A stretch of DNA of 64,000 bases from Mesobacillus subterraneus. Lineage in GTDB: Bacteria; Bacillota; Bacilli; Bacillales; Cytobacillaceae. The notes beneath the pieces were generated by a model, which worked only from the letters and a program-made list of their open reading frames with translations, searched no databases and was not told where the DNA came from. A program made the position numbers and the translations under genes. This document shows positions 1-64,000 of the stretch, in pieces; the stretch's first letter is position 1, and the number at the start of each line of letters is the position of its first letter. The stretch covers positions 620,001-684,000 of the forward strand of contig NZ_CP129019.1 of the NCBI RefSeq assembly GCF_020524355.2. Reading direction: 5' to 3'.

Positions 1-2
1 TA

Positions 3-83
3 GAGGAAAGAATGAAGGAGGAATACAGTTTTATCATGAAGGACGATGTGATTAAGCATAGTCTTGAATTTTTGCAGAAATAG
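3..83 (+). CDS. C-terminal end of an unidentified gene (partial)
   Basis: An open frame enters from the left edge and ends at TAG 81-83, encoding about 26 residues rich in Lys and Glu and ending in LEFLQK. It is followed after a few bases by a good intrinsic terminator, which supports it being the real 3' end of a gene read on the plus strand. The part visible is too short to identify a family. Confidence 0.5.
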   Translation, partial: EERMKEEYSFIMKDDVIKHSLEFLQK

Positions 84-90
84 TACTGAA

Positions 91-126
91 AGTGGCGGAC
101 TTCAAGGGAGGACCGCCGCTTTTTTA
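91..126 (+). terminator. Intrinsic terminator after the left-edge gene
   Basis: GTGGCGG and CCGCCGC arms flank a loop of about 14 nt and are followed by TTTTTTA. It closes the partial gene at 3-83. Confidence 0.7.
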
Positions 127-149
127 ATTCTGCCAGTTAAAAGCAAAAA

Positions 150-305
150 AAATTAACCGTTAATTTAACTCGAATATTCATATAATGGCGAAAATCTGAT
201 TTTATTAGCAAAGTTCACAACTTTAATGGCGAGAATCTGATTTTATTGAAGAAGTTCACAACTTTATTGGCGAAAATTTAGATTTATTGGCGCAGGCGCT
301 AATGA
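150..305. repeat. Phased TTTATTGGCG-type repeats
   Basis: GGCG cores occur at about 187, 228, 269 and 289, spaced 41, 41 and 20 bp. The first two repeats share a longer unit containing TCTGATTTTATT and AAGTTCACAACTTT. The motif is the reverse complement of the CGCCAATAAAA repeats at 60873-60972. The block fills the gap between a terminator and the convergent ytlD gene, and I see no gene in it. Confidence 0.7.
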
Positions 306-359
306 TTCTAAAGAAGAAGATCACAGAATGGAACGAAGCCGGAACATCACCCGGCTTCG

Positions 360-1166
360 TTACTGATTGCTCTTGATCAGTTTCTTTTCGAGTAATTCGA
401 CCAGTTGGTACATCACCGTGGCAAACAGTGCTATGACAAGCAGCGCCAAATAGACGAGCGTGAAGTTAAAAACCTGGAAACCGTAGATGATCATATATCC
501 AAGGCCGCGCGCAGAAACGAGGAATTCTCCGACAATGACTCCTACCCAGCTCAATCCGACATTCACTTTCAAGGTGGAAATGATAGTCGGGAAGGAAGCT
601 GGCAAGATTGCCTCCCGGAAGCATTGTGTTCTTGTTGCTCCAAATGTCTGAAGCACCTTCAGATAGTTGGGGTCCACCTCTTTAAAAGCGGTATACACAA
701 CGATTGTCGTGATGATTATTGAGATGATTGCGCCCATTGCAATAATGGAGGTCATATTGGTTCCAAGCGCAACAATTAAAATCGGGCCAAGTGCAACTTT
801 TGGCATTGAATTCAATATTACGAGGTAAGGATCCAAAATCCTGGAAAGCAGCGGTGACCACCACAAGATTGCTGCGAGTATCGTACCTGCAAGTGTGCCC
901 AGGATAAACCCAAGGACGGTTTCAGCCAATGTCACTCCAAGGTTAACGGCTAGCGACCCATCCATTGTCTTCTCAATCATCATATTCCATATTTTTGACG
1001 GTGAACTGAATAGAAGCGGGTCGATCCATTTTTGCTGGCTCGAGATTTCCCATAGAGTAAAAAAGGCAATGAAAATCAGCAACTGATAGATGCGGATGAC
1101 TTTTCGCTCGCGCCTTAACTTTTTTAGATACTCTTGATGGAGGAGTTCAGTTTTCTTCTGGTTCAA
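360..1166 (-). CDS. ytlD: ABC transporter permease, SsuC/TauC type (YtlD)
   Basis: Inner-membrane permease of an ABC importer of the nitrate/sulfonate/taurine (BPD_transp_1) family. The protein is strongly hydrophobic with about six membrane segments, and has the typical cytoplasmic loop near [17 protein letters not shown], where the ATPase docks. I chose the TTG at 1166 (start MNQKKTELL) because GGAG-rich sequence lies just upstream; this gives 268 aa and a 20-nt overlap with the end of ytlC, suggesting translational coupling. An ATG at 1205 in the same frame would give 281 aa. It is the last gene of a minus-strand operon ytlA-ytlC-ytlD. The substrate is not known from the sequence. Confidence 0.85.
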
Positions 1167-1923
1167 TTGACTCCAACTCCTTCCATACTGTTTGGAACAG
1201 TTCATTGTATAAATGATGGTTCCGCGCCTCGAAAGGGCTCAAATTCCTTAACTCCTCCGGAATCGTGAAAGTTCTATGCAACCGGCCAGGACTCGGTGAA
1301 AACAGGAAGATCCGGTCGCTCATCGCTATCGCCTCTCCGATATCATGGGTGACGAGTATCGCTGTTTTTTTGAAAGTCTTGAATGTGTTTGAAACCAGGT
1401 CCTCAAGCTTCAATTTCGTTTGATAGTCCAATGCAGAAAAAGGTTCATCAAGCATCAGCAGTTTTGGCTCTGTTGCTAGTGTCCTTACCAGTGCGACACG
1501 CTGGCGCATACCGCCTGACAGCTGTTTTGGGTATAGTTCTTCAACATTCTCCAACCCCATTTGCCTCAGCAGCGATAAAACCTCTTCCTTTTTTGAAGCT
1601 TCCAGAGTTCCGCTAATCTTCAAGCCGAGAAAGACATTTTCCTCAATCGTTTTCCAAGGAAATAAATAATCCTGCTGCAGCATATATCCGGTTTGATTTG
1701 CAGAATTTTTGACTGATTTCCCTTCAAGTTTTACCTGTCCATCAGTAGGCTCAATCAGCCCTGCGATGATTGAAAGCAGTGTTGTTTTGCCGCAGCCGCT
1801 CGGACCCAGGAAGGAAACGAACTCTCCTTCCTGGACGTGCAGTGAAATATCATTCAAAGCAGTGACAGCGGATGTTTTTGTGAAATAAGTGTGCTGGATC
1901 CCTGTTAAAGTCAAAAAGTCCAT
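1147..1923 (-). CDS. ytlC: ABC transporter ATP-binding protein, SsuB/TauB type (YtlC)
   Basis: ATPase subunit energising the YtlACD importer. Visible motifs in order: Walker [10 protein letters not shown] near residue 40, Q-loop in [11 protein letters not shown] signature LSGGMRQR near 135, Walker B LLMLDEP near 158 and the H-loop in ILVTHD. The ATG at 1923 is preferred over the in-frame TTG at 1932 because AACAGGAGG lies 9 nt upstream of it. The gene sits between the binding protein (upstream, 16 nt) and the permease (overlapping), the usual order for this transporter class. Confidence 0.92.
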
Positions 1924-1939
1924 TGGCTGCAACCTCCTG

Positions 1940-2936
1940 TTATTTCATGATTTCTTCTGCCACCTCTGTATTGACTAGGGTGCTGTGGCTGACTTCTTCA
2001 GGAAGTTCCCCTGCCTCATCCATTATGTCCTGCAGGTTTTTCCATTCCTCTTCATCGAGAATAGGGTCCGTGGCGTAAGAACCCTGACTCTTGTATCGAT
2101 CCACAACCGTTTCAATTAACTCTAAATCTGTGTCTTTAAAAAAAGGGCTGGATGACCTCAGCTGTTTCTTTGGCACTGTGAGAGTCTACCCATTGCTGGG
2201 CCTTATAAATTGCACGAGTGAATTTTTCGATTGTTTCCGGGTTTTCCTTCATATAGCTTTGTTTGCCCATAAATGTGGTATATGGTACATGACCGGACTC
2301 TGTACCGAATGAAGCGACGATATGCCCTTTGCCTTCTTTTTCAAACAAGCTGGCTTGAGGTTCGAATAGCTGGACAAAGTCGCCAGTACCGGAAGCGAAG
2401 GCATTCGGTATATTCGCGTAATCAATATTTTGGATCATATTCAAGTCTGACTTTGGATCGATGCCGTGCTTTTTAAGGACGAATTCACCGACCATTTGTG
2501 GCATTCCGCCTGTACGCTGACCGAGGTAGGTTGCGCCTTTTAACTGATCCCATGAAAAATCATCGATTTTTTCTCTCGATACAAGAAAAGTGCCATCTGT
2601 CTGCGTCAGCTGGGCAAAGTTGATGACTGGATCATTTGATCCCTGGGCATAAACGTAGATGGATGTCTCAGAACCTACGAGTCCAATATCTGCTGCGTTC
2701 GACAGCACGGCGGTCATCGTCTTGTCGCCGCCCCAAGTTGTTGTGAGCTCTATTTCTAAACCTTCCTCTTCAAAAAATCCCTTTTCAAGGGCAACATATT
2801 GAGGAGCATAAAAGATTGAACGCGTTACCTCTGCAACTTTGACAGTCTGTACATTGTCTTGACCGCAGGCTGCAAGAGGTATAATAAGTACTGCAACCAT
2901 AAATAAAGCAAAACCTGCTTTGAACCATTTTTTCAT
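1940..2936 (-). pseudogene. ytlA: ABC transporter substrate-binding lipoprotein (YtlA), frameshifted as read
   Basis: Periplasmic-binding-type lipoprotein of the SsuA/NMT1 family. The N-terminus is a signal peptide with lipobox LAAC, so the mature protein is anchored at Cys and faces outward. The first frame (from 2936) runs about 266 codons to ...EVIQPFF and stops. The protein continues in the next frame as FFKDTDLELIETVVDRYK to 1940. The shift lies in a run of seven A/T at 2138-2144; six would restore one open frame of about 331 codons. The rest looks intact, so a sequencing error or a very recent slip is more likely than decay. It is the first gene of the importer operon and probably defines its substrate, which I cannot name. 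Confidence 0.8.
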
Positions 2937-3054
2937 AATGATCCTCCTAAAAATCTGTCTTAATTTGGGCTTAAGATATCGTATGAATCAGCTAAAAATG
3001 TGTGAATGCCCAGTAACCGATAGTAAAAATATTCATATAAGAGGAGTGTTTACT

Positions 3055-3835
3055 TTGGAAAGTGACGGGCAAATTATTTCTGCTTATAAATTTCCTTCCC
3101 CCAACCCGGCAATCGATCTGCAAATGGTGACCTATTATGCAGGCGGACTGCGTGTCAAAGGACTTCTCGCCAAGCCGGCAGACGGAAGCGGGACAGAAGG
3201 ATTTCTATATTTGCGAGGTGGCATTAAAAATGTCGGCAAAGTGAGGCCTGCCAGGATTGCACAATTCGCTGCAGAAGGCTTCACAGTTTTCGCTCCTTTT
3301 TACCCGGGGGAACCAGGGAGGAGAAGGAGATGAGGACTTCGGAGGGGATGACCGGGTCGATGCCTTTGCCGGATTCAGGCTGCTGCAATCCTTGCCATGG
3401 GTCGATAGAGTTCATGTTTTTGGATTTTCACGCGGAGGTTTGATGGCTTTGCTGACTGCGATTGAATTTCCGGAGACAGCGTCGGTCGTCACCTGGGGAG
3501 GGGTTACGGATATGTTCCTAACGTATGTAGAAAGAAAGGACCTGCGCAGGATGATGAAAAGGGTGATCGGCGGGTCGCCGAAAAAGGTGCCAAACAGATA
3601 TAAGTTCCGGACGCCTTTATACGAAATCGAAAACTTGAAAGCACTGGTGCTGCTGATTCACGGCAGGAATGACGGCAATGTGTCGGTTGAGCACTCTTAC
3701 AGGTTAGAGAAGAGGATGAAGGAGTTGGAAAAGCCTGTTGACAGCTGGTATTTTGATGACTATACGCATTATTTTCCGCCAGTGATGAACCGGAAAGTTG
3801 TGTCCGACTTAACGAATTGGATGAAATCACAATAG
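3055..3835 (+). pseudogene. ytmA: Alpha/beta hydrolase, prolyl-oligopeptidase-like (YtmA), frameshifted as read
   Basis: Cytosolic serine hydrolase of the alpha/beta fold. The nucleophile elbow GFSRGG is present, and the C-terminal part has the expected acid and histidine in HGRNDGNV and DDYTHYF. Start TTG 3055 is chosen because GAGGAG lies just upstream. The first frame ends at 3333 in GEPGRRRR. The second frame continues FTRGNQGGEGDEDFGG. One base fewer in the CCCGGGGG stretch (3303-3310) joins them as FYRGNQGGEGDED, giving about 260 aa, the normal YtmA length. It is divergent from ytlA and followed by ytmB, as in B. subtilis. Confidence 0.78.
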
Positions 3836-3890
3836 CAACAATGCTAAAATGAAAGTGATATGAATGATGAAAAATAGAGGAGCGAGTACA

Positions 3891-4133
3891 ATGGGGATGC
3901 CATTAGAGTTGAATACAATGATCGTAACAAAGGGTCGGGAAACACGGCTTGAAGACAATTTCTTCTCTTTGACTAAGGAAGGCTACAGGCTTTATCCAGT
4001 TGACATTCCACTAGAAGTCAAAAAGACAATCGAAGGTGACCTTACCGGAACAGGTGTCATCAAGAAAGTAGAATGGACAGAAAACACAACCACACTTACG
4101 TATCAGTTAATATCTTTGAATTCAACCAACTAA
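3891..4133 (+). CDS. ytmB: DUF2584 family protein YtmB
   Basis: Small cytosolic protein of 80 aa, matching the usual length of the YtmB/DUF2584 family known from Bacillus; its function is not established. I chose ATG 3891 (start MGMPLELN) because AGAGGAG lies 8 nt upstream; longer in-frame starts from 3864 have no ribosome site. The sequence has no membrane segment or catalytic motif that I recognise. It follows ytmA, keeping the ytmA-ytmB order seen in B. subtilis, and is closed by a terminator. Confidence 0.8.
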   Translation: MGMPLELNTMIVTKGRETRLEDNFFSLTKEGYRLYPVDIPLEVKKTIEGDLTGTGVIKKVEWTENTTTLTYQLISLNSTN

Positions 4134-4160
4134 GCAGGGCACTTTGTGCTCTGTTTTTTC
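4134..4160 (+). terminator. Terminator after ytmB
   Basis: GCAGGGCAC and GTGCTCTG arms with a short TTT loop, followed by TTTTTTCTTTT. Confidence 0.7.
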
Positions 4161-4296
4161 TTTTCAGCCATATTCATTATTAGGTAAACATGAGTTTGCA
4201 TGTGTTACTAATGTCTTTGAAGACAATAGGTTTATCAACGAATATTATCTCTTTCTTTGTGAAAAATAAGGAAAAAAGAAGGAGTTATGAATTGAA

Positions 4297-5299
4297 ATGG
4301 AACATAACCCTCAATTGACTTCATCAGAGGTTGCTGATGTGGGGAGCATATATGCAAAATTCAATGGCTCACTGTATCGTTCAGCATTTTGCAAAGGTAA
4401 ATGAAGATAGCGAAATGACGGAAATCATAAATGATGCGTTATTGAATTGTAAATTTGTAGTGGATCAGGTCCAATCAATCTTTGAAAAAAATCAACATGC
4501 AGTGCCCATTGGCTTCACTCTAGAGGACGTGAATTTTAAGGCGGGCCGAGTGTATTCAGACCTTTTTGGGTTGCGATATATTAAATATATGGCTTCGGCA
4601 GGGACAGTAGCTGCAGCAGCATTTCTGGAAGTCTTGGCAAGGAATGATGTAAGAGAATTATTTTCGCAGACTTCTAAGATATTCATGAAACTTTATAATG
4701 ATTCTTGTGACTTGCTTCTGAAAAAGGGGACATTCGTACGCTCTCCAACTATACCACCAATGGAGAAAGCAGAATATCTTCAGGATGAATCATTCTTGTC
4801 TAGTTTAATTGGAAGACATCGGCCGCTAACAGCTGTGGAGCTGGCTCATATATCTAAAAATACAGAGACAAATTCCATTGGCAGAACATTTTTAGCTGGT
4901 TTTTCGCAAACAGCCCAATCACAAGAGGTAAGGAAGTTTATGGAAAGAGGGACTGAAATAGCTGCTAAGCATGAGACTGTATTTAGAGAAATTTTATTGC
5001 AAGATGGAGTTCCGCTTCCAAGTACCTGGGATTCTGCGATATCACAATCCATTGATCCGCCTTTTTCAGATAAGTTGATGATGTTTCAAACCAATAGTCT
5101 GAGTGCTATCAGTGTTGGTGGTTACGGAACAGCAATTGGAGCGAGCCTAAGAAAAGATTTAGGCGGAGATTACACGAGACTTGTGACTGAAATCCTTCAA
5201 TATGCAAATGACGGGATTAAAATAATGATTAATAATAGATGGATGGAACAGCCTCCTCAAAATGTTGACAGGGAAGCATTAAGAAACAGAAGTAAATAG
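4297..5299 (+). pseudogene. DUF3231 family protein, apparent frameshift near the N-terminus
   Basis: A protein of about 335 aa of the DUF3231 family found in spore-forming bacilli, with two tandem ferritin-like helical halves of unknown function. The likely start is ATG 4297 (MEHNPQLTSSEVAD) behind GAAGGAG at about 4277. After residue 14 the frame must change to continue as WGAYMQNSMAHC, the family's N-terminal motif (LWxxYxxxSM). A missing TG dinucleotide near 4336, or one extra base, explains this. From 4340 on the frame is open to TAG 5297-5299. It separates ytmB from pckA, which are neighbours in B. subtilis, so it is likely an insertion of an accessory gene. Confidence 0.7.
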
Positions 5300-5330
5300 T
5301 AAGCATATTTAGTTTCTACAATGGGAGTAA

Positions 5331-5362
5331 AAAAGCCATTTCCGATTGGAAATGGCTTTTTG
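5331..5362. terminator. Bidirectional terminator between the DUF3231 gene and pckA
   Basis: AAAAGCCATTTCC, loop GATT, GGAAATGGCTTTTT. A- and T-tracts on both sides let it serve both convergent genes. Confidence 0.85.
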
Positions 5363-5364
5363 GT

Positions 5365-6954
5365 TTATTTCGCTGCCGGACCGCCTTTTTCTTCAATCAC
5401 GGAAGGTACGTTTGAGAACTTCTTGAAATTTTTGCGGAACTTGGCTGCAAGTTCGTTTGCTTTTGCGTTATAGGCTTCTTTGTCGCTCCATGTCTTGACT
5501 GGCTGAAGGACGTCATCAGGTACACCTGGTACGTGTGCCGGGATACTAAGCCCGAAAATTTCGTCTTTAACGGTTTCGACATTGTTCAGTTCGCCCTCAA
5601 GTGCTGCCTGGACCATTGCGCGAGTATATGCAAGCTTCATTCGGCTGCCGGTACCATACTCTCCGCCTGTCCAGCCTGTATTCACAAGGAATACTTTCGC
5701 ATTGTGCTCGTCGATTTTTTCACCGAGCATTTCTGCATATCTTGTTGCTGCAAGGGGAAGGAATGGTGAACCAAAGCATGTTGAGAACGTTGCCTGCGGT
5801 GAAGTGATGCCGCGCTCGGTGCCTGCCAGTTTTGAAGTATATCCGCTCAAGAAATGGTACATTGCCTGTTCCTTTGTAAGCTTTGCGATTGGAGGCAGAA
5901 CTCCGAAAGCATCAGCCGTTAGGAATACAATCGCGTTTGGATGTCCGGCAATGCTTGGATCCACTATGTTATCAATTGCCTGGATTGGATAAGCTGCACG
6001 TGTATTTTCAGTCAGGCTGCCGTCATCATAGTCCGCAACACGGGTTTCTTCATCAACAACTACATTTTCAAGTACAGAACCGAATCGGATCGCATCATAA
6101 ATTTGCGGTTCTTTTTCCTTGGATAAGTTGATGCACTTCGCATAGCATCCGCCTTCGATATTGAACACACCGTTGGATGACCAGCCGTGCTCATCATCAC
6201 CAATCAGGCGTCGGTTGTTATCAGCTGATAAAGTTGTCTTTCCTGTTCCTGAAAGACCAAAGAACAATGCAACGTCGCCTTCGCGTCCCACGTTTGCAGA
6301 GCAGTGCATGGAAAGGATACCGTTTTCAGGCAGCAAATAGTTCATCACGGAGAAAATCGACTTCTTCATTTCACCCGCATATTCTGTTCCGCCAATTAAC
6401 ACGACGCGCTGTTCGAAGGATACGATGATGAAAGTCTCGGAATTCGTTCCGTCTACTTTTGGATCTGCTTTGAAAGTTGGAGCAGAAATAACCGTGAATT
6501 CAGATTCATGATCAACCAGCTCTTCCTCCGTTGGTCGGATGAACAATTGATGAGCGAAAAGGTTGTGCCAGGCGTATTCATTGATAACCTGGATTGGAAG
6601 CTGATATTTCTTATCAGCACCCGCAAATCCTTTGAATACAAATACTTCTTCTTTTTCTTTAAGGAAGTTCAATACCTTATTATATAGTTTTGTAAAAGAT
6701 TCCTCGGAAATCGGCTGGTTGACAGAGCCCCAGTCAATTTTGTCCTTAACGGATTCTTCCTCGACAATGAATTTATCTTTAGGTGAACGGCCAGTATACT
6801 TACCAGTGGTTGCTCTTACGGCACCAGTTGAAGTCAGGAGCCCTTCGTTTCGGTTCAAGACTTTTTCAACAAGCTGGGGAACAGATAACTGCACCTTTAC
6901 ATTGTTTCCTTTTAATAATGCTGAAAGTTCATTTGATATTCCTACAACATTCAT
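5365..6954 (-). CDS. pckA: Phosphoenolpyruvate carboxykinase (ATP)
   Basis: Converts oxaloacetate and ATP to phosphoenolpyruvate, CO2 and ADP, the committing step of gluconeogenesis, in the cytosol. At 529 aa it has the normal length. The kinase P-loop GLSGTGKTT lies near residue 235, followed by the metal-binding GDDEHGW; RSPKDKF near residue 55 contributes to oxaloacetate binding and RMKLAYTR lies near the C-terminal third. AAGGAAGG precedes the ATG. It is read alone on the minus strand, divergent from metK. The 5' leader would be about 540 nt if the promoter lies beyond the repeat element at 7008-7452, and a CcpN-like site is found there. Confidence 0.97.
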
Positions 6955-7007
6955 CGGAGAATACCTTCCTTTTTTATAGATTCTAGATTTGAATATTAAC
7001 CTCGAGA

Positions 7008-7452
7008 AATGTCCAGCGCCAGCGCCTAGCCCCTCGAGTCGCTTGTCTAGCTGCGGCTCCTAACTCCTCGAGACGTTTCGGTCCTGCCAATGAAGTCAAA
7101 GAGCGACTTCACTGTCAGGCCCTCCAACGCTTGTCGGAGTTGAGCAGTCGCCTCCGCTTTTCGAATTGTCTAGTGTCGCCTCCTAGAAACTCCGAAACTT
7201 CAACTCCGCCGGCAGAAGCAAAAAGCGCTTCTTTGTCGGAGTCTCCAGTTTCTGCGTTTCTGGACAGTCGGCTATACTTTTCGAGTTCAGTCCTGCCCAT
7301 GAAGTCAAAGAACGACTTCACTGTCAGGCCCTCCAGCGCTTGTCGGAGTTGAGCAGTCGCCTCCGCTTTTCGAGTTCGGTCCGCCCAATGAAGTCAAAGA
7401 ACGACTTCACCGGTCGACCCTCCAGCGCTTGTCGGGGCTGAACAAGGCGCAT
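7008..7452 (+). repeat. Modular hairpin repeat element, copy 1
   Basis: About 445 bp made of modules seen again at 12600, 28151, 28541 and 30968. It starts with AGCGCCTAGCCCCTCGAG and ends with CTTGTCGGGGCTGAACAAGG; the two ends are imperfect inverted repeats. Internal hairpin modules include GAAGTCAAAGAACGACTTC (three times here) and an arm pair around AGAAGCAAAAAGCGCTTCT. It lies between divergent pckA and metK, thus in the presumed pckA leader. Confidence 0.8.
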
Positions 7453-7502
7453 TTGCATTTCTTGTAAGTTTAATATTTTGTAAGTGTTTACATCTCGGTA
7501 TT

Positions 7503-7513
7503 AGTATAACACA
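7503..7513 (-). promoter_or_regulatory. Candidate CcpN operator overlapping a pckA -10 box
   Basis: On the minus strand TGTGTTATACT fits the CcpN consensus as I recall it (TRTGHYATAYW), and TATACT could be the -10 box of pckA. CcpN represses pckA and gapB under glycolytic conditions in B. subtilis. If correct, the pckA transcript carries a leader of more than 500 nt including the repeat element. No clear -35 was found. Confidence 0.4.
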
Positions 7514-7676
7514 TTCGTTTAATTAATCTATACTAATGACTCGAAAAAATACCTTGTACCTACCTTGCGTTATATAATTCTTTCTTTATATAGTCAAGCA
7601 AAAAGAAGCATTATGAGGCCATTTTATTATACAAAAAAACTTTCAACAACAATCGACAAATTTACCGAGAAAATCA

Positions 7677-7705
7677 TTGACATGCAATTGTAGTTTCGTT
7701 ATGAT
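7677..7705 (+). promoter_or_regulatory. Sigma-A promoter of the metK leader
   Basis: TTGACA (7677-7682), 17-bp spacer, TATGAT (7700-7705), placed about 20 bp upstream of the S-box aptamer. Confidence 0.85.
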
Positions 7706-7724
7706 TTGGTCTTGAACGGATACT

Positions 7725-7865
7725 CTCTTATCCCGAGCTGGTGGAGGGACAGGCCCAATGAAACCCAGCAACCTGCAGACGTGAAAAAACAGCTTTGTCA
7801 TGCTGTGCTATTTCCGGGCAAAGGTGCTAACCTGACGCAAGGGAACTGCCCTTGAACGATAAGAG
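7725..7865 (+). promoter_or_regulatory. SAM-I riboswitch (S-box) upstream of metK
   Basis: P1 is CTCTTATC (7725-7732) pairing with GATAAGAG (7858-7865). Between them are the S-box hallmarks GAGGGACAGGCCCAATGAA and ACCCAGCAACC, then GGTGCTAACCTG and GCAAGGGAAC. It binds S-adenosylmethionine and stops transcription of metK when SAM is plentiful, through the terminator that follows. Confidence 0.95.
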
Positions 7866-7887
7866 CGAAAGGCGCGGATTTAAGCTT

Positions 7888-7919
7888 AAACCTTTCCTCT
7901 AAGTTGGAGAGGTTTTTTA
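7888..7919 (+). terminator. S-box expression platform terminator
   Basis: AAACCTTTCCTC, loop TAAGTT, GGAGAGGTTTTTTA. It forms when SAM is bound. The 235 bp from here to metK contain no recognisable gene. Confidence 0.9.
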
Positions 7920-8154
7920 TATTGCTTTTTTCTGTCCAAATGCATGAAAATGCTATCGGACTGCCTTCTTAGGTGTCATTGCTCCCGTGGGTGAAAATTA
8001 GGAAAAAAAAGAATTTCATCATGAATCCTAAACAAATTTTTCTAATAAAAACTCAGCGTTTATTTCATACTACATAGGGAATGAGTACCGTATCAACCCG
8101 AGGTCTGTATTGGGACAGCCTCGATCAATTTTTATAAATAAGGGAGGAACTCAG

Positions 8155-9357
8155 ATGTCAAACAAACGCCGTTTGTTCACTTCTGAATCAGTAACAGAAG
8201 GCCATCCGGATAAAATTTGCGACCAGATTTCTGACGCGATTTTGGACGCGATCCTTGCAAAGGATGCTAACGCACGTGTTGCTGCTGAAACATCAGTTAC
8301 TACAGGCCTTGTACTAGTTGCAGGGGAAATTACGACATCTACATATGTAGATATTCCGAAAATTGTTCGTGAAACAGTGAAGGAAATTGGCTACACTCGT
8401 GCTAAATATGGTTTCGACTCTGAAACTTGCGCCGTTTTAACTTCCATTGACGAGCAATCTGCTGATATCGCTATGGGCGTTGACCAGGCTCTTGAAGCAC
8501 GTGAAGGCCAAATGTCAGATGAAGAAATCGAAGCAATCGGAGCTGGAGACCAGGGATTGATGTTCGGTTTTGCGTGCAACGAAACAAAAGAGCTTATGCC
8601 TCTTCCGATTTCACTGGCACATAAGATTTCTCGCCGCCTGACTGAGGTTCGTAAGGAAGAAATCCTTCCATATCTTCGTCCAGACGGAAAAACTCAAGTA
8701 ACAGTTGAATACGATGAGAACGACAAGCCTGTCCGCATCGATACAATCGTTATCTCAACTCAGCACCATCCAGAGGTATCGCTTGAGCAAATCCAGCGCA
8801 ATCTGAAAGAACATGTCATCAATCCTGTTGTACCAGCAGAATTGATCGACGAGAACACAAAATACTTCATCAACCCAACTGGCCGTTTCGTAATCGGCGG
8901 ACCACAGGGTGATGCAGGTCTTACTGGCCGCAAAATCATCGTTGACACTTACGGCGGATACGCTCGCCACGGCGGGGGCGCATTCTCTGGTAAGGATCCG
9001 ACAAAAGTTGACCGTTCCGCTGCATACGCTGCACGTTACGTTGCGAAGAACATCGTAGCTGCTGGCCTTGCTGAAAAAGTTGAAGTTCAGCTAGCTTACG
9101 CAATCGGCGTTGCTCGTCCAGTATCCATTTCAATCGATACATTCGGAACAGGCAAAGTGAGCGAAGATGTATTGATCGACGTTGTTGAAAGCAACTTCGA
9201 CCTTCGTCCGGCTGGTATCATCAACATGCTTGACCTGCGCAAGCCAATCTACAAGCAGACAGCTGCTTATGGACACTTCGGCCGTTCTGACGTTGACCTT
9301 CCATGGGAGCGTACAGATAAGGCTGAGGTACTTCGCACTCAAGCTCAAGGAAAATAA
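8155..9357 (+). CDS. metK: S-adenosylmethionine synthase
   Basis: Makes SAM from methionine and ATP in the cytosol. Length is 400 aa, normal for the family. Motifs in order: [16 protein letters not shown] near residue 14, GAGDQG near 119, and the phosphate-binding [16 protein letters not shown] near 265. I use ATG 8155 with AAGGGAGGAA upstream; an in-frame extension to 8110 lacks a ribosome site. It is controlled by the upstream S-box, so its own product closes the feedback loop, and it is followed by a terminator. Confidence 0.98.
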
Positions 9358-9362
9358 ATTCA

Positions 9363-9400
9363 AAAGGGAGTTGCATAGAAATATGTAACTCCCTTTATTA
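9363..9400 (+). terminator. Terminator after metK
   Basis: AAAGGGAGTTGCATA, loop GAAA, TATGTAACTCCCTTT: 15-bp near-perfect stem followed by a T-rich tail. Confidence 0.85.
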
Positions 9401-9669
9401 TTTGCCGTCTAATCAGGTAAGACGCATAAAGAGCTCTGGTTTGCGAATGGTCCAAAAGGTGTAAAATAGAGTATTACCTTAAATTTCCCTTAGATTTTAC
9501 TGCAAAAACTTTGTGTTTAATGATAGTATTAGATGGTATGTTTTTAGATAGGTTCTTTCGCTGACTGTAATCCACGAAAGCGGATATGGAGTTGGTTTTG
9601 AAGAGAACAGTAAAATCATTGGAAAATAACAATAAATTTTTATCTGAAATGGAGAAGGTGAAGTACATA

Positions 9670-11565
9670 ATGTGTGGCTTTATCGGTTGTGTACATGAAA
9701 ATGCACAGGAATTCAGCAGCGATGATAAGCAGCTGTTTAAAAATATGAATGATATCATCACCCACCGCGGGCCTGATGATGATGGGTATTTTTATGATGA
9801 GCATATCCAGTTCGGCTTCCGCCGTTTGAGCATCATCGACCTTGAGGCTGGCCATCAGCCATTGACGTATGAGAATGAGCGCTACTGGATCATTTTCAAT
9901 GGAGAAATCTACAACTATCTTGAGCTTCGTGAAGAGTTGATTGAAGAAGGGCTTACCTTCGAAACTCATTCGGACACTGAAGTCATCATTGCCCTATACA
10001 GCTATTATAAAGAGCAGGCTGTTGACAAGCTGCGCGGGATGTTTGCGTTTGTCATCTGGGATAAACAGGAGCAGATTCTTTACGGCGCGCGTGACCATTT
10101 CGGCATCAAGCCATTTTTCTACTTTGAAGATGAGAATCGTACATTCTTCGGGTCTGAAAAAAAGAGTATTTTGCTAGCGCTTGAGAATGATGTTCTTGAT
10201 TACAAGGCACTGCAGCATTATTTGACTTATCAGTTCGTGCCAGAACCAAATACGATGTCTGAAGGCATTTATAAGCTTGAGCCAGGGCATTATTTTACAA
10301 AGAAAATCGGATCGCCGATGGAAATCAAGCGCTATTGGAAAGCGAGCTTCTCACCGATCCACAAGACTGAGGATGAATTCACGAAGGAGATCAGGGATGT
10401 CCTGTTTGAATCAGTGAAAATCCACATGCGCAGTGATGTGCCAGTTGGTTCTTTCCTTTCTGGCGGAATTGATTCCTCCATCATTGCATCGATTGCGAAG
10501 CAGTATCATCCTTCAATCAAGACATTCTCTGTTGGATTTGAACAGAATGGCTTCAGCGAGATTGATGTCGCTAAGGAAACGGCTGATAGACTCGGAGTTG
10601 AAAACATCAGCTATGTGATCAGTCCGCAGGAATATATGGATGAACTTCCGAAAATCATGTGGCATATGGATGACCCGCTTGCTGACCCGGCTGCTATACC
10701 TTTGTACTTTGTTGCCCGTGAAGCAAGGAAGCATGTAACGGTTGTCCTATCCGGAGAAGGCGCGGATGAATTGTTCGGCGGATACAATATCTACCGTGAA
10801 CCGCAGGACCTTGAAATGTTCAACAAGATTCCCCAGGTAGGGAAGTCGATGCTGAAGGGCATTTCGAAAATGATGCCAGAGGGTATGAGGGGCAAGAGCT
10901 TCATCGAACGCGGCGTGACGCCAATGGAAGAGCGTTACATTGGAAATGCGAAGATGTTCACTGAAAAAGAGAAGAGCGAACTGCTCCACGTTTATAATGG
11001 ACAGTATGATTACAGGGATATCACAAAGCCACTTTATCGCGAGAGCAGAGGCTACGACCCGGTTGATACAATGCAATATATTGATATCCACACTTGGATG
11101 CGCGGGGATATTTTATTGAAGGCTGATAAAATGACGATGGCTCATTCTTTGGAACTTCGTGTTCCATTCCTGGATAAGATTGTTTTCGAAACAGCTTCAA
11201 AGATCCCTACAAGCTTGAAAACAGCTAACAACACAACCAAGTACATTTTGCGTAAAGCGGCTGAAGGTGTTGTACCTGAACACGTCCTTACTCGCAAAAA
11301 GCTTGGCTTCCCAGTACCGATTCGCCACTGGCTGAAGAATGAAATGAACGAGTGGGCAAAGAACATCATCAAAGAAAGCAACACTGAGCATCTGATCAAT
11401 AAGTCGTACTTATTGAAGCTATTGGATGACCACTGCCAGAACAAGGCTGACAACAGCCGCAAAATCTGGACAGTGCTGATGTTCATGATGTGGCATGATG
11501 TTTATGTCGAAAAAAAATACTCCTTCCAGAAGGAGTATGAAGCTCAGAAAGTATTACAATCATAA
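9670..11565 (+). CDS. asnB: Asparagine synthetase (glutamine-hydrolysing)
   Basis: Makes asparagine from aspartate, glutamine and ATP. The start is fixed at ATG 9670 because the second residue must be the catalytic Cys of the class II glutaminase domain (MCGFIGCV); GAGAAGGTG lies upstream. This gives 631 aa, like B. subtilis AsnB. The N-terminal amidotransferase domain has ITHRGPDDDG; the C-terminal synthetase domain has the PP-loop LSGGIDSS near residue 258 and GEGADELFGGY. It stands between metK and a convergent peptidase gene, the same position as in B. subtilis. Confidence 0.97.
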   Translation: MCGFIGCVHENAQEFSSDDKQLFKNMNDIITHRGPDDDGYFYDEHIQFGFRRLSIIDLEAGHQPLTYENERYWIIFNGEIYNYLELREELIEEGLTFETHSDTEVIIALYSYYKEQAVDKLRGMFAFVIWDKQEQILYGARDHFGIKPFFYFEDENRTFFGSEKKSILLALENDVLDYKALQHYLTYQFVPEPNTMSEGIYKLEPGHYFTKKIGSPMEIKRYWKASFSPIHKTEDEFTKEIRDVLFESVKIHMRSDVPVGSFLSGGIDSSIIASIAKQYHPSIKTFSVGFEQNGFSEIDVAKETADRLGVENISYVISPQEYMDELPKIMWHMDDPLADPAAIPLYFVAREARKHVTVVLSGEGADELFGGYNIYREPQDLEMFNKIPQVGKSMLKGISKMMPEGMRGKSFIERGVTPMEERYIGNAKMFTEKEKSELLHVYNGQYDYRDITKPLYRESRGYDPVDTMQYIDIHTWMRGDILLKADKMTMAHSLELRVPFLDKIVFETASKIPTSLKTANNTTKYILRKAAEGVVPEHVLTRKKLGFPVPIRHWLKNEMNEWAKNIIKESNTEHLINKSYLLKLLDDHCQNKADNSRKIWTVLMFMMWHDVYVEKKYSFQKEYEAQKVLQS

Positions 11566-11568
11566 AAA

Positions 11569-12474
11569 TCAGGGAAGGTAGGTAACTGCTTGCCTTCCCA
11601 TCTGCACCCAGGCTTCCAAGAAGTCCTTTATGGGTGCTTTTTTATTTTTTTCACCAGTCAGCGGGTCGTTGAAATAAATGGAATTTCCATCATAGCCGGT
11701 AACCAAAACCGAATGCTCTTTCGTTGTTACCTTGACTTCCCCATTAGGTGTGTACCATGTTTGGAAAAAGCTGTCGTCCAATTTTTTATATTCAGTGTTC
11801 GTGATGATCCACACTGGCCGGTTATCTGATAAGTGGATTTTAAGTTCCTCAAATTCTGCACCGGTCAGGTCTTTTATTTTACCAGGAAGATATTGTTGTG
11901 CCAGTTCAGCAATCGGTTTGTGATAGACACCCAGTCCTGGTTGGGTATAGGTGTACATATTGCCGACAAATCCTTCATTAGGATCGCCGAAATAGATTTT
12001 GCCGTTGTTGAGCCGGAATTCAGCAGGGTTTTTCTTTACTTCACTGGCAAGTGTCAGCTTGTCCACTTGAACTCCCTGGTACTGCAGAAGCATGGCCAGG
12101 CTTGTGACTTCGCATCCTCTCGGGAGCTCAGGCATCTGCCAGATGACCGGGGCGTCGAGGAGTACCTCATTTTTTATAGGGATGATTTCAGGTTCGTATT
12201 TTTCTATGATTGCAGCTGCCTGTCGCGGTGTGCTTGGTTCAGGCTCATCAAGCCATTCCTTGACGTACTGGACAGCCTTTACGACATGTGAAGCCTGCTG
12301 ATTTTCAAGCAGGAAGGCCCCGGCTACCGATGTAAAAACAAGCAAGAACATCAAGATGGATTTTATCATGCTATTTTGATTTCGGATTAACAGAAAAAAC
12401 AAGACTAGCAGAGGTACAACAGCCGCCATTGATATATATAACATATCCACATCGATCACCTGTCCCGTCCGCAT
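11569..12474 (-). CDS. Membrane-anchored C39-like peptidase family protein
   Basis: Protein of up to 301 aa with two hydrophobic segments near the N-terminus (about residues 12-55) and an extracellular domain of the C39-like (papain-fold) type. The presumed catalytic Cys is in LPRGCEVTS near residue 138, and the His is in KEHSVLVTGYDG near 252, followed by an Asn/Asp region FNDPLTGE. These proteins may cleave or bind peptides at the cell surface; the substrate is unknown. A later start (MLYISMAA) is also possible. It converges with asnB with only 3 bp between stop codons. Confidence 0.75.
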   Translation of the reverse strand: MRTGQVIDVDMLYISMAAVVPLLVLFFLLIRNQNSMIKSILMFLLVFTSVAGAFLLENQQASHVVKAVQYVKEWLDEPEPSTPRQAAAIIEKYEPEIIPIKNEVLLDAPVIWQMPELPRGCEVTSLAMLLQYQGVQVDKLTLASEVKKNPAEFRLNNGKIYFGDPNEGFVGNMYTYTQPGLGVYHKPIAELAQQYLPGKIKDLTGAEFEELKIHLSDNRPVWIITNTEYKKLDDSFFQTWYTPNGEVKVTTKEHSVLVTGYDGNSIYFNDPLTGEKNKKAPIKDFLEAWVQMGRQAVTYLP

Positions 12475-12599
12475 ATTTTAAAAATTGCAGGGTATAATAT
12501 ATAAATTAATATCGGACTGATGCGGGAATTGTTTAATCAATCATTATTCTTTGTTTTGTAGGTTTTTATAGGAAATGAATAAATTTTTTGAACTAAGAT

Positions 12600-12838
12600 C
12601 AGTGTCTAGCTTCAGCGTCTAGCCCCTCGAGTCGCTTGTCTAGTTGCGCCTCCTAGAAACTCCGAAACTTCAACTCCGCCGTCAGAAGCAAAAAGCGCTT
12701 CTTTGTCGGAGTCTCCAGTTTCTGCGTTTCTGGGCAGTCGGCTACACATTTAGATTTCGGTCTGACCAATGAAGTCAAAGAACGACTTCACTGGTCAGCC
12801 CTCCAGCGCTTTTCGGGGCTGGTCAAGACGCTTGCGCT
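12600..12838 (+). repeat. Modular hairpin repeat element, copy 2
   Basis: Begins TGTCTAGCTTCAGCGTCTAG and ends GGGGCTGGTCAAGACGCTTGCG. It contains the GAAACTCCG...CGGAGTCTCC module and one GAAGTCAAAGAACGACTTC hairpin. Its right end overlaps the last codons of ytoA (minus strand). Together with 12475-12599, which holds no visible gene, it fills the gap between the C39 peptidase gene and ytoA. Confidence 0.8.
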
Positions 12839-13339
12839 TTTCTTATAATATTGTCCTTTTTCGGCATACTCTCTTGAGATTCGCTCCATGTCTCGAATGT
12901 CGTCTTCATTCAGCTCTCGGATGACCTTGGCTGGGCGTCCGAATGCAAGCGTGTTCGGCGGGATTTTTTTGCCTTGAGGGACAAGGCTGCCTGCTCCTAT
13001 GAAAGCACCTTCGCCAATTTCAGCCTGGTCAAGGATGATGGAGCCCATCCCAATCAATGCCTTTTTTCGGATGATACAGCTGTGGAGGACGACCTGGTGC
13101 CCAACTGTCACTTCATCCTCAAGTATTAAAGGGTTATTAGGGCTCTGATGGAGTACAGAGTTATCCTGTATATTCACTTTATTACCGATAATGGTGGGAG
13201 CAACATCGCCGCGGATCGAGGTGTTGAACCAGACGCTCGATTCCTCGCCGATTTCAACTTCACCGGTGATTGTTACATAATCTGCAATAAAAGCGGAATC
13301 CGCTATTTTAGGTGTCTTGCCTTTGTAAGGATACATCAT
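12788..13339 (-). CDS. ytoA: Gamma-carbonic anhydrase-like hexapeptide protein YtoA
   Basis: Left-handed beta-helix protein of the gamma-carbonic anhydrase/acetyltransferase-like family (trimer, metal at subunit interfaces). Hexapeptide repeats run through most of the 183 aa, and metal-ligand histidines are seen in DNSVLHQSP, VGHQVVLHS. ATG 13339 is chosen since TAGGAGTG lies 8 nt upstream. The C-terminus after GQYYKK (residues SASVLTSPEKRWRADQ) is encoded by repeat element copy 2, so the natural stop was probably replaced by the repeat insertion. Substrate and physiological role are not established. Confidence 0.88.
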   Translation of the reverse strand: MMYPYKGKTPKIADSAFIADYVTITGEVEIGEESSVWFNTSIRGDVAPTIIGNKVNIQDNSVLHQSPNNPLILEDEVTVGHQVVLHSCIIRKKALIGMGSIILDQAEIGEGAFIGAGSLVPQGKKIPPNTLAFGRPAKVIRELNEDDIRDMERISREYAEKGQYYKKSASVLTSPEKRWRADQ

Positions 13340-13454
13340 TGTATACACTCCTAAATAAAATAAGTTTAATTCAATGCTTTCATTTTTATTTTTAGTTAAT
13401 TATATATTATAGTTCTTTTAAAGAAAGAAAAAGTATTTGAGTGGGGGAATGGTC

Positions 13455-14258
13455 ATGTGGAAGTGGGAAGCTGACGGGGATGCTAAGGCTGTAATCGTTA
13501 TGATTCATGGTGCCCTCGAGCATCATAGGCGATACGGGTGGCTTATTGAAGCTTGGCGCTCGTCTGGATTTCATGTCATTATGGGTGATTTGCCTGGACA
13601 GGGATTGACTACAAGAGCAAACCGTGGCCATATTGATTCATTTGATGAATATATTTTGGAAGTAAAAGAATGGGTTGAGGCAGCATATGAATTTGACCTG
13701 CCGGTGTTCTTGCTCGGGCATAGCATGGGAGGCCTTGTAGCGATCCGCATGCTGCAAGAGGAACGTGTAGAGATTGCCGGACTCATTCTTTCATCGCCAT
13801 GCCTAGGCTTGGTCAATTATCCTTCGAAAATGCTGGATATGCTTTCGCACGGCTTGAATGTACTAGTACCTTCAATGCGGATGTCGCCAGGCCTGACGGT
13901 TGAAATGGCAACAAGGAATGAGGACGTAAGGGCTGTTGATGCAAATGACTCACTCTACATCACCAAGGTTTCCATCCGCTGGTATCGGGAGCTTGTCGCA
14001 GCAATGGAGCAAGCCTTTGAAAACATGGGTAAAGTCCAGGACGTTCCCACACTGCTTGTGCAGGCCGGAGACGATAAGATTGTCGATAAACGTTCTGTCA
14101 AAGAATGGTTCAACAATGCTCCGCTGTCAGAAAAAAGATATAAAGAATGGCCCCATTGCTATCATGAAGTGTTCAACGAACCTGAACGCGAAGAGGTTTT
14201 TGACTATGCACATGATTTTGTCATCAGCCAGCTGAAGGCAATTGGATATGTTTATTAG
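13455..14258 (+). CDS. ytpA: Alpha/beta hydrolase, lysophospholipase YtpA
   Basis: Serine hydrolase of 267 aa; the B. subtilis homologue YtpA is a lysophospholipase/phospholipase implicated in making the phospholipid antibiotic bacilysocin. Visible: oxyanion loop VMIHGALEH near residue 20, nucleophile elbow GHSMGG near 90, acid in QAGDDKIVD near 205, catalytic His in WPHCYHEVFNE near 238. ATG 13455 (MWKWEAD) follows GTGGGGGAA; an in-frame TTG at 13437 is the alternative. It pairs with ytpB directly downstream, as in B. subtilis. Confidence 0.9.
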   Translation: MWKWEADGDAKAVIVMIHGALEHHRRYGWLIEAWRSSGFHVIMGDLPGQGLTTRANRGHIDSFDEYILEVKEWVEAAYEFDLPVFLLGHSMGGLVAIRMLQEERVEIAGLILSSPCLGLVNYPSKMLDMLSHGLNVLVPSMRMSPGLTVEMATRNEDVRAVDANDSLYITKVSIRWYRELVAAMEQAFENMGKVQDVPTLLVQAGDDKIVDKRSVKEWFNNAPLSEKRYKEWPHCYHEVFNEPEREEVFDYAHDFVISQLKAIGYVY

Positions 14259-14294
14259 TGTTGGTTTTTCCATGGAAAGGATGAAGGTGTATAC

Positions 14295-15389
14295 ATGTTG
14301 ATCCCATCAATGCCAATCAGTTTAATGTTTCGTGTATACAAACAAGTTCTGCCTCAAGTACACAGGGAGCTGGGGTATTGGAAGAGCAGGGCAGAGGAAA
14401 TCCCGAACCCGGAATTAAGGAAACAGGCCCTGGCCAGTATCGAGCATAAAACCTTCCATTGTGAAGGTGGCTCGATTTTGAGCCTGACCGCGAAAAAGAA
14501 TTACAAAAAAGCGATTCGTTTCATAGTCGCTTATCAGACAATCAGTGATTACCTTGATAATCTTTGTGACCGCAGTACATCACTCGATCCTGCCGATTTC
14601 GCTGCATTGCATGAATCAATGGCAGACGCTTTGAATCCAGATCGACAATTGAAAAATTACTATCGGGAGCGGGAAGACCAGAATGACGGAGGATATCTCA
14701 TTGAGCTCGTGACGGTCTGCCGGGAAGTTCTGTTAGAGCTGGATCACTACAAGTGTATCCAACTGCATTTGAGCGAGCTTTGTAATTATTATTGTGATTT
14801 GCAGATACACAAGCATGTAGAAGTCAAGGACCGTGTACCACGGCTGCAAACGTGGTTCGACGGTCACCGTGAAAATATTCCGGACATGGAGTGGTATGAA
14901 TTCTCAGCGTGCACCGGCTCGACGCTAGGGATCTTTTGTCTCGTATCCTACGCGCTTCGCGATGATTTTAAGCCCGAATATGCCGACAGCATTCGCAGCG
15001 GATATTTCCCTTACATACAAGGCCTTCACATCCTGCTCGACTATTTCATCGACCAGGAAGAGGACTTCGAAGGCGGCGATTTGAACTTTTGTTTTTATTA
15101 TAAAAATGAAGAAGCTTTGTTTGACCGCCTGAGGCACTTTGTTGAAAATGCGGATCATCATACAGCCAAATTGCCACATCGCAAATTCCACAAACTCATT
15201 AATCGAGGTTTGCTCGGCGTTTATCTGTCCGATGAAAAAGTAAGGCGCCAGGAAAGAATCCGGAAGCTTGCCAAGGAAATGATCAAGACAGCCGGACCTG
15301 TTAGCTACTTCTTTTATATTAATGGACGAGCTTATCGGTCATTGCAGAAATGGGTGCCTTCGGGAGTGGTTAAGGCGTTTATTAAATAG
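14295..15389 (+). CDS. ytpB: Tetraprenyl-beta-curcumene synthase-like protein YtpB (DUF2600)
   Basis: Protein of 364 aa of the DUF2600 family. The B. subtilis homologue YtpB cyclises tetraprenyl diphosphate to tetraprenyl-beta-curcumene, a C35 terpene of spores and membranes. The sequence is mainly helical and has Asp-rich stretches DYLDNLCD near residue 86 and DYFIDQEEDFEGGD near 250, consistent with diphosphate/Mg binding. It follows ytpA by 36 bp in one transcript and ends at a strong terminator, immediately followed by a tandem palindromic array. Confidence 0.9.
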   Translation: MLIPSMPISLMFRVYKQVLPQVHRELGYWKSRAEEIPNPELRKQALASIEHKTFHCEGGSILSLTAKKNYKKAIRFIVAYQTISDYLDNLCDRSTSLDPADFAALHESMADALNPDRQLKNYYREREDQNDGGYLIELVTVCREVLLELDHYKCIQLHLSELCNYYCDLQIHKHVEVKDRVPRLQTWFDGHRENIPDMEWYEFSACTGSTLGIFCLVSYALRDDFKPEYADSIRSGYFPYIQGLHILLDYFIDQEEDFEGGDLNFCFYYKNEEALFDRLRHFVENADHHTAKLPHRKFHKLINRGLLGVYLSDEKVRRQERIRKLAKEMIKTAGPVSYFFYINGRAYRSLQKWVPSGVVKAFIK

Positions 15390-15393
15390 ATTG

Positions 15394-15425
15394 CAGCCAG
15401 GGGAAAAAGACCTGGCTGTTTTTTT
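15394..15425 (+). terminator. Terminator after ytpB
   Basis: CAGCCAGG, loop of 9 nt, CCTGGCTG and seven T. The T-tract ends exactly where the 52-bp array begins. Confidence 0.9.
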
Positions 15426-15803
15426 GATGACGGACAGATATCTTGAGGAATCCCCAAAAAATGTCCGTCATCAAGGCGATGACGGACAGAAATTCTGAGG
15501 AATCCCAAAAAAGTGTCCGTCATGAGGGCGATGACGGACAGAAATCATAGGAATTCTCGAAAAAATGTCCGTCATGAGGGCGATGACGGACAGAAATCGT
15601 GGAAATTCTCGAAAAAATGTCCGTCATCAAGGCGATGAAGGACAGAAATCTTGAGGAATCTCGAAAAAATGTCCGTCATGAGGGCGATGACGGACAGAAA
15701 TCATAGGAATTCTCGAAAAAGTGTCCGTCACGAGGGCGATGACGGACAGAAATCGTGGAAATTCTCGAAAAAATGTCCGTCATCAAGGCGATGAAGGACA
15801 GAG
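15426..15803. repeat. Tandem palindromic array, 52-bp period (GTCCGTCAT family)
   Basis: TGTCCGTCA occurs at 15462, 15514, 15566, 15618, 15670, 15722 and 15774, exactly 52 bp apart. Each unit holds a hairpin GTCCGTCAT, 7 nt, ATGACGGAC, joined by an A-rich linker (AGAAATC...CTCGAAAAAA). Linker variants repeat in order (ATAGGAA, GTGGAAA, TTGAGGA), which indicates block duplication. It lies between the convergent ytpB and ytqB genes. Confidence 0.9.
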
Positions 15804-15853
15804 TACCTAAGTAATATCAAAAAGTGTTCCTAGAAAAGTTAAGTCAATAGCCA

Positions 15854-16432
15854 TCATCTCTTCTCAATCGCAATAATAAATGGCGGATTGTTCTTCTGAT
15901 TCAGAAATTTATATTCCAATACATGTGCGATATTTTGATCCAGTGATTTTACATAACGCAATAAGTACTCCCGTTCGACCTTGCCTTCGGGATGTCCGTG
16001 GTAGATCACGATGACGATGATGCCTTCTGGGGCTATGATTTCTAGCAGCTGGTCGATGGCCGAGAGGGTTGTCTCGGGGACAGTGACGATGTCCTTATCA
16101 CCACCGGGAAGATAGCCTAGGTTGAAAACGGCACCGGTAATTTTTCCAAAGTGCAAAGGCGGAATGCATTCGGTGATGTTTTCATGCCCGGTATGGAACA
16201 GTGTAACCTGATCCTGCAAATCATGTTCGCGAAGCTTCGTTTTGCAGGACATGAGCGCATCATCCTGAATATCAAAGCCGTAAATCCTGCCGGCAGGTCC
16301 GACAAGATTGGCTAAAAATAATGTATCATGCCCGTTGCCAACTGTAGCATCGACAGCGATATCGCCTGGCTGCACGGCAGTTTCAAGAAGGTTCCTGGCA
16401 AATGGCAGGATCCGTTCAAGCTTCATTTTCAA
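15854..16432 (-). CDS. mnmM: tRNA methyltransferase MnmM (YtqB)
   Basis: SAM-dependent methyltransferase of the rRNA_methylase/YtqB family, 192 aa. In B. subtilis this protein (MnmM) completes mnm5s2U at the wobble position of tRNAs. The SAM site is seen in AVDATVGNGHDTLFLA near residue 30 and GFDIQDDA near 52; the family motif FNLGYLPGG is near residue 103 and YHGHPEG near 145. Its start overlaps the end of ytqA by 17 nt, so the two are co-translated on the minus strand. Confidence 0.9.
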   Translation of the reverse strand: MKMKLERILPFARNLLETAVQPGDIAVDATVGNGHDTLFLANLVGPAGRIYGFDIQDDALMSCKTKLREHDLQDQVTLFHTGHENITECIPPLHFGKITGAVFNLGYLPGGDKDIVTVPETTLSAIDQLLEIIAPEGIIVIVIYHGHPEGKVEREYLLRYVKSLDQNIAHVLEYKFLNQKNNPPFIIAIEKR

Positions 16433-17390
16433 TCACCACTTTTTTTCCAGTGTAAAATTTCCCCTGCCAGCTGTCGCGATGCTTTAATTCTTTGTCAATC
16501 GCGTTCAGTACTTCCCATTTATTGACGCTCCACATTGGACCGACCATCAGCTCGATCGGACCATCTCCGGTAATCCGGTGGATGATCATTTCAGGAGGCA
16601 GGATCTCCAACTGGTCACAAACTAATTTTACATAGTCCTCAAAGCTAAGGAATTCAAGCAATCCTTTTTCATATTGCTTGACCATCGGCGTGCCCTTCAG
16701 TAAATGCAGAAGATGGATTTTGATTCCCTGAACATCAAGCTTAGCGACTTCTTGAGCTGTTTCCATCATCATTTCAGGGGTTTCCAGCGGCAGTCCGTTG
16801 ATGATATGGGAGCAAACCCTGATGCCATGCTTTCTGAGCTTGTCCACACCTTCTTTGTACACAGCATAATCATGGGCCCGGTTGATTATATTGGCTGTTT
16901 TTTCATGGACCGTCTGAAGTCCAAGCTCTACCCATAAATACGTTCGCTCGTTTAGCTCAGCCAGGTATTCCACGACATCGTCAGGCAGGCAGTCCGGTCT
17001 CGTTGCAATTGAGAGTCCGACAACGCCTTTTTCATTCAGAACGGTTTCGTATTTCTCCCGCAGCACCTCGACTGGCGCGTGTGTATTGGTGAAAGCCTGG
17101 AAATAGGCCATGTATTTACCGTCTTTCCACTTAGAATGCATTTTTTCTTTTATCTTTGCGAACTGTGTGCCGAGATCTTCTACTCTGTCACCGGCGAAAT
17201 CTCCTGAACCAGCTGCGCTGCAAAATGTGCAGCCACCGTGGGCTACAGTGCCGTCACGGTTCGGGCAATCAAATCCGCCATCAAGTGCAACCTTGAAAAC
17301 CTTATGGCTAAAATGGTTGCGCAGATGGTAATTCCAAGTATGATACCTTTTATCGTCTGTTGCATAGTGAAAAGGGTTGGTCTGTTTCAT
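16416..17390 (-). CDS. ytqA: Radical SAM protein YtqA (TIGR01212 family)
   Basis: Radical SAM enzyme of 324 aa in the uncharacterised YtqA/YhcC family. The cluster ligands appear in DCPNRDGTVAHGGCTFC: the last two Cys of the core are spaced as CTFC, with an earlier Cys. A TIM-barrel body follows, with the SAM-contact region LSIATRPDCLP near residue 125 and VELGLQTVHE near 155. It is the first gene of the ytqA-ytqB pair, which suggests a role in RNA modification, but that is inference. The exact reaction is not known. Confidence 0.88.
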   Translation of the reverse strand: MKQTNPFHYATDDKRYHTWNYHLRNHFSHKVFKVALDGGFDCPNRDGTVAHGGCTFCSAAGSGDFAGDRVEDLGTQFAKIKEKMHSKWKDGKYMAYFQAFTNTHAPVEVLREKYETVLNEKGVVGLSIATRPDCLPDDVVEYLAELNERTYLWVELGLQTVHEKTANIINRAHDYAVYKEGVDKLRKHGIRVCSHIINGLPLETPEMMMETAQEVAKLDVQGIKIHLLHLLKGTPMVKQYEKGLLEFLSFEDYVKLVCDQLEILPPEMIIHRITGDGPIELMVGPMWSVNKWEVLNAIDKELKHRDSWQGKFYTGKKVVIENEA

Positions 17391-17604
17391 GCCAGAAACC
17401 TCCTAAAGCCTGTCTGTCAAAAAAATTAATAATAAAAATTGTACCATTTAAAAAACGTGAATCCAATTGCAAAAAGATTACAATGTATACCGAATACAAT
17501 TGGCATCATTAAACATTGGCAAAATCGTGATAGGAAAATGTATTGTGAACAAAATAAAGAAGAAGCAGACTTTGCTTCAGCATCAAGTAAAGGAGGGGCT
17601 ACAA

Positions 17605-17868
17605 TTGGCTACACGTCAATCGGTTGACCAGTTACTTCAGCAATGTGAGGATGCAATCAATCTGGCCCAGGATCAATACAAGAATGCCGCTACTCAGGAA
17701 CATTATAATGATGGCAATTACACCAATGCACTGCAGGCGCTTGAGGAAGCATATAATGATCTGGCCAAGCTTTCCTTCAGCGCAAATTCCCAGCAGCGTG
17801 AACAACTGCACAGAATGAGGCTTCAGCTTCAGCAAGTCCAAAACAATATGATTTTGCTTGATCATTAA
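17605..17868 (+). CDS. ytzC: Conserved hypothetical protein YtzC
   Basis: Small helical protein of 87 aa, starting at TTG 17605 (MATRQSVDQ) behind AGGAGGGG. It is rich in Gln, Asn and Leu and looks like a two-helix coiled coil (residues 5-80), without membrane segment or catalytic motif. It resembles YtzC of B. subtilis, which sits next to ytqA there too. Function unknown. It is followed after 17 bp by a second small gene sharing the terminator. Confidence 0.75.
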   Translation: MATRQSVDQLLQQCEDAINLAQDQYKNAATQEHYNDGNYTNALQALEEAYNDLAKLSFSANSQQREQLHRMRLQLQQVQNNMILLDH

Positions 17869-17885
17869 ACAGGAGGGAAAATATC

Positions 17886-18065
17886 TTGAAAAAACGCTCA
17901 AAGCAGAACAATCCTGAACAAAAAACGCGCAATGGCATCAATAACCAGGATCTTGAGCTTGGAATGGACCAGAATCCGGTAAAAGAAGCGAAGAAAAGAT
18001 ATGAAAAAAGCGGTGGACAGCCCGTAAAATCAAAATTTCATCCTGAACCAGGGCAATCTTCATAA
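17886..18065 (+). CDS. Small basic protein of 59 aa, unknown (possible spore protein)
   Basis: TTG 17886 is preceded by CAGGAGGGAAAA, and the frame ends at TAA 18063-18065. The 59 residues are very polar and basic (starts KKRSKQNNPEQK, contains NQDLELGMDQNPVKEA and ends KFHPEPGQSS), with no hydrophobic core. Such composition resembles minor small acid-soluble spore proteins, but I cannot assign it to one. Good ribosome site, tight spacing to ytzC and an immediate terminator support a real gene. Confidence 0.65.
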   Translation: MKKRSKQNNPEQKTRNGINNQDLELGMDQNPVKEAKKRYEKSGGQPVKSKFHPEPGQSS

Positions 18066-18076
18066 ATTTGTAACAC

Positions 18077-18107
18077 CCTCACTTCTCAACAGAAGTGAGG
18101 TTTTTTT
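18077..18107 (+). terminator. Terminator after the ytzC pair
   Basis: CCTCACTTCT, loop CAAC, AGAAGTGAGG and seven T. Confidence 0.92.
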
Positions 18108-18139
18108 ATGCCAGTTTCAAAATGAATTTTTTTCCTTCG

Positions 18140-18182
18140 CCAATTGTCCAGCTTGGGGCTGACCAGGCGCTTGCTCTTTTCT
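18140..18182 (+). repeat. Short remnant of the modular repeat element
   Basis: GTCCAGCTTGGGGCTGACCAGGCGCTTGC matches the right end of the large copies, with part of the left end. It looks like a minimal or deleted copy in the leader of the ccm-nrf cluster. Confidence 0.6.
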
Positions 18183-18228
18183 TCCAAATACCCCCCGTTC
18201 ACAAATCGGATAAAACTGGCTAAAATTC

Positions 18229-18244
18229 CGTGATGTATATCACA
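18229..18244. promoter_or_regulatory. FNR/CRP-type palindrome, distal site
   Basis: CGTGATGTATATCACA matches TGTGA-N6-TCACA with one mismatch. It lies about 170 bp upstream of the first ccm gene and would place the cytochrome/nitrite reductase cluster under oxygen control. Confidence 0.6.
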
Positions 18245-18365
18245 GAATGAGGGCTTTTAGAAATGGTTTAAATAAGGTAGAAGAAAATGAAGCTTGAAGG
18301 ATATAAAGTTTCATTTTGAATAAAACCTTAGGAAAATAAATCGACATTTTCATTGTAAATAATCT

Positions 18366-18381
18366 TGTGAAGATATTCACG
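18366..18381. promoter_or_regulatory. FNR/CRP-type palindrome, proximal site
   Basis: TGTGAAGATATTCACG matches TGTGA-N6-TCACA with one mismatch, 32 bp upstream of the first start codon of the cluster. Two such sites in one leader support control by Fnr or a close relative. I see no clear sigma-A promoter between them. Confidence 0.6.
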
Positions 18382-18412
18382 AATTTGTCACATATAGAAA
18401 GGAGCCATTCAA

Positions 18413-19372
18413 ATGAAAATTTTGAAGCTATTGTCCGTCATTATTTTATTATTCATATTCCAGCTGCCTGTTATGGGTAACGCTGAGGAAAAAAACAATG
18501 TCTTGAATATGGAGGAGCTAACGATTCAGGTGATGCCAGAATATTCCTACCATCCAAAAGATAAGAAAAAGAATGCCCCGCTTTTGGTCGGATATCATGG
18601 AGCATTGAAGAACAATGCGGAAGAAGCACAAAAAGGTCAGGTAGTCATCCCTCTGCCAATGGATGAAAAGAATTTCAGAATTGGTTTTGTTGCTGATTAT
18701 TCTCGTGACCTTACTGAAATGAATGAAATTCGATATGAACTTGATAAGGAAAACGGGACGATATCATGGGAAACGAGTGAGGAAATACAGCCCCAAGAGA
18801 TCTACAAGTTTGTGATTGAGTACTATACAGACAGCATCAAGGAAAAAGACGGCACTAAATCATTGACTTACGATTTTAAAAACTTTGCTGAGATCGGATT
18901 GTTGAACTTGATTTTTGTTGAGCCGCTTAATTCGGAAAGCTTTAAGCTGGAGCCTCCTTCAGAGCAGCATCAGAAAAACTCCTACAACATGAATATGTTT
19001 CTGTATCAAAGCCAAGGGATGAAGCCTGGTGAAGAAAAGAATATCTCACTTGAATACAAACGAGCTGACGATAGGACTACAGCGGAGATCATGGAGGCTA
19101 TGGCCGGGGATGCAAACAAGGCTGGCACTGTAAAACAAAATGAAGAAAAAATGCCTCTGTGGCTTGTCATTACAGTCGTTGGCAGTGTGACAACATTTGC
19201 AGCAGTACTATTGATTTTCTTTATGAAGAAAAAGAAAGTAAAGCCGGTTAAGGATGAAGCTTCAAAGGATTATGAAGCCAAAAAGTCAAAGCTCCGTGCC
19301 ATGCTTGTGGAAGGAAGCATTACCGAAGCGGAATACAACGAATTGATCAAAAAGCTGGGAGGTAGGAATTGA
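18413..19372 (+). CDS. Membrane-anchored extracytoplasmic protein heading the ccm cluster, unknown
   Basis: Protein of 319 aa with a signal peptide (residues 1-23), an extracytoplasmic domain of about 220 aa with beta-rich character, one membrane segment (about 243-266) and a basic cytoplasmic tail with a short helical hairpin ending in SITEAEYNELIKKLGG, like SHOCT tails. AAAGGAGCC precedes the ATG. The stop overlaps the start of ccmE, so it is part of the cytochrome c maturation operon and may help present apocytochrome or haem. I do not recognise a named family; no Cys or haem motif is seen in the outer domain. Confidence 0.75.
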   Translation: MKILKLLSVIILLFIFQLPVMGNAEEKNNVLNMEELTIQVMPEYSYHPKDKKKNAPLLVGYHGALKNNAEEAQKGQVVIPLPMDEKNFRIGFVADYSRDLTEMNEIRYELDKENGTISWETSEEIQPQEIYKFVIEYYTDSIKEKDGTKSLTYDFKNFAEIGLLNLIFVEPLNSESFKLEPPSEQHQKNSYNMNMFLYQSQGMKPGEEKNISLEYKRADDRTTAEIMEAMAGDANKAGTVKQNEEKMPLWLVITVVGSVTTFAAVLLIFFMKKKKVKPVKDEASKDYEAKKSKLRAMLVEGSITEAEYNELIKKLGGRN

Positions 19373-19821
19373 TGTCCAAAAATAAAAAAATTGTGGTGGG
19401 GCTGGGTCTGGCAGCAGTGGCATTCGTGATCATGATGTTTTCAACAATGCCTAGCGCAGGGAGCAAGGAAATCACGATTGCCGATCTCAGCAAAAATGGT
19501 TCGAAATATGAAGGCGATTATATTATGACGCAGGGATTGCTCAATAAAGAATCTGTTAAATGGGACGCAGACAAACTGGAGCTCCGTTTCGAACTACACG
19601 AGGAAGGACAAGGAGCGCTTCAAATATTCCATAAAGGCATCAAGCCGGACAATTTCACAGAGGATGTCATCGTTTTAGTGGAAGGCTTTATCCAAAAAGA
19701 CGGAGTGTTCAAAGCTGAAAAAGTCCAGACAAAATGCCCGACAAAATATGAAGGCGAAGACATGGAGAACTATGATACCGAAATGCATAAGGAAATATAC
19801 AAAAATGACAAGCCGGAATAA
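19372..19821 (+). CDS. ccmE: Cytochrome c maturation haem chaperone CcmE, CxxxY variant
   Basis: Membrane-anchored haem chaperone, 149 aa, with an N-terminal membrane segment (residues 7-25) and an OB-fold outer domain. The haem-binding site reads CPTKY near residue 124, i.e. CxxxY instead of the HxxxY of E. coli. The Cys variant is known from archaea and sulfate reducers (System I*), where Cys replaces His as the covalent haem ligand. The ATG overlaps the previous stop (TGATG), behind GGAGGTAGG. It receives haem through CcmABCD and passes it to CcmF. Confidence 0.88.
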   Translation: MSKNKKIVVGLGLAAVAFVIMMFSTMPSAGSKEITIADLSKNGSKYEGDYIMTQGLLNKESVKWDADKLELRFELHEEGQGALQIFHKGIKPDNFTEDVIVLVEGFIQKDGVFKAEKVQTKCPTKYEGEDMENYDTEMHKEIYKNDKPE

Positions 19822-19842
19822 AACAGATGGGTGGTTATCTGT

Positions 19843-21825
19843 ATGTATTTAATTGGGAACATCTCAATTTACCTTGGCATTGTGATTTCACTTTATGGAA
19901 TCATGGACAATATTGTCGGGATTAAGAAGAAAAGCGGTAAGTGGATTGAAAGTGCAAGAGGCGCAGTACTATCCCTAGCTTTTGTGGCAAGCATCGCATC
20001 CTTCCTGTTGCTTTATCTTCTCGGAACGAGCCAGTTCCAATATAAATATGTGGCTTCGTATACAAATGAGAGCCTGCCGATGGCTTATAAGCTGACAGCA
20101 TTTTGGGCAGGCAACGCTGGATCCCTGTTGTTATGGGCCGTCCTTCTAGCGCTATACACGTCAATGATCGTTTTTTCAAAAGAAAAGAAGAACCCGATGA
20201 TGCCATATGTTTCGAGCATTCTGCTGGTGAACATCCTGTTCTTTTTTACAGTGATGACCCTCAATGCCAACCCTTTTGAAATGACCGATAAAATTCCAGC
20301 TGACGGCAAAGGTCTTAACCCGATGCTGCAGAATCCGGGAATGATCCTGCACCCTGTCACACTCTATATGGGTTATGTCGGGCTGGCAGTACCATTCGCA
20401 TTCGGAATTGCTGCTCTGATCCTGAAAAGAATGGATTCAGAATGGATCAAGCTGACGAGGAGATGGACCTTGCTTGCATGGCTGTTCCTGACGCTCGGCA
20501 ATGTGATTGGCGGCTGGTGGGCATATCTTGAGCTAGGCTGGGGCGGTTACTGGGCATGGGACCCGGTTGAAAATGCCTCGTTCCTTCCATGGCTGACTGT
20601 ATCCGCGTTCCTGCACTCAGTGATGATCCAGGAACGGAAAAACATGCTGAAAACCTGGAATGTAAGCTTGATCATTCTTTCTTACATCCTGACACTTTTT
20701 GGAACCTTCCTTGTCAGGAGCGGAATCCTGACGAGTGTCCATGCGTTCGGTGACAGTAATCTGGGTACTTACTTCCTTGTTTTCATGGCTTTCATGATGC
20801 TGTTTTCTCTGTATATCGTGATGACAAGGTATGGACTGATTAAAAAAGACAGCAGTCCAATTGAAGCTTATTTCTCAAAAGAAAGCAGCTTCCTGCTGAA
20901 CAACCTGATTCTGGTGGCTGCCGCGTTCGCTGTTTTCTGGGGGACAATGTATCCGCTGATTTCAGAAACTTTTACAGGCACAAAGGTTAATGTCGGAGCA
21001 CCATATTTTAATACAGTCATGGCTCCGATCTTGCTTGTGCTAATCATATTGATGGGCATCTGCCCGCTGATTGCATGGCAAAAAGCGGTCTTTGAAAAAT
21101 TCATGAAGAACACGCTTTGGCCGCTGGCAATGGGTGTGGCAACAGCCATCATCCTGCTCGCTTTTGGCGTCAAGGGAATTTACGCGATTATCGGCCTGTC
21201 GGCAACAAGCTTCATGTTCGGGACGCACCTGCAAGAATTCGCTAGAGGCATCAGTGCCAGACGGAAAGCAACGAAGGAAAACATCCTGAAGGCTGCTTTC
21301 AAACTGACGGTAAAAAACCAGCGCCGCTACGGTGGCTATATCGTGCACATCGGAATTGCGGTCATCGCAGTGGGTGTCATTTCTTCGCACACTTACTCAA
21401 CAGAAGTGTTGAAAACGGTAGATGCCGGCAACAGCATCAAAACCGGGGATTACAGCCTTAGATTCAACGAACTGACCGAACATACGAAAAACGGCAACGG
21501 AATAGTGGTGGCTGATATCGATGTGACCTATAAGGGTAAGAACATCGGCAAAATCAAGCCAGAAAAAATCTTTTACGAAACATGGACTGAACCATCAACA
21601 GAAGTAGCAATCAAGACGAACTGGAGCCAGGATTTGTACGTGGTATTAAGCTCCTGGGAGAACAAAGACAAAGTGACGTTCATGGTAAAAGTAAATCCGT
21701 TCGTCAGCTGGATATGGATGGGCGGCATCATCATGGTGATCGGCACAGCATTCGCCCTCATAGGCGGCAGGCCGTCAACATCCCGCTATCAAATCAATAA
21801 AGGCATCTCGAGAGTGGGAGGGTGA
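19843..21825 (+). CDS. ccmF: Cytochrome c haem lyase subunit CcmF
   Basis: Large integral membrane protein of about 660 aa that attaches haem to apocytochrome c. It has about 14-15 membrane segments and the conserved Trp-rich WWD motif in LELGWGGYWAWDPVENAS near residue 230, plus the C-terminal outer domain before the last segment. I prefer ATG 19843 after GGGTGG; a GTG at 19831 is in frame. Located between ccmE and ccmH as expected for System I. Confidence 0.93.
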   Translation: MYLIGNISIYLGIVISLYGIMDNIVGIKKKSGKWIESARGAVLSLAFVASIASFLLLYLLGTSQFQYKYVASYTNESLPMAYKLTAFWAGNAGSLLLWAVLLALYTSMIVFSKEKKNPMMPYVSSILLVNILFFFTVMTLNANPFEMTDKIPADGKGLNPMLQNPGMILHPVTLYMGYVGLAVPFAFGIAALILKRMDSEWIKLTRRWTLLAWLFLTLGNVIGGWWAYLELGWGGYWAWDPVENASFLPWLTVSAFLHSVMIQERKNMLKTWNVSLIILSYILTLFGTFLVRSGILTSVHAFGDSNLGTYFLVFMAFMMLFSLYIVMTRYGLIKKDSSPIEAYFSKESSFLLNNLILVAAAFAVFWGTMYPLISETFTGTKVNVGAPYFNTVMAPILLVLIILMGICPLIAWQKAVFEKFMKNTLWPLAMGVATAIILLAFGVKGIYAIIGLSATSFMFGTHLQEFARGISARRKATKENILKAAFKLTVKNQRRYGGYIVHIGIAVIAVGVISSHTYSTEVLKTVDAGNSIKTGDYSLRFNELTEHTKNGNGIVVADIDVTYKGKNIGKIKPEKIFYETWTEPSTEVAIKTNWSQDLYVVLSSWENKDKVTFMVKVNPFVSWIWMGGIIMVIGTAFALIGGRPSTSRYQINKGISRVGG

Positions 21826-21830
21826 AGAAG

Positions 21831-22302
21831 ATGAATAAGAAAATTCTTTTAACAACACTTCTTTTGCTTATCCTGATTCCAAGTATAACGACAGCTTTTA
21901 CTTACAATTCGAAGGAATTCAAGCACATCATCGGCCAGCTTGATATGCAGGGCCATGCTGATCATGAACTATCCACCTGTTCAGTAAAAAAAAATCTATT
22001 ACGATGAAGTAGTTGAAATGCTGAATGGCGGCAAATCAGAACCGGAAATCATCCAGTCCTATGTTGATGAATACGGGCAGGCAGCCTTGAGAACTCCGGG
22101 CGGCGGCACAAGTGGCTGGATTGCCTGGGGAATGCCAGCTGCGGGAGTGGGGATTGGCAGTGTGATTGTCGGTGTCTGGCTCAGGAAATTAACGGCCAAA
22201 AAAGCAGAATCAAAGCTTGTGACAAAGGCTGAATGGAATTCGGAAGTTGAAAAAGAAATTGCGGCAAAAACATTTGACGAAGAGCGCCGGAAGCTTTTCT
22301 AG
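21831..22302 (+). pseudogene. ccmH: CcmH-type maturation protein, frameshifted as read
   Basis: Protein of about 155 aa with a signal peptide, an outer helical domain and a C-terminal membrane segment (IAWGMPAAGVGIGSVIVGVW). The CcmH pattern GGKSEPEIIQSYVDEYG is clear. The first frame ends in STCSVKKNLLR; the second continues IYYDEVVEML. Removing one A from the run of nine at 21986-21994 joins them. Only one Cys (STCSVKK) is visible instead of the usual CxxC, so thiol chemistry may differ, in line with the CxxxY-type CcmE. Start ATG 21831 with GGGAGG upstream. Confidence 0.8.
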
Positions 22303-22314
22303 GAGCTGATCAAA

Positions 22315-22687
22315 ATGGATTATCTATTTTTAATAATTGGTTCACTCGTAATCATTACTTGCTTTTACTTCATCATTTCACCTTTCTTCTTGGCTGGCGA
22401 TGGGGCCTGCTGAGGAAATGGAGACAGAGAGTGAAAAGCTGACGCTTGAGCAGGTTTACAGTGCTGTGAATGAGCTGGAAATGGACTTCTTAATGAAGAA
22501 AATCACTCGTGAGGATTTTGAAAAATTGAAAGAAGATTACCAATTGCTCGCGGTCGAAATGTTAAAGGAAGAAGCGCAAGGACGCAAGGCAAAACATCTC
22601 CAAAAGAACAAAAAGAAGATAAAGGATGCCGAAGCAGAGGCAGAAATTCTTAAAGAACTGAAAAAGCTTCGCCAGCAGAAGGAGTGA
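22315..22687 (+). pseudogene. CcmI-like small membrane protein, frameshifted as read
   Basis: ATG 22315 follows AGGAG and gives one membrane segment (YLFLIIGSLVIITCFYFII). The frame then stops after FFLAGDGAC. Dropping one G from GGGG at 22402-22405 continues it as GDGPAEEMETESEK into a cytoplasmic, highly charged coiled coil ending in KKLRQQKE, about 123 aa in total. The motif ITREDFEKLKEDYQ resembles the next gene's ITEENFKKLKLDYQ, so the two are paralogous. A role as CcmI/assembly factor is inferred from position only. Confidence 0.7.
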
Positions 22688-22691
22688 TAGT

Positions 22692-23033
22692 ATGGCGCCA
22701 GCCTACCATCCTGAATGGCTTGTGAACTTCTGGCTCAGTACTCCGGGTGTGAACATGGTGAATCCGCACTATTTGCTGATCGTTTTAACTGCTGTGATTA
22801 TTGTTTTGTGGTTTTTGCGAAAGCAGAGGAAACCTGCCGTGCACATTCTTGGTGAGGAAGACCAGTTGTTCAAACATCTTTTACTCAGAAAAAAAGTGAT
22901 CGAAGGGGAGCTGGCCGGTCTCGAAGCAAGGCTGTCAGCATCAGAAATCACTGAAGAGAACTTTAAAAAACTGAAACTTGATTACCAGAGTCATCTCGCC
23001 GAGGTAAACAAAGAACTCGAACAATACACTTAA
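22692..23033 (+). CDS. CcmI-like membrane protein with coiled coil
   Basis: Protein of 113 aa. A short outer N-terminus is followed by one membrane segment (about residues 27-42, YLLIVLTAVIIVLWFL) and a charged coiled coil with the motif ITEENFKKLKLDYQSHL shared with the upstream gene. GGAGTGATAGT precedes the ATG. Inside the ccm operon, 4 bp after the preceding gene. Its role is inferred to be structural in the maturation complex; no catalytic residues are seen. Confidence 0.72.
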   Translation: MAPAYHPEWLVNFWLSTPGVNMVNPHYLLIVLTAVIIVLWFLRKQRKPAVHILGEEDQLFKHLLLRKKVIEGELAGLEARLSASEITEENFKKLKLDYQSHLAEVNKELEQYT

Positions 23034-23050
23034 CGAAAGAGTTGGGGACC

Positions 23051-23755
23051 ATGCTGGAACTGAAGAAAATGACCAAAATGCTGGGCGACAAACTCGTCTT
23101 AAGGAACATCACCCTTTCATTGGAAAAAGGGGAAATCTTAGCGGTGATTGTCCCGAACGGAGCAGGAAAGAGCACCTTCTTTAAATGCACAGTCGGACTC
23201 CTTCAGCCAACGAGCGGGGAAATTCTCCTGGATGGAAAGCTTGTTAAGAAAAATACAGCTGAGATTAAGCAGCGGATTGGCTTTTTAGGTCATGAATCAT
23301 TTTTGTACAATAATCTGTCCCCGCTCGAAAATCTCAAATTTTATGGAAAGCTTTACAAAGTAAAGCACCTGGACAGGAAAGCCAATGAACTTTTGAAAGA
23401 AGTGGGGCTCTATCTTTTTCGCGATATGCCCATTCGCTCCTTTTCAAGAGGAATGATGCAAAGACTGGCCATCGCCAGAGTGCTGCTGCCTGACCCGGAT
23501 ATCCTGATGCTTGATGAACCGCATACGGGTCTTGATCAGGAGGCTGTGGCATTGCTGAATAAAATCATTAAAAACAAACGGGACATCGGGACTTCAATCC
23601 TGATCATCTCTCATGATTTTGAGCAGGTGCATGCACTTGCTGACAGAGCCGCCGTACTAAAAAAAGGCAAGATCGTCTCAACAAGGCGCCTTGGAAAAGA
23701 AGTAAGCCTGGCAGAGATGAAAACCTGGTACGAAGCAGAGGTGAAGAGCTCATGA
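23051..23755 (+). CDS. ccmA: Haem exporter ATPase CcmA
   Basis: ATP-binding subunit of the CcmABCD complex that releases holo-CcmE. Length 234 aa. Walker A is PNGAGKST near residue 36, the signature region reads FSRGMMQRLAIAR near 135, Walker B ILMLDEP near 155, and the switch His is in IISHDFEQ. ATG 23051 (MLELKKMTK) is preferred over the GTG-like upstream extension. It overlaps ccmB by 4 nt. Confidence 0.9.
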   Translation: MLELKKMTKMLGDKLVLRNITLSLEKGEILAVIVPNGAGKSTFFKCTVGLLQPTSGEILLDGKLVKKNTAEIKQRIGFLGHESFLYNNLSPLENLKFYGKLYKVKHLDRKANELLKEVGLYLFRDMPIRSFSRGMMQRLAIARVLLPDPDILMLDEPHTGLDQEAVALLNKIIKNKRDIGTSILIISHDFEQVHALADRAAVLKKGKIVSTRRLGKEVSLAEMKTWYEAEVKSS

Positions 23756-24435
23756 TTTCGATCCTTAGAGATGCTTGGACGATTGCCAGCAAAGATCTGA
23801 GCAATGAGATCAAAACTAAGCAGACAATCGGCATGATGATCATCTTCTCAAGTCTCGTCGTCTTGATTTTCAGCTTTGCATTCGATCCGACAAACAATAT
23901 GGTAAAGGCTGTCATTCCAGGGCTTGTCTGGCTGATTACCGTCTTTTCCGGAATCCTCGGGCTAAATCGTTCCTTTCTTTCTGAGCATGAAAACGATGCG
24001 CTGACAGGACTGCGCTCGGCACCGATCGACCCTTCCAGCATCTATCTTGGAAAGGTTTTGGCGAACTTCATCCTTGTTACGGCAGTGCAGCTGGTAAGCA
24101 TTCCAGTGTTGTTCCTGCTGTTCGACTACCGCTTTTTCGGAAAAGTAAGCTGGTTCATCCTTGTGGTCATCATCGGCACGCTCGGATTCATTATCGTCGG
24201 GACCTTCCTGGCTGCGCTTTCGGCGAACGCCAAGAACAGTGAGATGCTTTTGCCGGTATTGCTCCTGCCGCTGCTAAGTCCGCTGCTGATCGCCGGGGTC
24301 CAGGCAACAAGGATCATTCTTGAAAATGAAGGGATTGCAGATGCAGCTTCCTGGATCAGATTGATGGCTGCTTACGATTTATTGTTCCTGGCGGCGTGCT
24401 TTTTCTTATTCGAATTTATTATGGAGGGATCTTGA
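23752..24435 (+). CDS. ccmB: Haem exporter permease CcmB
   Basis: Integral membrane partner of CcmA, 227 aa, about six membrane segments. The FDPTNNMVKAVIPGLVW and GLRSAPIDPSSIYLGK stretches are typical of CcmB. The ATG overlaps the ccmA stop (ATGA) and its own stop overlaps the ccmC start (TGATG), so A, B and C are translationally coupled in the classic order. Confidence 0.92.
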   Translation: MISILRDAWTIASKDLSNEIKTKQTIGMMIIFSSLVVLIFSFAFDPTNNMVKAVIPGLVWLITVFSGILGLNRSFLSEHENDALTGLRSAPIDPSSIYLGKVLANFILVTAVQLVSIPVLFLLFDYRFFGKVSWFILVVIIGTLGFIIVGTFLAALSANAKNSEMLLPVLLLPLLSPLLIAGVQATRIILENEGIADAASWIRLMAAYDLLFLAACFFLFEFIMEGS

Positions 24436-25145
24436 TGAAAAAGAATACTGGCATTATCGACCGGCTGCTGCTGTTTACGTTGATTCCGACAGTTTTTATC
24501 GCGCTTTATCTGATTTTTATATGGTCGCCTGTAGAAAAATTCATGGGCGCTTCACAGAAGATTTTCTACTTTCATGTAGGCAGTGCCTGGGTAGCCTTTT
24601 TGGCCTTCGGAGTTGTTGGCTATTACAGCGTGAGGGTGCTGATCAAACCAAGGCTTCAGCATCATATCAATGCCGGAATTTCAGCTGAAATTGGTGTGCT
24701 TTTCACGACCATCACACTGATTACCGGCATGATCTGGGGAAAATCAAGCTGGAATACATGGTGGACTTGGGAACCGCGTCTAGCGACAACCCTGATTCTA
24801 TGGTTCATCTATGTTGCTTATCTGTTCGTCCGCAAGATGGATGGCTCAATGGAAAAAATCGCGAGGCTATCAGCTGTTTTTGGAATCATTGGTGTCATCA
24901 ATGTCCCGATTGTCTTCATGGCAATTCGCTGGTGGAACACGAAGCTGCATCCGGTTGTGTTCGGTGAAGGCAAAAACCAGTCAGGCGGCGGAGTTGAACC
25001 AGATATGCTGGTCGCATTGCTGTTCTCGATTTTTACGATTACCTTGCTGTATGCGTTCTTGATGCGCAAAGGTATCGAAATTGAAAAAATGAGGCACATA
25101 GTCAAAAAAGCAAAATCAAAAGCAATGGAAAAGCTAGCAGGATAA
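24435..25145 (+). CDS. ccmC: Haem handling protein CcmC
   Basis: Six-helix membrane protein of 236 aa that loads haem onto CcmE. The WWD signature is seen as WGKSSWNTWWTWEPRLAT near residue 105, with flanking His residues in IFYFHVGSAWV near 45. ATG 24435 is chosen because it directly overlaps the ccmB stop and has GGAGGG upstream. Confidence 0.93.
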   Translation: MKKNTGIIDRLLLFTLIPTVFIALYLIFIWSPVEKFMGASQKIFYFHVGSAWVAFLAFGVVGYYSVRVLIKPRLQHHINAGISAEIGVLFTTITLITGMIWGKSSWNTWWTWEPRLATTLILWFIYVAYLFVRKMDGSMEKIARLSAVFGIIGVINVPIVFMAIRWWNTKLHPVVFGEGKNQSGGGVEPDMLVALLFSIFTITLLYAFLMRKGIEIEKMRHIVKKAKSKAMEKLAG

Positions 25146-25165
25146 TTACTAAGGAGGAGTTTAAA

Positions 25166-25297
25166 ATGACTTACTTATTCATGGCTTACTCAGTTATTTG
25201 GACGTTGATCGCTGGTTATGTTGTAGTGCTTGGCCGCCGCCAGAAGCAGTTGAAGAAAGAGCTCGAACTTCTGGAAGAATGGAACTCAGATTTTTAA
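25166..25297 (+). CDS. ccmD: CcmD-like small membrane protein
   Basis: 43 aa, starting at ATG 25166 behind AAGGAGGAG. One membrane segment (LFMAYSVIWTLIAGYVVVLG) is followed by a basic-acidic cytoplasmic tail RRQKQLKKELELLEEW. Size, topology and position directly after ccmC are those of CcmD, which stabilises the CcmC-CcmE complex. Confidence 0.8.
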   Translation: MTYLFMAYSVIWTLIAGYVVVLGRRQKQLKKELELLEEWNSDF

Positions 25298-25313
25298 AAA
25301 GCGGGTGAATAGA

Positions 25314-25820
25314 ATGGGCAAAAAGATTGTTCCGATCATTGTCATCGCTGCCGTCATCGGAGTTCTCGGCTTTTTGGTCAGCGGACTGGGAGGAAAAGCA
25401 TCGGACCAGCCTGGTGACCAGTCCATCGATTTTGAGCTGCAGGATATCGAAGGCAACACGTATAAATTATCGGATTTTAAAGGCAAGCCAGTAGTGCTTA
25501 ACTTTTTCGCGACCTGGTGCGCACCGTGCATTGACGAAGCTCCTGAACTGGAAGCATTCGGTAAGGAGTATAAGGATGCGAAGCTTTTGATCCTTGCTAA
25601 AGGCGAATCGAAAAAACGAATGGGAAAATACATTTCGGAAAGCGGCTCTGAGCTTACGTATCTTTTAGATACAAAAGAAGACATTTCAAAAGATTACAAC
25701 GTCATCGGCCAGCCTGAAACCATCATCATCGATGGTAACGGTGTCATTGTTGAACGTTTCTCCGGCCCGACAACGAAGGACGATTTAATCAGAATGATCC
25801 AGGAAAACGTTTCACCATAA
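25314..25820 (+). CDS. ccmG: Membrane-anchored thioredoxin-like protein CcmG/ResA type
   Basis: Thiol-disulfide reductase of about 168 aa that keeps apocytochrome CxxCH cysteines reduced on the outer face. One N-terminal membrane anchor (residues 4-22) is followed by a thioredoxin fold with active site WCAPC near residue 70 and the cis-Pro region IGQPETIII near 138. ATG 25314 is used; the in-frame GTG at 25305 lacks a ribosome site. It closes the ccm part of the cluster, before nrfH. Confidence 0.88.
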   Translation: MGKKIVPIIVIAAVIGVLGFLVSGLGGKASDQPGDQSIDFELQDIEGNTYKLSDFKGKPVVLNFFATWCAPCIDEAPELEAFGKEYKDAKLLILAKGESKKRMGKYISESGSELTYLLDTKEDISKDYNVIGQPETIIIDGNGVIVERFSGPTTKDDLIRMIQENVSP

Positions 25821-25927
25821 CCTTGGTTAAAGCACACCCGTGTTTTAATAAAGCTGTTTTTTAGTTGAACCATGAGAAAACAGATTTTAGTAGATTGCGA
25901 GAATCCGCTTTAAGGGAGGTGAAAAAG

Positions 25928-26452
25928 ATGCTGAAAAAGCTACTGGGAATAGACAAAAAGATGCTGTTATTCATTGGCCTATTTGCTGGAATCATTGTTT
26001 CTGTCGTCACTGTCAAAACGCTTGCTTATACCGATTCACCGGAATTTTGCTCGAGCTGCCATATCATGACAGAGGTCCATGATTCATTCTCTGATTCCAA
26101 TCACGCCGGTCTGTCCTGCGGAGACTGCCATTTACCGCATGATAGCATGGTGAATAAATACACCTATAAGGCAAAGGCCGGAATGACGCATGTGTATTTC
26201 AACACGCTTGGTGAAGCAAAGATCCCGAAGGTGCTTCACGCAACGGAAGGTTCTGAGGAAGTCATCAATGAGAACTGCATCAGCTGCCATGAGAATACGC
26301 TGGACAACATCTCACATGATGCGAAAGACAGCTGTTCAAGCTGCCACCAGGCAATACCGCACGGCAAAGGCTTTAAAACAGAAGACTATTTTAAACCGCC
26401 GAAACCAGGCGAGCTTTTAGAAAATAAAGGAGGTACGATGAACAATGGCTAG
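25928..26452 (+). CDS. nrfH: Nitrite reductase tetrahaem quinol dehydrogenase NrfH
   Basis: Membrane-anchored NapC/NirT-type cytochrome of 174 aa that takes electrons from menaquinol and passes them to NrfA. It has one N-terminal membrane segment (residues 13-32) and four c-haem motifs: CSSCH, CGDCH, CISCH, CSSCH. ATG 25928 follows AAGGGAGGTG. Its stop overlaps the nrfA start, as is usual for nrfHA. The upstream Ccm system supplies the haem attachment. Confidence 0.95.
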   Translation: MLKKLLGIDKKMLLFIGLFAGIIVSVVTVKTLAYTDSPEFCSSCHIMTEVHDSFSDSNHAGLSCGDCHLPHDSMVNKYTYKAKAGMTHVYFNTLGEAKIPKVLHATEGSEEVINENCISCHENTLDNISHDAKDSCSSCHQAIPHGKGFKTEDYFKPPKPGELLENKGGTMNNG

Positions 26453-27879
26453 AAATTTCCGCTGGGCATTCTTGCTCCTTGCGGCTGTCATGCTCATCAT
26501 AACAGGCTGCTCGAGCTCGGAAGATGAAGCAACTTCCGCAAGCGAGCTGAAAACTGGGCTGAGCAAAGATGAAATCAGCAACGAGGCCTTCAAGGACCTT
26601 TTCCCGCTGCAATATGACAGCTACAAGCAAAATGAAAAAATGGAGGATACGAAGTACAGCGGTTCCGTCAAACGAAGCAAGTTCGATCATGACAAGGAAC
26701 CGTATCTGCCAGTCCTTTTTAACGGCTATGGCTTTGCGACTGAGTACAATGAGGATCGCGGCCATATCTATGCCAATGAGGATGTCCGGGCAATCGCTCG
26801 TATCACTGACAAATCAATCGGATCATGCTTAACCTGTAAGTCGACTGCTGTTCCTCACATGATTGAGGAAATGGGAGACGATTACTGGGGGGGCAATTTT
26901 AACAAAGATATCTGGCTAAAAGCAGAAGCGATGGGCCATTCACCAATCGGCTGCTCAGACTGCCATGATCCACAGACAATGGATTTGCGAGTTACCCGTC
27001 CAAGCTTTATCAAGGGAATGGAATCTCAGGGTATCGACATGTCCAATCCGACGAAGAATGATATGAGAAACTATGTTTGCGGCCAGTGTCACGTAGAGTA
27101 CTACTTCGCAGCAGATAACGGAGAAGTAACGTATCCTTGGGCAAATGGCTTCGAGTCTGAAGATATGTACGAATACTATGAAACGACTGCTAAAGAGCAA
27201 GGTTTCGAGAAGGACTGGGTCCACAACGTTTCAGGAACGCCAATGCTAAAAGCGCAGCATCCTGACTTTGAGACTCATATAGAAGGACCGCATGGTGAAG
27301 CAGGAGTCACATGTTCAGACTGTCACATGCCATATGACAGGGTGGATGGAAAAAAAGAAAATCAGCTCACACTGGTGGACATCTCCACTGAAGACGATGG
27401 ATCGGTCATGTGCAACCTGCCATACGAACAGAGATATGGATGAACTGAAAGAGCGTGTAATCGGTATCCAGGATAAACATATGGAAGCACTTCATAAGGC
27501 CGAGGATATATCGATCACCTCGCATTATTACGTAAATAAGATGATTACTTCTGGCGTAACCGAAGAGAAAATCAAGCAAGCTCAGGAGCATATCAGAAAA
27601 GGACAATGGTTCTGGGATATGGTTGCAGCTGAAAGTGCGGCAGGATTCCATAACCCGCAGGGAGCAATGGATTCATTGAGAGTATCGATTGAAGAGTCGA
27701 ATGAGGCCATCAATCTTGCTATCGAGGAATTGACCAAGAAAGGTGTAAATCTTGAAGAGGTCAAAGAAGAGATTGAAAAGGTGAAGAAGGCTGTTTACGA
27801 CGAAAAAGATAACTTCAAGAAGAAAGAAAAAGCAGTGAACAGTTACTTCCCAGCACAACAGCCAGCTCCGAAAAAATAG
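26445..27879 (+). pseudogene. nrfA: Ammonia-forming cytochrome c nitrite reductase NrfA, frameshifted as read
   Basis: Pentahaem enzyme reducing nitrite to ammonium with six electrons. The N-terminus is a lipoprotein signal (lipobox ITGC), so it is tethered outside. Haem motifs: CLTCK (the catalytic haem with Lys ligand typical of NrfA), CSDCH, CGQCH, CSDCH, CATCH. The first frame stops at 27443 after losing register at VDGKKENQ. The correct continuation KKKISSHWWTSPL lies in the next frame. Removing one A from seven at 27350-27356 restores 477 aa, the normal length. Either a sequencing error or a slippery site. Confidence 0.9.
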
Positions 27880-27910
27880 AGAATAGTAAATTTAGAGAAA
27901 AGATAAATAG

Positions 27911-27953
27911 GAAAACACTGTGCAAATGGTAGTTTGTACGGTGTTTTCTTTAG
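27911..27953 (+). terminator. Terminator after nrfA
   Basis: GAAAACACTGTGCAAA and TTTGTACGGTGTTTTC arms with T-rich 3' side; closes the ccm-nrf cluster. The following 200 bp (27954-28150) show no gene; 28100-28150 shares a sequence with 30921-30967 in front of another repeat element. Confidence 0.75.
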
Positions 27954-28150
27954 TTTCACAGAAAATGGATGGAGTGTCAATATTCCCGGATTCATTTTTA
28001 AATATTCCTGCGAATACATGATGGGCCAGAAAGCATTATCCAGGAAAAACCCCCGTAGTTCCGCAATCTTAAAATACCACGTACTTTTTCATTGCTTACC
28101 AGGAAATTAAAAAATATTTAAGTGTGATAACTACATGTAGTTTTCATAAT

Positions 28151-28386
28151 CCAGCTCCAGCACCTAGCCCTCGAGACGCTTGTCTAGTGTCGCCTCCTAG
28201 AATCTCCGAAACTTCAACTCCGCCGGCAGAAGCAAAAAGCGCTTCTTTGGCGGAGTCTCCAGTTTCTGCGTTTCTGAGCAGTCGGCTATACATTTCGATT
28301 TCGGTCCTGCCAATGAAGTCAAAGAACGACTTCACTGTCAGGCCCTCCAGCGCTTGTCGGGGCTAAACGAGGCGCTTGTGCTTTTT
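28151..28386 (+). repeat. Modular hairpin repeat element, copy 3
   Basis: About 235 bp, starting CCAGCTCCAGCACCTAGCCC and ending CGGGGCTAAACGAGGCGCTTGTGC. Contains the CTCCGAAACTTCAACTCCGC module and one GAAGTCAAAGAACGACTTC hairpin. Near identical to the core of the other copies. Confidence 0.85.
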
Positions 28387-28540
28387 GTTCATTCCACTTC
28401 AAAAAAATAGAAAATTTCAACTTCAAATTCTGCTAAAATTCCTATTGCAACCAATTGTGAAAAGCTCTAGAATTACTTTGGTATTGTATAGGGAATTTAA
28501 ATTATATGCTGTTTGGGTTACTATATAAGTTTTTCTTAAT

Positions 28541-28908
28541 CCAGCTCCAGCGCCTAGCCCCTCGAGTCACTTGTCTAGCTGCGGCTCCTAACTCCTCGAG
28601 ACGCTAGTCTAGTGTCGCCTCCTAGAAACTCCGAAACTTCAACTTTTCCGGCAGAAGCAAGAAGCGCTTCTTTGTCGGAGTCTCCAGTTTCTGTGTTTCT
28701 GGACAGTCGGCTATACTTTTCGAGTTCAGTCCTGCCAATGAAGTCAAAGAACGACTTCACGGTCAGGCCCTCCAGCGCTTTTCGGAGTTGAGCAGTCGCC
28801 TCCGCCTTTTCGAGTTCGGTCCGCCCAATGAAGTCAAAGAACGACTTCACCGTTCGTCCCTCCAGTGCTTGTCGGGGCTGAACAAGGCGCTTGCGCTTTT
28901 TGTTTTTT
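28541..28908 (+). repeat. Modular hairpin repeat element, copy 4
   Basis: About 365 bp, 155 bp after copy 3 and in the same orientation. It has a duplicated left module (CTCGAGTCACTTG..., CTCGAGACGCTAG...) and two GAAGTCAAAGAACGACTTC hairpins. The 28387-28540 spacer is AT-rich with no gene. Confidence 0.85.
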
Positions 28909-28938
28909 CGAAATTAATTCAGTGAAAGAAGGCGTTAC

Positions 28939-30129
28939 ATGATGCCTAGAGCCTTGTGGCTTTTAATTATCGGGATGGCAGTCAATGTTACTGGATCTTC
29001 ATTTTTATATAGGCCTCTGAACACTATCTATATACATGATCACCTCGGCAAATCGTTGTCTGTTGCCGGAATCGTACTGATGCTAAACTCTGCTGCCAGC
29101 GTTATTGGGAATCTTTTTGGCGGGAGTCTTTTTGATAAAATCGGCGGTTATAAGTCTATTATTCTTGGAATCAGCATAACCATCCTGGCGCTGCTTGGCT
29201 TGACCTTATGGCCTGGCTGGCCGCAGTATATTTTCTTTTTGACGCTGGTTGGTTTTGGTTCTGGAATCGTCTTTCCGGCGATGTACGCAATGGCAGGGTC
29301 GGTCTGGAAGGAAGGCGGCCGTAAAGCATTCAACGCCATTTATGTCGCACAGAACCTCGGAGTGGCAGTTGGAGCTGCGTTAGGTGGACTTGTCGCATCT
29401 TATTCATTCCAGCTGATTTTCATGGCGAACGCCGCCATGTACCTGATTTTCATGATGATCGCTATTTTTGGTTATCGCAGCATCGACACTCGGGCAGCGA
29501 AGCAAACGAACGTCCTCCAGGAAAACGGGGCCATCAAAAACCATACCAAGCTGTATGCGCTGCTTATCCTTGCTGTTGGCTACTTGCTTTGCTGGGTTGG
29601 TTACGTACAGTGGCAAACAACGATCGCAGCTTATACACAGGAATTGAACATCTCTCTGAACCAGTATAGTATTCTCTGGACAATCAACGGCGCACTGATC
29701 GTTCTTGGCCAGCCAATTGTAAATAGGCTGATTAAGCCGTTCCAGAATAAATTGAAGCAGCAAATCATCATCGGCATGGTCATTTTCATGGTTTCTTATG
29801 CAGTTGCAGCAGGAGCTCAAGCTTTCTCAGGCTTCGTGGCTGCTATGGTGATCCTGACGATTGGCGAAATGATGATTTGGCCAGCTGTTCCGACGATCGC
29901 AAATGACCTCGCGCCAAAAGGCCGGGAAGGCTTTTACCAGGGAATCGTCAACAGCACTGCAACGGGCGGAAGGATGATTGGCCCGCTCATGGGTGGAATC
30001 CTTGTTGACCTGCATGGTATGCCAATGCTATTCGCAATCCTGATTGCGCTCATGTTTGTTGGGGTCTTTACTACAGTAATTTATGATCGGAAATTAAAGG
30101 AATCACACGAAGTTGCTGCACAAGCATAA
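28939..30129 (+). CDS. Major facilitator superfamily transporter, YttB-like
   Basis: Integral membrane transporter of 396 aa with twelve predicted membrane segments in two halves separated by a polar loop (about residues 185-205, RAAKQTNVLQENGAIKNH). The MFS motif between helices 2 and 3 reads GGSLFDKIGGYKS. It resembles YttB, a putative drug/efflux MFS that lies near leuS in B. subtilis, so synteny agrees. Substrate unknown. AAGAAGGCG precedes the ATG. It stands alone between repeat copy 4 and cueP. Confidence 0.82.
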   Translation: MMPRALWLLIIGMAVNVTGSSFLYRPLNTIYIHDHLGKSLSVAGIVLMLNSAASVIGNLFGGSLFDKIGGYKSIILGISITILALLGLTLWPGWPQYIFFLTLVGFGSGIVFPAMYAMAGSVWKEGGRKAFNAIYVAQNLGVAVGAALGGLVASYSFQLIFMANAAMYLIFMMIAIFGYRSIDTRAAKQTNVLQENGAIKNHTKLYALLILAVGYLLCWVGYVQWQTTIAAYTQELNISLNQYSILWTINGALIVLGQPIVNRLIKPFQNKLKQQIIIGMVIFMVSYAVAAGAQAFSGFVAAMVILTIGEMMIWPAVPTIANDLAPKGREGFYQGIVNSTATGGRMIGPLMGGILVDLHGMPMLFAILIALMFVGVFTTVIYDRKLKESHEVAAQA

Positions 30130-30355
30130 AGATAGAATGGAGCTGGGGTTAGTTGCCTGGCTTCTATTTTTTTTAGATAAGTAGGTTGTGAATTATTCAG
30201 CTCCAGTTGACTTATCAGGGCGGATCGAGAGGCTTCCGTTCTTATCGGTCACAATTTATGCAATTTTTCTCGATAAAAAATGCATATTTTTCATCTAATA
30301 TAGAAAAGTGAGATTATGATATAATCATACTTTGAAAGACAAGGGGGTGATTGGG

Positions 30356-30883
30356 TTGAAATTTAAAATCCTCGGAATGGCGTTTTTGGCTGCCGGTTTA
30401 TTAACTGCCTGTAATGGCGGGGAGGAATCTGCGGAACCTGAAAAACAACAACAAGACATCAAGAAATTGGTGAGTGATTACAGCACAGATAAAATTGAGG
30501 GCCACAAAGCTTCCATCACCTCAAATGAGCTGACGATTGCCGACAGTGAAGGGGACAAGCAAGTCTATGACATTTCGGACGAAGACTTCTTTGTCTCAAT
30601 CGCACCTTATGAAAATCAAACCCATCCTTGAACGAATCATAGCTTGACAGGTTGTCAAGGTGAACTGGTTGAAAAAGAGTTTGATGTATATATTGAGGAT
30701 GAGGATGGAAACGTGGTCGTTGATGAGAAAATGACATCCCACCAGAATGGTTTCATCGATTTGTGGCTTCCTCGTGATAAAAAGTTCAAAACAACGATTG
30801 GATATAACGGGAAAACTGTAGAATCAGAAATTTCCACTTTTGAGAATGACGCCACTTGTATTACAACAATGCAGCTAATGTAG
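30356..30883 (+). CDS. cueP: CueP-family copper-binding lipoprotein with in-frame UGA (candidate selenoprotein)
   Basis: TTG 30356 with AAGGGGGTGA upstream starts a signal peptide with lipobox LTAC (lipid Cys 19). The frame runs 175 codons to TAG 30881, broken only by TGA at 30629-30631 (codon 92). Around it the protein reads YENQTHP-UGA-TNHSLTGCQGE. CueP proteins carry copper outside the cytoplasm and have three conserved Cys. Here UGA, C100 and C168 are spaced 8 and 68, the spacing of Cys96, Cys104 and Cys172 in Salmonella CueP as I remember it. A perfect hairpin follows the UGA. Sec insertion is therefore plausible; a C-to-A mutation or sequencing error is the alternative. If not read through, the product would be a 91-aa fragment. 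Confidence 0.75.
30643..30659 (+). promoter_or_regulatory. Candidate bacterial SECIS hairpin in cueP
   Basis: CTTGACA, loop GGT, TGTCAAG: 7 perfect pairs, starting 11 nt after the UGA codon, with the GG of the apical loop 18 nt after it. E. coli fdhF SECIS, as I recall it, has the same 11-nt gap and a GGU-containing loop at the same distance. The hairpin lies in coding sequence (SLTGCQG). Confidence 0.6.
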
Positions 30884-30886
30884 ACT

Positions 30887-30915
30887 AAAGCACCTATTTT
30901 CAGGTGCTTTTTTTT
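30887..30915 (+). terminator. Terminator after cueP
   Basis: AAAGCACCT, short loop, AGGTGCTTT followed by TTTTT. Confidence 0.88.
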
Positions 30916-30967
30916 ATTGTTTAGGAAATTAAAAATTTATTTAGTGTGGAAAACTACATGTATTTTT

Positions 30968-31458
30968 TAAATTCAGCTCCAGCGCCTAGCCCCTCGAGTC
31001 GCTTGTCCTGCTGCGGCTCCTAACTCCTCGAGACGTTTCGGTCCTGCCAATGAAGTCAAAGAGCGACTTCACTGTCAGGCCCTCCAACGCTTGTCGGAGT
31101 TGAGCAGTCGCCTCCGCTTTTCGAATTGTCTAGCTTTGGCTCCTAACTCCTCGAGACGTTTCGGTCCTGCCAATGAGGTCAAAGATCGACTTCACTGTCA
31201 GGCCCTCCAACGCTTGTCGGAGTTGGGCAGTCGCCTCCGCATTTCGAATTGTCTAGTGTCGCCTCCTAGAAACTCCGAAACTTCAACTCCGCCGGCAGAA
31301 GCAAAAAGCGCTTCTTTGTCGGAGTCTCCAGTTTCTCCGTTTCTGGACAGTCGGCTATACAATTCGATTTCGGTCCGCTCAGGTGAAGTCAAAGAACGAC
31401 TTCACCGGTCGGCCCTCCAGCGCTTGTCGGGGCTGAACGAGGCGTTTGCGCTTTTTGT
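30968..31458 (+). repeat. Modular hairpin repeat element, copy 5
   Basis: The longest copy, about 490 bp. It has two tandem left modules with GAAGTCAAAGAGCGACTTC and GAGGTCAAAGATCGACTTC hairpins, then the CTCCGAAACTTC module, then the common right end. Differences between copies fall mainly in the number of inner modules. The gap from cueP to the activator gene (30884-31521) holds only this element and the terminator. Confidence 0.85.
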
Positions 31459-31521
31459 TCTTTTCAATATTATTTTCAGAAAAATGTGATAAAATCAAAA
31501 GAAAAAACAAGGTGAAGGATT

Positions 31522-32886
31522 ATGAATACTAAGCTTTTACATATTCCGGCAGATATTATTGAAACCATAGTCGAAAATGCGTTTGAATGGCTTGTTGTGG
31601 TGGATCGGGAAGGAAGGATCATTTATATCAATCACAATTATTGCGAGTTCCTTGAAGTCAATCGTGAAGAAACGATCGGCAGGCATGTGACAGAAATCAT
31701 CGAGAATACCAGGATGCATGTTGTGGCCGAGTCGGGAAAAGAGGAACTGGCTGACCTGCAATTTATCAAAGGCAACTATATGATTGCCAATCGGGTGCCC
31801 ATAATTAAGAACGGCGAGGTAATTGCCGCGTTTGGAACGGTGTTTTTCAGGGATACTCAAGAATGGATGAAGATGGACAGCCATGTGAAAAGCCTGCTGA
31901 CCAGAATGCAGCCATACATCCAGAAAATTGATTCAGGGGTAAAATATACGCTTGATGACATCCTTGGCGAATCGCAACAGATTGTTAGTTTAAAAGAAAA
32001 AGTGAAAATGGTATCTAACAGTGATATCTCCATTTTAATCAGGGGAGAGAGCGGGACAGGCAAGGAATTGTTCGCCCACAGCATCCACCAGCTAAGCAGC
32101 CGGAGCCAAAAGCCGTTTATTAAGGTGAACTGCGGAGCAATCCCGGAAAACCTGCTCGAATCCGAGTTATTTGGCTATGAGGAAGGAGCTTTTACAGGGG
32201 CAAAAAAAGGAGGGAAAAAAGGGAAATTCCAGCTGGCTAATGGAGGTACGCTCTTTCTGGATGAAATCGGGGACATGCCGCTAAGCATGCAGGTAAAACT
32301 ATTGCGTGCCTTGCAGGATGGGGAAATAGAACCGATTGGTTCCACAAAATCGATATCGGTTGATGTCCGGATTATCGCAGCGACGAATAGACCGCTGGAA
32401 AATATGATTGAAGAAAAGCGCTTCAGGGAGGATCTATTTTATCGGATCAATGTCGTTCCTTTCAGTGTCCCTCCATTAAGGGAACGAGCAGAGGACCTAA
32501 CGCTGTTAATCAAGTACTTTATCGATAAGGTCACAAATCGGTTAGGCAAGCGGATTGCAGGAATTGAAAGTAATGTAATGGAAATACTGAAATCTTACAG
32601 CTGGCCTGGAAATATCCGCGAACTGGAAAATGTCATCGAAGCTGCGGTCCATTTGACAAAAAGAGAACAGATTACGCTGGATTCCTTGCCAGATTACTTG
32701 CAAACTCAGACTGCCATTTACCGTTTCAATAACAAGAAGCTTAAGGATATAGTTGAAGAAACTGAAAAATGGGTACTGAAGCAAAGTCTTGAAAGGAATA
32801 AAGACGACAAAGCTCTGGTTGGCAGGGAACTTGGTATAAGCAAATCCACTCTTTATGAAAAACTGAATAAACATGGTCTGTTGTAG
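31522..32886 (+). CDS. Sigma-54-dependent transcriptional activator (PAS-AAA+-Fis HTH)
   Basis: Enhancer-binding protein of 454 aa. N-terminal PAS domain (about residues 10-115), central AAA+ domain with Walker A GESGTGKE near 172, the sigma-54 contact loop GAFTGAKKGGKKG near 234 and Walker B GGTLFLDEIGD near 248, and a C-terminal Fis-type helix-turn-helix LVGRELGISKSTLYEKLNKHG. The PAS domain suggests sensing of a small intracellular ligand. It lies just upstream of a sigma-54 promoter driving a GntP permease and 3-hydroxybutyrate dehydrogenase, which are probably its targets. Confidence 0.93.
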   Translation: MNTKLLHIPADIIETIVENAFEWLVVVDREGRIIYINHNYCEFLEVNREETIGRHVTEIIENTRMHVVAESGKEELADLQFIKGNYMIANRVPIIKNGEVIAAFGTVFFRDTQEWMKMDSHVKSLLTRMQPYIQKIDSGVKYTLDDILGESQQIVSLKEKVKMVSNSDISILIRGESGTGKELFAHSIHQLSSRSQKPFIKVNCGAIPENLLESELFGYEEGAFTGAKKGGKKGKFQLANGGTLFLDEIGDMPLSMQVKLLRALQDGEIEPIGSTKSISVDVRIIAATNRPLENMIEEKRFREDLFYRINVVPFSVPPLRERAEDLTLLIKYFIDKVTNRLGKRIAGIESNVMEILKSYSWPGNIRELENVIEAAVHLTKREQITLDSLPDYLQTQTAIYRFNNKKLKDIVEETEKWVLKQSLERNKDDKALVGRELGISKSTLYEKLNKHGLL

Positions 32887-32930
32887 TCCGAAATTCCGGA
32901 ATGCTGTCCGGGTTTTCGGACTTTGTTTTT
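32886..32930 (+). terminator. Terminator after the activator gene
   Basis: GTCCGAAA pairs with TTTTCGGAC; an inner TTCCGG/TCCGG pairing is possible; then TTTGTTTTTT. The rest of 32931-33237 holds the sigma-54 promoter and control sites below. Confidence 0.7.
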
Positions 32931-33042
32931 TCTAGCAATATTAAACTGAGTAATCACTGTATACATGGTGTTAATTCACATAAATAGGACTGGTTTAATA
33001 ACTCGGATTCTATTAATTAAAGGTAATGGCAGGATAATAGAG

Positions 33043-33058
33043 TCCGGAAATCCGGAAA
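33043..33058. promoter_or_regulatory. Possible enhancer site for the sigma-54 activator
   Basis: Direct repeat TCCGGAAA TCCGGAAA, about 65 bp upstream of the -24 box. TCCGGA is itself palindromic, and a related TTCCGGA occurs at 32894. Placement suits an upstream activating sequence; the assignment is inference. Confidence 0.4.
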
Positions 33059-33108
33059 TAAATAACTGAAAATTAAAAATAAATATAGATTTGCCTAGTC
33101 CAAAAAGT

Positions 33109-33124
33109 TGGCACGATAGTTGCA
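33109..33124 (+). promoter_or_regulatory. Sigma-54 (-24/-12) promoter
   Basis: TGGCAC, 5 nt, TTGCA: full match to the SigL/RpoN consensus with GG and GC at the correct spacing, 113 bp upstream of the permease start codon. Confidence 0.92.
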
Positions 33125-33158
33125 ATAAGGTAAAACAGCAATTTTATTCAATCTTCTT

Positions 33159-33174
33159 TTGTAAGCGTTATCAA
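33159..33174 (+). promoter_or_regulatory. Catabolite-responsive element (cre)
   Basis: TTGTAAGCGTTATCAA matches the cre consensus WTGNNARCGNWWWCAW at every position. It lies downstream of the sigma-54 start point, so CcpA would act as a roadblock under good carbon supply. Confidence 0.85.
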
Positions 33175-33237
33175 TCCGTTCTTGAGGGAGGGCAGTTATT
33201 GGTTGTTTTCACTTTAAAATAACAAGGGGGAAAAAGA

Positions 33238-34559
33238 ATGCTGAGTATGTTTGGATTGATTGGCGGTCTGGCTTTATTGATTTATCTGACGATGAGGGGC
33301 ATGAACCTGCTAATCGTTGGACCACTTTCTGCGTTGTTTGTTGCAGTATTTAGCGGGATGCCATTGTTTCCGCAGCTTGTTGAAGAAGGTGCGGCCAACT
33401 TTGTCGGCAACTATATGTCTGGTTTTTCTGGATTCGTTACTGCCTGGTATATGATGTTCCTGCTTGGAGCAATTTTTGGAAAGGTAATGGAGGATAGCGG
33501 CGCGGCTGACAGTGTATCTGAGTTCATCGTTGATAAATTGGGGATGAAGTATGCTGTGCTCGCGATCGTCGCTGCTTGTGCTGTGTTGACATATGGCGGC
33601 GTTAGCCTGTTTGTCGTAGCATTTTCAGTTTATCCAATGGCATTAAGCTTGTTCAGGCAGGCGAATTTGCCGAGGCGATTCATTCCAGCTGCATTGGCCT
33701 TTGGTTCGGTTACCTTTACCATGACTTCTGCCGGTTCTCCGGAAATTCAGAACTGGATTCCAATTCAATTCCTGGATACTTCGCCGATTGCAGGCTGGGA
33801 GGTCAGTGCCATCGTTGCCGTCTTCATGATGATCTTTGGGTACTGGTGGCTGAAGCGAATGATTACAAAGGCCATGGCAAGAGGAGAAAAATTCGAAGCC
33901 AGGAAGACAGATCCAATGATGGAGAAACGTGAGCTGCCTCATCCTTTACTGGGTCTTATCCCTTTGATTGTGGTACTCGTTATTTCTTTCGTTTTCCATG
34001 ACTCATTAAAACAATCTGCCCTCATCATAGCTCTGCTTGGCGGGGTAGTATCTGCCTATTTGCTGAATCGCAAGTATTTCAAAAATTTCTGGGAAGCCCT
34101 TTCAGAAGGAACGATGGGTGCCTTGATTGCGATCGGTAACACTGCTGCTGTTGTAGGATTTGGCGGTGTGGCAAAAGCAGTACCGGCCTTCCAGACGGCG
34201 GTTGATGCGATGACGAATATACCTGGAAGCCCGTTGATTGGGGCGGGCCATTGCTGTAAGTGTCATTGCCGGGATGACAGGTTCTGCATCCGGGGGTCAG
34301 GCGATTGCGCTTCCGTTGCTCGCTCCGCATTATCTGGATATGGGCGTTAATCCGGAAGCGCTGCACAGGGTAGCGGCCATTTCCCTCCGGAGCGCTTGAT
34401 TCCCTTCCGCATAATGGGTACGTGGTTACGACTGTAAGGGCAATCTGCGGCGAGTCCCATAAGGATGCCTACAATCCAGTCGCAGCAGTTACTGTCATTG
34501 TACCGCTGATTGGTGTGGCAATCGCGATTGTTCTATTCTCTCTAGGATTAGGGATTTAA
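33238..34559 (+). pseudogene. GntP-family permease, two frameshifts as read
   Basis: Integral membrane symporter of the gluconate/organic-acid GntP family, about 439 aa when repaired, with 11-12 membrane segments. Register is lost at GGG 34245-34247 (IGAGHCCKCH instead of IGAAIAVSVIAGMTG) and again at CCC 34383-34385 (AAISLRSA instead of AAISSGALDS). Each is one extra base, and both are beside a GGCC. The correct frame then runs to TAA 34557-34559. Next to a 3-hydroxybutyrate dehydrogenase, the substrate is probably 3-hydroxybutyrate. AAGGGGG lies before the ATG. Confidence 0.82.
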
Positions 34560-34575
34560 GGAAAGGAGTTTCCCG

Positions 34576-35352
34576 ATGGTAAAAGATAAAGTAGTCCTGA
34601 TAACCGGTGCCGCCCAGGGAATCGGATATGAGCTCGCTGGGAGTTTTGCTGAGCAGGGCGGGAAGGTATTTTTGACAGACCTACAGGAAGAAACGGTGGA
34701 AAAAGCAGCTGCCAGGCTGCGTCAATCAGGATATGAAGCAGCTGGTTTGAAATGTGATGTCACTAGCGAAAAAGACATCGAAACAGCTGTTTCGAAGTGT
34801 GTAGAGCAATTTGGCACAGTGGATGTTCTAATCAACAATGCTGGCTTGCAATATGTATCAATGATTGAGGATTTCCCGACGGAAAAATTCGAGCTGTTGA
34901 TAAAAGTAATGCTCACAGCCCCGTTTGTAGCGTTGAAACATGTACTGCCGGTCATGAAAAAGCAAGGTATGGGTCGGGTAATCAACATGGCGTCGATCAA
35001 TGGGCTAGTCGGTTTTGCTGGCAAGGCAGCATATAACAGCGCCAAGCACGGAGTCATTGGATTGACGAAGGTGGCTGCACTTGAAACCGCAGAGCACGGA
35101 ATCACCGTCAACGCCGTCTGCCCGGGATATGTCGATACACCGTTAGTCCGCAATCAGCTATCTAGCCTGGCGGAGACCAGGAATATCCCACTTGAAAAAG
35201 TGCTAGAGGAGGTCATTTTTCCGCTCGTACCGCAGAGACGCCTGCTGGCTGTCGAGGAAATTGCCAGTTATGTTTTATACCTGGCCAGTGATGCTGCAAT
35301 AGGAATCACTGGCCAGGCGGCAGTCATTGACGGAGGTTATACGATTCAATAA
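34576..35352 (+). CDS. bdhA: 3-Hydroxybutyrate dehydrogenase (SDR family)
   Basis: NAD-dependent oxidation of 3-hydroxybutyrate to acetoacetate. 258 aa. Cofactor motif TGAAQGIGYE near residue 11, NNAG near 89, catalytic Ser in NMASINGL near 140 and YNSAKHG near 155. The substrate-specific stretch GLQYVSMIEDFP is characteristic for 3-hydroxybutyrate dehydrogenases. It follows the permease by 16 bp in the sigma-54/CcpA controlled unit. Confidence 0.9.
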   Translation: MVKDKVVLITGAAQGIGYELAGSFAEQGGKVFLTDLQEETVEKAAARLRQSGYEAAGLKCDVTSEKDIETAVSKCVEQFGTVDVLINNAGLQYVSMIEDFPTEKFELLIKVMLTAPFVALKHVLPVMKKQGMGRVINMASINGLVGFAGKAAYNSAKHGVIGLTKVAALETAEHGITVNAVCPGYVDTPLVRNQLSSLAETRNIPLEKVLEEVIFPLVPQRRLLAVEEIASYVLYLASDAAIGITGQAAVIDGGYTIQ

Positions 35353-35356
35353 TCAA

Positions 35357-35397
35357 AAAAGCTGGTTTCCTATTTTTCGGAAGCCAGCTTTAGATTT
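35357..35397. terminator. Bidirectional terminator between bdhA and the GntR regulator
   Basis: AAAGCTGGTTTCC, loop TATTTTT, CGGAAGCCAGCTTT: serves both convergent genes. Confidence 0.85.
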
Positions 35398-35411
35398 ATA
35401 TGATTGGAACT

Positions 35412-36134
35412 CTAATTTTTAGTTTGGTTCAAATACTTATGGAGAATAATTTCGACGTTCTCGATATGGCTGAGCATCACTCGTCTTGCTTCTTCTGCAT
35501 TCTGTTCTTTTATCGCTTGATAAATAGCATAGTGTTCCTCATAGAGGCGATCTGTTGTCGTTTGTTTTGAATAGAGCCAAAGCCGTCGGGTTTCCCTCAT
35601 TGTTTCTCCCATCAGGCCGGAAACATGGTTCATCAAGCTGATCAATAATGGATTATGCGAGCTTTCAGCAATGGCTATATGGAACTGTAAATCAGCCTTT
35701 TCACCAAGCTCCTCATTCCCACTTGCAAGCTTCATTTCCTCTAGCGCTTCTTCTATTTTCTGCAGCTGGTCTTCGGTCCTCTTCTTTGCAGCGGAAAAGA
35801 CAGTCCCAGTCTCAAGGATTTTCCTCACTTCCAAGAGGTTAGCTGTATCCTGTGCATTCATCAGGATGGCTGTCGATAAAGGGAAACTGATTTGCTCAGA
35901 CTCGAATTGCTTCACATATGTGCCTTCACCCTGCCTGATTTCAATGAGTCCCATTGCTCTCAATGCAGTCAATGCTTCCCTTATGGCAGATCTCCCTACC
36001 TGGAAATTCTCCGCCAGCTGTTGGACAGAATCGAGTTTATCGCCAGGCTTAAGTTGACCTGAACTGATCATGTTATGGATTGCCTCCGCAACTTCTTCAT
36101 AGATCTTTTTAGGTTTAATTCTATTATATTGCAA
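35412..36134 (-). CDS. GntR-family regulator, FadR subfamily
   Basis: Repressor of 240 aa: N-terminal winged helix (residues 5-75, with FQVGRSAIREALTALRAMGLIEIRQGEG) and C-terminal all-helical FCD ligand domain with putative metal/ligand His in DLQFHIAIAESSHN and HYAIYQ. TTG 36134 is chosen because GGAGG lies 7 nt upstream; an ATG at 36170 would add 12 residues. It is divergent from glcD-glcF, and the palindrome at 36305-36325 is its likely operator. Effector probably glycolate or lactate by analogy to GlcC/LutR. Confidence 0.88.
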   Translation of the reverse strand: MQYNRIKPKKIYEEVAEAIHNMISSGQLKPGDKLDSVQQLAENFQVGRSAIREALTALRAMGLIEIRQGEGTYVKQFESEQISFPLSTAILMNAQDTANLLEVRKILETGTVFSAAKKRTEDQLQKIEEALEEMKLASGNEELGEKADLQFHIAIAESSHNPLLISLMNHVSGLMGETMRETRRLWLYSKQTTTDRLYEEHYAIYQAIKEQNAEEARRVMLSHIENVEIILHKYLNQTKN

Positions 36135-36304
36135 AGTAAATCCTCCAAAGTTCATTCTCTTAGCTTTCATTATACAATTTTTATCACACTTCTATAAGTT
36201 TCTGGACTTTTAGAAGCGGAATTTCATTTAAAGGAACCAATATTAATTTGGGTGAAAGTAAAAATAGATTGAAATTACCGCATTGTTCATCCTATAATCT
36301 AAGG

Positions 36305-36325
36305 TATGGTCATCTGATGACCATA
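36305..36325. promoter_or_regulatory. GntR/FadR-type operator
   Basis: TATGGTCAT, 3-nt centre CTG, ATGACCATA: a perfect 9-bp dyad with the TGGTC/GACCA half-sites usual for FadR-subfamily regulators. It lies in the intergenic region of 345 bp between the regulator and glcD. Confidence 0.75.
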
Positions 36326-36332
36326 CAACTTA

Positions 36333-36348
36333 TTGTAAGCGATTACCA
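36333..36348 (+). promoter_or_regulatory. Catabolite-responsive element (cre) upstream of glcD
   Basis: TTGTAAGCGATTACCA matches the cre consensus with one mismatch, 8 bp from the GntR operator. Confidence 0.65.
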
Positions 36349-36479
36349 AGTGGAATGTTTTTGGGAGAATAGTTTATTGATAAAAGATTTTCTCTTGTAA
36401 ACAACTGAGAATAGAAACATTGAAAAACTGTTTCGCATTCAATGGCTGGCTTATTGTAACTAACGAAGGGGGAACGTTC

Positions 36480-37892
36480 ATGCTTCCAAATATAGCGAAA
36501 GAAAAAATAATTTCAATTGTAACTGCTGCTAATTTTGTTGACTCAAAAACGGGGAGACTAGTCTATTCATATGATGCAACACCTAACTTTCAATCAATGC
36601 CGGATGCAGTTGTAAGTCCGAGAAACAAACAGGAAATTTCACAAATTGTGAAAATCTGTAATGAATTTAATATTCCCATTGTCCCACGTGGATCAGGAAC
36701 GAACCTATGTGCAGGCACTTGTCCAACAGAAGGCGGGATCGTACTTCTTTTCAAACATATGAACAAAATTCTTGAGGTGGATGAAGAGAATCTTACTGCT
36801 ACTGTGCAGCCTGGAGTGGTAACTCTTGATTTGATTCACATGGTTGAATCAAAAGGCTTGTTTTACCCACCGGATCCAAGTTCGATGAAAATTTCGACCA
36901 TCGGGGGCAATATTAATGAAAACTCCGGCGGGCTCCGTGGATTGAAATATGGAGTGACAAGGGATTATGTGATGGGGCTTGAGGCAGTGATGCCAAACGG
37001 AGACATCATCACCACAGGAGGGAAATTGACCAAGGACGTTGCTGGATATGACTTTACCAGGCTGTTGGTTGGCTCGGAGGGGACACTCGGCATCATTACT
37101 GAAGCTACACTTAAGCTGATTCCGATTCCGGAAACAAAACAAACAATGCTTGCTTTATATCAGGATCTCGAAGCAGCAGCTAAATCGGTTTCCAAGATTA
37201 TCTCGAGCAAAATCATTCCGGCTACGCTTGAATTCCTTGACCAGCCGACTTTGAGGGTAGTAGAAGATTTTGCGAAAATCGGGCTGCCAACAGATGTCAA
37301 AGCCGTGCTATTAATTGAACAGGATGGTCCTCTGGAAGTCGTTGAGCGTGATATGACCAGGATTGCTGAGGTTTGTAAAGAAGAAAAGGCTGTATCTGTG
37401 CAGGTAGCACAAACAGAAGCTGAGGCAGAAGCACTTAGGACTGCGCGCAGAAGTGCATTGTCTGCACTGGCGCGGTTAGCGCCGACGACAATATTGGAGG
37501 ATGCAACAGTTCCGAGATCTGAGATTGCGAGAATGGTCAATGCTATCAACGAAATTGGAAATAAGTATGACTTGAATATCTGTACCTTTGGCCATGCAGG
37601 AGATGGAAACCTTCATCCTACATGTCCGACGGATTCTCGTAATCATGAAGAAATGGAAAGAGTCGAGAAGGCATTTGCCGAAATCTTTGAAAAGGCGATT
37701 GAATTCGGCGGCACGATTACGGGTGAACACGGCGTCGGCGTCATGAAGGCACCATACCTGGAGTTGAAATTAGGAGAAGCAGGAATTGCCGCTATGAAGG
37801 CAGTGAAAATGGCCCTTGACCCAAACAATATCATGAATCCTGGTAAGGTTTTCGCGAAGGACAGCAGAAAACGGGTGGTGGTTTCAAAATGA
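36480..37892 (+). CDS. glcD: FAD-binding oxidase, glycolate oxidase subunit GlcD
   Basis: FAD-linked 2-hydroxyacid dehydrogenase of 470 aa. The PCMH-type FAD domain has PRGSGTNLCAG near residue 75 and GGNINENSGG near 145; the C-terminal FAD-linked oxidase domain has GHAGDGNLHPT and GEHGVGVMKAP. ATG 36480 follows GAAGGGGGAA; the extension to 36420 has no ribosome site. It overlaps glcF by 4 nt (ATGA) and donates electrons to its iron-sulfur clusters. Confidence 0.92.
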   Translation: MLPNIAKEKIISIVTAANFVDSKTGRLVYSYDATPNFQSMPDAVVSPRNKQEISQIVKICNEFNIPIVPRGSGTNLCAGTCPTEGGIVLLFKHMNKILEVDEENLTATVQPGVVTLDLIHMVESKGLFYPPDPSSMKISTIGGNINENSGGLRGLKYGVTRDYVMGLEAVMPNGDIITTGGKLTKDVAGYDFTRLLVGSEGTLGIITEATLKLIPIPETKQTMLALYQDLEAAAKSVSKIISSKIIPATLEFLDQPTLRVVEDFAKIGLPTDVKAVLLIEQDGPLEVVERDMTRIAEVCKEEKAVSVQVAQTEAEAEALRTARRSALSALARLAPTTILEDATVPRSEIARMVNAINEIGNKYDLNICTFGHAGDGNLHPTCPTDSRNHEEMERVEKAFAEIFEKAIEFGGTITGEHGVGVMKAPYLELKLGEAGIAAMKAVKMALDPNNIMNPGKVFAKDSRKRVVVSK

Positions 37893-39219
37893 CAACAGCT
37901 CAAGAACAGCAGAGGATCCAGACAGAATTCCAGGAAAAGATGGACCAGAACGAACTACTGAACTGCATGCGCTGCGGGTTCTGCCTGCCGACATGTCCGA
38001 CTTATATCGAATCGGGCTATCAGGAATCACATTCACCTCGGGGCCGAATCGCTTTGATGAAGGCGGTCGTCGATGGGATTATTGAACCGGATGAGGATTT
38101 TGAACGGTCACTTGACCTTTGCCTTGGCTGCCGTGCATGTGAACCGGTCTGCCCATCAGGAGTGAACTATGACCATCTTCTCGAAGATTCCCGTGATATT
38201 GTCAATCAAAACAAGAAGTTTTCAATGCCGGTAAAAGTGGTCAGAAATGCAGTCTTCAAAGGGCTTTTCCCGCATCAGGAGCGAATGAGGGGACTGACTG
38301 GACTGATAGGATTTTATCAACGTTCTGGCCTCCAAAAGTTGGCGCGTGGAACAGGTGTGATGAAGCTCTTTCCAGAGTCAATTGCCACGATGGAAAAGGT
38401 CCTTCCAAAGGTCCCGACAATGAAGGAAATGAAAAATCGTCCGGAGCACCTTGGACCCATTGGCATGAAGACGCATAAGGTCGCATTCTTTAGCGGCTGC
38501 CTGATGGATACAATGTTTCTGGAAACAAACAATGCAACGATGAAGCTTTTGCAGCTTGCAGGCTGTGAAATTGTCATTCCCGAAGGAACAGGCCTGCTGT
38601 GGAGCGCTTCATGGACATAGTGGTGAAAAGGAAGATGCGAAAGCACTTGCCCGCAGGAATATTAAAGCCTTTGAAGATTCCGGAGTCGATTTCATCATCA
38701 CCAATGCAGGGGGCTGCGGGGCTTTTTTAATTGATTATGATCATTTGCTTAAAGATGATTCGGAATGGAAGGGACGGGGCCCAGGAATTTGCTGATAAAA
38801 TCATGGATATCTCGCAAATTTTGGTCGAAGTCGGCTTTCATGAAAAAGTGAGCCTCGAACTGCCGCATCAAATCATTACCTATCAGGATTCATGCCATCT
38901 TCGCAATGTCATGAAAACAGCTTCAGCACCGAGGATCTTGCTGCAGTCCATCAAGGGGATTCAATACCAGGAAATGCAGAATGCTGACAGCTGCTGTGGT
39001 TCAGCAGGAATCTATAATATTGTCGAGAGTGAAATGTCAATGCAGCTCCTTGATTCAAAAATGGTACAGGCAAAGGCTACCCATGCAACGACAATTGTTA
39101 CCGCTAATCCAGGCTGTCTTCTTCAAATGAAGCTCGGGATTGAACGTGAAGGACTTCCTGACAAAATGAGAGGCGTGCATATTGTTGATCTGCTTTTGGA
39201 GGCAGCACAAACTAAGTAA
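37889..39219 (+). pseudogene. glcF: Iron-sulfur subunit GlcF, two frameshifts as read
   Basis: Iron-sulfur partner of GlcD passing electrons to the quinone pool. Two 4Fe-4S motifs near the N-terminus: CMRCGFCLPTCP and CLGCRACEPVCP. Two CCG domains follow. The frame slips at AA 38587-38588 (PEGTGLL instead of PEGQACCGALHGHSGE) and again at GGGG 38776-38779 (KGRGPGIC instead of KGRAQEFADK); each is one extra base and each is at a GGCC. The repaired protein is about 442 aa, the normal length, so it is probably intact in the cell. Confidence 0.85.
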
Positions 39220-39265
39220 TCGATAACGGACTTCTGGATTTTTACAGATGGGCTACTTTTCAAGA

Positions 39266-39330
39266 CCGATGGTTTCTGGCTGCTGGCCATAGGAAAAAGC
39301 CTGCACGAGCAGCAGAAACCATCATATAAT
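39266..39330 (+). terminator. Long hairpin after glcF
   Basis: ATGGTTTCTG-GCTGCT pairs with AGCAGCAGAAACCAT across a loop of about 30 nt; no strong T-tract, so termination is uncertain. Confidence 0.5.
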
Positions 39331-39360
39331 ACTCTCTATCATCATTTATTTCATCCCCGC

Positions 39361-39389
39361 TTGCATCTGCAGGGGAATTTTATTACAAT
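39361..39389 (+). promoter_or_regulatory. Sigma-A promoter of the leuS leader
   Basis: TTGCAT, 17-bp spacer, TACAAT, just upstream of the T-box leader. Confidence 0.65.
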
Positions 39390-39404
39390 AACTCTATATT
39401 CATA

Positions 39405-39648
39405 ACGAAAGACTTCGACAAGGAGTAGTAGTGATGCAAAGCCTGATGTAGAGAGCTGGCGGTTGGTGCAAGCCAGACGGGATCCATCATGAACTCGCCT
39501 TTGAGTCGCAGGCGCGAATTTTTTAGTAGCGTTTGCCGTTTTCCGCGTTAAGGATGAATGAAGCGAGTGTTACACACTAATTTGGGTGGTACCGCGGGAG
39601 ATCATACATAACCTCTCGTCCCTTTTACAGGGACGGGATTTTTTTATT
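39405..39648 (+). promoter_or_regulatory. T-box leader (leucine) upstream of leuS
   Basis: The T-box sequence GGGTGGTACCGCGGG lies at 39584-39598, followed by a terminator CTCGTCCC...GGGACGGG with T7 (39614-39647). Stem I contains the AG-rich GATGTAGAGAGC stretch and a candidate specifier CUC (39494-39496), a leucine codon. Uncharged tRNA-Leu would stabilise the antiterminator and switch on leuS. Confidence 0.92.
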
Positions 39649-39710
39649 TTTTTTAAAAAAGAAAACCCAGCCACTAAAAATAAAGCGAAACCAAACAGGA
39701 GGACAAAACG

Positions 39711-42125
39711 ATGAGTTTTAACCATCAGGAAATCGAGAAAAAATGGCAAGCACATTGGGAACAAAACAAAACGTTCAAAACAACTGAAGATAAAGGGAAA
39801 GAGAAGTTTTACGCGCTTGATATGTTCCCGTATCCATCGGGAGCAGGCCTTCACGTTGGCCACCCGGAAGGTTACACAGCGACTGATATCCTTTCCCGCA
39901 TGAAAAGGATGCAGGGCTTCAACGTCCTTCATCCAATGGGCTGGGATGCTTTCGGCCTTCCTGCTGAGCAGTATGCATTGGATACAGGGAATGACCCTGC
40001 AGAGTTCACGGAGCATAACATCAACACGTTCCGCCGCCAGATTAAGGCATTAGGTTTTTCATACGACTGGGATCGAGAAGTCAACACGACTGACCCAGAG
40101 TATTACAAGTGGACGCAATGGATTTTCCTTAAGCTTTATGAAAAAGACCTTGCCTACATTGATGAAGTTGCAGTTAACTGGTGTCCGGCACTTGGAACTG
40201 TTTTAGCGAATGAAGAAGTAATCGATGGAAAAAGTGAGCGCGGCGACCACCCAGTTGAGCGCCGGCCGATGAGACAGTGGATGCTTAAAATCACTGCCTA
40301 CGCAGATCGTCTTCTTGAAGATTTGGATTTACTTGATTGGCCGGAAAGCTTGAAGGATATGCAGCGCAACTGGATCGGCCGTTCAGAAGGAGCGGAAATC
40401 ACTTTCAAAATTGAAGGGCATGACGGAACGTTCACCGTGTTCACGACTCGTCCGGATACATTGTTCGGCGCAACTTATGCGGTGCTTGCACCAGAACACC
40501 AGCTTGTTGATACAATCACGACAGCCGTGCAGAAGGATGCAGTTGAAAAATATATCGATGAAATCAAGAGTAAGAGTGATCTTGAGCGTACGGACCTTTC
40601 AAAGGACAAAACAGGCGTCTTCACTGGCGCTTATGCGACCAATCCGGCTAACGGCGAAAAAATGCCAATCTGGATTGCCGACTATGTTCTTGCTTCATAT
40701 GGAACAGGTGCAATCATGGCGGTACCTGGCCATGATGAGCGCGACTATGAGTTTGCGAAAAAGTTCGATCTGGAGATCAAGGAAGTCGTAGCCGGCGGAA
40801 ACATCGAAAAAGAAGCTTACACAGGCGATGGCGAACACGTTAACTCTGAATTCCTTAACGGCATGAACAAGGAAGATGGCATCAGCAAGATGATCGCATG
40901 GCTTGAGGAAAAAGGCATTGGCACGAAGAAGGTCACTTACCGCCTTCGCGATTGGCTGTTCAGTCGCCAGCGATACTGGGGTGAGCCAATTCCAATCATC
41001 CACTGGGAAGATGGAACAATGTCAGCAGTTCCAGAAGACCAGTTGCCTTTAGTTCTTCCTAAAACGAAGGATATCAAGCCTTCTGGCACAGGCGAGTCTC
41101 CACTTGCCAATATCGATGACTGGGTGAATGTTGTCGACCCTGAAACAGGCAAAAAAGGCCGCAGGGAAACGAATACAATGCCGCAGTGGGGTGGCAGCTG
41201 CTGGTACTATCTGCGCTATATCGATCCAAAGAACGACCAGGCACTTGCTGATAAGGAAAAATTAAAGCAGTGGCTTCCGGTTGATATTTATATCGGCGGA
41301 GCGGAACACGCGGTATTGCACTTGCTATATGCTCGTTTCTGGCACAAGGTCCTTTACGATATAGGAGTTGTCCACACGAAGGAGCCTTTCCAAAAGCTTT
41401 TCAACCAGGGTATGATTCTTGGTGAAAATAACGAAAAGATGAGTAAATCAAAAGGCAATGTCGTTAACCCAGATGAAATCGTTGAAAGCCATGGTGCAGA
41501 TACGCTACGCCTTTACGAAATGTTCATGGGACCGCTTGAAGCATCCATCGCATGGTCTACAAATGGTCTGGACGGTTCACGCCGTTTCTTAGACCGCATC
41601 TGGCGCCTGCTTGTCAATGAAAACGGCAGCTTGAGCGACAAAATCAAGGATGTTGAAAGCACGAACCTGGAGAAGGTCTACCATCAGACGGTTAAAAAGG
41701 TGACCGAAGACTACGAAGGACTTCGCTTCAACACTGCGATTTCACAAATGATGGTCTTCATCAATGAAGCGTATAAGGCAGAAGAGCTTCCAAAAGCATA
41801 CGTTGAAGGCTTTGTAAAAATGCTGGCGCCGATTACGCCGCATATAGCTGAAGAGCTTTGGACAAAGCTTGGCAATGGTGAGTCAATCACATATGCAGCT
41901 TGGCCGGCTTACGATGAAGCCAAGCTTGTTGACGACGAAGTCGAAATCGTTGTCCAGGTAAACGGTAAAATCAAAGCGAAAATGATGGTACCTGCAGATG
42001 CAAACAGGGAAACCCTTGAGCAAATCGCGATGGGCGATGATGCTGTCAAGGAACAAATCGACGGAAAAACCGTTCGCAAGGTAATTGCAGTACCAGGAAA
42101 GTTAGTTAACATAGTAGCAAACTAA
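39711..42125 (+). CDS. leuS: Leucyl-tRNA synthetase
   Basis: Class Ia synthetase of 804 aa charging tRNA-Leu. The HIGH-type motif is HVGHPEG near residue 49 and KMSKSKGN near 578; the CP1 editing domain (about 225-415) contains [12 protein letters not shown] and [15 protein letters not shown]. The ATG follows GGAGG. Controlled by the T-box. Followed by its own terminator. Confidence 0.98.
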
Positions 42126-42138
42126 GATTTAATCTTTT

Positions 42139-42165
42139 AAGGGTCGTTTATTGGCGACCCTTAGT
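42139..42165 (+). terminator. Terminator after leuS
   Basis: AAGGGTCG, 8-nt loop, CGACCCTT, then AGTTTTC. Confidence 0.85.
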
Positions 42166-42304
42166 TTTCTATCGTTAAATACCCCGATAGGTTTATTTTT
42201 TGTAATTTCAAATGGGTTTTTATATAATAAATAGGGGAAAATACACTAAGGTATTGTATCCTTATAATAGGATTAATTTTACTAAATATTGGAGGAAATG
42301 ACTC

Positions 42305-42616
42305 ATGAATAAAATTGAAACAATCTCACCTGAAGAACTTCAAAAGAAGCTGGAAGCTGGCGAAAAGCCAGAAATGGTTGACGTACGTGAACATGACGAG
42401 GTTGAATCCGGAATGATCCCAGGAGCTAAGCATGTGCCAATGGGAGAAATTCCTGAAAGAATGAACGAATTCGACAAAGACAAAGAATATATCTTCATCT
42501 GCCGTTCAAGCGCACGCAGCGGCAACGTTTGCCACTACATGAACGAGCAAGGCTACAAAGTCCGCAACATGGTTGGCGGCATGATGAGCTGGGGCGGAGA
42601 AACAAAACGCCTATAA
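42305..42616 (+). CDS. ytwF: Rhodanese-like domain protein (YtwF)
   Basis: Single-domain rhodanese of 103 aa, cytosolic. The persulfide-forming Cys is in FICRSSARSGN near residue 64, the loop expected for sulfurtransferases, and VDVREHDEVESG near residue 23 is the CH2A-type motif. GGAGG precedes the ATG. It probably carries sulfane sulfur; the acceptor is unknown. It keeps its position near leuS as in B. subtilis. Confidence 0.88.
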   Translation: MNKIETISPEELQKKLEAGEKPEMVDVREHDEVESGMIPGAKHVPMGEIPERMNEFDKDKEYIFICRSSARSGNVCHYMNEQGYKVRNMVGGMMSWGGETKRL

Positions 42617-42673
42617 TTATAAAATTCTGAAAACATGGCCAGAATGGATGTAAAAAAGGAAGGATGACTTCCC

Positions 42674-42859
42674 TTGATCCAGGTCAGAGTATTTGATCAC
42701 GAACATGAAAAAGACCTTGAGCAGGAAATGAACCGGTTTCTAGAAAAGCTCGATGAGAAAAAGCTTTTGGACATTAAATATAATGTCGCGGTCATTCCTG
42801 AAGAAATGGACGAAGAGCAGATATATTGTTTTTCAGCCATGGTAGTTTACAGAGCCTGA
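42674..42859 (+). CDS. cse60: Sporulation protein Cse60 (YteV)
   Basis: 61 aa starting at TTG 42674 with AAGGAAGGATG upstream. Short acidic protein with core MIQVRVFDHEHEKDLEQEMN at the start and IYCFSAMVVYR near the end, matching Cse60/YteV, which is made in the mother cell under sigma-E in B. subtilis; its molecular role is unknown. Ends in a terminator hairpin that overlaps its last codons. Confidence 0.75.
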   Translation: MIQVRVFDHEHEKDLEQEMNRFLEKLDEKKLLDIKYNVAVIPEEMDEEQIYCFSAMVVYRA

Positions 42860-42886
42860 GTATTTACTCGGGCTCTGTTTCTTTTT
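42851..42886 (+). terminator. Terminator overlapping the end of cse60
   Basis: AGAGCC-GAGTA pairs with TACTC-GGCTCT, then TGTTTCTTTTT. The 52-bp array begins directly after. Confidence 0.8.
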
Positions 42887-42889
42887 AGA

Positions 42890-43365
42890 ATGACGGATAG
42901 CAATTAGCCGGAAACGAGAAAAAGTGTTCGACATCAAGGTCATGACGGACAGAAATGGACGAGAAAATGATAAAAGTGTCCGTCATCAAGGCTATGACGG
43001 ACAGAAATGGACGAGAAAACGATAAGAGTGTCCGTCATCAAGGCTATGACGGACAGAAATAAGCCGGAAACGAGAAAAAGTGTCCGTCATCAAGGTCATG
43101 ACGGACAGAAATGGACGAGAAAATGATAAAAGTGTCCGTCATCAAGGCTATGACGGACAAAAATAGACGATGAAACGGAAAAAGTGTCCGTCATCAAGGC
43201 TATGACGGATAGAAATCATCGTGTAATCAGAAAAAGTGTCCGTCATAAAGTCCATGACGGACAGAAATCATCGTGAAATCAGAAAAAATGTCCGTCATCA
43301 AGACCATGACCGACAGAAATCAGGGGAAAACCAGAAAAAGTGTCCGTCACATGGTAGTGACAGAC
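42890..43365. repeat. Tandem palindromic array, 52-bp period (GTCCGTCAT family, second locus)
   Basis: The start of GTGTCCGTCAT recurs at 42924, 42976, 43028, 43080, 43132, 43184, 43236, 43288 and 43340, every step exactly 52 bp. The hairpin GTCCGTCAT, 7 nt, ATGACGGAC is the same as at 15426-15803, but the linker (AGAAATGGACGAGAAAATGATAA types) is different. Lies between convergent cse60 and ytfP. Confidence 0.92.
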
Positions 43366-43380
43366 ACTAAGTAAAGGAAT

Positions 43381-44649
43381 CTATTTCTCTAGGGCAAACT
43401 CAGCTGCATTGCTTCCCGCAAGCCGTCCGGTTACCAGGGCTGAGGTGATGTTATATCCCCCGGTATATCCGTGGATATCCAGGATTTCACCGCAAAAGTA
43501 AAGTCCTTCTGCTTTCTTGGATGCCATTGTTTGCGGTTCGACTTCTTTGACTGATACGCCGCCTCCGGTTACAAATGCTTTATCAAGCGGAAGGGTACCG
43601 TTCACTTTGAACTCAAATTGCTTTGCTGATTTGGTGAAGCTTCTTATTTTCTCATGGCCTAGCTGTCCGCCCTGCATCGCCGGGTCTATCTCATTCAGCT
43701 CAAGCAGGAACAGTAGGTACCGTTCGGGCAGAAGACCCTTCAATAAATTCTTCACCGCTTTTTTTGGCTCCGCTTTTATCAACTTATTGATTTCCTGGAA
43801 CACTTCTTCTTCCTTTATGTCAGGAAGGGCGTCCAGGGACATGACGACTTCTTTCAAATCCCATTTCTGCATCGCTTTGACGACGAACTGGCTGCAGCGA
43901 AGAACCGCAGTCCCACTGACACCAATGTGTGTAAAAATCATATCCATTTTATGCGTAATCAGCGCTTTCCCTTTTGGATTTAGGACGCTGAGCCCTACCC
44001 CTCTTAATGAAAGTCCCTGCAGAACTTTTTCTTTTATAAAAGATTCAGAGGACTTCAACGGCACTTCAGTCGGGAATAATGTTGTGATTGTATGTCCTGC
44101 TTTTTCAGCCCATGCATACCCATCGCCAGTGGAACCTGTATGGGGAACTGATTTACCACCGACGGCAATGATGACGCTGTCTGCAAAAATCAAATCACCA
44201 TTTTTCAATTCGACAGACTCTACCTTGCCATTTTTGTAGTGGACATCGGCAACAGGGGTGTTCGTTTTGATTTCCACTTTTAATTCCTTAAGCTTTGATA
44301 AAAGGGCGTCAACAACGGACTGGGCTTTGTCAGTGACCGGGAACATCCGGCCATGATCTTCTTCTTTGAGCTGAATTCCAAGCCCTTCGAAAAAAGAAAT
44401 GATATCTTCATTGCTAAAAATCGACAGTGCGCTGTATAAGAACCGTCCATTTCCGGGTATATGTTTAATGATCTCTTCCACTGGAAGACGATTGGTCACA
44501 TTACAGCGGCCGCCACCGGAGATTGCCAGCTTTCGGCCAAGCTTGTCTCCTTTATCGATCAGCAGCACCTTTGCCCCCTGCTCACCAGCAGCAATCGCGG
44601 CCATCAAGCCAGACGGACCGCCGCCAAGGACGATTACATCGTATTTCAT
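43381..44649 (-). CDS. ytfP: HI0933-like flavoprotein YtfP
   Basis: FAD/NAD(P)-binding oxidoreductase of 422 aa. Rossmann motif [17 protein letters not shown] near residue 10 with the Glu/Asp end [12 protein letters not shown], a family motif [11 protein letters not shown] near 45, and the C-terminal FAD loop [15 protein letters not shown] near 390. The reaction is unknown for this family; some members act on RNA or bile acids, so I do not assign one. Convergent with cse60 and separated by the palindromic array. Confidence 0.9.
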
Positions 44650-44953
44650 TGCTTCACCAACTTTTCGTATTACTTTTTAGATGCAATTAAGCACTTTTAT
44701 TATTATAATCCATCTCTTCATTAAAAACATTGCCTCGAATGAGGTTTCTCAAACAGCCGTTTATTAATTCCTGGCCGGAAAACTGGCAGTCAGGCTGGAG
44801 AAGGAGTAAACTAAGGGATGCAGGAAATATCTGAAGCGGGAATGCAGGAAATATCTGCATCCATTGATAAATATCATAATGTCTGTTTGTGTTATGGTAA
44901 AATACAAGTTTGTAATCTGTTTTTTAATTTATAGATTGAAAAGTAGGGATTCT

Positions 44954-46582
44954 ATGTCATCGAAGCTTTTAAGAGGGACGTTCATTTTGACGCTCGGTAC
45001 GATTTTATCTAAAGTGCTGGGATTGTTTTATGTAATTCCCTTTTTCGCAATAGTAGGAGAGTATGGGACAGCCTTATACTCCTTCTCTTATATTCCATAT
45101 ACAATTTTCATTAGTATTGCTACAGCTGGCGTACCGCTTGCTGTTTCTAAATTCATAGCGAAATACAATGCTCTTGAAGAGTATGCAGTTGGAAGGAAAT
45201 TGTTTAAATCTGGTGTGGCTGTCATGCTGACAACCGGGGTTCTTTCTTTCCTGGTTATGTATATTTCCGCTCCCGGGCTTGCTGACATGGTCATGGATAC
45301 CAGTAATGATGAAAATGTGAAGATAACAGCTGCAGATGTGACGACGGTCATCCGTGCGGTTAGTTTTGCATTGATTGTTGTTCCGTTCATGAGCTTGATT
45401 CGTGGTTTCTTCCAGGGTCATCAATCAATGGGGCCATCAGCAGTTTCTCAGGTTGTTGAGCAAATTGTCAGGATTGTTTTCGTGCTGGCCGGTGCCTTTT
45501 TTGTCCTGAACGTACTTGAAGGAGATATGGTTACAGCTGTTAGTGTTGCGACGTTTGCTGCCTTCATCGGTGCTCTGGGCAGCCTTGGAGTACTTGGCTG
45601 GTACTGGATGAAAAGGAAGCCTCATTTAGATAAACTGCTTGAAGAAGACAAGAAGACGATGGATATTTCTTTAAAGGATATTTACAAGGAAATCCTGCTA
45701 TACGCCGCACCTTTTGTCTTTGTCGGAATTGCCAATCCTTTGTTCCAATTTGTAGACATGATGACCTTTACGAGAGCGATGATGGCAGTCGGTTTTAGTC
45801 AAAATGAAGCCAGCTCGGCATTTTCAGTGTTGAACTTCCAATCGCATAAGCTCGTCATCATTCCTGTTTCTCTGGCTACGGCATTTTCACTGACACTGGT
45901 ACCAAGCATCACAAAGGCTTTTACAGAAAACGACCGCAAGGGTATGAGACGGCAGCTTGACCAGACCTTCCAGGTGTTGATGTACCTGACAGTACCTGCT
46001 GCCATTGGGATAGCGATACTTGCTGAACCGATGTATACCATCTTCTATGCGCATAATGACCTTGGTACAAAGGTTTTGACAACCTACGCACCAGTAGCCA
46101 TCCTATTCGCTCTCTTCTCGGTAACAGCTGCAATCCTGCAAGGAATCAACGAGCAGCGATTTACGATTTTGAGTTTGCTGACGGGATTATTGGTGAAGCT
46201 AACTTTTAACATCCCATTAATCAAGCTTTTTGAAACACAGGGGGCTATAATGTCAACAGCATTGGGCTATATGGCAGCAATCATCATCAACTTACTTGTG
46301 ATAAAAAAGTTCGCCAGATATCCAATGGGCTTTGTGACGAGAAGAATTGTCCTGATTTTGATCTTCTCAGGTTTGATGGCAGGCGTAACACTGGCATTCT
46401 ATGAAGTGCTTGCCGACTTCCTTTCACCAGCGTCCAAGTTCCAGTCTATTCTGATTATCGGAATTTCTGCTCTGGTAGGCGCTGCGGTGTACTTTTACCT
46501 TGGATTCCGGACGAAATTGGTCGACAGGCTTTTCGGAGACCGTGTAACCAAGATCAAGCGTAAATTAAGGCTTCCTGTATAA
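44954..46582 (+). CDS. murJ: Lipid II flippase MurJ (YtgP)
   Basis: Polytopic membrane protein of about 542 aa in the MVF/polysaccharide-synthase superfamily; B. subtilis YtgP is MurJ, which flips the peptidoglycan precursor lipid II. About 14 membrane segments are seen, with the family start KLLRGTFILTLGTILSKVLG and conserved Arg in MTFTRAMM. ATG 44954 is chosen; upstream in-frame codons to 44864 lack the family's sequence. Ends in a strong terminator. The 304-bp gap before it has no clear gene. Confidence 0.92.
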   Translation: MSSKLLRGTFILTLGTILSKVLGLFYVIPFFAIVGEYGTALYSFSYIPYTIFISIATAGVPLAVSKFIAKYNALEEYAVGRKLFKSGVAVMLTTGVLSFLVMYISAPGLADMVMDTSNDENVKITAADVTTVIRAVSFALIVVPFMSLIRGFFQGHQSMGPSAVSQVVEQIVRIVFVLAGAFFVLNVLEGDMVTAVSVATFAAFIGALGSLGVLGWYWMKRKPHLDKLLEEDKKTMDISLKDIYKEILLYAAPFVFVGIANPLFQFVDMMTFTRAMMAVGFSQNEASSAFSVLNFQSHKLVIIPVSLATAFSLTLVPSITKAFTENDRKGMRRQLDQTFQVLMYLTVPAAIGIAILAEPMYTIFYAHNDLGTKVLTTYAPVAILFALFSVTAAILQGINEQRFTILSLLTGLLVKLTFNIPLIKLFETQGAIMSTALGYMAAIIINLLVIKKFARYPMGFVTRRIVLILIFSGLMAGVTLAFYEVLADFLSPASKFQSILIIGISALVGAAVYFYLGFRTKLVDRLFGDRVTKIKRKLRLPV

Positions 46583-46586
46583 TAAT

Positions 46587-46618
46587 AAAATGGCCTTCTG
46601 TCATGAAGGCCATTTTTG
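46587..46618 (+). terminator. Terminator after murJ
   Basis: AAAATGGCCTTC, loop TGTCAT, GAAGGCCATTTTT. Confidence 0.9.
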
Positions 46619-46626
46619 TTAACATT

Positions 46627-46893
46627 TTAATAGTAAAACTGCTGATCGTCATCACGGATATTCAAACGACGCTCAATTCTGTCGACCCTGCGGTCCAAGC
46701 GATCGATTTGATTACTCAGTCTTTGAACTTGCCGCTCAAGGCGATTAAGTCTCTGGTCGAATTGGCCGCCGCCACCAGGGTATCCTCCACCGGGAAATCC
46801 GCCGCCAGGGTATCCACCAGGGAATCCGCCGCCTCCGCCTGGCAGGCCGGGGATCGGGATGTACAAGCCTTGTCCTTGCTGTCGATGGTTCAT
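46627..46893 (-). CDS. Gly/Pro-rich small protein with C-terminal coiled coil (possible spore coat protein)
   Basis: 88 aa. The N-terminal half is low complexity, about eight PGGG/FPGGGY-type repeats (residues 13-43). The C-terminal half is a heptad coiled coil rich in Arg, Leu and Asp (QRLNRLERQVQRLSNQIDR). GAGGAGAT precedes the ATG. Such architecture is found in spore surface proteins of Bacillaceae, but no specific family was recognised. Single gene on the minus strand between murJ and the pseudouridine synthase. Confidence 0.75.
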   Translation of the reverse strand: MNHRQQGQGLYIPIPGLPGGGGGFPGGYPGGGFPGGGYPGGGGQFDQRLNRLERQVQRLSNQIDRLDRRVDRIERRLNIRDDDQQFYY

Positions 46894-46997
46894 TCAGGTC
46901 ATCTCCTCATAATCTGATGTAAAGTATGATAATAGTCTATGTAAGGCTGCTAGAAATGGAATGGGCACTTGCCCATATGAATAAAAGGAGGTACACA

Positions 46998-47714
46998 ATG
47001 AGAATCGATAAAGTGCTTTCCAACCTTGGATATGGAAGCAGGAAAGATGTGAAGAAACTTTTAAAAGATGGTTCTGTCAAAGTGAATAATGAAATCGTTA
47101 AGGATGCAAAACAGCATGTGAATCCAGAAAACGATTCAATAACACTGAACGGGGAAGAGATTCATTATCGGGAATTTATTTATTTAATGATGAACAAGCC
47201 TCCTGGTGTCATCTCAGCGACGGAGGACAACCGTGATGAGACAGTAATTGATTTGCTTGAGATCGAAGACCAGGTATTTGAGCCATTCCCGGTAGGCAGG
47301 CTTGATAAGGATACAGAAGGCTTGCTGCTGATCACAAATGACGGACAGCTTTCCCACAAGCTTTTATCGCCAAAAAAGCATGTACCAAAAACGTATTTCG
47401 CGGTTATTGAGGGTGAAGTGACAGAAGAGGATATCGATGCCTTCAAAAAAGGTGTCACCCTGGATGATGGTTATGAAACAAAACCAGGGGAGCTCGTTAT
47501 TTTAAAATCAGGATTGACGTCTGATATAGAACTGACGATCACCGAAGGGAAATTCCATCAGGTGAAAAGGATGTTTGAGGCAGTTGGAAAAAGGGTCATA
47601 TACCTGAAACGGTTCTCGATGGGGCCTCTGAAGCTCGATGACACGCTGGAGCTTGGGGAATACAGGGAGCTTACTGACGAAGAAGTAGAAATGCTGCAAA
47701 CCTATGAAGTATAA
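46998..47714 (+). CDS. ytzG: Pseudouridine synthase, RsuA family (YtzG)
   Basis: rRNA pseudouridine synthase of 238 aa. S4 RNA-binding domain at residues 1-60 (RIDKVLSNLGYGSRKDVKKL), then the catalytic domain with the Asp motif GRLDKDTEGLLLITND near 102. The family modifies 16S rRNA position 516 (E. coli numbering). ATG 46998 follows AAAGGAGGT; the extension to 46926 is discarded. Same place next to murJ/ytzE as in B. subtilis. Confidence 0.92.
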   Translation: MRIDKVLSNLGYGSRKDVKKLLKDGSVKVNNEIVKDAKQHVNPENDSITLNGEEIHYREFIYLMMNKPPGVISATEDNRDETVIDLLEIEDQVFEPFPVGRLDKDTEGLLLITNDGQLSHKLLSPKKHVPKTYFAVIEGEVTEEDIDAFKKGVTLDDGYETKPGELVILKSGLTSDIELTITEGKFHQVKRMFEAVGKRVIYLKRFSMGPLKLDDTLELGEYRELTDEEVEMLQTYEV

Positions 47715-47753
47715 AAAAGAAATCGCGAGTGAAAGCCACTGGCGATTTCTTTT
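47714..47753. terminator. Bidirectional terminator between ytzG and ytzE
   Basis: AAAAGAAATCGC and GCGATTTCTTTT arms with a 15-nt loop. Confidence 0.8.
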
Positions 47754-47777
47754 ATTATGAAGTTTAATAATTTTTCT

Positions 47778-47999
47778 CTAAGAAGTCATCTTTACCTTTT
47801 TCTGGGTCGTTGTCCATTTACCTCGGCTCGGACTTTTCACTAAGTCGTTATAAGCCAGGACATTCAAATCCCTCTGGATGGTTCGAGGAGTAATTCCGAA
47901 TTCCTCTACAAGATCTTGAGTTGTGACAGTACCATTCTGACATATATACATGTAGATGGATTTGATGCGGTTTATCATCCGGTTAGTCGAAGGTTTCAA
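47778..47999 (-). CDS. ytzE: DeoR-type helix-turn-helix protein YtzE
   Basis: 73 aa, only the N-terminal DeoR DNA-binding domain: winged helix with VTTQDLVEEFGITPRTIQRDL, no ligand domain. The same short form is known as YtzE in B. subtilis, so it is not truncated by mutation. Target unknown. Confidence 0.85.
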   Translation of the reverse strand: MKPSTNRMINRIKSIYMYICQNGTVTTQDLVEEFGITPRTIQRDLNVLAYNDLVKSPSRGKWTTTQKKVKMTS

Positions 48000-48480
48000 A
48001 CAACCACTCCCTATCCTTTTTTAAACCCCTTTGTCATTTTCCTGCAACCGACTTTTGAGTTGAAGACGAATCCTCAAGTATGTAGTTTTCTTCTTTCCAG
48101 ACAGCTCCTTTTGCGTCCATTTTAAAAGGCAGTCCTAAGATGTCTTACCTTTTGGACTATTTTACACTTTAATAAAATATAATTCCAGAATATTTACTGT
48201 TTTTTACGAAAAATTAATATTTTTCCGAGAACGTACCCCCTTCATAATGGTTTATATACTTAATAATATGGTGTTAAACAGGTTAAATATGACAGTTATT
48301 AGAAAATTACAAAAATATAACAAAGGATAACTTTACTTTTACCCAGAGTTTACGAAGTGAGGTTATAAGGAGTAAAATAATATTCAAGTTTTCAAGTGGG
48401 GATTTAGAGTACAATAAGTACATCTTCGCGCTTAAGTATTCTTGGAAAGGGAATACCATCTTTATACATATAATAGTAAA
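48000..48480. other. Intergenic region without recognised features
   Basis: About 480 bp between divergent ytzE and pepV. AT-rich, no repeat family members, no open frame with a good ribosome site, and no clear promoter motif I would defend. Confidence 0.5.
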
Positions 48481-48496
48481 TTGGAGGTTTGGATGG

Positions 48497-49913
48497 ATGA
48501 CTTCAATCAATTGGGCACAGGAAGTAGAAAAAAGACAGAATGATTTAATTAAAGACGCTCAGGAACTCCTGAGAATCAAAAGTGTTCTTGACGAGGAAAA
48601 TACGTCTCCGGAGGTCCCGCTTGGTGAGGGGGTTAAGGAAGCGTTGGACTTTTTGCTTCAGTTAGGTGAAAAGGATGGCTTCACTCCAAAGAATGTTGGC
48701 AATCTTGCCTGGCCATCTGGAGTTTGGACAAGGAGATGAAATTGTTGGTGTCCTTTGCCATGTCGATGTTGTCCCTGAAGGGGATGGCTGGTCAAGTGAC
48801 CCATACGGTGCGGAAATCCGTGATGGTAAAATCTTTGCCCGTGGCGCTATCGATGACAAAGGGCCAACAATGGCTGCTTATTATGCAATGAAAATCGTTA
48901 AAGAATCAGGCTTGCCTCTGAACAAGCGGGTCAGGATGATCATCGGTACGGATGAGGAAAGTGACTGGCGCTGTGTTGACCATTATTTTGAACATGAAGA
49001 AATGCCAGCGATGGGCTTTGCGCCGGATGCTGACTTTCCTATTATCTACGCTGAAAAAGGAATTGCAGATTATGATTTGGTATCAAAAGGTGCCGGCATC
49101 GAAAAAGATAACTTTGATGCTGAAGTAATTGAATTTTCATCAGGCCGCCGCTATAATATGGTACCGGATTTTGCGAAGGCCGTGCTGGTTGTACAACAAG
49201 GACAAACGGATGTTGTTCAGCGATTTGATGAGTACAAAAAGAACAATGCATTGGATGGCAAGGCAACCGTTGAAAGCGGCAAACTGATCCTTGAGCTCGA
49301 AGGTGTTTCAGCTCACGGTATGGAACCAGACAACGGGAAAAACGCAGGCCTATATATGGCCGGCTTCCTGTCAGAATTGAACCTTGATGGAAGCAGTGAA
49401 AAATACTTTCAGTTCGTTGCCAAGTACCTTGGCAAAGATTCACGCGGCAAGGAATTGGGCGTCGCCTATACAGATGACATCACCGGAGATTTGACGATCA
49501 ATGTTGGTAAGCTATCTTATACACGAGAAAACGGCGGCCGCGCCGGCTTGAATATGCGCTATCCAGTAACAACTGATCTCGAGAAGACAAAGGGAGTTCT
49601 TAATCAGGTGTTAGAGGCTGAAGGATTAACCATTGAGAACTTCTCAAACTCCAACCCGCATCATGTCGACGAAAATGACTTTCTCATCCAGACTCTGAAA
49701 AAAGTGTATGAAGAACAGGTCGGTAAAAAAGCGGAACTTATTTCTATTGGCGGCGGAACATATGCAAGGTCATTGAAGTCAGGTGTGGCATTTGGTCCAC
49801 TTTTCCCAGGAAGACCTGATATCGCCCACCAGAAGGATGAATATATGATTATTGAAGATCTTCTTAGAGCAACTGCAATATACGCTCAAGCGATCTATGA
49901 ATTGGCAAAATAA
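48497..49913 (+). pseudogene. pepV: Xaa-His dipeptidase PepV (YtjP), frameshifted as read
   Basis: M20 zinc dipeptidase, about 471 aa when repaired. Zn ligand regions CHVDVVPEGDGW and GRGAIDDKGP-type (ARGAIDDKGPTM), then GTDEES with the catalytic Glu, DADFPIIYAEKG and the C-terminal GGTYAR. The frame starting at ATG 48497 (TTGGAGG upstream) breaks at CC 48708-48709: NLAWPSGVWT instead of NLAGHLEFGQGDE. One base less restores it; the site abuts GGCC. Followed by dat after 36 bp. Confidence 0.87.
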
Positions 49914-49949
49914 AAAAGAGATTACCGGAATTCAAGGAGGGGAAAAAGG

Positions 49950-50804
49950 TTGGAATATGTAATTGTAGACGGCGAGGTTCTTGACCGGAATATCGCCAAG
50001 GTAGACATTGAGGACAGAGGCTATCAATTTGGCGATGGTGTTTATGAAGTCATCCGGGTATATAACGGTAAGATGTTCACTGGAAAAGAGCATTTAAACA
50101 GACTTGTAGAAAGTGCTGAAAAAATCAGGATGAAGCTGCCATATAGTTCTGAAGAGCTTGAAACAAAAATGGAAGAGTTGATTTCAAAAAACGAATTAGA
50201 CACTGGTATTGTTTATATGCAATTTACGAGAGGAACTTCACCGCGCAACCATGTTTTTCCCGGAGAGAATGTGGCGCCAACCTTTGTCGCATACACGCGC
50301 AAGGTGGCACGGCCTGTCGAACCGATGGGAAAAGGGGTCAGCTCAATCATTGATGAAGATATCCGCTGGCTGCGCTGTGACATCAAAAGCTTGAATCTGC
50401 TTGGGAATTTGCTTTCTAAACAAAAAGCGGCGGAAGCCGGCTGTTTCGAGGCGATCCTCCATCGGGGAGAAACCGTTACCGAAGGCAGCCATTCCAATAT
50501 TTCGATTGTAAAAGACGGTGTGATTATCACTCATCAGGCCAACAATTTGATACTCAATGGAATCACAAGACAAAAGGTGCTTGAGATTTGCAGCAATGAG
50601 GGAATTCCTTTTGAAGAACGAGCATATACACTGGATGAATTATCCTCAGCAGATGAAGTCTTCTCATCTGGCACAACTGTTGAAGTGATGCCGATTGTTG
50701 AGATTGATGGTAAAACTGTGGGAAATGGCCAGCCAGGTCCAGTCACCAGAAACCTGCAAAACCTTTTTAAAGCAGAAATTGAAAGCCAGTGCGGCAAACT
50801 ATAA
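49950..50804 (+). CDS. dat: D-alanine aminotransferase
   Basis: Fold-type IV PLP enzyme of 284 aa that interconverts D-alanine and D-glutamate for cell wall synthesis. TTG start 49950 with AAGGAGGGG 7 nt upstream. PLP-Lys is in DIKSLNLLGN near residue 145, and the substrate-binding region LTEGSHSN-type (VTEGSHSNISIV) near 178 and SSGTTVEVMPI near 240. Followed by a terminator. Confidence 0.93.
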   Translation: MEYVIVDGEVLDRNIAKVDIEDRGYQFGDGVYEVIRVYNGKMFTGKEHLNRLVESAEKIRMKLPYSSEELETKMEELISKNELDTGIVYMQFTRGTSPRNHVFPGENVAPTFVAYTRKVARPVEPMGKGVSSIIDEDIRWLRCDIKSLNLLGNLLSKQKAAEAGCFEAILHRGETVTEGSHSNISIVKDGVIITHQANNLILNGITRQKVLEICSNEGIPFEERAYTLDELSSADEVFSSGTTVEVMPIVEIDGKTVGNGQPGPVTRNLQNLFKAEIESQCGKL

Positions 50805-50808
50805 TCGT

Positions 50809-50843
50809 TAACCTGCAGCTATAAAGCTGCAGGTTATTATTTT
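50809..50843 (+). terminator. Terminator after dat
   Basis: TAACCTGCAGCT, loop ATAA, AGCTGCAGGTTA and a T-rich tail. Confidence 0.9.
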
Positions 50844-50899
50844 TTAAATTCATTGTTTTGTTCAATGCGGATGTTTCCAGCGGGGGACAATTTTTACGA

Positions 50900-51440
50900 G
50901 AGCAGTTTTTCCATGAAATGCTCTTACGGTCACCAATCAGCTTCATTGGTGACCTATTTTTCCGTTATCTGGATTTTCAGGTCATCAATCGGCTTCATTG
51001 GCGACTTGTTTTTCCGTTATCTGGATATTCAGGTGGCTAATCAGCTTTATTGATGACCTGTTTTTCCGTTATCTGGATTTTCAGGTCAACAATCGGCTTC
51101 ATTGATGACCTATTTTTCCGTTATCTGGATATTCAGGTGACCAATCAGCTTCATTGGTGATCTTTTTTCCGTTATCTGGATTTTCAGGTCACCAATCGGC
51201 TTCATTGGCGACCTGTTTTTCCGTTATCTTGATTTTCAGGTCAACAATCGGCTTCATTGATGACCTATTTTTCCGTTATCTGGATATTCAGGTGACCAAT
51301 CAGCTTCAGTGGTGACCTTTTTTTCCGTAATCTGGATTTTCAGGGAGCAAATCGGCTTCATTGGCGACTTGTTTTTCCGTTATTTGGAATTTTAGGACAT
51401 CAATCAGCTTCATTGGTGACCTTTTTTCTATTACTAGGCT
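50900..51440. repeat. Tandem palindromic array, 52-bp period (GGTCACCAAT family)
   Basis: CCGTTATCTGGA recurs at 50962, 51014, 51066, 51118, 51169, 51221, 51273, 51325, 51377 and (degenerate) 51428, i.e. steps of 52 with two of 51. Each unit has a hairpin GGTCACCAAT, CGGCTTC or CAGCTTC loop, ATTGGTGACC followed by five or more T. No sequence similarity to the GTCCGTCAT arrays apart from the period. It fills most of the dat-speD gap. Confidence 0.9.
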
Positions 51441-51648
51441 TTTTCGGTCATCAAGCAGCAAGCAAAAAAATATTACATTTTTACATCCATTTTTAAATTA
51501 TGGGGTTCGCTCCCTAAGAAAGGTTTTCCGCTTGCTTTGTTTTTTCCTGGCAGGAATGGGTATCATAAAAATATTTAAATCATCAGGATACCTGCTTTTG
51601 TTCATACTTAGACAAACTACAGCAGAATACCGAACAGGGGGAACAGAA

Positions 51649-52497
51649 ATGAAAATCACTTCTGAACAGCATATTGAATTGCATGGATTCAATAATCTTA
51701 CGAAATCATTAAGTTTTAATATGTATGACATCTGTTATACAAAGACAAAAGAAGAGCGTGAAGCTTATCTCGATTATATTGATGAACAGTATAATGCTGA
51801 CCGGCTGACAAAGATACTCACTCACGTTTCAGATATCATTGGTGCCCATGTCCTGAACGTGGCCAAGCAGGATTATGTGCCGCAGGGAGCAAGTGTCACC
51901 ATCCTCGTTTCTGAAGGACCGGTCGTCGAGGTTCCTGATGAAGCGTATGATGAGTCCCCAGGCCCGCTGCCGGACAATGTCGTCCTACAGCTCGATAAAA
52001 GCCATATAACTGTCCATACGTATCCGGAATTCCATCCGGACGAGGGAATCAGTACGTTCAGGGCAGATATCGATGTATCGACATGCGGGGAAATTTCGCC
52101 GCTGAAGGCGTTGCATTATTTGATTCATTCCTTCGAAACCGATGTCATGACAATGGACTATCGGGTAAGGGGATTTACTCGAGATAAAGATGGCAACAAA
52201 CTGTTCATCGACCATGATATTAGTTCAATCCAAAACTATATCCCCGAAAATATTAAAAATCAATTCGATATGGTCGACGTCAATGTTTATCAGGAAAATA
52301 TTTTCCACACCAAGTGCAAGCTTAGAGAATTTGATTTGGATAATTATCTCTTCGGTTATACAAAGGAATCACTATCTCCTGAAGAACGCGAAGAAATTAC
52401 TGAAAGGATCCAGGCCGAGATGGAAGAGATCGTATCGGGAGTGACGCTCCATTCGGGAACGATTTTTGAAGATGAAGAGGAAGAAATCGAAGAATAA
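51649..52497 (+). CDS. speD: S-adenosylmethionine decarboxylase proenzyme, class 1 (E. coli SpeD type)
   Basis: Provides decarboxylated SAM for spermidine synthesis. 282 aa; self-cleaves to make a pyruvoyl group at the Ser of [13 protein letters not shown] near residue 120. The [17 protein letters not shown] and [13 protein letters not shown] regions are those of the long enterobacterial SpeD class, not of the short B. subtilis SpeH. ATG 51649 follows CAGGGGGAA. Lies between two tandem repeat arrays. Confidence 0.9.
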
Positions 52498-52531
52498 CAC
52501 AAATAAGGCGTGTGGCTGGCACATGTTTAAG

Positions 52532-52565
52532 ACTGCAGACGAACTACCATTTGTCTGCAGTTTTT
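52532..52565 (+). terminator. Terminator after speD
   Basis: ACTGCAGAC, 12-nt loop, GTCTGCAGT and TTTT. Confidence 0.88.
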
Positions 52566-52592
52566 CTTGTTATCAAAGATAACATGGAAGCT

Positions 52593-52747
52593 CCCGAAAG
52601 ATCCCCTTATGCAAGAGAACTCCTATACATAATGGTACTATAAATCCCGAAAGATCCCCTTATGCAAGAGAACTCCTATACATAAGGGTACTATAAACCT
52701 CGAAAGATCCCCTTATGCAAGAGAAATCCGATACTTAAGGGTACTAA
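52593..52747. repeat. Tandem repeat array, 53-bp period (CCCTTATG family)
   Basis: Three units starting at 52593, 52646 and 52699. Each contains CCCCTTATG and CATAAGGGT arms around about 16 nt, preceded by CCCGAAAGAT. Lies between convergent speD and cysK. Confidence 0.88.
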
Positions 52748-52773
52748 AACGCTGAGAAGGGTGTATTCTCCTA

Positions 52774-52803
52774 TAAAAAAACCCGCCAAACATATGGCGA
52801 GTT
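52774..52803 (-). terminator. Terminator after cysK
   Basis: On the minus strand ACTCGCCA, loop, TGGCGGGT followed by seven T. Confidence 0.8.
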
Positions 52804-52813
52804 CTCTTCATGA

Positions 52814-53749
52814 CTAATCTTCAAACCTGAACAAATCACTGGATAGATATCTTTCGCCTGTATCGCAGGCAATGCAGATGACGACTTCATCTGGCTTTAG
52901 ATCCTTGGCGACATTGATGGCGGCGAAGCAGGCGGCTCCTGATGATGGGCTGACAAGGATGCCTTCTTCCCTAGCCAGTCTTCTTGCCGTTTCATAAGCA
53001 TCTTCATCCTCGATTTTATGGATTTTTTCATACACATCCTGATTGAGGATTTCAGGGATGAAGCCTGGACTTGTGCCGACCAGTTTGTGCTTTCCAGGCT
53101 CGCCGCCGGATAGCACTGGCGACCCAGCAGGTTCTACAACGTGTACTGCCAGATCAGGGAACTCTTCCTTCAGAGCTTCGCCTGTACCGGTAATAGTCCC
53201 TCCAGTCCCAGCTGTAGCTACGAACGCGCTGAGCGGCTTTTTCAGCTCCTCCATCGCATTGATGATTTCTTTTGCTGTTGTTTTACGGTGGGCGTCTGGA
53301 TTCGCACCATTTTCAAACTGCATTGGCATGAAGCTGTCTGGAATTTCTTTTACTAACTCTTCCGCTTTTTTGATTGCGCCGGGCATTTTTTCGTCACCTG
53401 GTGTAAGTACGACTTCTGCTCCATATGCTTTTAACAAATTGATTCTCTCTTCTGTCATCGTGTCAGGCATGACAAGAATCGCTTTATAGCCTCTTGCCGC
53501 GGCGTTCATAGCGAGCCCAATACCGGTGTTGCCGCTTGTTGGCTCAATGATCGTAGAGCCAGGTTTGAGCTTTCCTTCATCTTCGGCCGAAACAATCATA
53601 TTGAATGCTGCCCTGTCTTTTACGCTTTTGCTGGGATTGAAGTTTTCAAGTTTTAGGTAAACCGACGCTCCGCCCTCAGGTGCCAACTTGTTCAATTTTA
53701 CAAGCGGCGTTTCCCCAATTAATGAAGCAATATTGTTAACGACTCTCAT
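52814..53749 (-). CDS. ytkP: Cysteine synthase family protein (YtkP)
   Basis: PLP enzyme of 311 aa of the O-acetylserine sulfhydrylase family. PLP-Lys is in NPSKSVKDRAAF near residue 42, the substrate loop EPTSGNTGIG near 69, the phosphate loop GTGGTITGTGE near 180 and SSGAA near 265. It makes cysteine from O-acetylserine and sulfide, or acts in a related beta-replacement; B. subtilis YtkP is not the main enzyme CysK. Divergent from ytlP. Confidence 0.88.
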   Translation of the reverse strand: MRVVNNIASLIGETPLVKLNKLAPEGGASVYLKLENFNPSKSVKDRAAFNMIVSAEDEGKLKPGSTIIEPTSGNTGIGLAMNAAARGYKAILVMPDTMTEERINLLKAYGAEVVLTPGDEKMPGAIKKAEELVKEIPDSFMPMQFENGANPDAHRKTTAKEIINAMEELKKPLSAFVATAGTGGTITGTGEALKEEFPDLAVHVVEPAGSPVLSGGEPGKHKLVGTSPGFIPEILNQDVYEKIHKIEDEDAYETARRLAREEGILVSPSSGAACFAAINVAKDLKPDEVVICIACDTGERYLSSDLFRFED

Positions 53750-53969
53750 ATGATAGCCTCCTTGATCGATATCGACATGCTTAGTATTTCCATTTGCGTG
53801 AATAATTGATGATGAGCAATTGAAAAATAATGATAGCTTCTTCTTATCATATAAAAAATGACTATTCCTATCAACTTGTAGGGATTAGAAATGTTCATAA
53901 GGAAATTATCCCAATGTTCCTTACCATTTGCTACAATAAATTCAAGTGGACAAGAAGGGGTGCATTTGA

Positions 53970-54545
53970 TTGACAGGTCAGCAAACACATTATTTCTATG
54001 CTCTCGAACTTCCTGGGGAGATAAAAGAAATCATGAAGGGCACAATCCACAGCCTGCAAGGGGAATTGCCTTTTAAAACCTGGGTACATCCACAGGATTT
54101 ACATATTACGCTCGCTTTCCTTGGGAACGCTCCTGAAGAGAAAATAAAGGCTGCCAATGAACGGATAGAAGCAGCAATAAATAAAACAACAACATTTAAA
54201 CTGGAGATCAATCATCTAGGCATTTTTGGCAGAAAGGACGCTCCAAGAATTTTTTGGGCAGGGCTAGAAAAATCCACGGAGTTGAATGAAGTAAGAGAAG
54301 CGGTATTTTCATCTTGCACGTCCGCTGGCTTTACCCTTGAGACACGCCCGTTCAGCCCGCATATCACTCTTTCCAGGAAATGGGCCGGAGAGGAAGCTTT
54401 CACCACTGACCAGCTTGAAGTATTAAACCCAATTAAAAAAGAATTTACTTTTCATGCCGAAAGAGTCGTTTTGTACAAGACTCATTTGGGGAAAAGTCCA
54501 AAATATGAACCAATAATACTATTCCCGCTTGCTTCCCGTTCTTGA
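53970..54545 (+). CDS. thpR: RNA 2',3'-cyclic phosphodiesterase, LigT/ThpR family (YtlP)
   Basis: 2H phosphoesterase of 191 aa opening 2',3'-cyclic phosphates in RNA. Both HxT motifs are present: LHITLAFLG near residue 44 and PHITLSRKW near 130. TTG 53970 with AAGAAGGGGTG upstream. First gene of a run ytlP-ytlQ-ytlR-amyX. Confidence 0.9.
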   Translation: MTGQQTHYFYALELPGEIKEIMKGTIHSLQGELPFKTWVHPQDLHITLAFLGNAPEEKIKAANERIEAAINKTTTFKLEINHLGIFGRKDAPRIFWAGLEKSTELNEVREAVFSSCTSAGFTLETRPFSPHITLSRKWAGEEAFTTDQLEVLNPIKKEFTFHAERVVLYKTHLGKSPKYEPIILFPLASRS

Positions 54546-54581
54546 TTTGTATGGGAAGCAGGAATGAAGGCAGGTCAATCA

Positions 54582-55532
54582 ATGGCACAATTAATCAAGC
54601 TTCAAGACTATGTATCACGCTATGCCCAGGACATTTACCTTTACCCCTCGAGATATGTCCGTCTGAAGAAAAAACAGTGGGAAGGGATTAAGCAAAAGTG
54701 GGAAAACGGTCCTGAAGCAACTATACTTACTGAGATAAAAGAAGAACAGCAGCCTAATAATATCCTTCATAAGCTCAAAAGCATCGTGCGCCAGCCGGAT
54801 CCTGTACATGTGGAGAGTGCTCATGAGAACCTGGAAGATCAAGAGAATTTGATGGACACTGGTTCTTTGAGTTCACTCTCTAACATAAAAACGATCGAAG
54901 AATTGAAACATCATTTCCTCGATGGATTGCTGCCATTCCAGTTGAAATGGGCGAGCTCGACTTTGACGGAAAGATCCTTTATCGCAAAAGAATTCAACAG
55001 TGATCAGACATTGAAATTTTTGCTGCAGCGATTTCCTGATACCTTCCTCATTTTATATAAACCTATATTTTTATTGAAAAAAGCGCCGGTCGAGGCCGAG
55101 TTAATCATCATCACTCCTGCTGCAGCCATGTGCATTTCGTTCATCGAAGCCGAAGAGAATGCTGCTTATATCGGGTCAAAGGATCGCTTCTGGGTCAAGA
55201 AAACGAGAAATAAGGAAAAGAAAATTCTAAATCCATTGATTGCGCTCAATCGGACTGAGAAAATCGTCAAGACTCTTTTTGAGATGTACGATGTCGAGCT
55301 TCCTGTGCAAAAGCTGCTAATCAGCAGGAATGGATTCTTTGACTATCCACTTCAACCATATGGGGTCCAATTCATTGAAAAACGCAATTTTGAGGAATGG
55401 TTCATGTCCCTGAGAGGCATGAAATCTCCATTGAAGCATATGCAATTAAAAGCAGCACAGGTCCTTCTGCAATACTGCCAGACAACATCCGTCAGAAGGC
55501 TTGAATGGGAAAACAATTCAAAGAGCGAATAG
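54582..55532 (+). CDS. ytlQ: Conserved hypothetical protein YtlQ (NERD-like region)
   Basis: Protein of about 316 aa (ATG 54582, MAQLIKLQDYVSRYAQ; an ATG at 54564 is possible). No membrane segment. The middle (FPDTFLILYKPIFLLKKAPVEAELIII, not shown in full) looks like a beta-alpha nuclease-related fold and a C-terminal region begins NPLIALNRTEKIVK. Syntenic with B. subtilis ytlQ, function unknown; I suggest a NERD-type relation only tentatively. Confidence 0.75.
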   Translation: MAQLIKLQDYVSRYAQDIYLYPSRYVRLKKKQWEGIKQKWENGPEATILTEIKEEQQPNNILHKLKSIVRQPDPVHVESAHENLEDQENLMDTGSLSSLSNIKTIEELKHHFLDGLLPFQLKWASSTLTERSFIAKEFNSDQTLKFLLQRFPDTFLILYKPIFLLKKAPVEAELIIITPAAAMCISFIEAEENAAYIGSKDRFWVKKTRNKEKKILNPLIALNRTEKIVKTLFEMYDVELPVQKLLISRNGFFDYPLQPYGVQFIEKRNFEEWFMSLRGMKSPLKHMQLKAAQVLLQYCQTTSVRRLEWENNSKSE

Positions 55533-55570
55533 TAAATTATAAACCTAATAAATAGATAAAGGTTGATCAT

Positions 55571-56548
55571 ATGGAAAAGATTTATTTTATCGTCAACCCC
55601 AATGCGAAAAATGGGAGCTGTCGGGAGATTTGGAGAAACATAGAGAAAGAGCTGGAGAATCTGGACATTCCATACCTTGCATTTTTCACTGAGTATTCGG
55701 GGCATGCGCAGGAGCTTGCAGAGTCTATTGCCCGAAAGGCTGACGGAACCCCAGAGGTGATTGCAGCTGTCGGAGGGGACGGTACACTGCATGAAGTGGT
55801 AAACGGCGTTGCATCATATTCAAACATAACGGTCGGTTTCATTCCTGGCGGTTCAGGAAACGATTTCTCAAGAGGCTTTGAAATACCGAAAAAGGCAGTT
55901 CATGCTTTAAGTTTAGTGCTTGAAAATTATGGCGGCAAAACTGAAATCGATATTGGAAAAATTCAGCACAATGAATTACAGAAAACCTATTTTATGAATA
56001 ATATGGGAGTAGGCTTTGATGCGGCAGTTGCGAAGGATTCAAACGAGTCAAGTATGAAGCAGCTTCTGAACCGTTTTTCACTGGGCAGGCTGGTCTATGT
56101 GTATATCCTTGTCAAAAAACTGCTCACCTTCAGGACCATTCCAATAGAAGTGACGACTGATGGCAAAGTGTACAAATACAGCAACGCCTGGTTTGTCACC
56201 GTTTCAAACCAGCCATACTACGGAGGGGGTATGAAGATTGCGCCTGTGGCTCTCCCGGATGACGGAATTCTTGACATCACTGTCGTGCACCAGATTTCGA
56301 GATTGAAGCTGCTATTGGTTTTCGTCAGTGTATTCTGGGGAAAGCATACAATGTTCCGGGAAGTAGAGCAGTTTACAGGAAAATCGATCACGATTGAATC
56401 ACCTGATGAAGTTCTAGCTCATGCAGATGGTGAAGCGATCGGATATACACCGCTGAAAATCCAGGCATGTCCAAAGGCCTTGAAAATTCTATCTGGTAAA
56501 AACAATAAGGGGCATACCGAGGAGTTGAAAATAAATGATTGCCATTGA
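55571..56548 (+). CDS. ytlR: Diacylglycerol kinase family lipid kinase YtlR
   Basis: Lipid kinase of 325 aa in the DAGK catalytic family. ATP-binding GGDGTLHEVVNG near residue 66 and PGGSGNDFSRGFE near 95; C-terminal domain with PVALPDDGILDITVV and HADGEAIG. Phosphorylates a lipid head group; the exact lipid is uncertain. Overlaps amyX by 14 nt. Confidence 0.9.
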   Translation: MEKIYFIVNPNAKNGSCREIWRNIEKELENLDIPYLAFFTEYSGHAQELAESIARKADGTPEVIAAVGGDGTLHEVVNGVASYSNITVGFIPGGSGNDFSRGFEIPKKAVHALSLVLENYGGKTEIDIGKIQHNELQKTYFMNNMGVGFDAAVAKDSNESSMKQLLNRFSLGRLVYVYILVKKLLTFRTIPIEVTTDGKVYKYSNAWFVTVSNQPYYGGGMKIAPVALPDDGILDITVVHQISRLKLLLVFVSVFWGKHTMFREVEQFTGKSITIESPDEVLAHADGEAIGYTPLKIQACPKALKILSGKNNKGHTEELKINDCH

Positions 56549-58685
56549 AAGGGATTTTAACGCCTATCTTGATCAAATGGATGTTATTACTGTATTGCTT
56601 CCTTATTCTTATTTTAAAGGAACCTCCAATGAGTTCCGGCTAAAAGGAGAAGGCGTTGATTTGCCATTGGCAATCCAAGAGAAAGTATTGCTGGAGGATG
56701 CAGTAAAATACATTTGCTTATCAAGTATCAGGCCTGAGATAGGCAAAACCTACGAAGTTTTGGATGAGAATGGCGGTCAAACGGATCTGCAAATCGGAGC
56801 AGTCATCCGAACAGAAGAATTTGATTCACTATTTTTTTACGGCGGCGATGATCTTGGTGTCAGCTACTCACGTGATAAAGCTCTTTTCAAATTATGGGCT
56901 CCTACCGCTGCAAAAATGAAGCTCAAGTTTTTTAAGGAAGGTGACCCAAACCCCAAGCTTATCGATATGACTAGGATTGATAAAGGCGTATGGAGCATAG
57001 AGGTAGCCGGGGATTTGGAGCTTTACCGCTATTCATTCCTGGCATGTATCAATCTTGAGTGGAGAGAAGCTGTGGATCCTTATGCCACTGCTTTAACAGT
57101 CAATGGTGGGTATGGCGTCGTGATAGATCCGGAAAAAGCAAAGGGAGCACATATTGATGTCCCGAAAATAAAACAGCCAGTTGATGCAATCATCTATGAA
57201 GCTCATATCAGGGACCTGACGATGCACCCGAACAGTGGAGCTGTAAATAAGGGAACATACCTTGGAGCAGCGGAAACGGGAACAAAAAGCGAAACAGGAA
57301 TTGAGACCGGGCTTTCCTATATTAAAAATCTCGGTGTCACACATATTGAACTGCTTCCATTCCATGATTTCGAGGGAGTAGATGAACTGGATCCGGACAG
57401 GGAATATAACTGGGGATATAATCCGGTTCACTATAATGTGCCGGATGGCAGCTATGCTTCTGACCCTTTTGATCCGTATAATCGGATTATCGAGCTGAAG
57501 CAATTGATTTCTTCTATCCATAGCCAGGGAATGGGAGTGATTATGGATGTTGTCTATAATCACGTCTACATCCGTGAGGAATCCCCTTTTGAAAAAATTG
57601 TTCCAGGTTACTTTTTTCGTCACGATGCATATGACCTTCCCTCAAATGGAACCGGAGTGGGGAACGATATCGCATCCGAAAGGCTGATGGCGAGAAAATA
57701 CATCGTTGACTCTGTTATGTTTTGGCTGAATGAATTTCATGTTGATGGCTTCCGTTTTGATTTGATGGGCATTTTGGATATCGAGACAATGACTGCTGTC
57801 AGGAATTCGGTCAATAGCGTGAGTTCCGACATTTTGATCATTGGGGAAGGCTGGGATTTGAATACACCTCTCCCGCCTGATCGGAAAGCCAATATTTCGA
57901 ACCAGGCAAAATTGCCAGGAATAGGGCAGTTTAATGATTGGTTCCGCGATTGTATTAAAGGCAGTACTTTTAACATTTATGATAAAGGCTACGCATTAGG
58001 GAACGATCGTTACCTGGAAGCGGCAAAACAGGTGATGGCTGGCAGCATTGGAATCGGCAAGCGAAAACATGGCCTGTTTTTGCAGCCGGGACAAACCGTG
58101 AATTACATTGAATCACATGATAACCATACATTGTGGGATAAGCTGAAAATAAGTGACCCAGCCCAGGATGAAACTATATTAAAAAAGCAGCACAGGCTCG
58201 CGACATCGATGGTATTACTGGCCCAGGGAATCCCATTTCTGCACAGCGGCCAGGAATTTTTCAGGTCGAAGAACGGAATTGGAAACAGCTACCGGTCTCC
58301 AGATGAAATAAACTGGATGGATTGGGACCTGCGTGATGCAAATATGGGTAATGTCGAATACATCAAAGGGATCATCGATATCCGTAAATCAAACGAAGCT
58401 TTCCGGCTTCCTGACAGTGAACAAATCCGCAAGCAAATGGAATTTTTCTCCTTGCCAGCACCGTTGATCGGCTTTTCGCTGATAGAAATAAAACCAAGTG
58501 AAAATTGGAAAAAAATTCTCGTGTTTCTAAACCCATTAATGGATCAGCAACTTGTACAACTCACTGAAGAGGCGAGATGGAATGTCCTCGCCGACCATGA
58601 AAAAGCTTCAGCACAGCCATTTCGCCATATAGAAGGAGATCAGCTGCTGCTGGAGCCATGCTCGCTGTTTGTGCTGGCAAAATAG
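56535..58685 (+). CDS. amyX: Type I pullulanase AmyX
   Basis: Glycoside hydrolase family 13 debranching enzyme of 716 aa cutting alpha-1,6 links in pullulan and glycogen. N-terminal CBM48-like domain, family tag YNWGYNP near residue 295, catalytic Asp in DGFRFDLMGILD near 405, Glu in IIGEGWD near 436 and ESHDNHTLWDK near 520. No signal peptide, so it acts in the cytosol. Translationally coupled to ytlR. Confidence 0.95.
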   Translation: MIAIERDFNAYLDQMDVITVLLPYSYFKGTSNEFRLKGEGVDLPLAIQEKVLLEDAVKYICLSSIRPEIGKTYEVLDENGGQTDLQIGAVIRTEEFDSLFFYGGDDLGVSYSRDKALFKLWAPTAAKMKLKFFKEGDPNPKLIDMTRIDKGVWSIEVAGDLELYRYSFLACINLEWREAVDPYATALTVNGGYGVVIDPEKAKGAHIDVPKIKQPVDAIIYEAHIRDLTMHPNSGAVNKGTYLGAAETGTKSETGIETGLSYIKNLGVTHIELLPFHDFEGVDELDPDREYNWGYNPVHYNVPDGSYASDPFDPYNRIIELKQLISSIHSQGMGVIMDVVYNHVYIREESPFEKIVPGYFFRHDAYDLPSNGTGVGNDIASERLMARKYIVDSVMFWLNEFHVDGFRFDLMGILDIETMTAVRNSVNSVSSDILIIGEGWDLNTPLPPDRKANISNQAKLPGIGQFNDWFRDCIKGSTFNIYDKGYALGNDRYLEAAKQVMAGSIGIGKRKHGLFLQPGQTVNYIESHDNHTLWDKLKISDPAQDETILKKQHRLATSMVLLAQGIPFLHSGQEFFRSKNGIGNSYRSPDEINWMDWDLRDANMGNVEYIKGIIDIRKSNEAFRLPDSEQIRKQMEFFSLPAPLIGFSLIEIKPSENWKKILVFLNPLMDQQLVQLTEEARWNVLADHEKASAQPFRHIEGDQLLLEPCSLFVLAK

Positions 58686-58820
58686 AGTGACTGACTAATA
58701 GTTCACTGTCAAGTGCTTACCGATGTTGTCTGTTTTCTTTTTAATCGTTTTTTCACAAATTTTAATTTAGGTTCCATGGGGTTGACGTACTCAACCTCTA
58801 GGGGATAAAATTTATAGGAT

Positions 58821-58853
58821 AGCTATTGTTCCTATCAATAGCTGTCTTTTTAT
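58821..58853 (+). terminator. Terminator after amyX
   Basis: AGCTATTG, loop, CAATAGCT then GTCTTTTTATTT. The 265-bp gap to ytmP otherwise contains a hairpin GGTTGA/TCAACC at 58779-58796. Confidence 0.7.
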
Positions 58854-58950
58854 TTCCGATAATAAGTATAACAACAGTGAATTTTGATTTTAAAGAATCC
58901 ATTTCCGGTTTTAGCATAAGGGAAATAGTGATAAATGAAGGTGACTAACT

Positions 58951-59724
58951 TTGGAACATTTATTTGGACAGGATTGGGAGATCGTTCCTGCAGGTGGTGC
59001 AACCGGTGCCGCTTATTTTGCGCAGCATGAAGAACAAAGGCTTTTCCTAAAACGCAATTCATCCCCTTTTCTTGCTGTTCTCTCCGCAGAAGGAATTGTA
59101 CCCAAGCTTGTTTGGACAAAAAGGTTAGAAAACGGAGATGTCATTACGGCACAGCAATGGATGAATGGTGGAGAGCTGAAGCCCGGGGATATGAACAATG
59201 ACCGTGTGGCCAAGCTGCTGAAGAAAATCCATGCTTCAGAACCGCTTCTAGGAATGCTTACGAGGCTGGGAAAAAGCCCGTTGAAACCCGAAATGGTCCT
59301 TCATGCCCTGAATGAGGAATTGGATGATGAACTTCGCGGGAAGCAGGCTGTTATAGAATCGTGGACGTATTTGACTGCAAACGTTAGCCATATTGATGTG
59401 GACGAAAAGGTCGTTTGCCATTGTGATGTAAACCATAACAACTGGCTGCTTACCGAAGACAACCAGTTGTATTTAATTGACTGGGATGGGGCGATGATTG
59501 CTGACCCTGCCATTGACCTTGGACTTCTCCTGTATTCCTATATACCGGTAGAGGAATGGGAGGAATGGCTGGATAAATACGGCATCATCCTGACAGAGAA
59601 CCTTAAGCAGCGTATGAAATGGTATGCACTTGCACAATCACTTTCAGCAATCCAGTGGCATAAAAACCAGAATCGCATTCCTGAAATGGACAAGTGGATT
59701 GATTTTTTAAAAGCACTTATTTAA
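58951..59724 (+). CDS. ytmP: Aminoglycoside phosphotransferase-like kinase YtmP
   Basis: APH/choline kinase-fold protein of 257 aa. Catalytic loop HCDVNHNNWLL near residue 153 and metal site LIDWDGAMIADPAIDLG near 172 are intact. Start TTG 58951. Small-molecule substrate unknown. Convergent with ytzH with 3 bp between the stops. Confidence 0.88.
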   Translation: MEHLFGQDWEIVPAGGATGAAYFAQHEEQRLFLKRNSSPFLAVLSAEGIVPKLVWTKRLENGDVITAQQWMNGGELKPGDMNNDRVAKLLKKIHASEPLLGMLTRLGKSPLKPEMVLHALNEELDDELRGKQAVIESWTYLTANVSHIDVDEKVVCHCDVNHNNWLLTEDNQLYLIDWDGAMIADPAIDLGLLLYSYIPVEEWEEWLDKYGIILTENLKQRMKWYALAQSLSAIQWHKNQNRIPEMDKWIDFLKALI

Positions 59725-59727
59725 CTT

Positions 59728-60006
59728 TTACGAAAAACTTCCGATATCATTAACCCATTGTGACAGCTGACCCTGATTTGTCTGGATATGCTGCTCCATG
59801 TCAGAGGCGTTGACGCCATGTTGGCTATACTGATAAACATCCTGAAGAATCGATTTAATGTTGCCGTCAACATTTGTGTTGACCATCAGCGATTTAATCA
59901 GGCGTTCCAATTGTTGATACTCCGCAACTGAACCACAGCAGTCAGTCTGCTGGTTGCTTAATATATCCTTTAATAAATTTACCTGATCTTGGTGGCTTAA
60001 AGGCAC
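59728..60006 (-). CDS. ytzH: Conserved hypothetical protein YtzH
   Basis: 92 aa, GTG start 60006 (MPLSHQDQVNLLKDIL) with AAAGGGTGATC upstream. Helical, with two Cys (DCCGS) and no membrane segment. Matches YtzH in size and position. Function unknown. Confidence 0.8.
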   Translation of the reverse strand: MPLSHQDQVNLLKDILSNQQTDCCGSVAEYQQLERLIKSLMVNTNVDGNIKSILQDVYQYSQHGVNASDMEQHIQTNQGQLSQWVNDIGSFS

Positions 60007-60153
60007 AATGATCACCCTTTCGTTTTAAAGGAATTCACATATAGATTGTGGATTCCTTTTTGTGTTTATGCAGCCAGGATAAATTTCATCTTGAAAACAT
60101 ATGGGTTGCATGATATTGTTTGAAACGAATGAAAATAGTACAGAGGTGTCAAT

Positions 60154-60798
60154 ATGAGACTAAGAAACAAGCCTTGGGCTAAAGATAAATTACTTCAGTA
60201 TTCAAATTTTGTAATTCATGGACCGGAACAGCACCGTGGAAAATGGGGTCAAGTTTTTGAAAAGGATCAGCCCCTCCACATTGAGATTGGAACAGGAAAA
60301 GGCCAGTTCATCACTGGAATGGCTAAAGCGAATCCGGACATTAACTATATCGGCATTGAATTGCAGGAAAGCGTCATCGTCAGCGCGCTGGACAAGCTGA
60401 TTGAAGAAGATTTGCCAAACTGCAAACTGATGAATGTTAATGGTGCTGAGCTTGCCAAGTACTTTGAGAGCGGAGATGTCAGCCGAGTTTACTTAAACTT
60501 CTCTGATCCTTGACCAAAAACTCGCCATGAAAAGAGAAGGTTGACTTACAAAACATTCCTTGACGTATATGAATCCATTCTTGTGAAAAATGGAGAAATC
60601 CACTTCAAGACAGACAACCAGGGATTATTCGAGTACTCCCTAGTCAGCTTCTCGCACTATGGCATGAAGCTTAACTATGTCAGCCTCGACCTTCACAACA
60701 GTGATTACGAAGGCAATGTCATGACCGAATACGAAGAGAAATTCTCCTCACGCGGCAGCAGGATTTACCGCTGTGAAGTTCAATTTATCTCTGAATAA
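60154..60798 (+). pseudogene. trmB: tRNA (guanine-N7)-methyltransferase TrmB, in-frame UGA as read
   Basis: Methylates G46 of tRNAs. 214 codons, all in one frame except TGA at 60511-60513 (codon 120). The family motif here is NFSDPWPKxRHxKRRL; the sequence reads [21 protein letters not shown] Trp codon TGG became TGA, removing a TGGCCA site. SAM site IEIGTGKGQF near residue 45 and C-terminal [14 protein letters not shown] are intact. No hairpin in the SECIS window follows, so a sequencing error or nonsense mutation is likely. AGAGGTG precedes the ATG. Confidence 0.88.
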
Positions 60799-60810
60799 TG
60801 AAGACCAACA

Positions 60811-60842
60811 AACCGGCGATTTTAGTATCGACCGGTTTTTTT
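60811..60842 (+). terminator. Terminator after trmB
   Basis: AACCGGCGAT and ATCGACCGGTT arms (one mismatch), then T7. Confidence 0.85.
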
Positions 60843-60872
60843 GAACTGAAAAAAAAAAACGTGTTAATTTCC

Positions 60873-60972
60873 ATTTCGCCAATAAAAATGTGAAAACCGC
60901 TAATAAAAATTTATTTTCGCCAATAAAAATAATTTATCGCCAATATAATTGTGAACTCCGCCAATAAAATAG
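60873..60972. repeat. Helically phased CGCCAATAAAA repeats
   Basis: CGCC or CGCT cores at 60877, 60898, 60918, 60938 and 60959, spaced 21, 20, 20, 21 bp (two helical turns), each followed by AATAAAA or a close variant. Same family, opposite strand, as at 150-305. In the gap between trmB and ytnP. Confidence 0.8.
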
Positions 60973-61094
60973 AAATCCAATTGAATGGACTAAAAAATTC
61001 ACCATATTTCCCTCTCACCTAACCAAATACAAGCTGAATTATTTAAAAATTAAGAATCCAAGTGTTACAATCAAGTAAAAAAGGGGGATTCATT

Positions 61095-61934
61095 ATGGAA
61101 AAGCTTGAGCTTCGGAATGTAAAGCTGGAGTGGCTGAACGGCGGAGTCACTCATCTTGATGGCGGCGCGATGTTTGGGGTTGTGCCAAAACCGCTATGGT
61201 CCCGGAAATATTCTGTTAATGACAAAAACCAGATTGAGTTGAGAACAGATCCAATTTTCATCCAGGCTGATGGAAAGAATTTTCTTGTTGAAAGCGGCAT
61301 TGGCAATGGAAAACTGAATGAGAAGCAAAAACGCAATTTTGGAGTGCTTGAGGAATCAAGTCTGGATTCAGAACTGAATCGACTTGGTTTATCGACTAAA
61401 GATATTGATTATGTATTAATGACACACATGCATTTTGATCATGCCTGCGGATTGACGAAGGATACAGACGGGGAACTTGTTTCGGTTTTCCCGAACGCGA
61501 AAATTATCACTTCCCAGGTAGAGTGGGATGAGATGCGCAATCCAAATATCAGGTCAAAGAGTACATACTGGAAAGAAAACTGGCAGGGGATTGAACAGCA
61601 GGTTGAGACTTTTGAGAAGGAATGGTCATGTGGACCAATTAAAATGATCCACACTGGTGGCTATAGTGATGGACATTCAATTCTGATTATTGAAGATGAA
61701 GAGATGACAGTGGTTCACATGGCTGATATCATGCCGACACATGCTCACCAAAATCCTCTCTGGGTCATGGCTTACGACGATTACCCGATGGATTCAATTT
61801 TCGCCAAACAGAAATGGCTTGAATTTGGAATCAGCAGGGACGCCTGGTTCACTTTTTACCATGATGGTGTCTATCGTGCAGTTAAATTCGATCAGGATGG
61901 GAAAATAACAGAGACGATTGCGAGAAAAAAATAG
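61095..61934 (+). CDS. ytnP: Metallo-beta-lactamase fold lactonase YtnP
   Basis: 279 aa. Zn motif HMHFDH near residue 108 with further ligands in GGYSDGHS and [11 protein letters not shown]. Members (YtnP) hydrolyse N-acyl-homoserine lactones and interfere with signalling of other bacteria. ATG 61095 follows AAGGGGGATT; the in-frame extension to 61062 is discarded. Same neighbourhood (trmB-ytnP-ytzB-ytoP) as in B. subtilis. Confidence 0.9.
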
Positions 61935-61962
61935 ACCTGCATCCGCAGGTCTGGAATTTCCT

Positions 61963-62283
61963 TTAAGCTAATGGGTATGCATCGAGAATAGCTCCAGTCG
62001 ATGCATCAGCAATAAATTCATATTGTTCCACCTTGCCATCGATATTGCGGGAGATGCCACCTTTATATACCTGGTAATCAAGGGGGGCAATTGAATAAGG
62101 CTCGGCAGTCATATTGATCCATGAGCCGCTGATTGGCCCTGATTTTTTAAAAGCTGCCTTTGCATGATTCAGCACTCTATCAGCTGACACGGTTTCTTTT
62201 TGTGAAGCAAGTTCCTTTACAGCATACGCACCCGCCAAGCCGGCGCCAACGCCAATGAAAAAGGCTTTCCAGTTCATAGTCAA
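61963..62283 (-). CDS. ytzB: PepSY domain membrane protein YtzB
   Basis: 106 aa. N-terminal membrane segment (residues 5-23) and a PepSY domain outside (DRVLNHAKAAFKKSGPISGS through DASTGAILDAYP). PepSY domains often inhibit peptidases or sense the envelope; the exact role is unknown. Read on the minus strand between ytnP and ytoP. Confidence 0.85.
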   Translation of the reverse strand: MTMNWKAFFIGVGAGLAGAYAVKELASQKETVSADRVLNHAKAAFKKSGPISGSWINMTAEPYSIAPLDYQVYKGGISRNIDGKVEQYEFIADASTGAILDAYPLA

Positions 62284-62481
62284 GGACCTCCAAGGTTAAA
62301 TATGGAATTTCAAGTTACCTTCATCATAACAAATCACACAGGTGGAGCAAAGAAATAATGCACGCAAAAAAACGTGTATGTCAGGATTAAGACTGGCAAG
62401 GATAATGAATGTTCTGTAAAATGGAATCTATAATACATAATCTTTAGTAAATCTAAATTTTTAGTGCGAAGGAGAAGTTAA

Positions 62482-63555
62482 ATGAACGAGCAAACATTGA
62501 GCCTGTTTAAAACACTGACAGAACTGCCTGGAGCCCCGGGCAATGAGCACGCAGTACGGAAATTCATGCGCGAGCAATTAGAACAGTATTCTGATGAACT
62601 GATCCAGGATAAACTTGGCAGTGTTTTCGGCGTTAAAAAAGGTGACCCGAACGGACCGAAAATCATGGTTGCAGGCCATATGGATGAAGTTGGCTTCATG
62701 GTTACATCCATTACGAAAAACGGGATGATCAGATTCCAAACACTTGGCGGCTGGTGGAGCCAGGTGCTTTTGGCACAGCGCGTCCAGATCATGACGAATA
62801 ATGGACCGGTAACAGGTGTAATTGGTTCGATTCCGCCGCATCTGCTCGATGAGTCAAAACGTAATAAGCCGATGGAAATCAAGAATATGCTGATCGATAT
62901 CGGTGCAGATGATAAAGAAGATGCCATCAAGATTGGCATAAAACCAGGACAGCAAATCGTACCAATTTGCCCGTTCACTCCAATGGCAAATGAGAAAAAG
63001 ATTCTTGCTAAAGCCTGGGATAACCGCTATGGCTGCGGCCTGGCAATCGAGCTTTTACAAGAAACGAAGGACATCCAGCTGCCAAACATGCTGTACTCTG
63101 GTGCTACAGTCCAGGAAGAAGTAGGCTTAAGAGGCGCACAGACTGCAGCGAACATGATTGACCCGGACATCTTCTTCGCATTGGATGCAAGTCCGGCTAA
63201 TGATATGTCAGGAGATAAGAATGAATTTGGCCAGCTAGGCAAGGGGACGCTGTTGAGAATCCTTGACCGCTCAATGGTTACGCACCGAGGCATGAGAGAG
63301 TTCATTCTTGATATGGCAGAAACGCATGATATTCAATACCAGTACTTCGTTTCCCAGGGTGGCACGGATGCAGGAAGAGTACACACCTCCAATCAAGGAA
63401 TTCCAAGTGCTGTAATTGGTATCTGCTCACGCTACATCCATACGGCAGCATCCATGATCCATGTCGATGATTATGCGGCAGCCAAGGAACTGCTCGTGAA
63501 GCTTGTAAAGGCGGCAGATAAGACAACTGTGGAAACAATCAAGCAAAACAGCTAA
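62482..63555 (+). CDS. ytoP: M42 family aminopeptidase YtoP
   Basis: Cytosolic dinuclear metallo-aminopeptidase of 357 aa. Metal ligands: [10 protein letters not shown] near residue 65, AWDNRYGC near 180, the catalytic Glu pair [10 protein letters not shown] near 214, [10 protein letters not shown] near 235, and [11 protein letters not shown] near 325. AAGGAGAAG precedes the ATG. Releases N-terminal Glu/Asp or other residues from peptides. Confidence 0.93.
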
Positions 63556-63570
63556 TGAAAATTAGAAGTG

Positions 63571-63597
63571 AGGGGCAGATAAAACTGTCCCTTTTTC
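63571..63597 (+). terminator. Terminator after ytoP
   Basis: GGGGCAG, loop ATAAAA, CTGTCCC, then TTTTT. Confidence 0.8.
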
Positions 63598-63629
63598 ACT
63601 CTGTAGATATAAACTTTAACACTTGGTTT

Positions 63630-63682
63630 AGTGTCTAGCTCCAGCGCTTGTCGCGGCTTACCAAGGCGCTTGCGCTTTTCTC
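63630..63682 (+). repeat. Short copy of the modular repeat element
   Basis: GTGTCTAGCTCCAGCGCTTG joined to TCGCGGCTTACCAAGGCGCTTGCGC: the left and right ends of the large copies without the inner modules. Probably the minimal form of the family. Confidence 0.7.
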
Positions 63683-63706
63683 ATGGCATGAAAGGTGGCA
63701 CAATTA

Positions 63707-64000
63707 ATGCGAGTTGCAGTGGGTTCAAAGAATCCGGCTAAAATAAACGCTGTAAAAGAAGCTTTTAACGAGTATCAGTACAAAATCATTTCAGTCGATG
63801 CTGGATCTGGGGTAAGCGAACAGCCAATCTCTGATGAAGAAACGATCAAAGGGGCAGTCAACAGCGCCATACACGCGGCAGAACAGGGTGAAGCTGAAAT
63901 CGGCATCGGTCTCGAAGGTGGCGTCCAGCAGACACCTTATGGACTGATGCTTTGTAATTGGGGAGCTCTTGCAGTGAAAGGAATGGAGCCCATCATTGCG
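63707..64000 (+). CDS. DUF84 family inosine/xanthosine triphosphatase (partial, runs off the window)
   Basis: The first 98 codons of a YjjX/DUF84-type NTPase that removes ITP/XTP. MRVAVGSKNPAKINAVKEAF at the start is the family's nucleotide-binding motif, followed by VSEQPISDEETIKGA and GIGLEGGVQ. ATG 63707 follows AAAGGTGG. The C-terminal half lies outside the window. Confidence 0.88.
   Translation, partial: MRVAVGSKNPAKINAVKEAFNEYQYKIISVDAGSGVSEQPISDEETIKGAVNSAIHAAEQGEAEIGIGLEGGVQQTPYGLMLCNWGALAVKGMEPIIA

Follow-up and report, generated by a model that had tools for sequence, protein, structure and literature searches.

The window, a stretch of 64,000 nt from the genome of Mesobacillus subterraneus (G000, a single contig of 4.79 Mb), carries a cueP gene whose reading frame is open from its TTG start to its TAG stop with a TGA at codon 92 as the sole interruption (Table 1). 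The preliminary description of this DNA had reported a frame perfect but for this one TGA and, 11 nt after it, a perfect 7-bp hairpin with the GGT loop 18 nt from the UGA; both were confirmed. The letters of the ribosome-binding-site-like element, AAGGGGGTG, are identical ahead of the cueP start in Mesobacillus selenatarsenatis (locus L050), and the cysteine of the lipobox-like site, Cys19, is present in 44 of 48 aligned CueP proteins. Two tandem copies of a 123-bp repeat, 96% matching, lie in the intergenic region downstream of cueP.

Table 1. Features of the cueP locus and other genes of the window mentioned in the text
Feature	Position	Strand	Remark
nrfA-like cytochrome c552	26445-27443 and 27292-27879	+	split into two overlapping frames
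Ribosome-binding-site-like AAGGGGGTG	30341-30349	+	6 nt upstream of the TTG start
cueP reading frame with internal UGA	30356-30883	+	175 residues plus TAG stop (30881-30883)
Lipobox-like Leu-Thr-Ala-Cys, residues 16-19	30401-30412	+	predicted lipoprotein anchor; putative signal type
TGA, predicted Sec codon 92	30629-30631	+	only TGA or TGT/TGC at the homologous codon wherever read
Spacer from UGA to hairpin, 11 nt	30632-30642	+	from the sequence
SECIS-like hairpin, 5' arm CTTGACA	30643-30649	+	from comparison of TGA and Cys genes
GGT apical loop	30650-30652	+	18 nt past the UGA
SECIS-like hairpin, 3' arm TGTCAAG	30653-30659	+	also coding: conserved Cys100 is 30653-30655
Conserved Cys168 codon	30857-30859	+	from translation and relatives
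Terminator-like stem, then T run	30887-30910	+	directly 3' of cueP
Intergenic tandem repeat	31015-31256		two copies
trmB frame	60139-60795	+	interrupted by TGA at 60511

Membership of the CueP family is clear: the window protein scored 153.6 bits against the PF21172 CueP profile (cut-off 27) and 187.1 against the NF038094 CueP_fam profile (cut-off 60). With the stricter NF038095 metallochaperone model it reached 152.7 against a cut-off of 195 and is therefore kept out of that class. Residues 92, 100 and 168 (UGA, Cys and Cys) match Salmonella CueP (PDB 4gqz) position by position in the alignment, so that the spacing of 8 and 68 earlier given for Salmonella Cys96/104/172 is indeed reproduced, and the window protein conforms to the 4gqz fold. 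It differs from Salmonella CueP (PF21172; NF038094; PDB 4gqz) in that its first cysteine is replaced by UGA, predicted to encode Sec, and in that it is a predicted lipoprotein of a Gram-positive bacterium whereas the Salmonella protein is free in the periplasm.

To see how codon 92 behaves among relatives, it was read throughout a set of 201 genomes made up of this one and 200 relatives, 93 of which have cueP. With two weaker matches set aside, one of 22 bits in G196 and one to a further fragment of the G004 gene, the 100 copies in these 93 genomes showed TGA in 75, TGT in 19, TGC in 6 and no other codon; the G004 gene carries an additional frameshift besides its TGA. All 20 congeners have TGA, and thus the Cys codon in close relatives that would have undone the original proposal was not found there. 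A set of 41 named cueP loci gave 24 TGA and 17 Cys (it partly overlaps with the same genomes and is not added to the 100), while samples of 398 genomes each from the class and the phylum, with matches in 56 and 9 genomes, contributed 30 further readable copies, 3 with TGA and 27 with Cys (31 and 28 if L163, a repeat of L139, is counted). A cysteine follows eight residues past codon 92 in 172 of 172 copies, and in 100 of 102 TGA copies another is found 76 residues past the Sec position, both counts including overlapping sets. On a cueP tree of 131 rows (78 TGA, 53 Cys; L163 repeated) at least 13 changes between Sec and Cys are needed on the best tree and at least 4 are forced by well-supported branches, suggesting that Sec and Cys have been exchanged in several cueP lineages. 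The cueP TGA is thus a trait of a conserved family, wider than the one-genome candidate it was taken for, and, as the comparison shows, a selectively kept sense codon that exchanges only with Cys codons. Some genomes have more than one copy: G046 has three, all TGA, whereas in both G067 and G152 a TGA copy is accompanied by a Cys copy, a natural Sec/Cys pair within one cell.

Constraint continues past the TGA. Among the 17 equal-length sequences from the 21 genomes of the genus, median dN/dS was 0.067 after the TGA and 0.145 before it, and the aligned part holds no further stop; the downstream part of cueP is under purifying selection. A pseudogene, or a sequencing error at the TGA, might be suspected in an assembly in which selA, nrfA and a formate dehydrogenase (FDH) match are broken up and a TGA of its own interrupts trmB, but with the same TGA in three quarters of the copies, mostly from assemblies of other genomes, and with such a dN/dS, this explanation is refuted by conservation across genera and keeps practically no probability. 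The trmB TGA, at a Trp that we take to be part of the DPWPK motif, is missing in 20 of 20 congeners and is therefore private to this assembly; it is best read as a private mutation or a sequencing error, and the conserved cueP TGA is the opposite pattern.

It could also be argued that the functional product is a truncated lipoprotein of 91 residues, with the downstream part rarely translated or made from an internal start. Some termination is expected at a Sec UGA, and of the 31 database records that match residues 1–91, 28 end immediately before the UGA position, the short forms being mostly 91–99 residues long. The part after the UGA, however, shows tighter constraint than the part upstream and contributes two of the three conserved cysteines as well as five of the nine strands predicted, and we regard a truncated functional product as highly improbable. 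The predicted Sec form of CueP was met in the databases searched here only as cut-off fragments because its codon resembles a stop signal: among the 120 best database matches, none close to the cueP of Mesobacillus or Cytobacillus was a full-length record. Nor did any of the 152 protein records examined contain a U residue, which by itself says little since U may be written as C. Two database CueP proteins, P0039 and P0119, have Trp and Ser, respectively, at the Sec/Cys position.

We then compared the hairpin with the bSECIS model, which calls for a loop of 3–9 nt, a stem of 4–16 bp, a G in the first two loop places, a loop 16–37 nt after the UGA and an MFE of -7.5 or lower (section 5 of PMC13188914). 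The cueP hairpin has a 3-nt loop with G first, a 7-bp stem, a distance of 18 nt from the UGA and -10.7 kcal/mol (40 nt), all within these limits; a search of Rfam gave no relevant match at the hairpin. Judged from one sequence alone it is modest evidence only: a perfect stem of at least 7 bp with the same geometry arose in 526 of 20000 synonymous recodings and at 39 of 4990 ordinary codons in nine long ORFs of the window, and an equally low MFE, not unusual by itself, arose in 804 of 4000 recodings. Comparison across genes (loci from the 201-genome search, named loci, and the class and phylum samples) is decisive. The complete 7-pair stem is present in 69 of 70 distinct TGA genes, with a single mismatch in the remaining one (L160), and in 3 of 62 distinct Cys genes (L039, L096 and L127), so that the hairpin is far from being equally present in Cys relatives; equal presence would have counted against the original proposal. 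When codons were permuted within the same amino acid across all genes (2000 trials), the full stem appeared in 26.7 of the 70 on average and never in more than 38; set against these permutations, the observed counts place the hairpin far beyond chance.

The synonymous positions tell the same story. Over codons 4–9 past the TGA, synonymous entropy is 0.00–0.32 bits in TGA genes versus 0.91–1.83 in Cys genes, and by codon 10 it is high in both classes (1.56 and 1.79, respectively). The GGT loop is found in 64 of 64 distinct TGA 48-mers from the 201-genome search and the named loci. Compensatory changes are seen at stem pair 2, where T-A became C-G by two synonymous changes (L152, L158 and L159), and at stem pair 5, where A-T became G-C (L042 and L148). 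An MFE of -7.5 or lower is reached by 59 of 64 TGA sequences and also by 11 of 35 Cys sequences. Once relatedness is allowed for by means of the cueP tree, the association of hairpin and codon comes down to 4 pairs, of which 2.9 on average agree and none is ever opposite, too few for significance. Among the genes compared, maintenance of the hairpin right after codon 92 is all but confined to those with UGA. Two of the Cys genes with an intact hairpin, in G073 (L039) and G074 (L096), apparently reflect a recent Sec-to-Cys exchange; in the tree, a well-supported branch joins the former with a TGA copy as its sister.

Similar arrangements occur elsewhere in the same genome. SelD and a TGA-bearing formate dehydrogenase share with cueP an in-frame UGA followed by a hairpin whose loop has G within its first two places, and at the SelD and FDH sites the apical loops lie 17–18 nt past the TGA. 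These protein families are unrelated to CueP, an extracytoplasmic copper protein. The preliminary description gave fdhF, too, an 11-nt gap between UGA and hairpin.

The preliminary description had let its case depend on the presence of sel genes in the genome. There, selB is open over its entire length, selD has an in-frame TGA and adjoins selA, and a tRNA with anticodon TCA scores 56.3 bits (cut-off 47) and is named tRNA-Sec by Rfam and ARAGORN alike. FDH-alpha gave two matches, one above and one below the cut-off, with one TGA each. In this assembly, however, a frameshift within a G tract divides selA, and the strain as assembled might therefore not make Sec. Since nrfA in the window and a further FDH match elsewhere in the contig are split as well, we suspect assembly indels. 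No internal stop interrupts selA in 18 of 20 congeners; the other two, G004 (87% complete) and G010 (66%), are the least complete genomes. Across the 93 genomes with cueP, selB and/or tRNA-Sec were detected in 69 of 70 genomes with a TGA cueP versus 10 of 23 with Cys copies only (Fisher p = 5e-9, kinship ignored). The one exception, the 66% complete G010, has no match to selB or tRNA-Sec, yet has one to selA. On the cueP tree this link falls short of significance because well-supported branches provide only 4 pairs, most without a difference in the sel trait. In one genome a Cys-type cueP (L122, G064:C10:83936-84451) and the tRNA-Sec gene (85243-85335) are about 0.8 kb apart.

These results bear on a third possibility, namely that the UGA is read by a near-cognate Trp-tRNA, or by a Cys-tRNA with a UCA anticodon, to give Trp or Cys and not Sec. 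The Trp of P0039 would fit such decoding, although it may be the product of a gene caller reading TGA as Trp. Against it, codon 92 alternates only with Cys codons in the genomes read, the stem accompanies the UGA, and the tRNA that was found with anticodon TCA is identified as tRNA-Sec, in the company of SelB, SelD and a TGA-bearing FDH; decoding as Trp or Cys thus appears very unlikely. The proposal that Sec replaces Cys in a predicted copper lipoprotein is instead supported by the TGA/Cys alternation, the stem tied to the UGA and the sel genes. We hold it very probable that Sec is inserted at the cueP UGA, and hardly less probable that the window gene encodes a selenocysteine-containing CueP, both on the strength of comparative sequence data.

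PMC13188914 (2026) catalogues 119 prokaryotic selenoprotein families and subfamilies in Table 1. Neither CueP nor PF21172 or NF038094 is in that table, the word CueP does not occur in the main text, and our searches of open-licence literature showed no description of a Sec-containing CueP. The table does list copper-related selenoproteins, namely two 2Fe-2S forms of the CopZ family and the Cu/Zn efflux transporter SO_0444, and the copper link of Sec-CueP is thus not unique: of the earlier suggestion that a copper function is new among selenoproteins, what stands is that CueP is missing from the table. Like CueP these are copper-linked proteins with Sec, but they belong to other families, by name of the chaperone and transport type, and have the Sec motifs GxUC, CU and UxC (same table). 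The best reading is that TGA-containing cueP genes represent an undescribed and widespread selenoprotein family, a Sec variant of a known protein.

How might it work? SelB with Sec-tRNA would bind the GGU-loop hairpin and direct Sec to residue 92, and the product would be exported and then held as a lipoprotein on the outer face of the membrane. There, Sec92, Cys100 and Cys168 with the conserved His90 and His95 would form the metal and redox site, and a selenolate at the cell surface would bind and reduce copper. Selenolates are more acidic than thiolates and easier to regenerate, and could serve Cu(I) binding as well as rapid redox cycling under the oxidising conditions beyond the membrane. 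Alternatively, the protein may be a selenoprotein in which Sec92 serves thiol-selenol redox chemistry and not copper binding, so that a selenylsulfide between Sec92 and Cys100 would mediate the reduction of oxidants or disulfides at the cell surface. Copper binding, ROS scavenging and copper supply to SodC are among the CueP activities cited in the accessible text of PMC13201067 and PMC8966772; in favour of redox chemistry, both cite work on ROS scavenging by Salmonella CueP, and in PMC8966772 a Cu2+ reductase activity is spoken of as proposed. In Salmonella, however, the C104S change in CueP, at the residue corresponding to Cys100, abolishes copper resistance (PMC13201067, accessible text), which ties the site to copper, and we consider a thiol-selenol role in place of copper binding unlikely, if far from negligible. 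That Sec functions in copper binding or copper reduction seems to us reasonably probable.

The finding adds to the selenoproteins a new family, frequent in the relatives searched, which is missing from Table 1 of PMC13188914 and of which the databases consulted here yielded only truncated fragments, and it would place Sec at an extracellular copper site. The natural Sec/Cys pairs in close relatives offer a measure of what selenium adds to copper chemistry. More tentatively, Sec92 may be a direct copper ligand, making CueP a copper chaperone or Cu(II) reductase that works through a selenolate outside Bacillaceae cells, and one common enough that extracellular copper handling, besides formate metabolism, might help to keep the Sec code. 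Sec-CueP thereby suggests a reason why Bacillaceae retain the Sec machinery.
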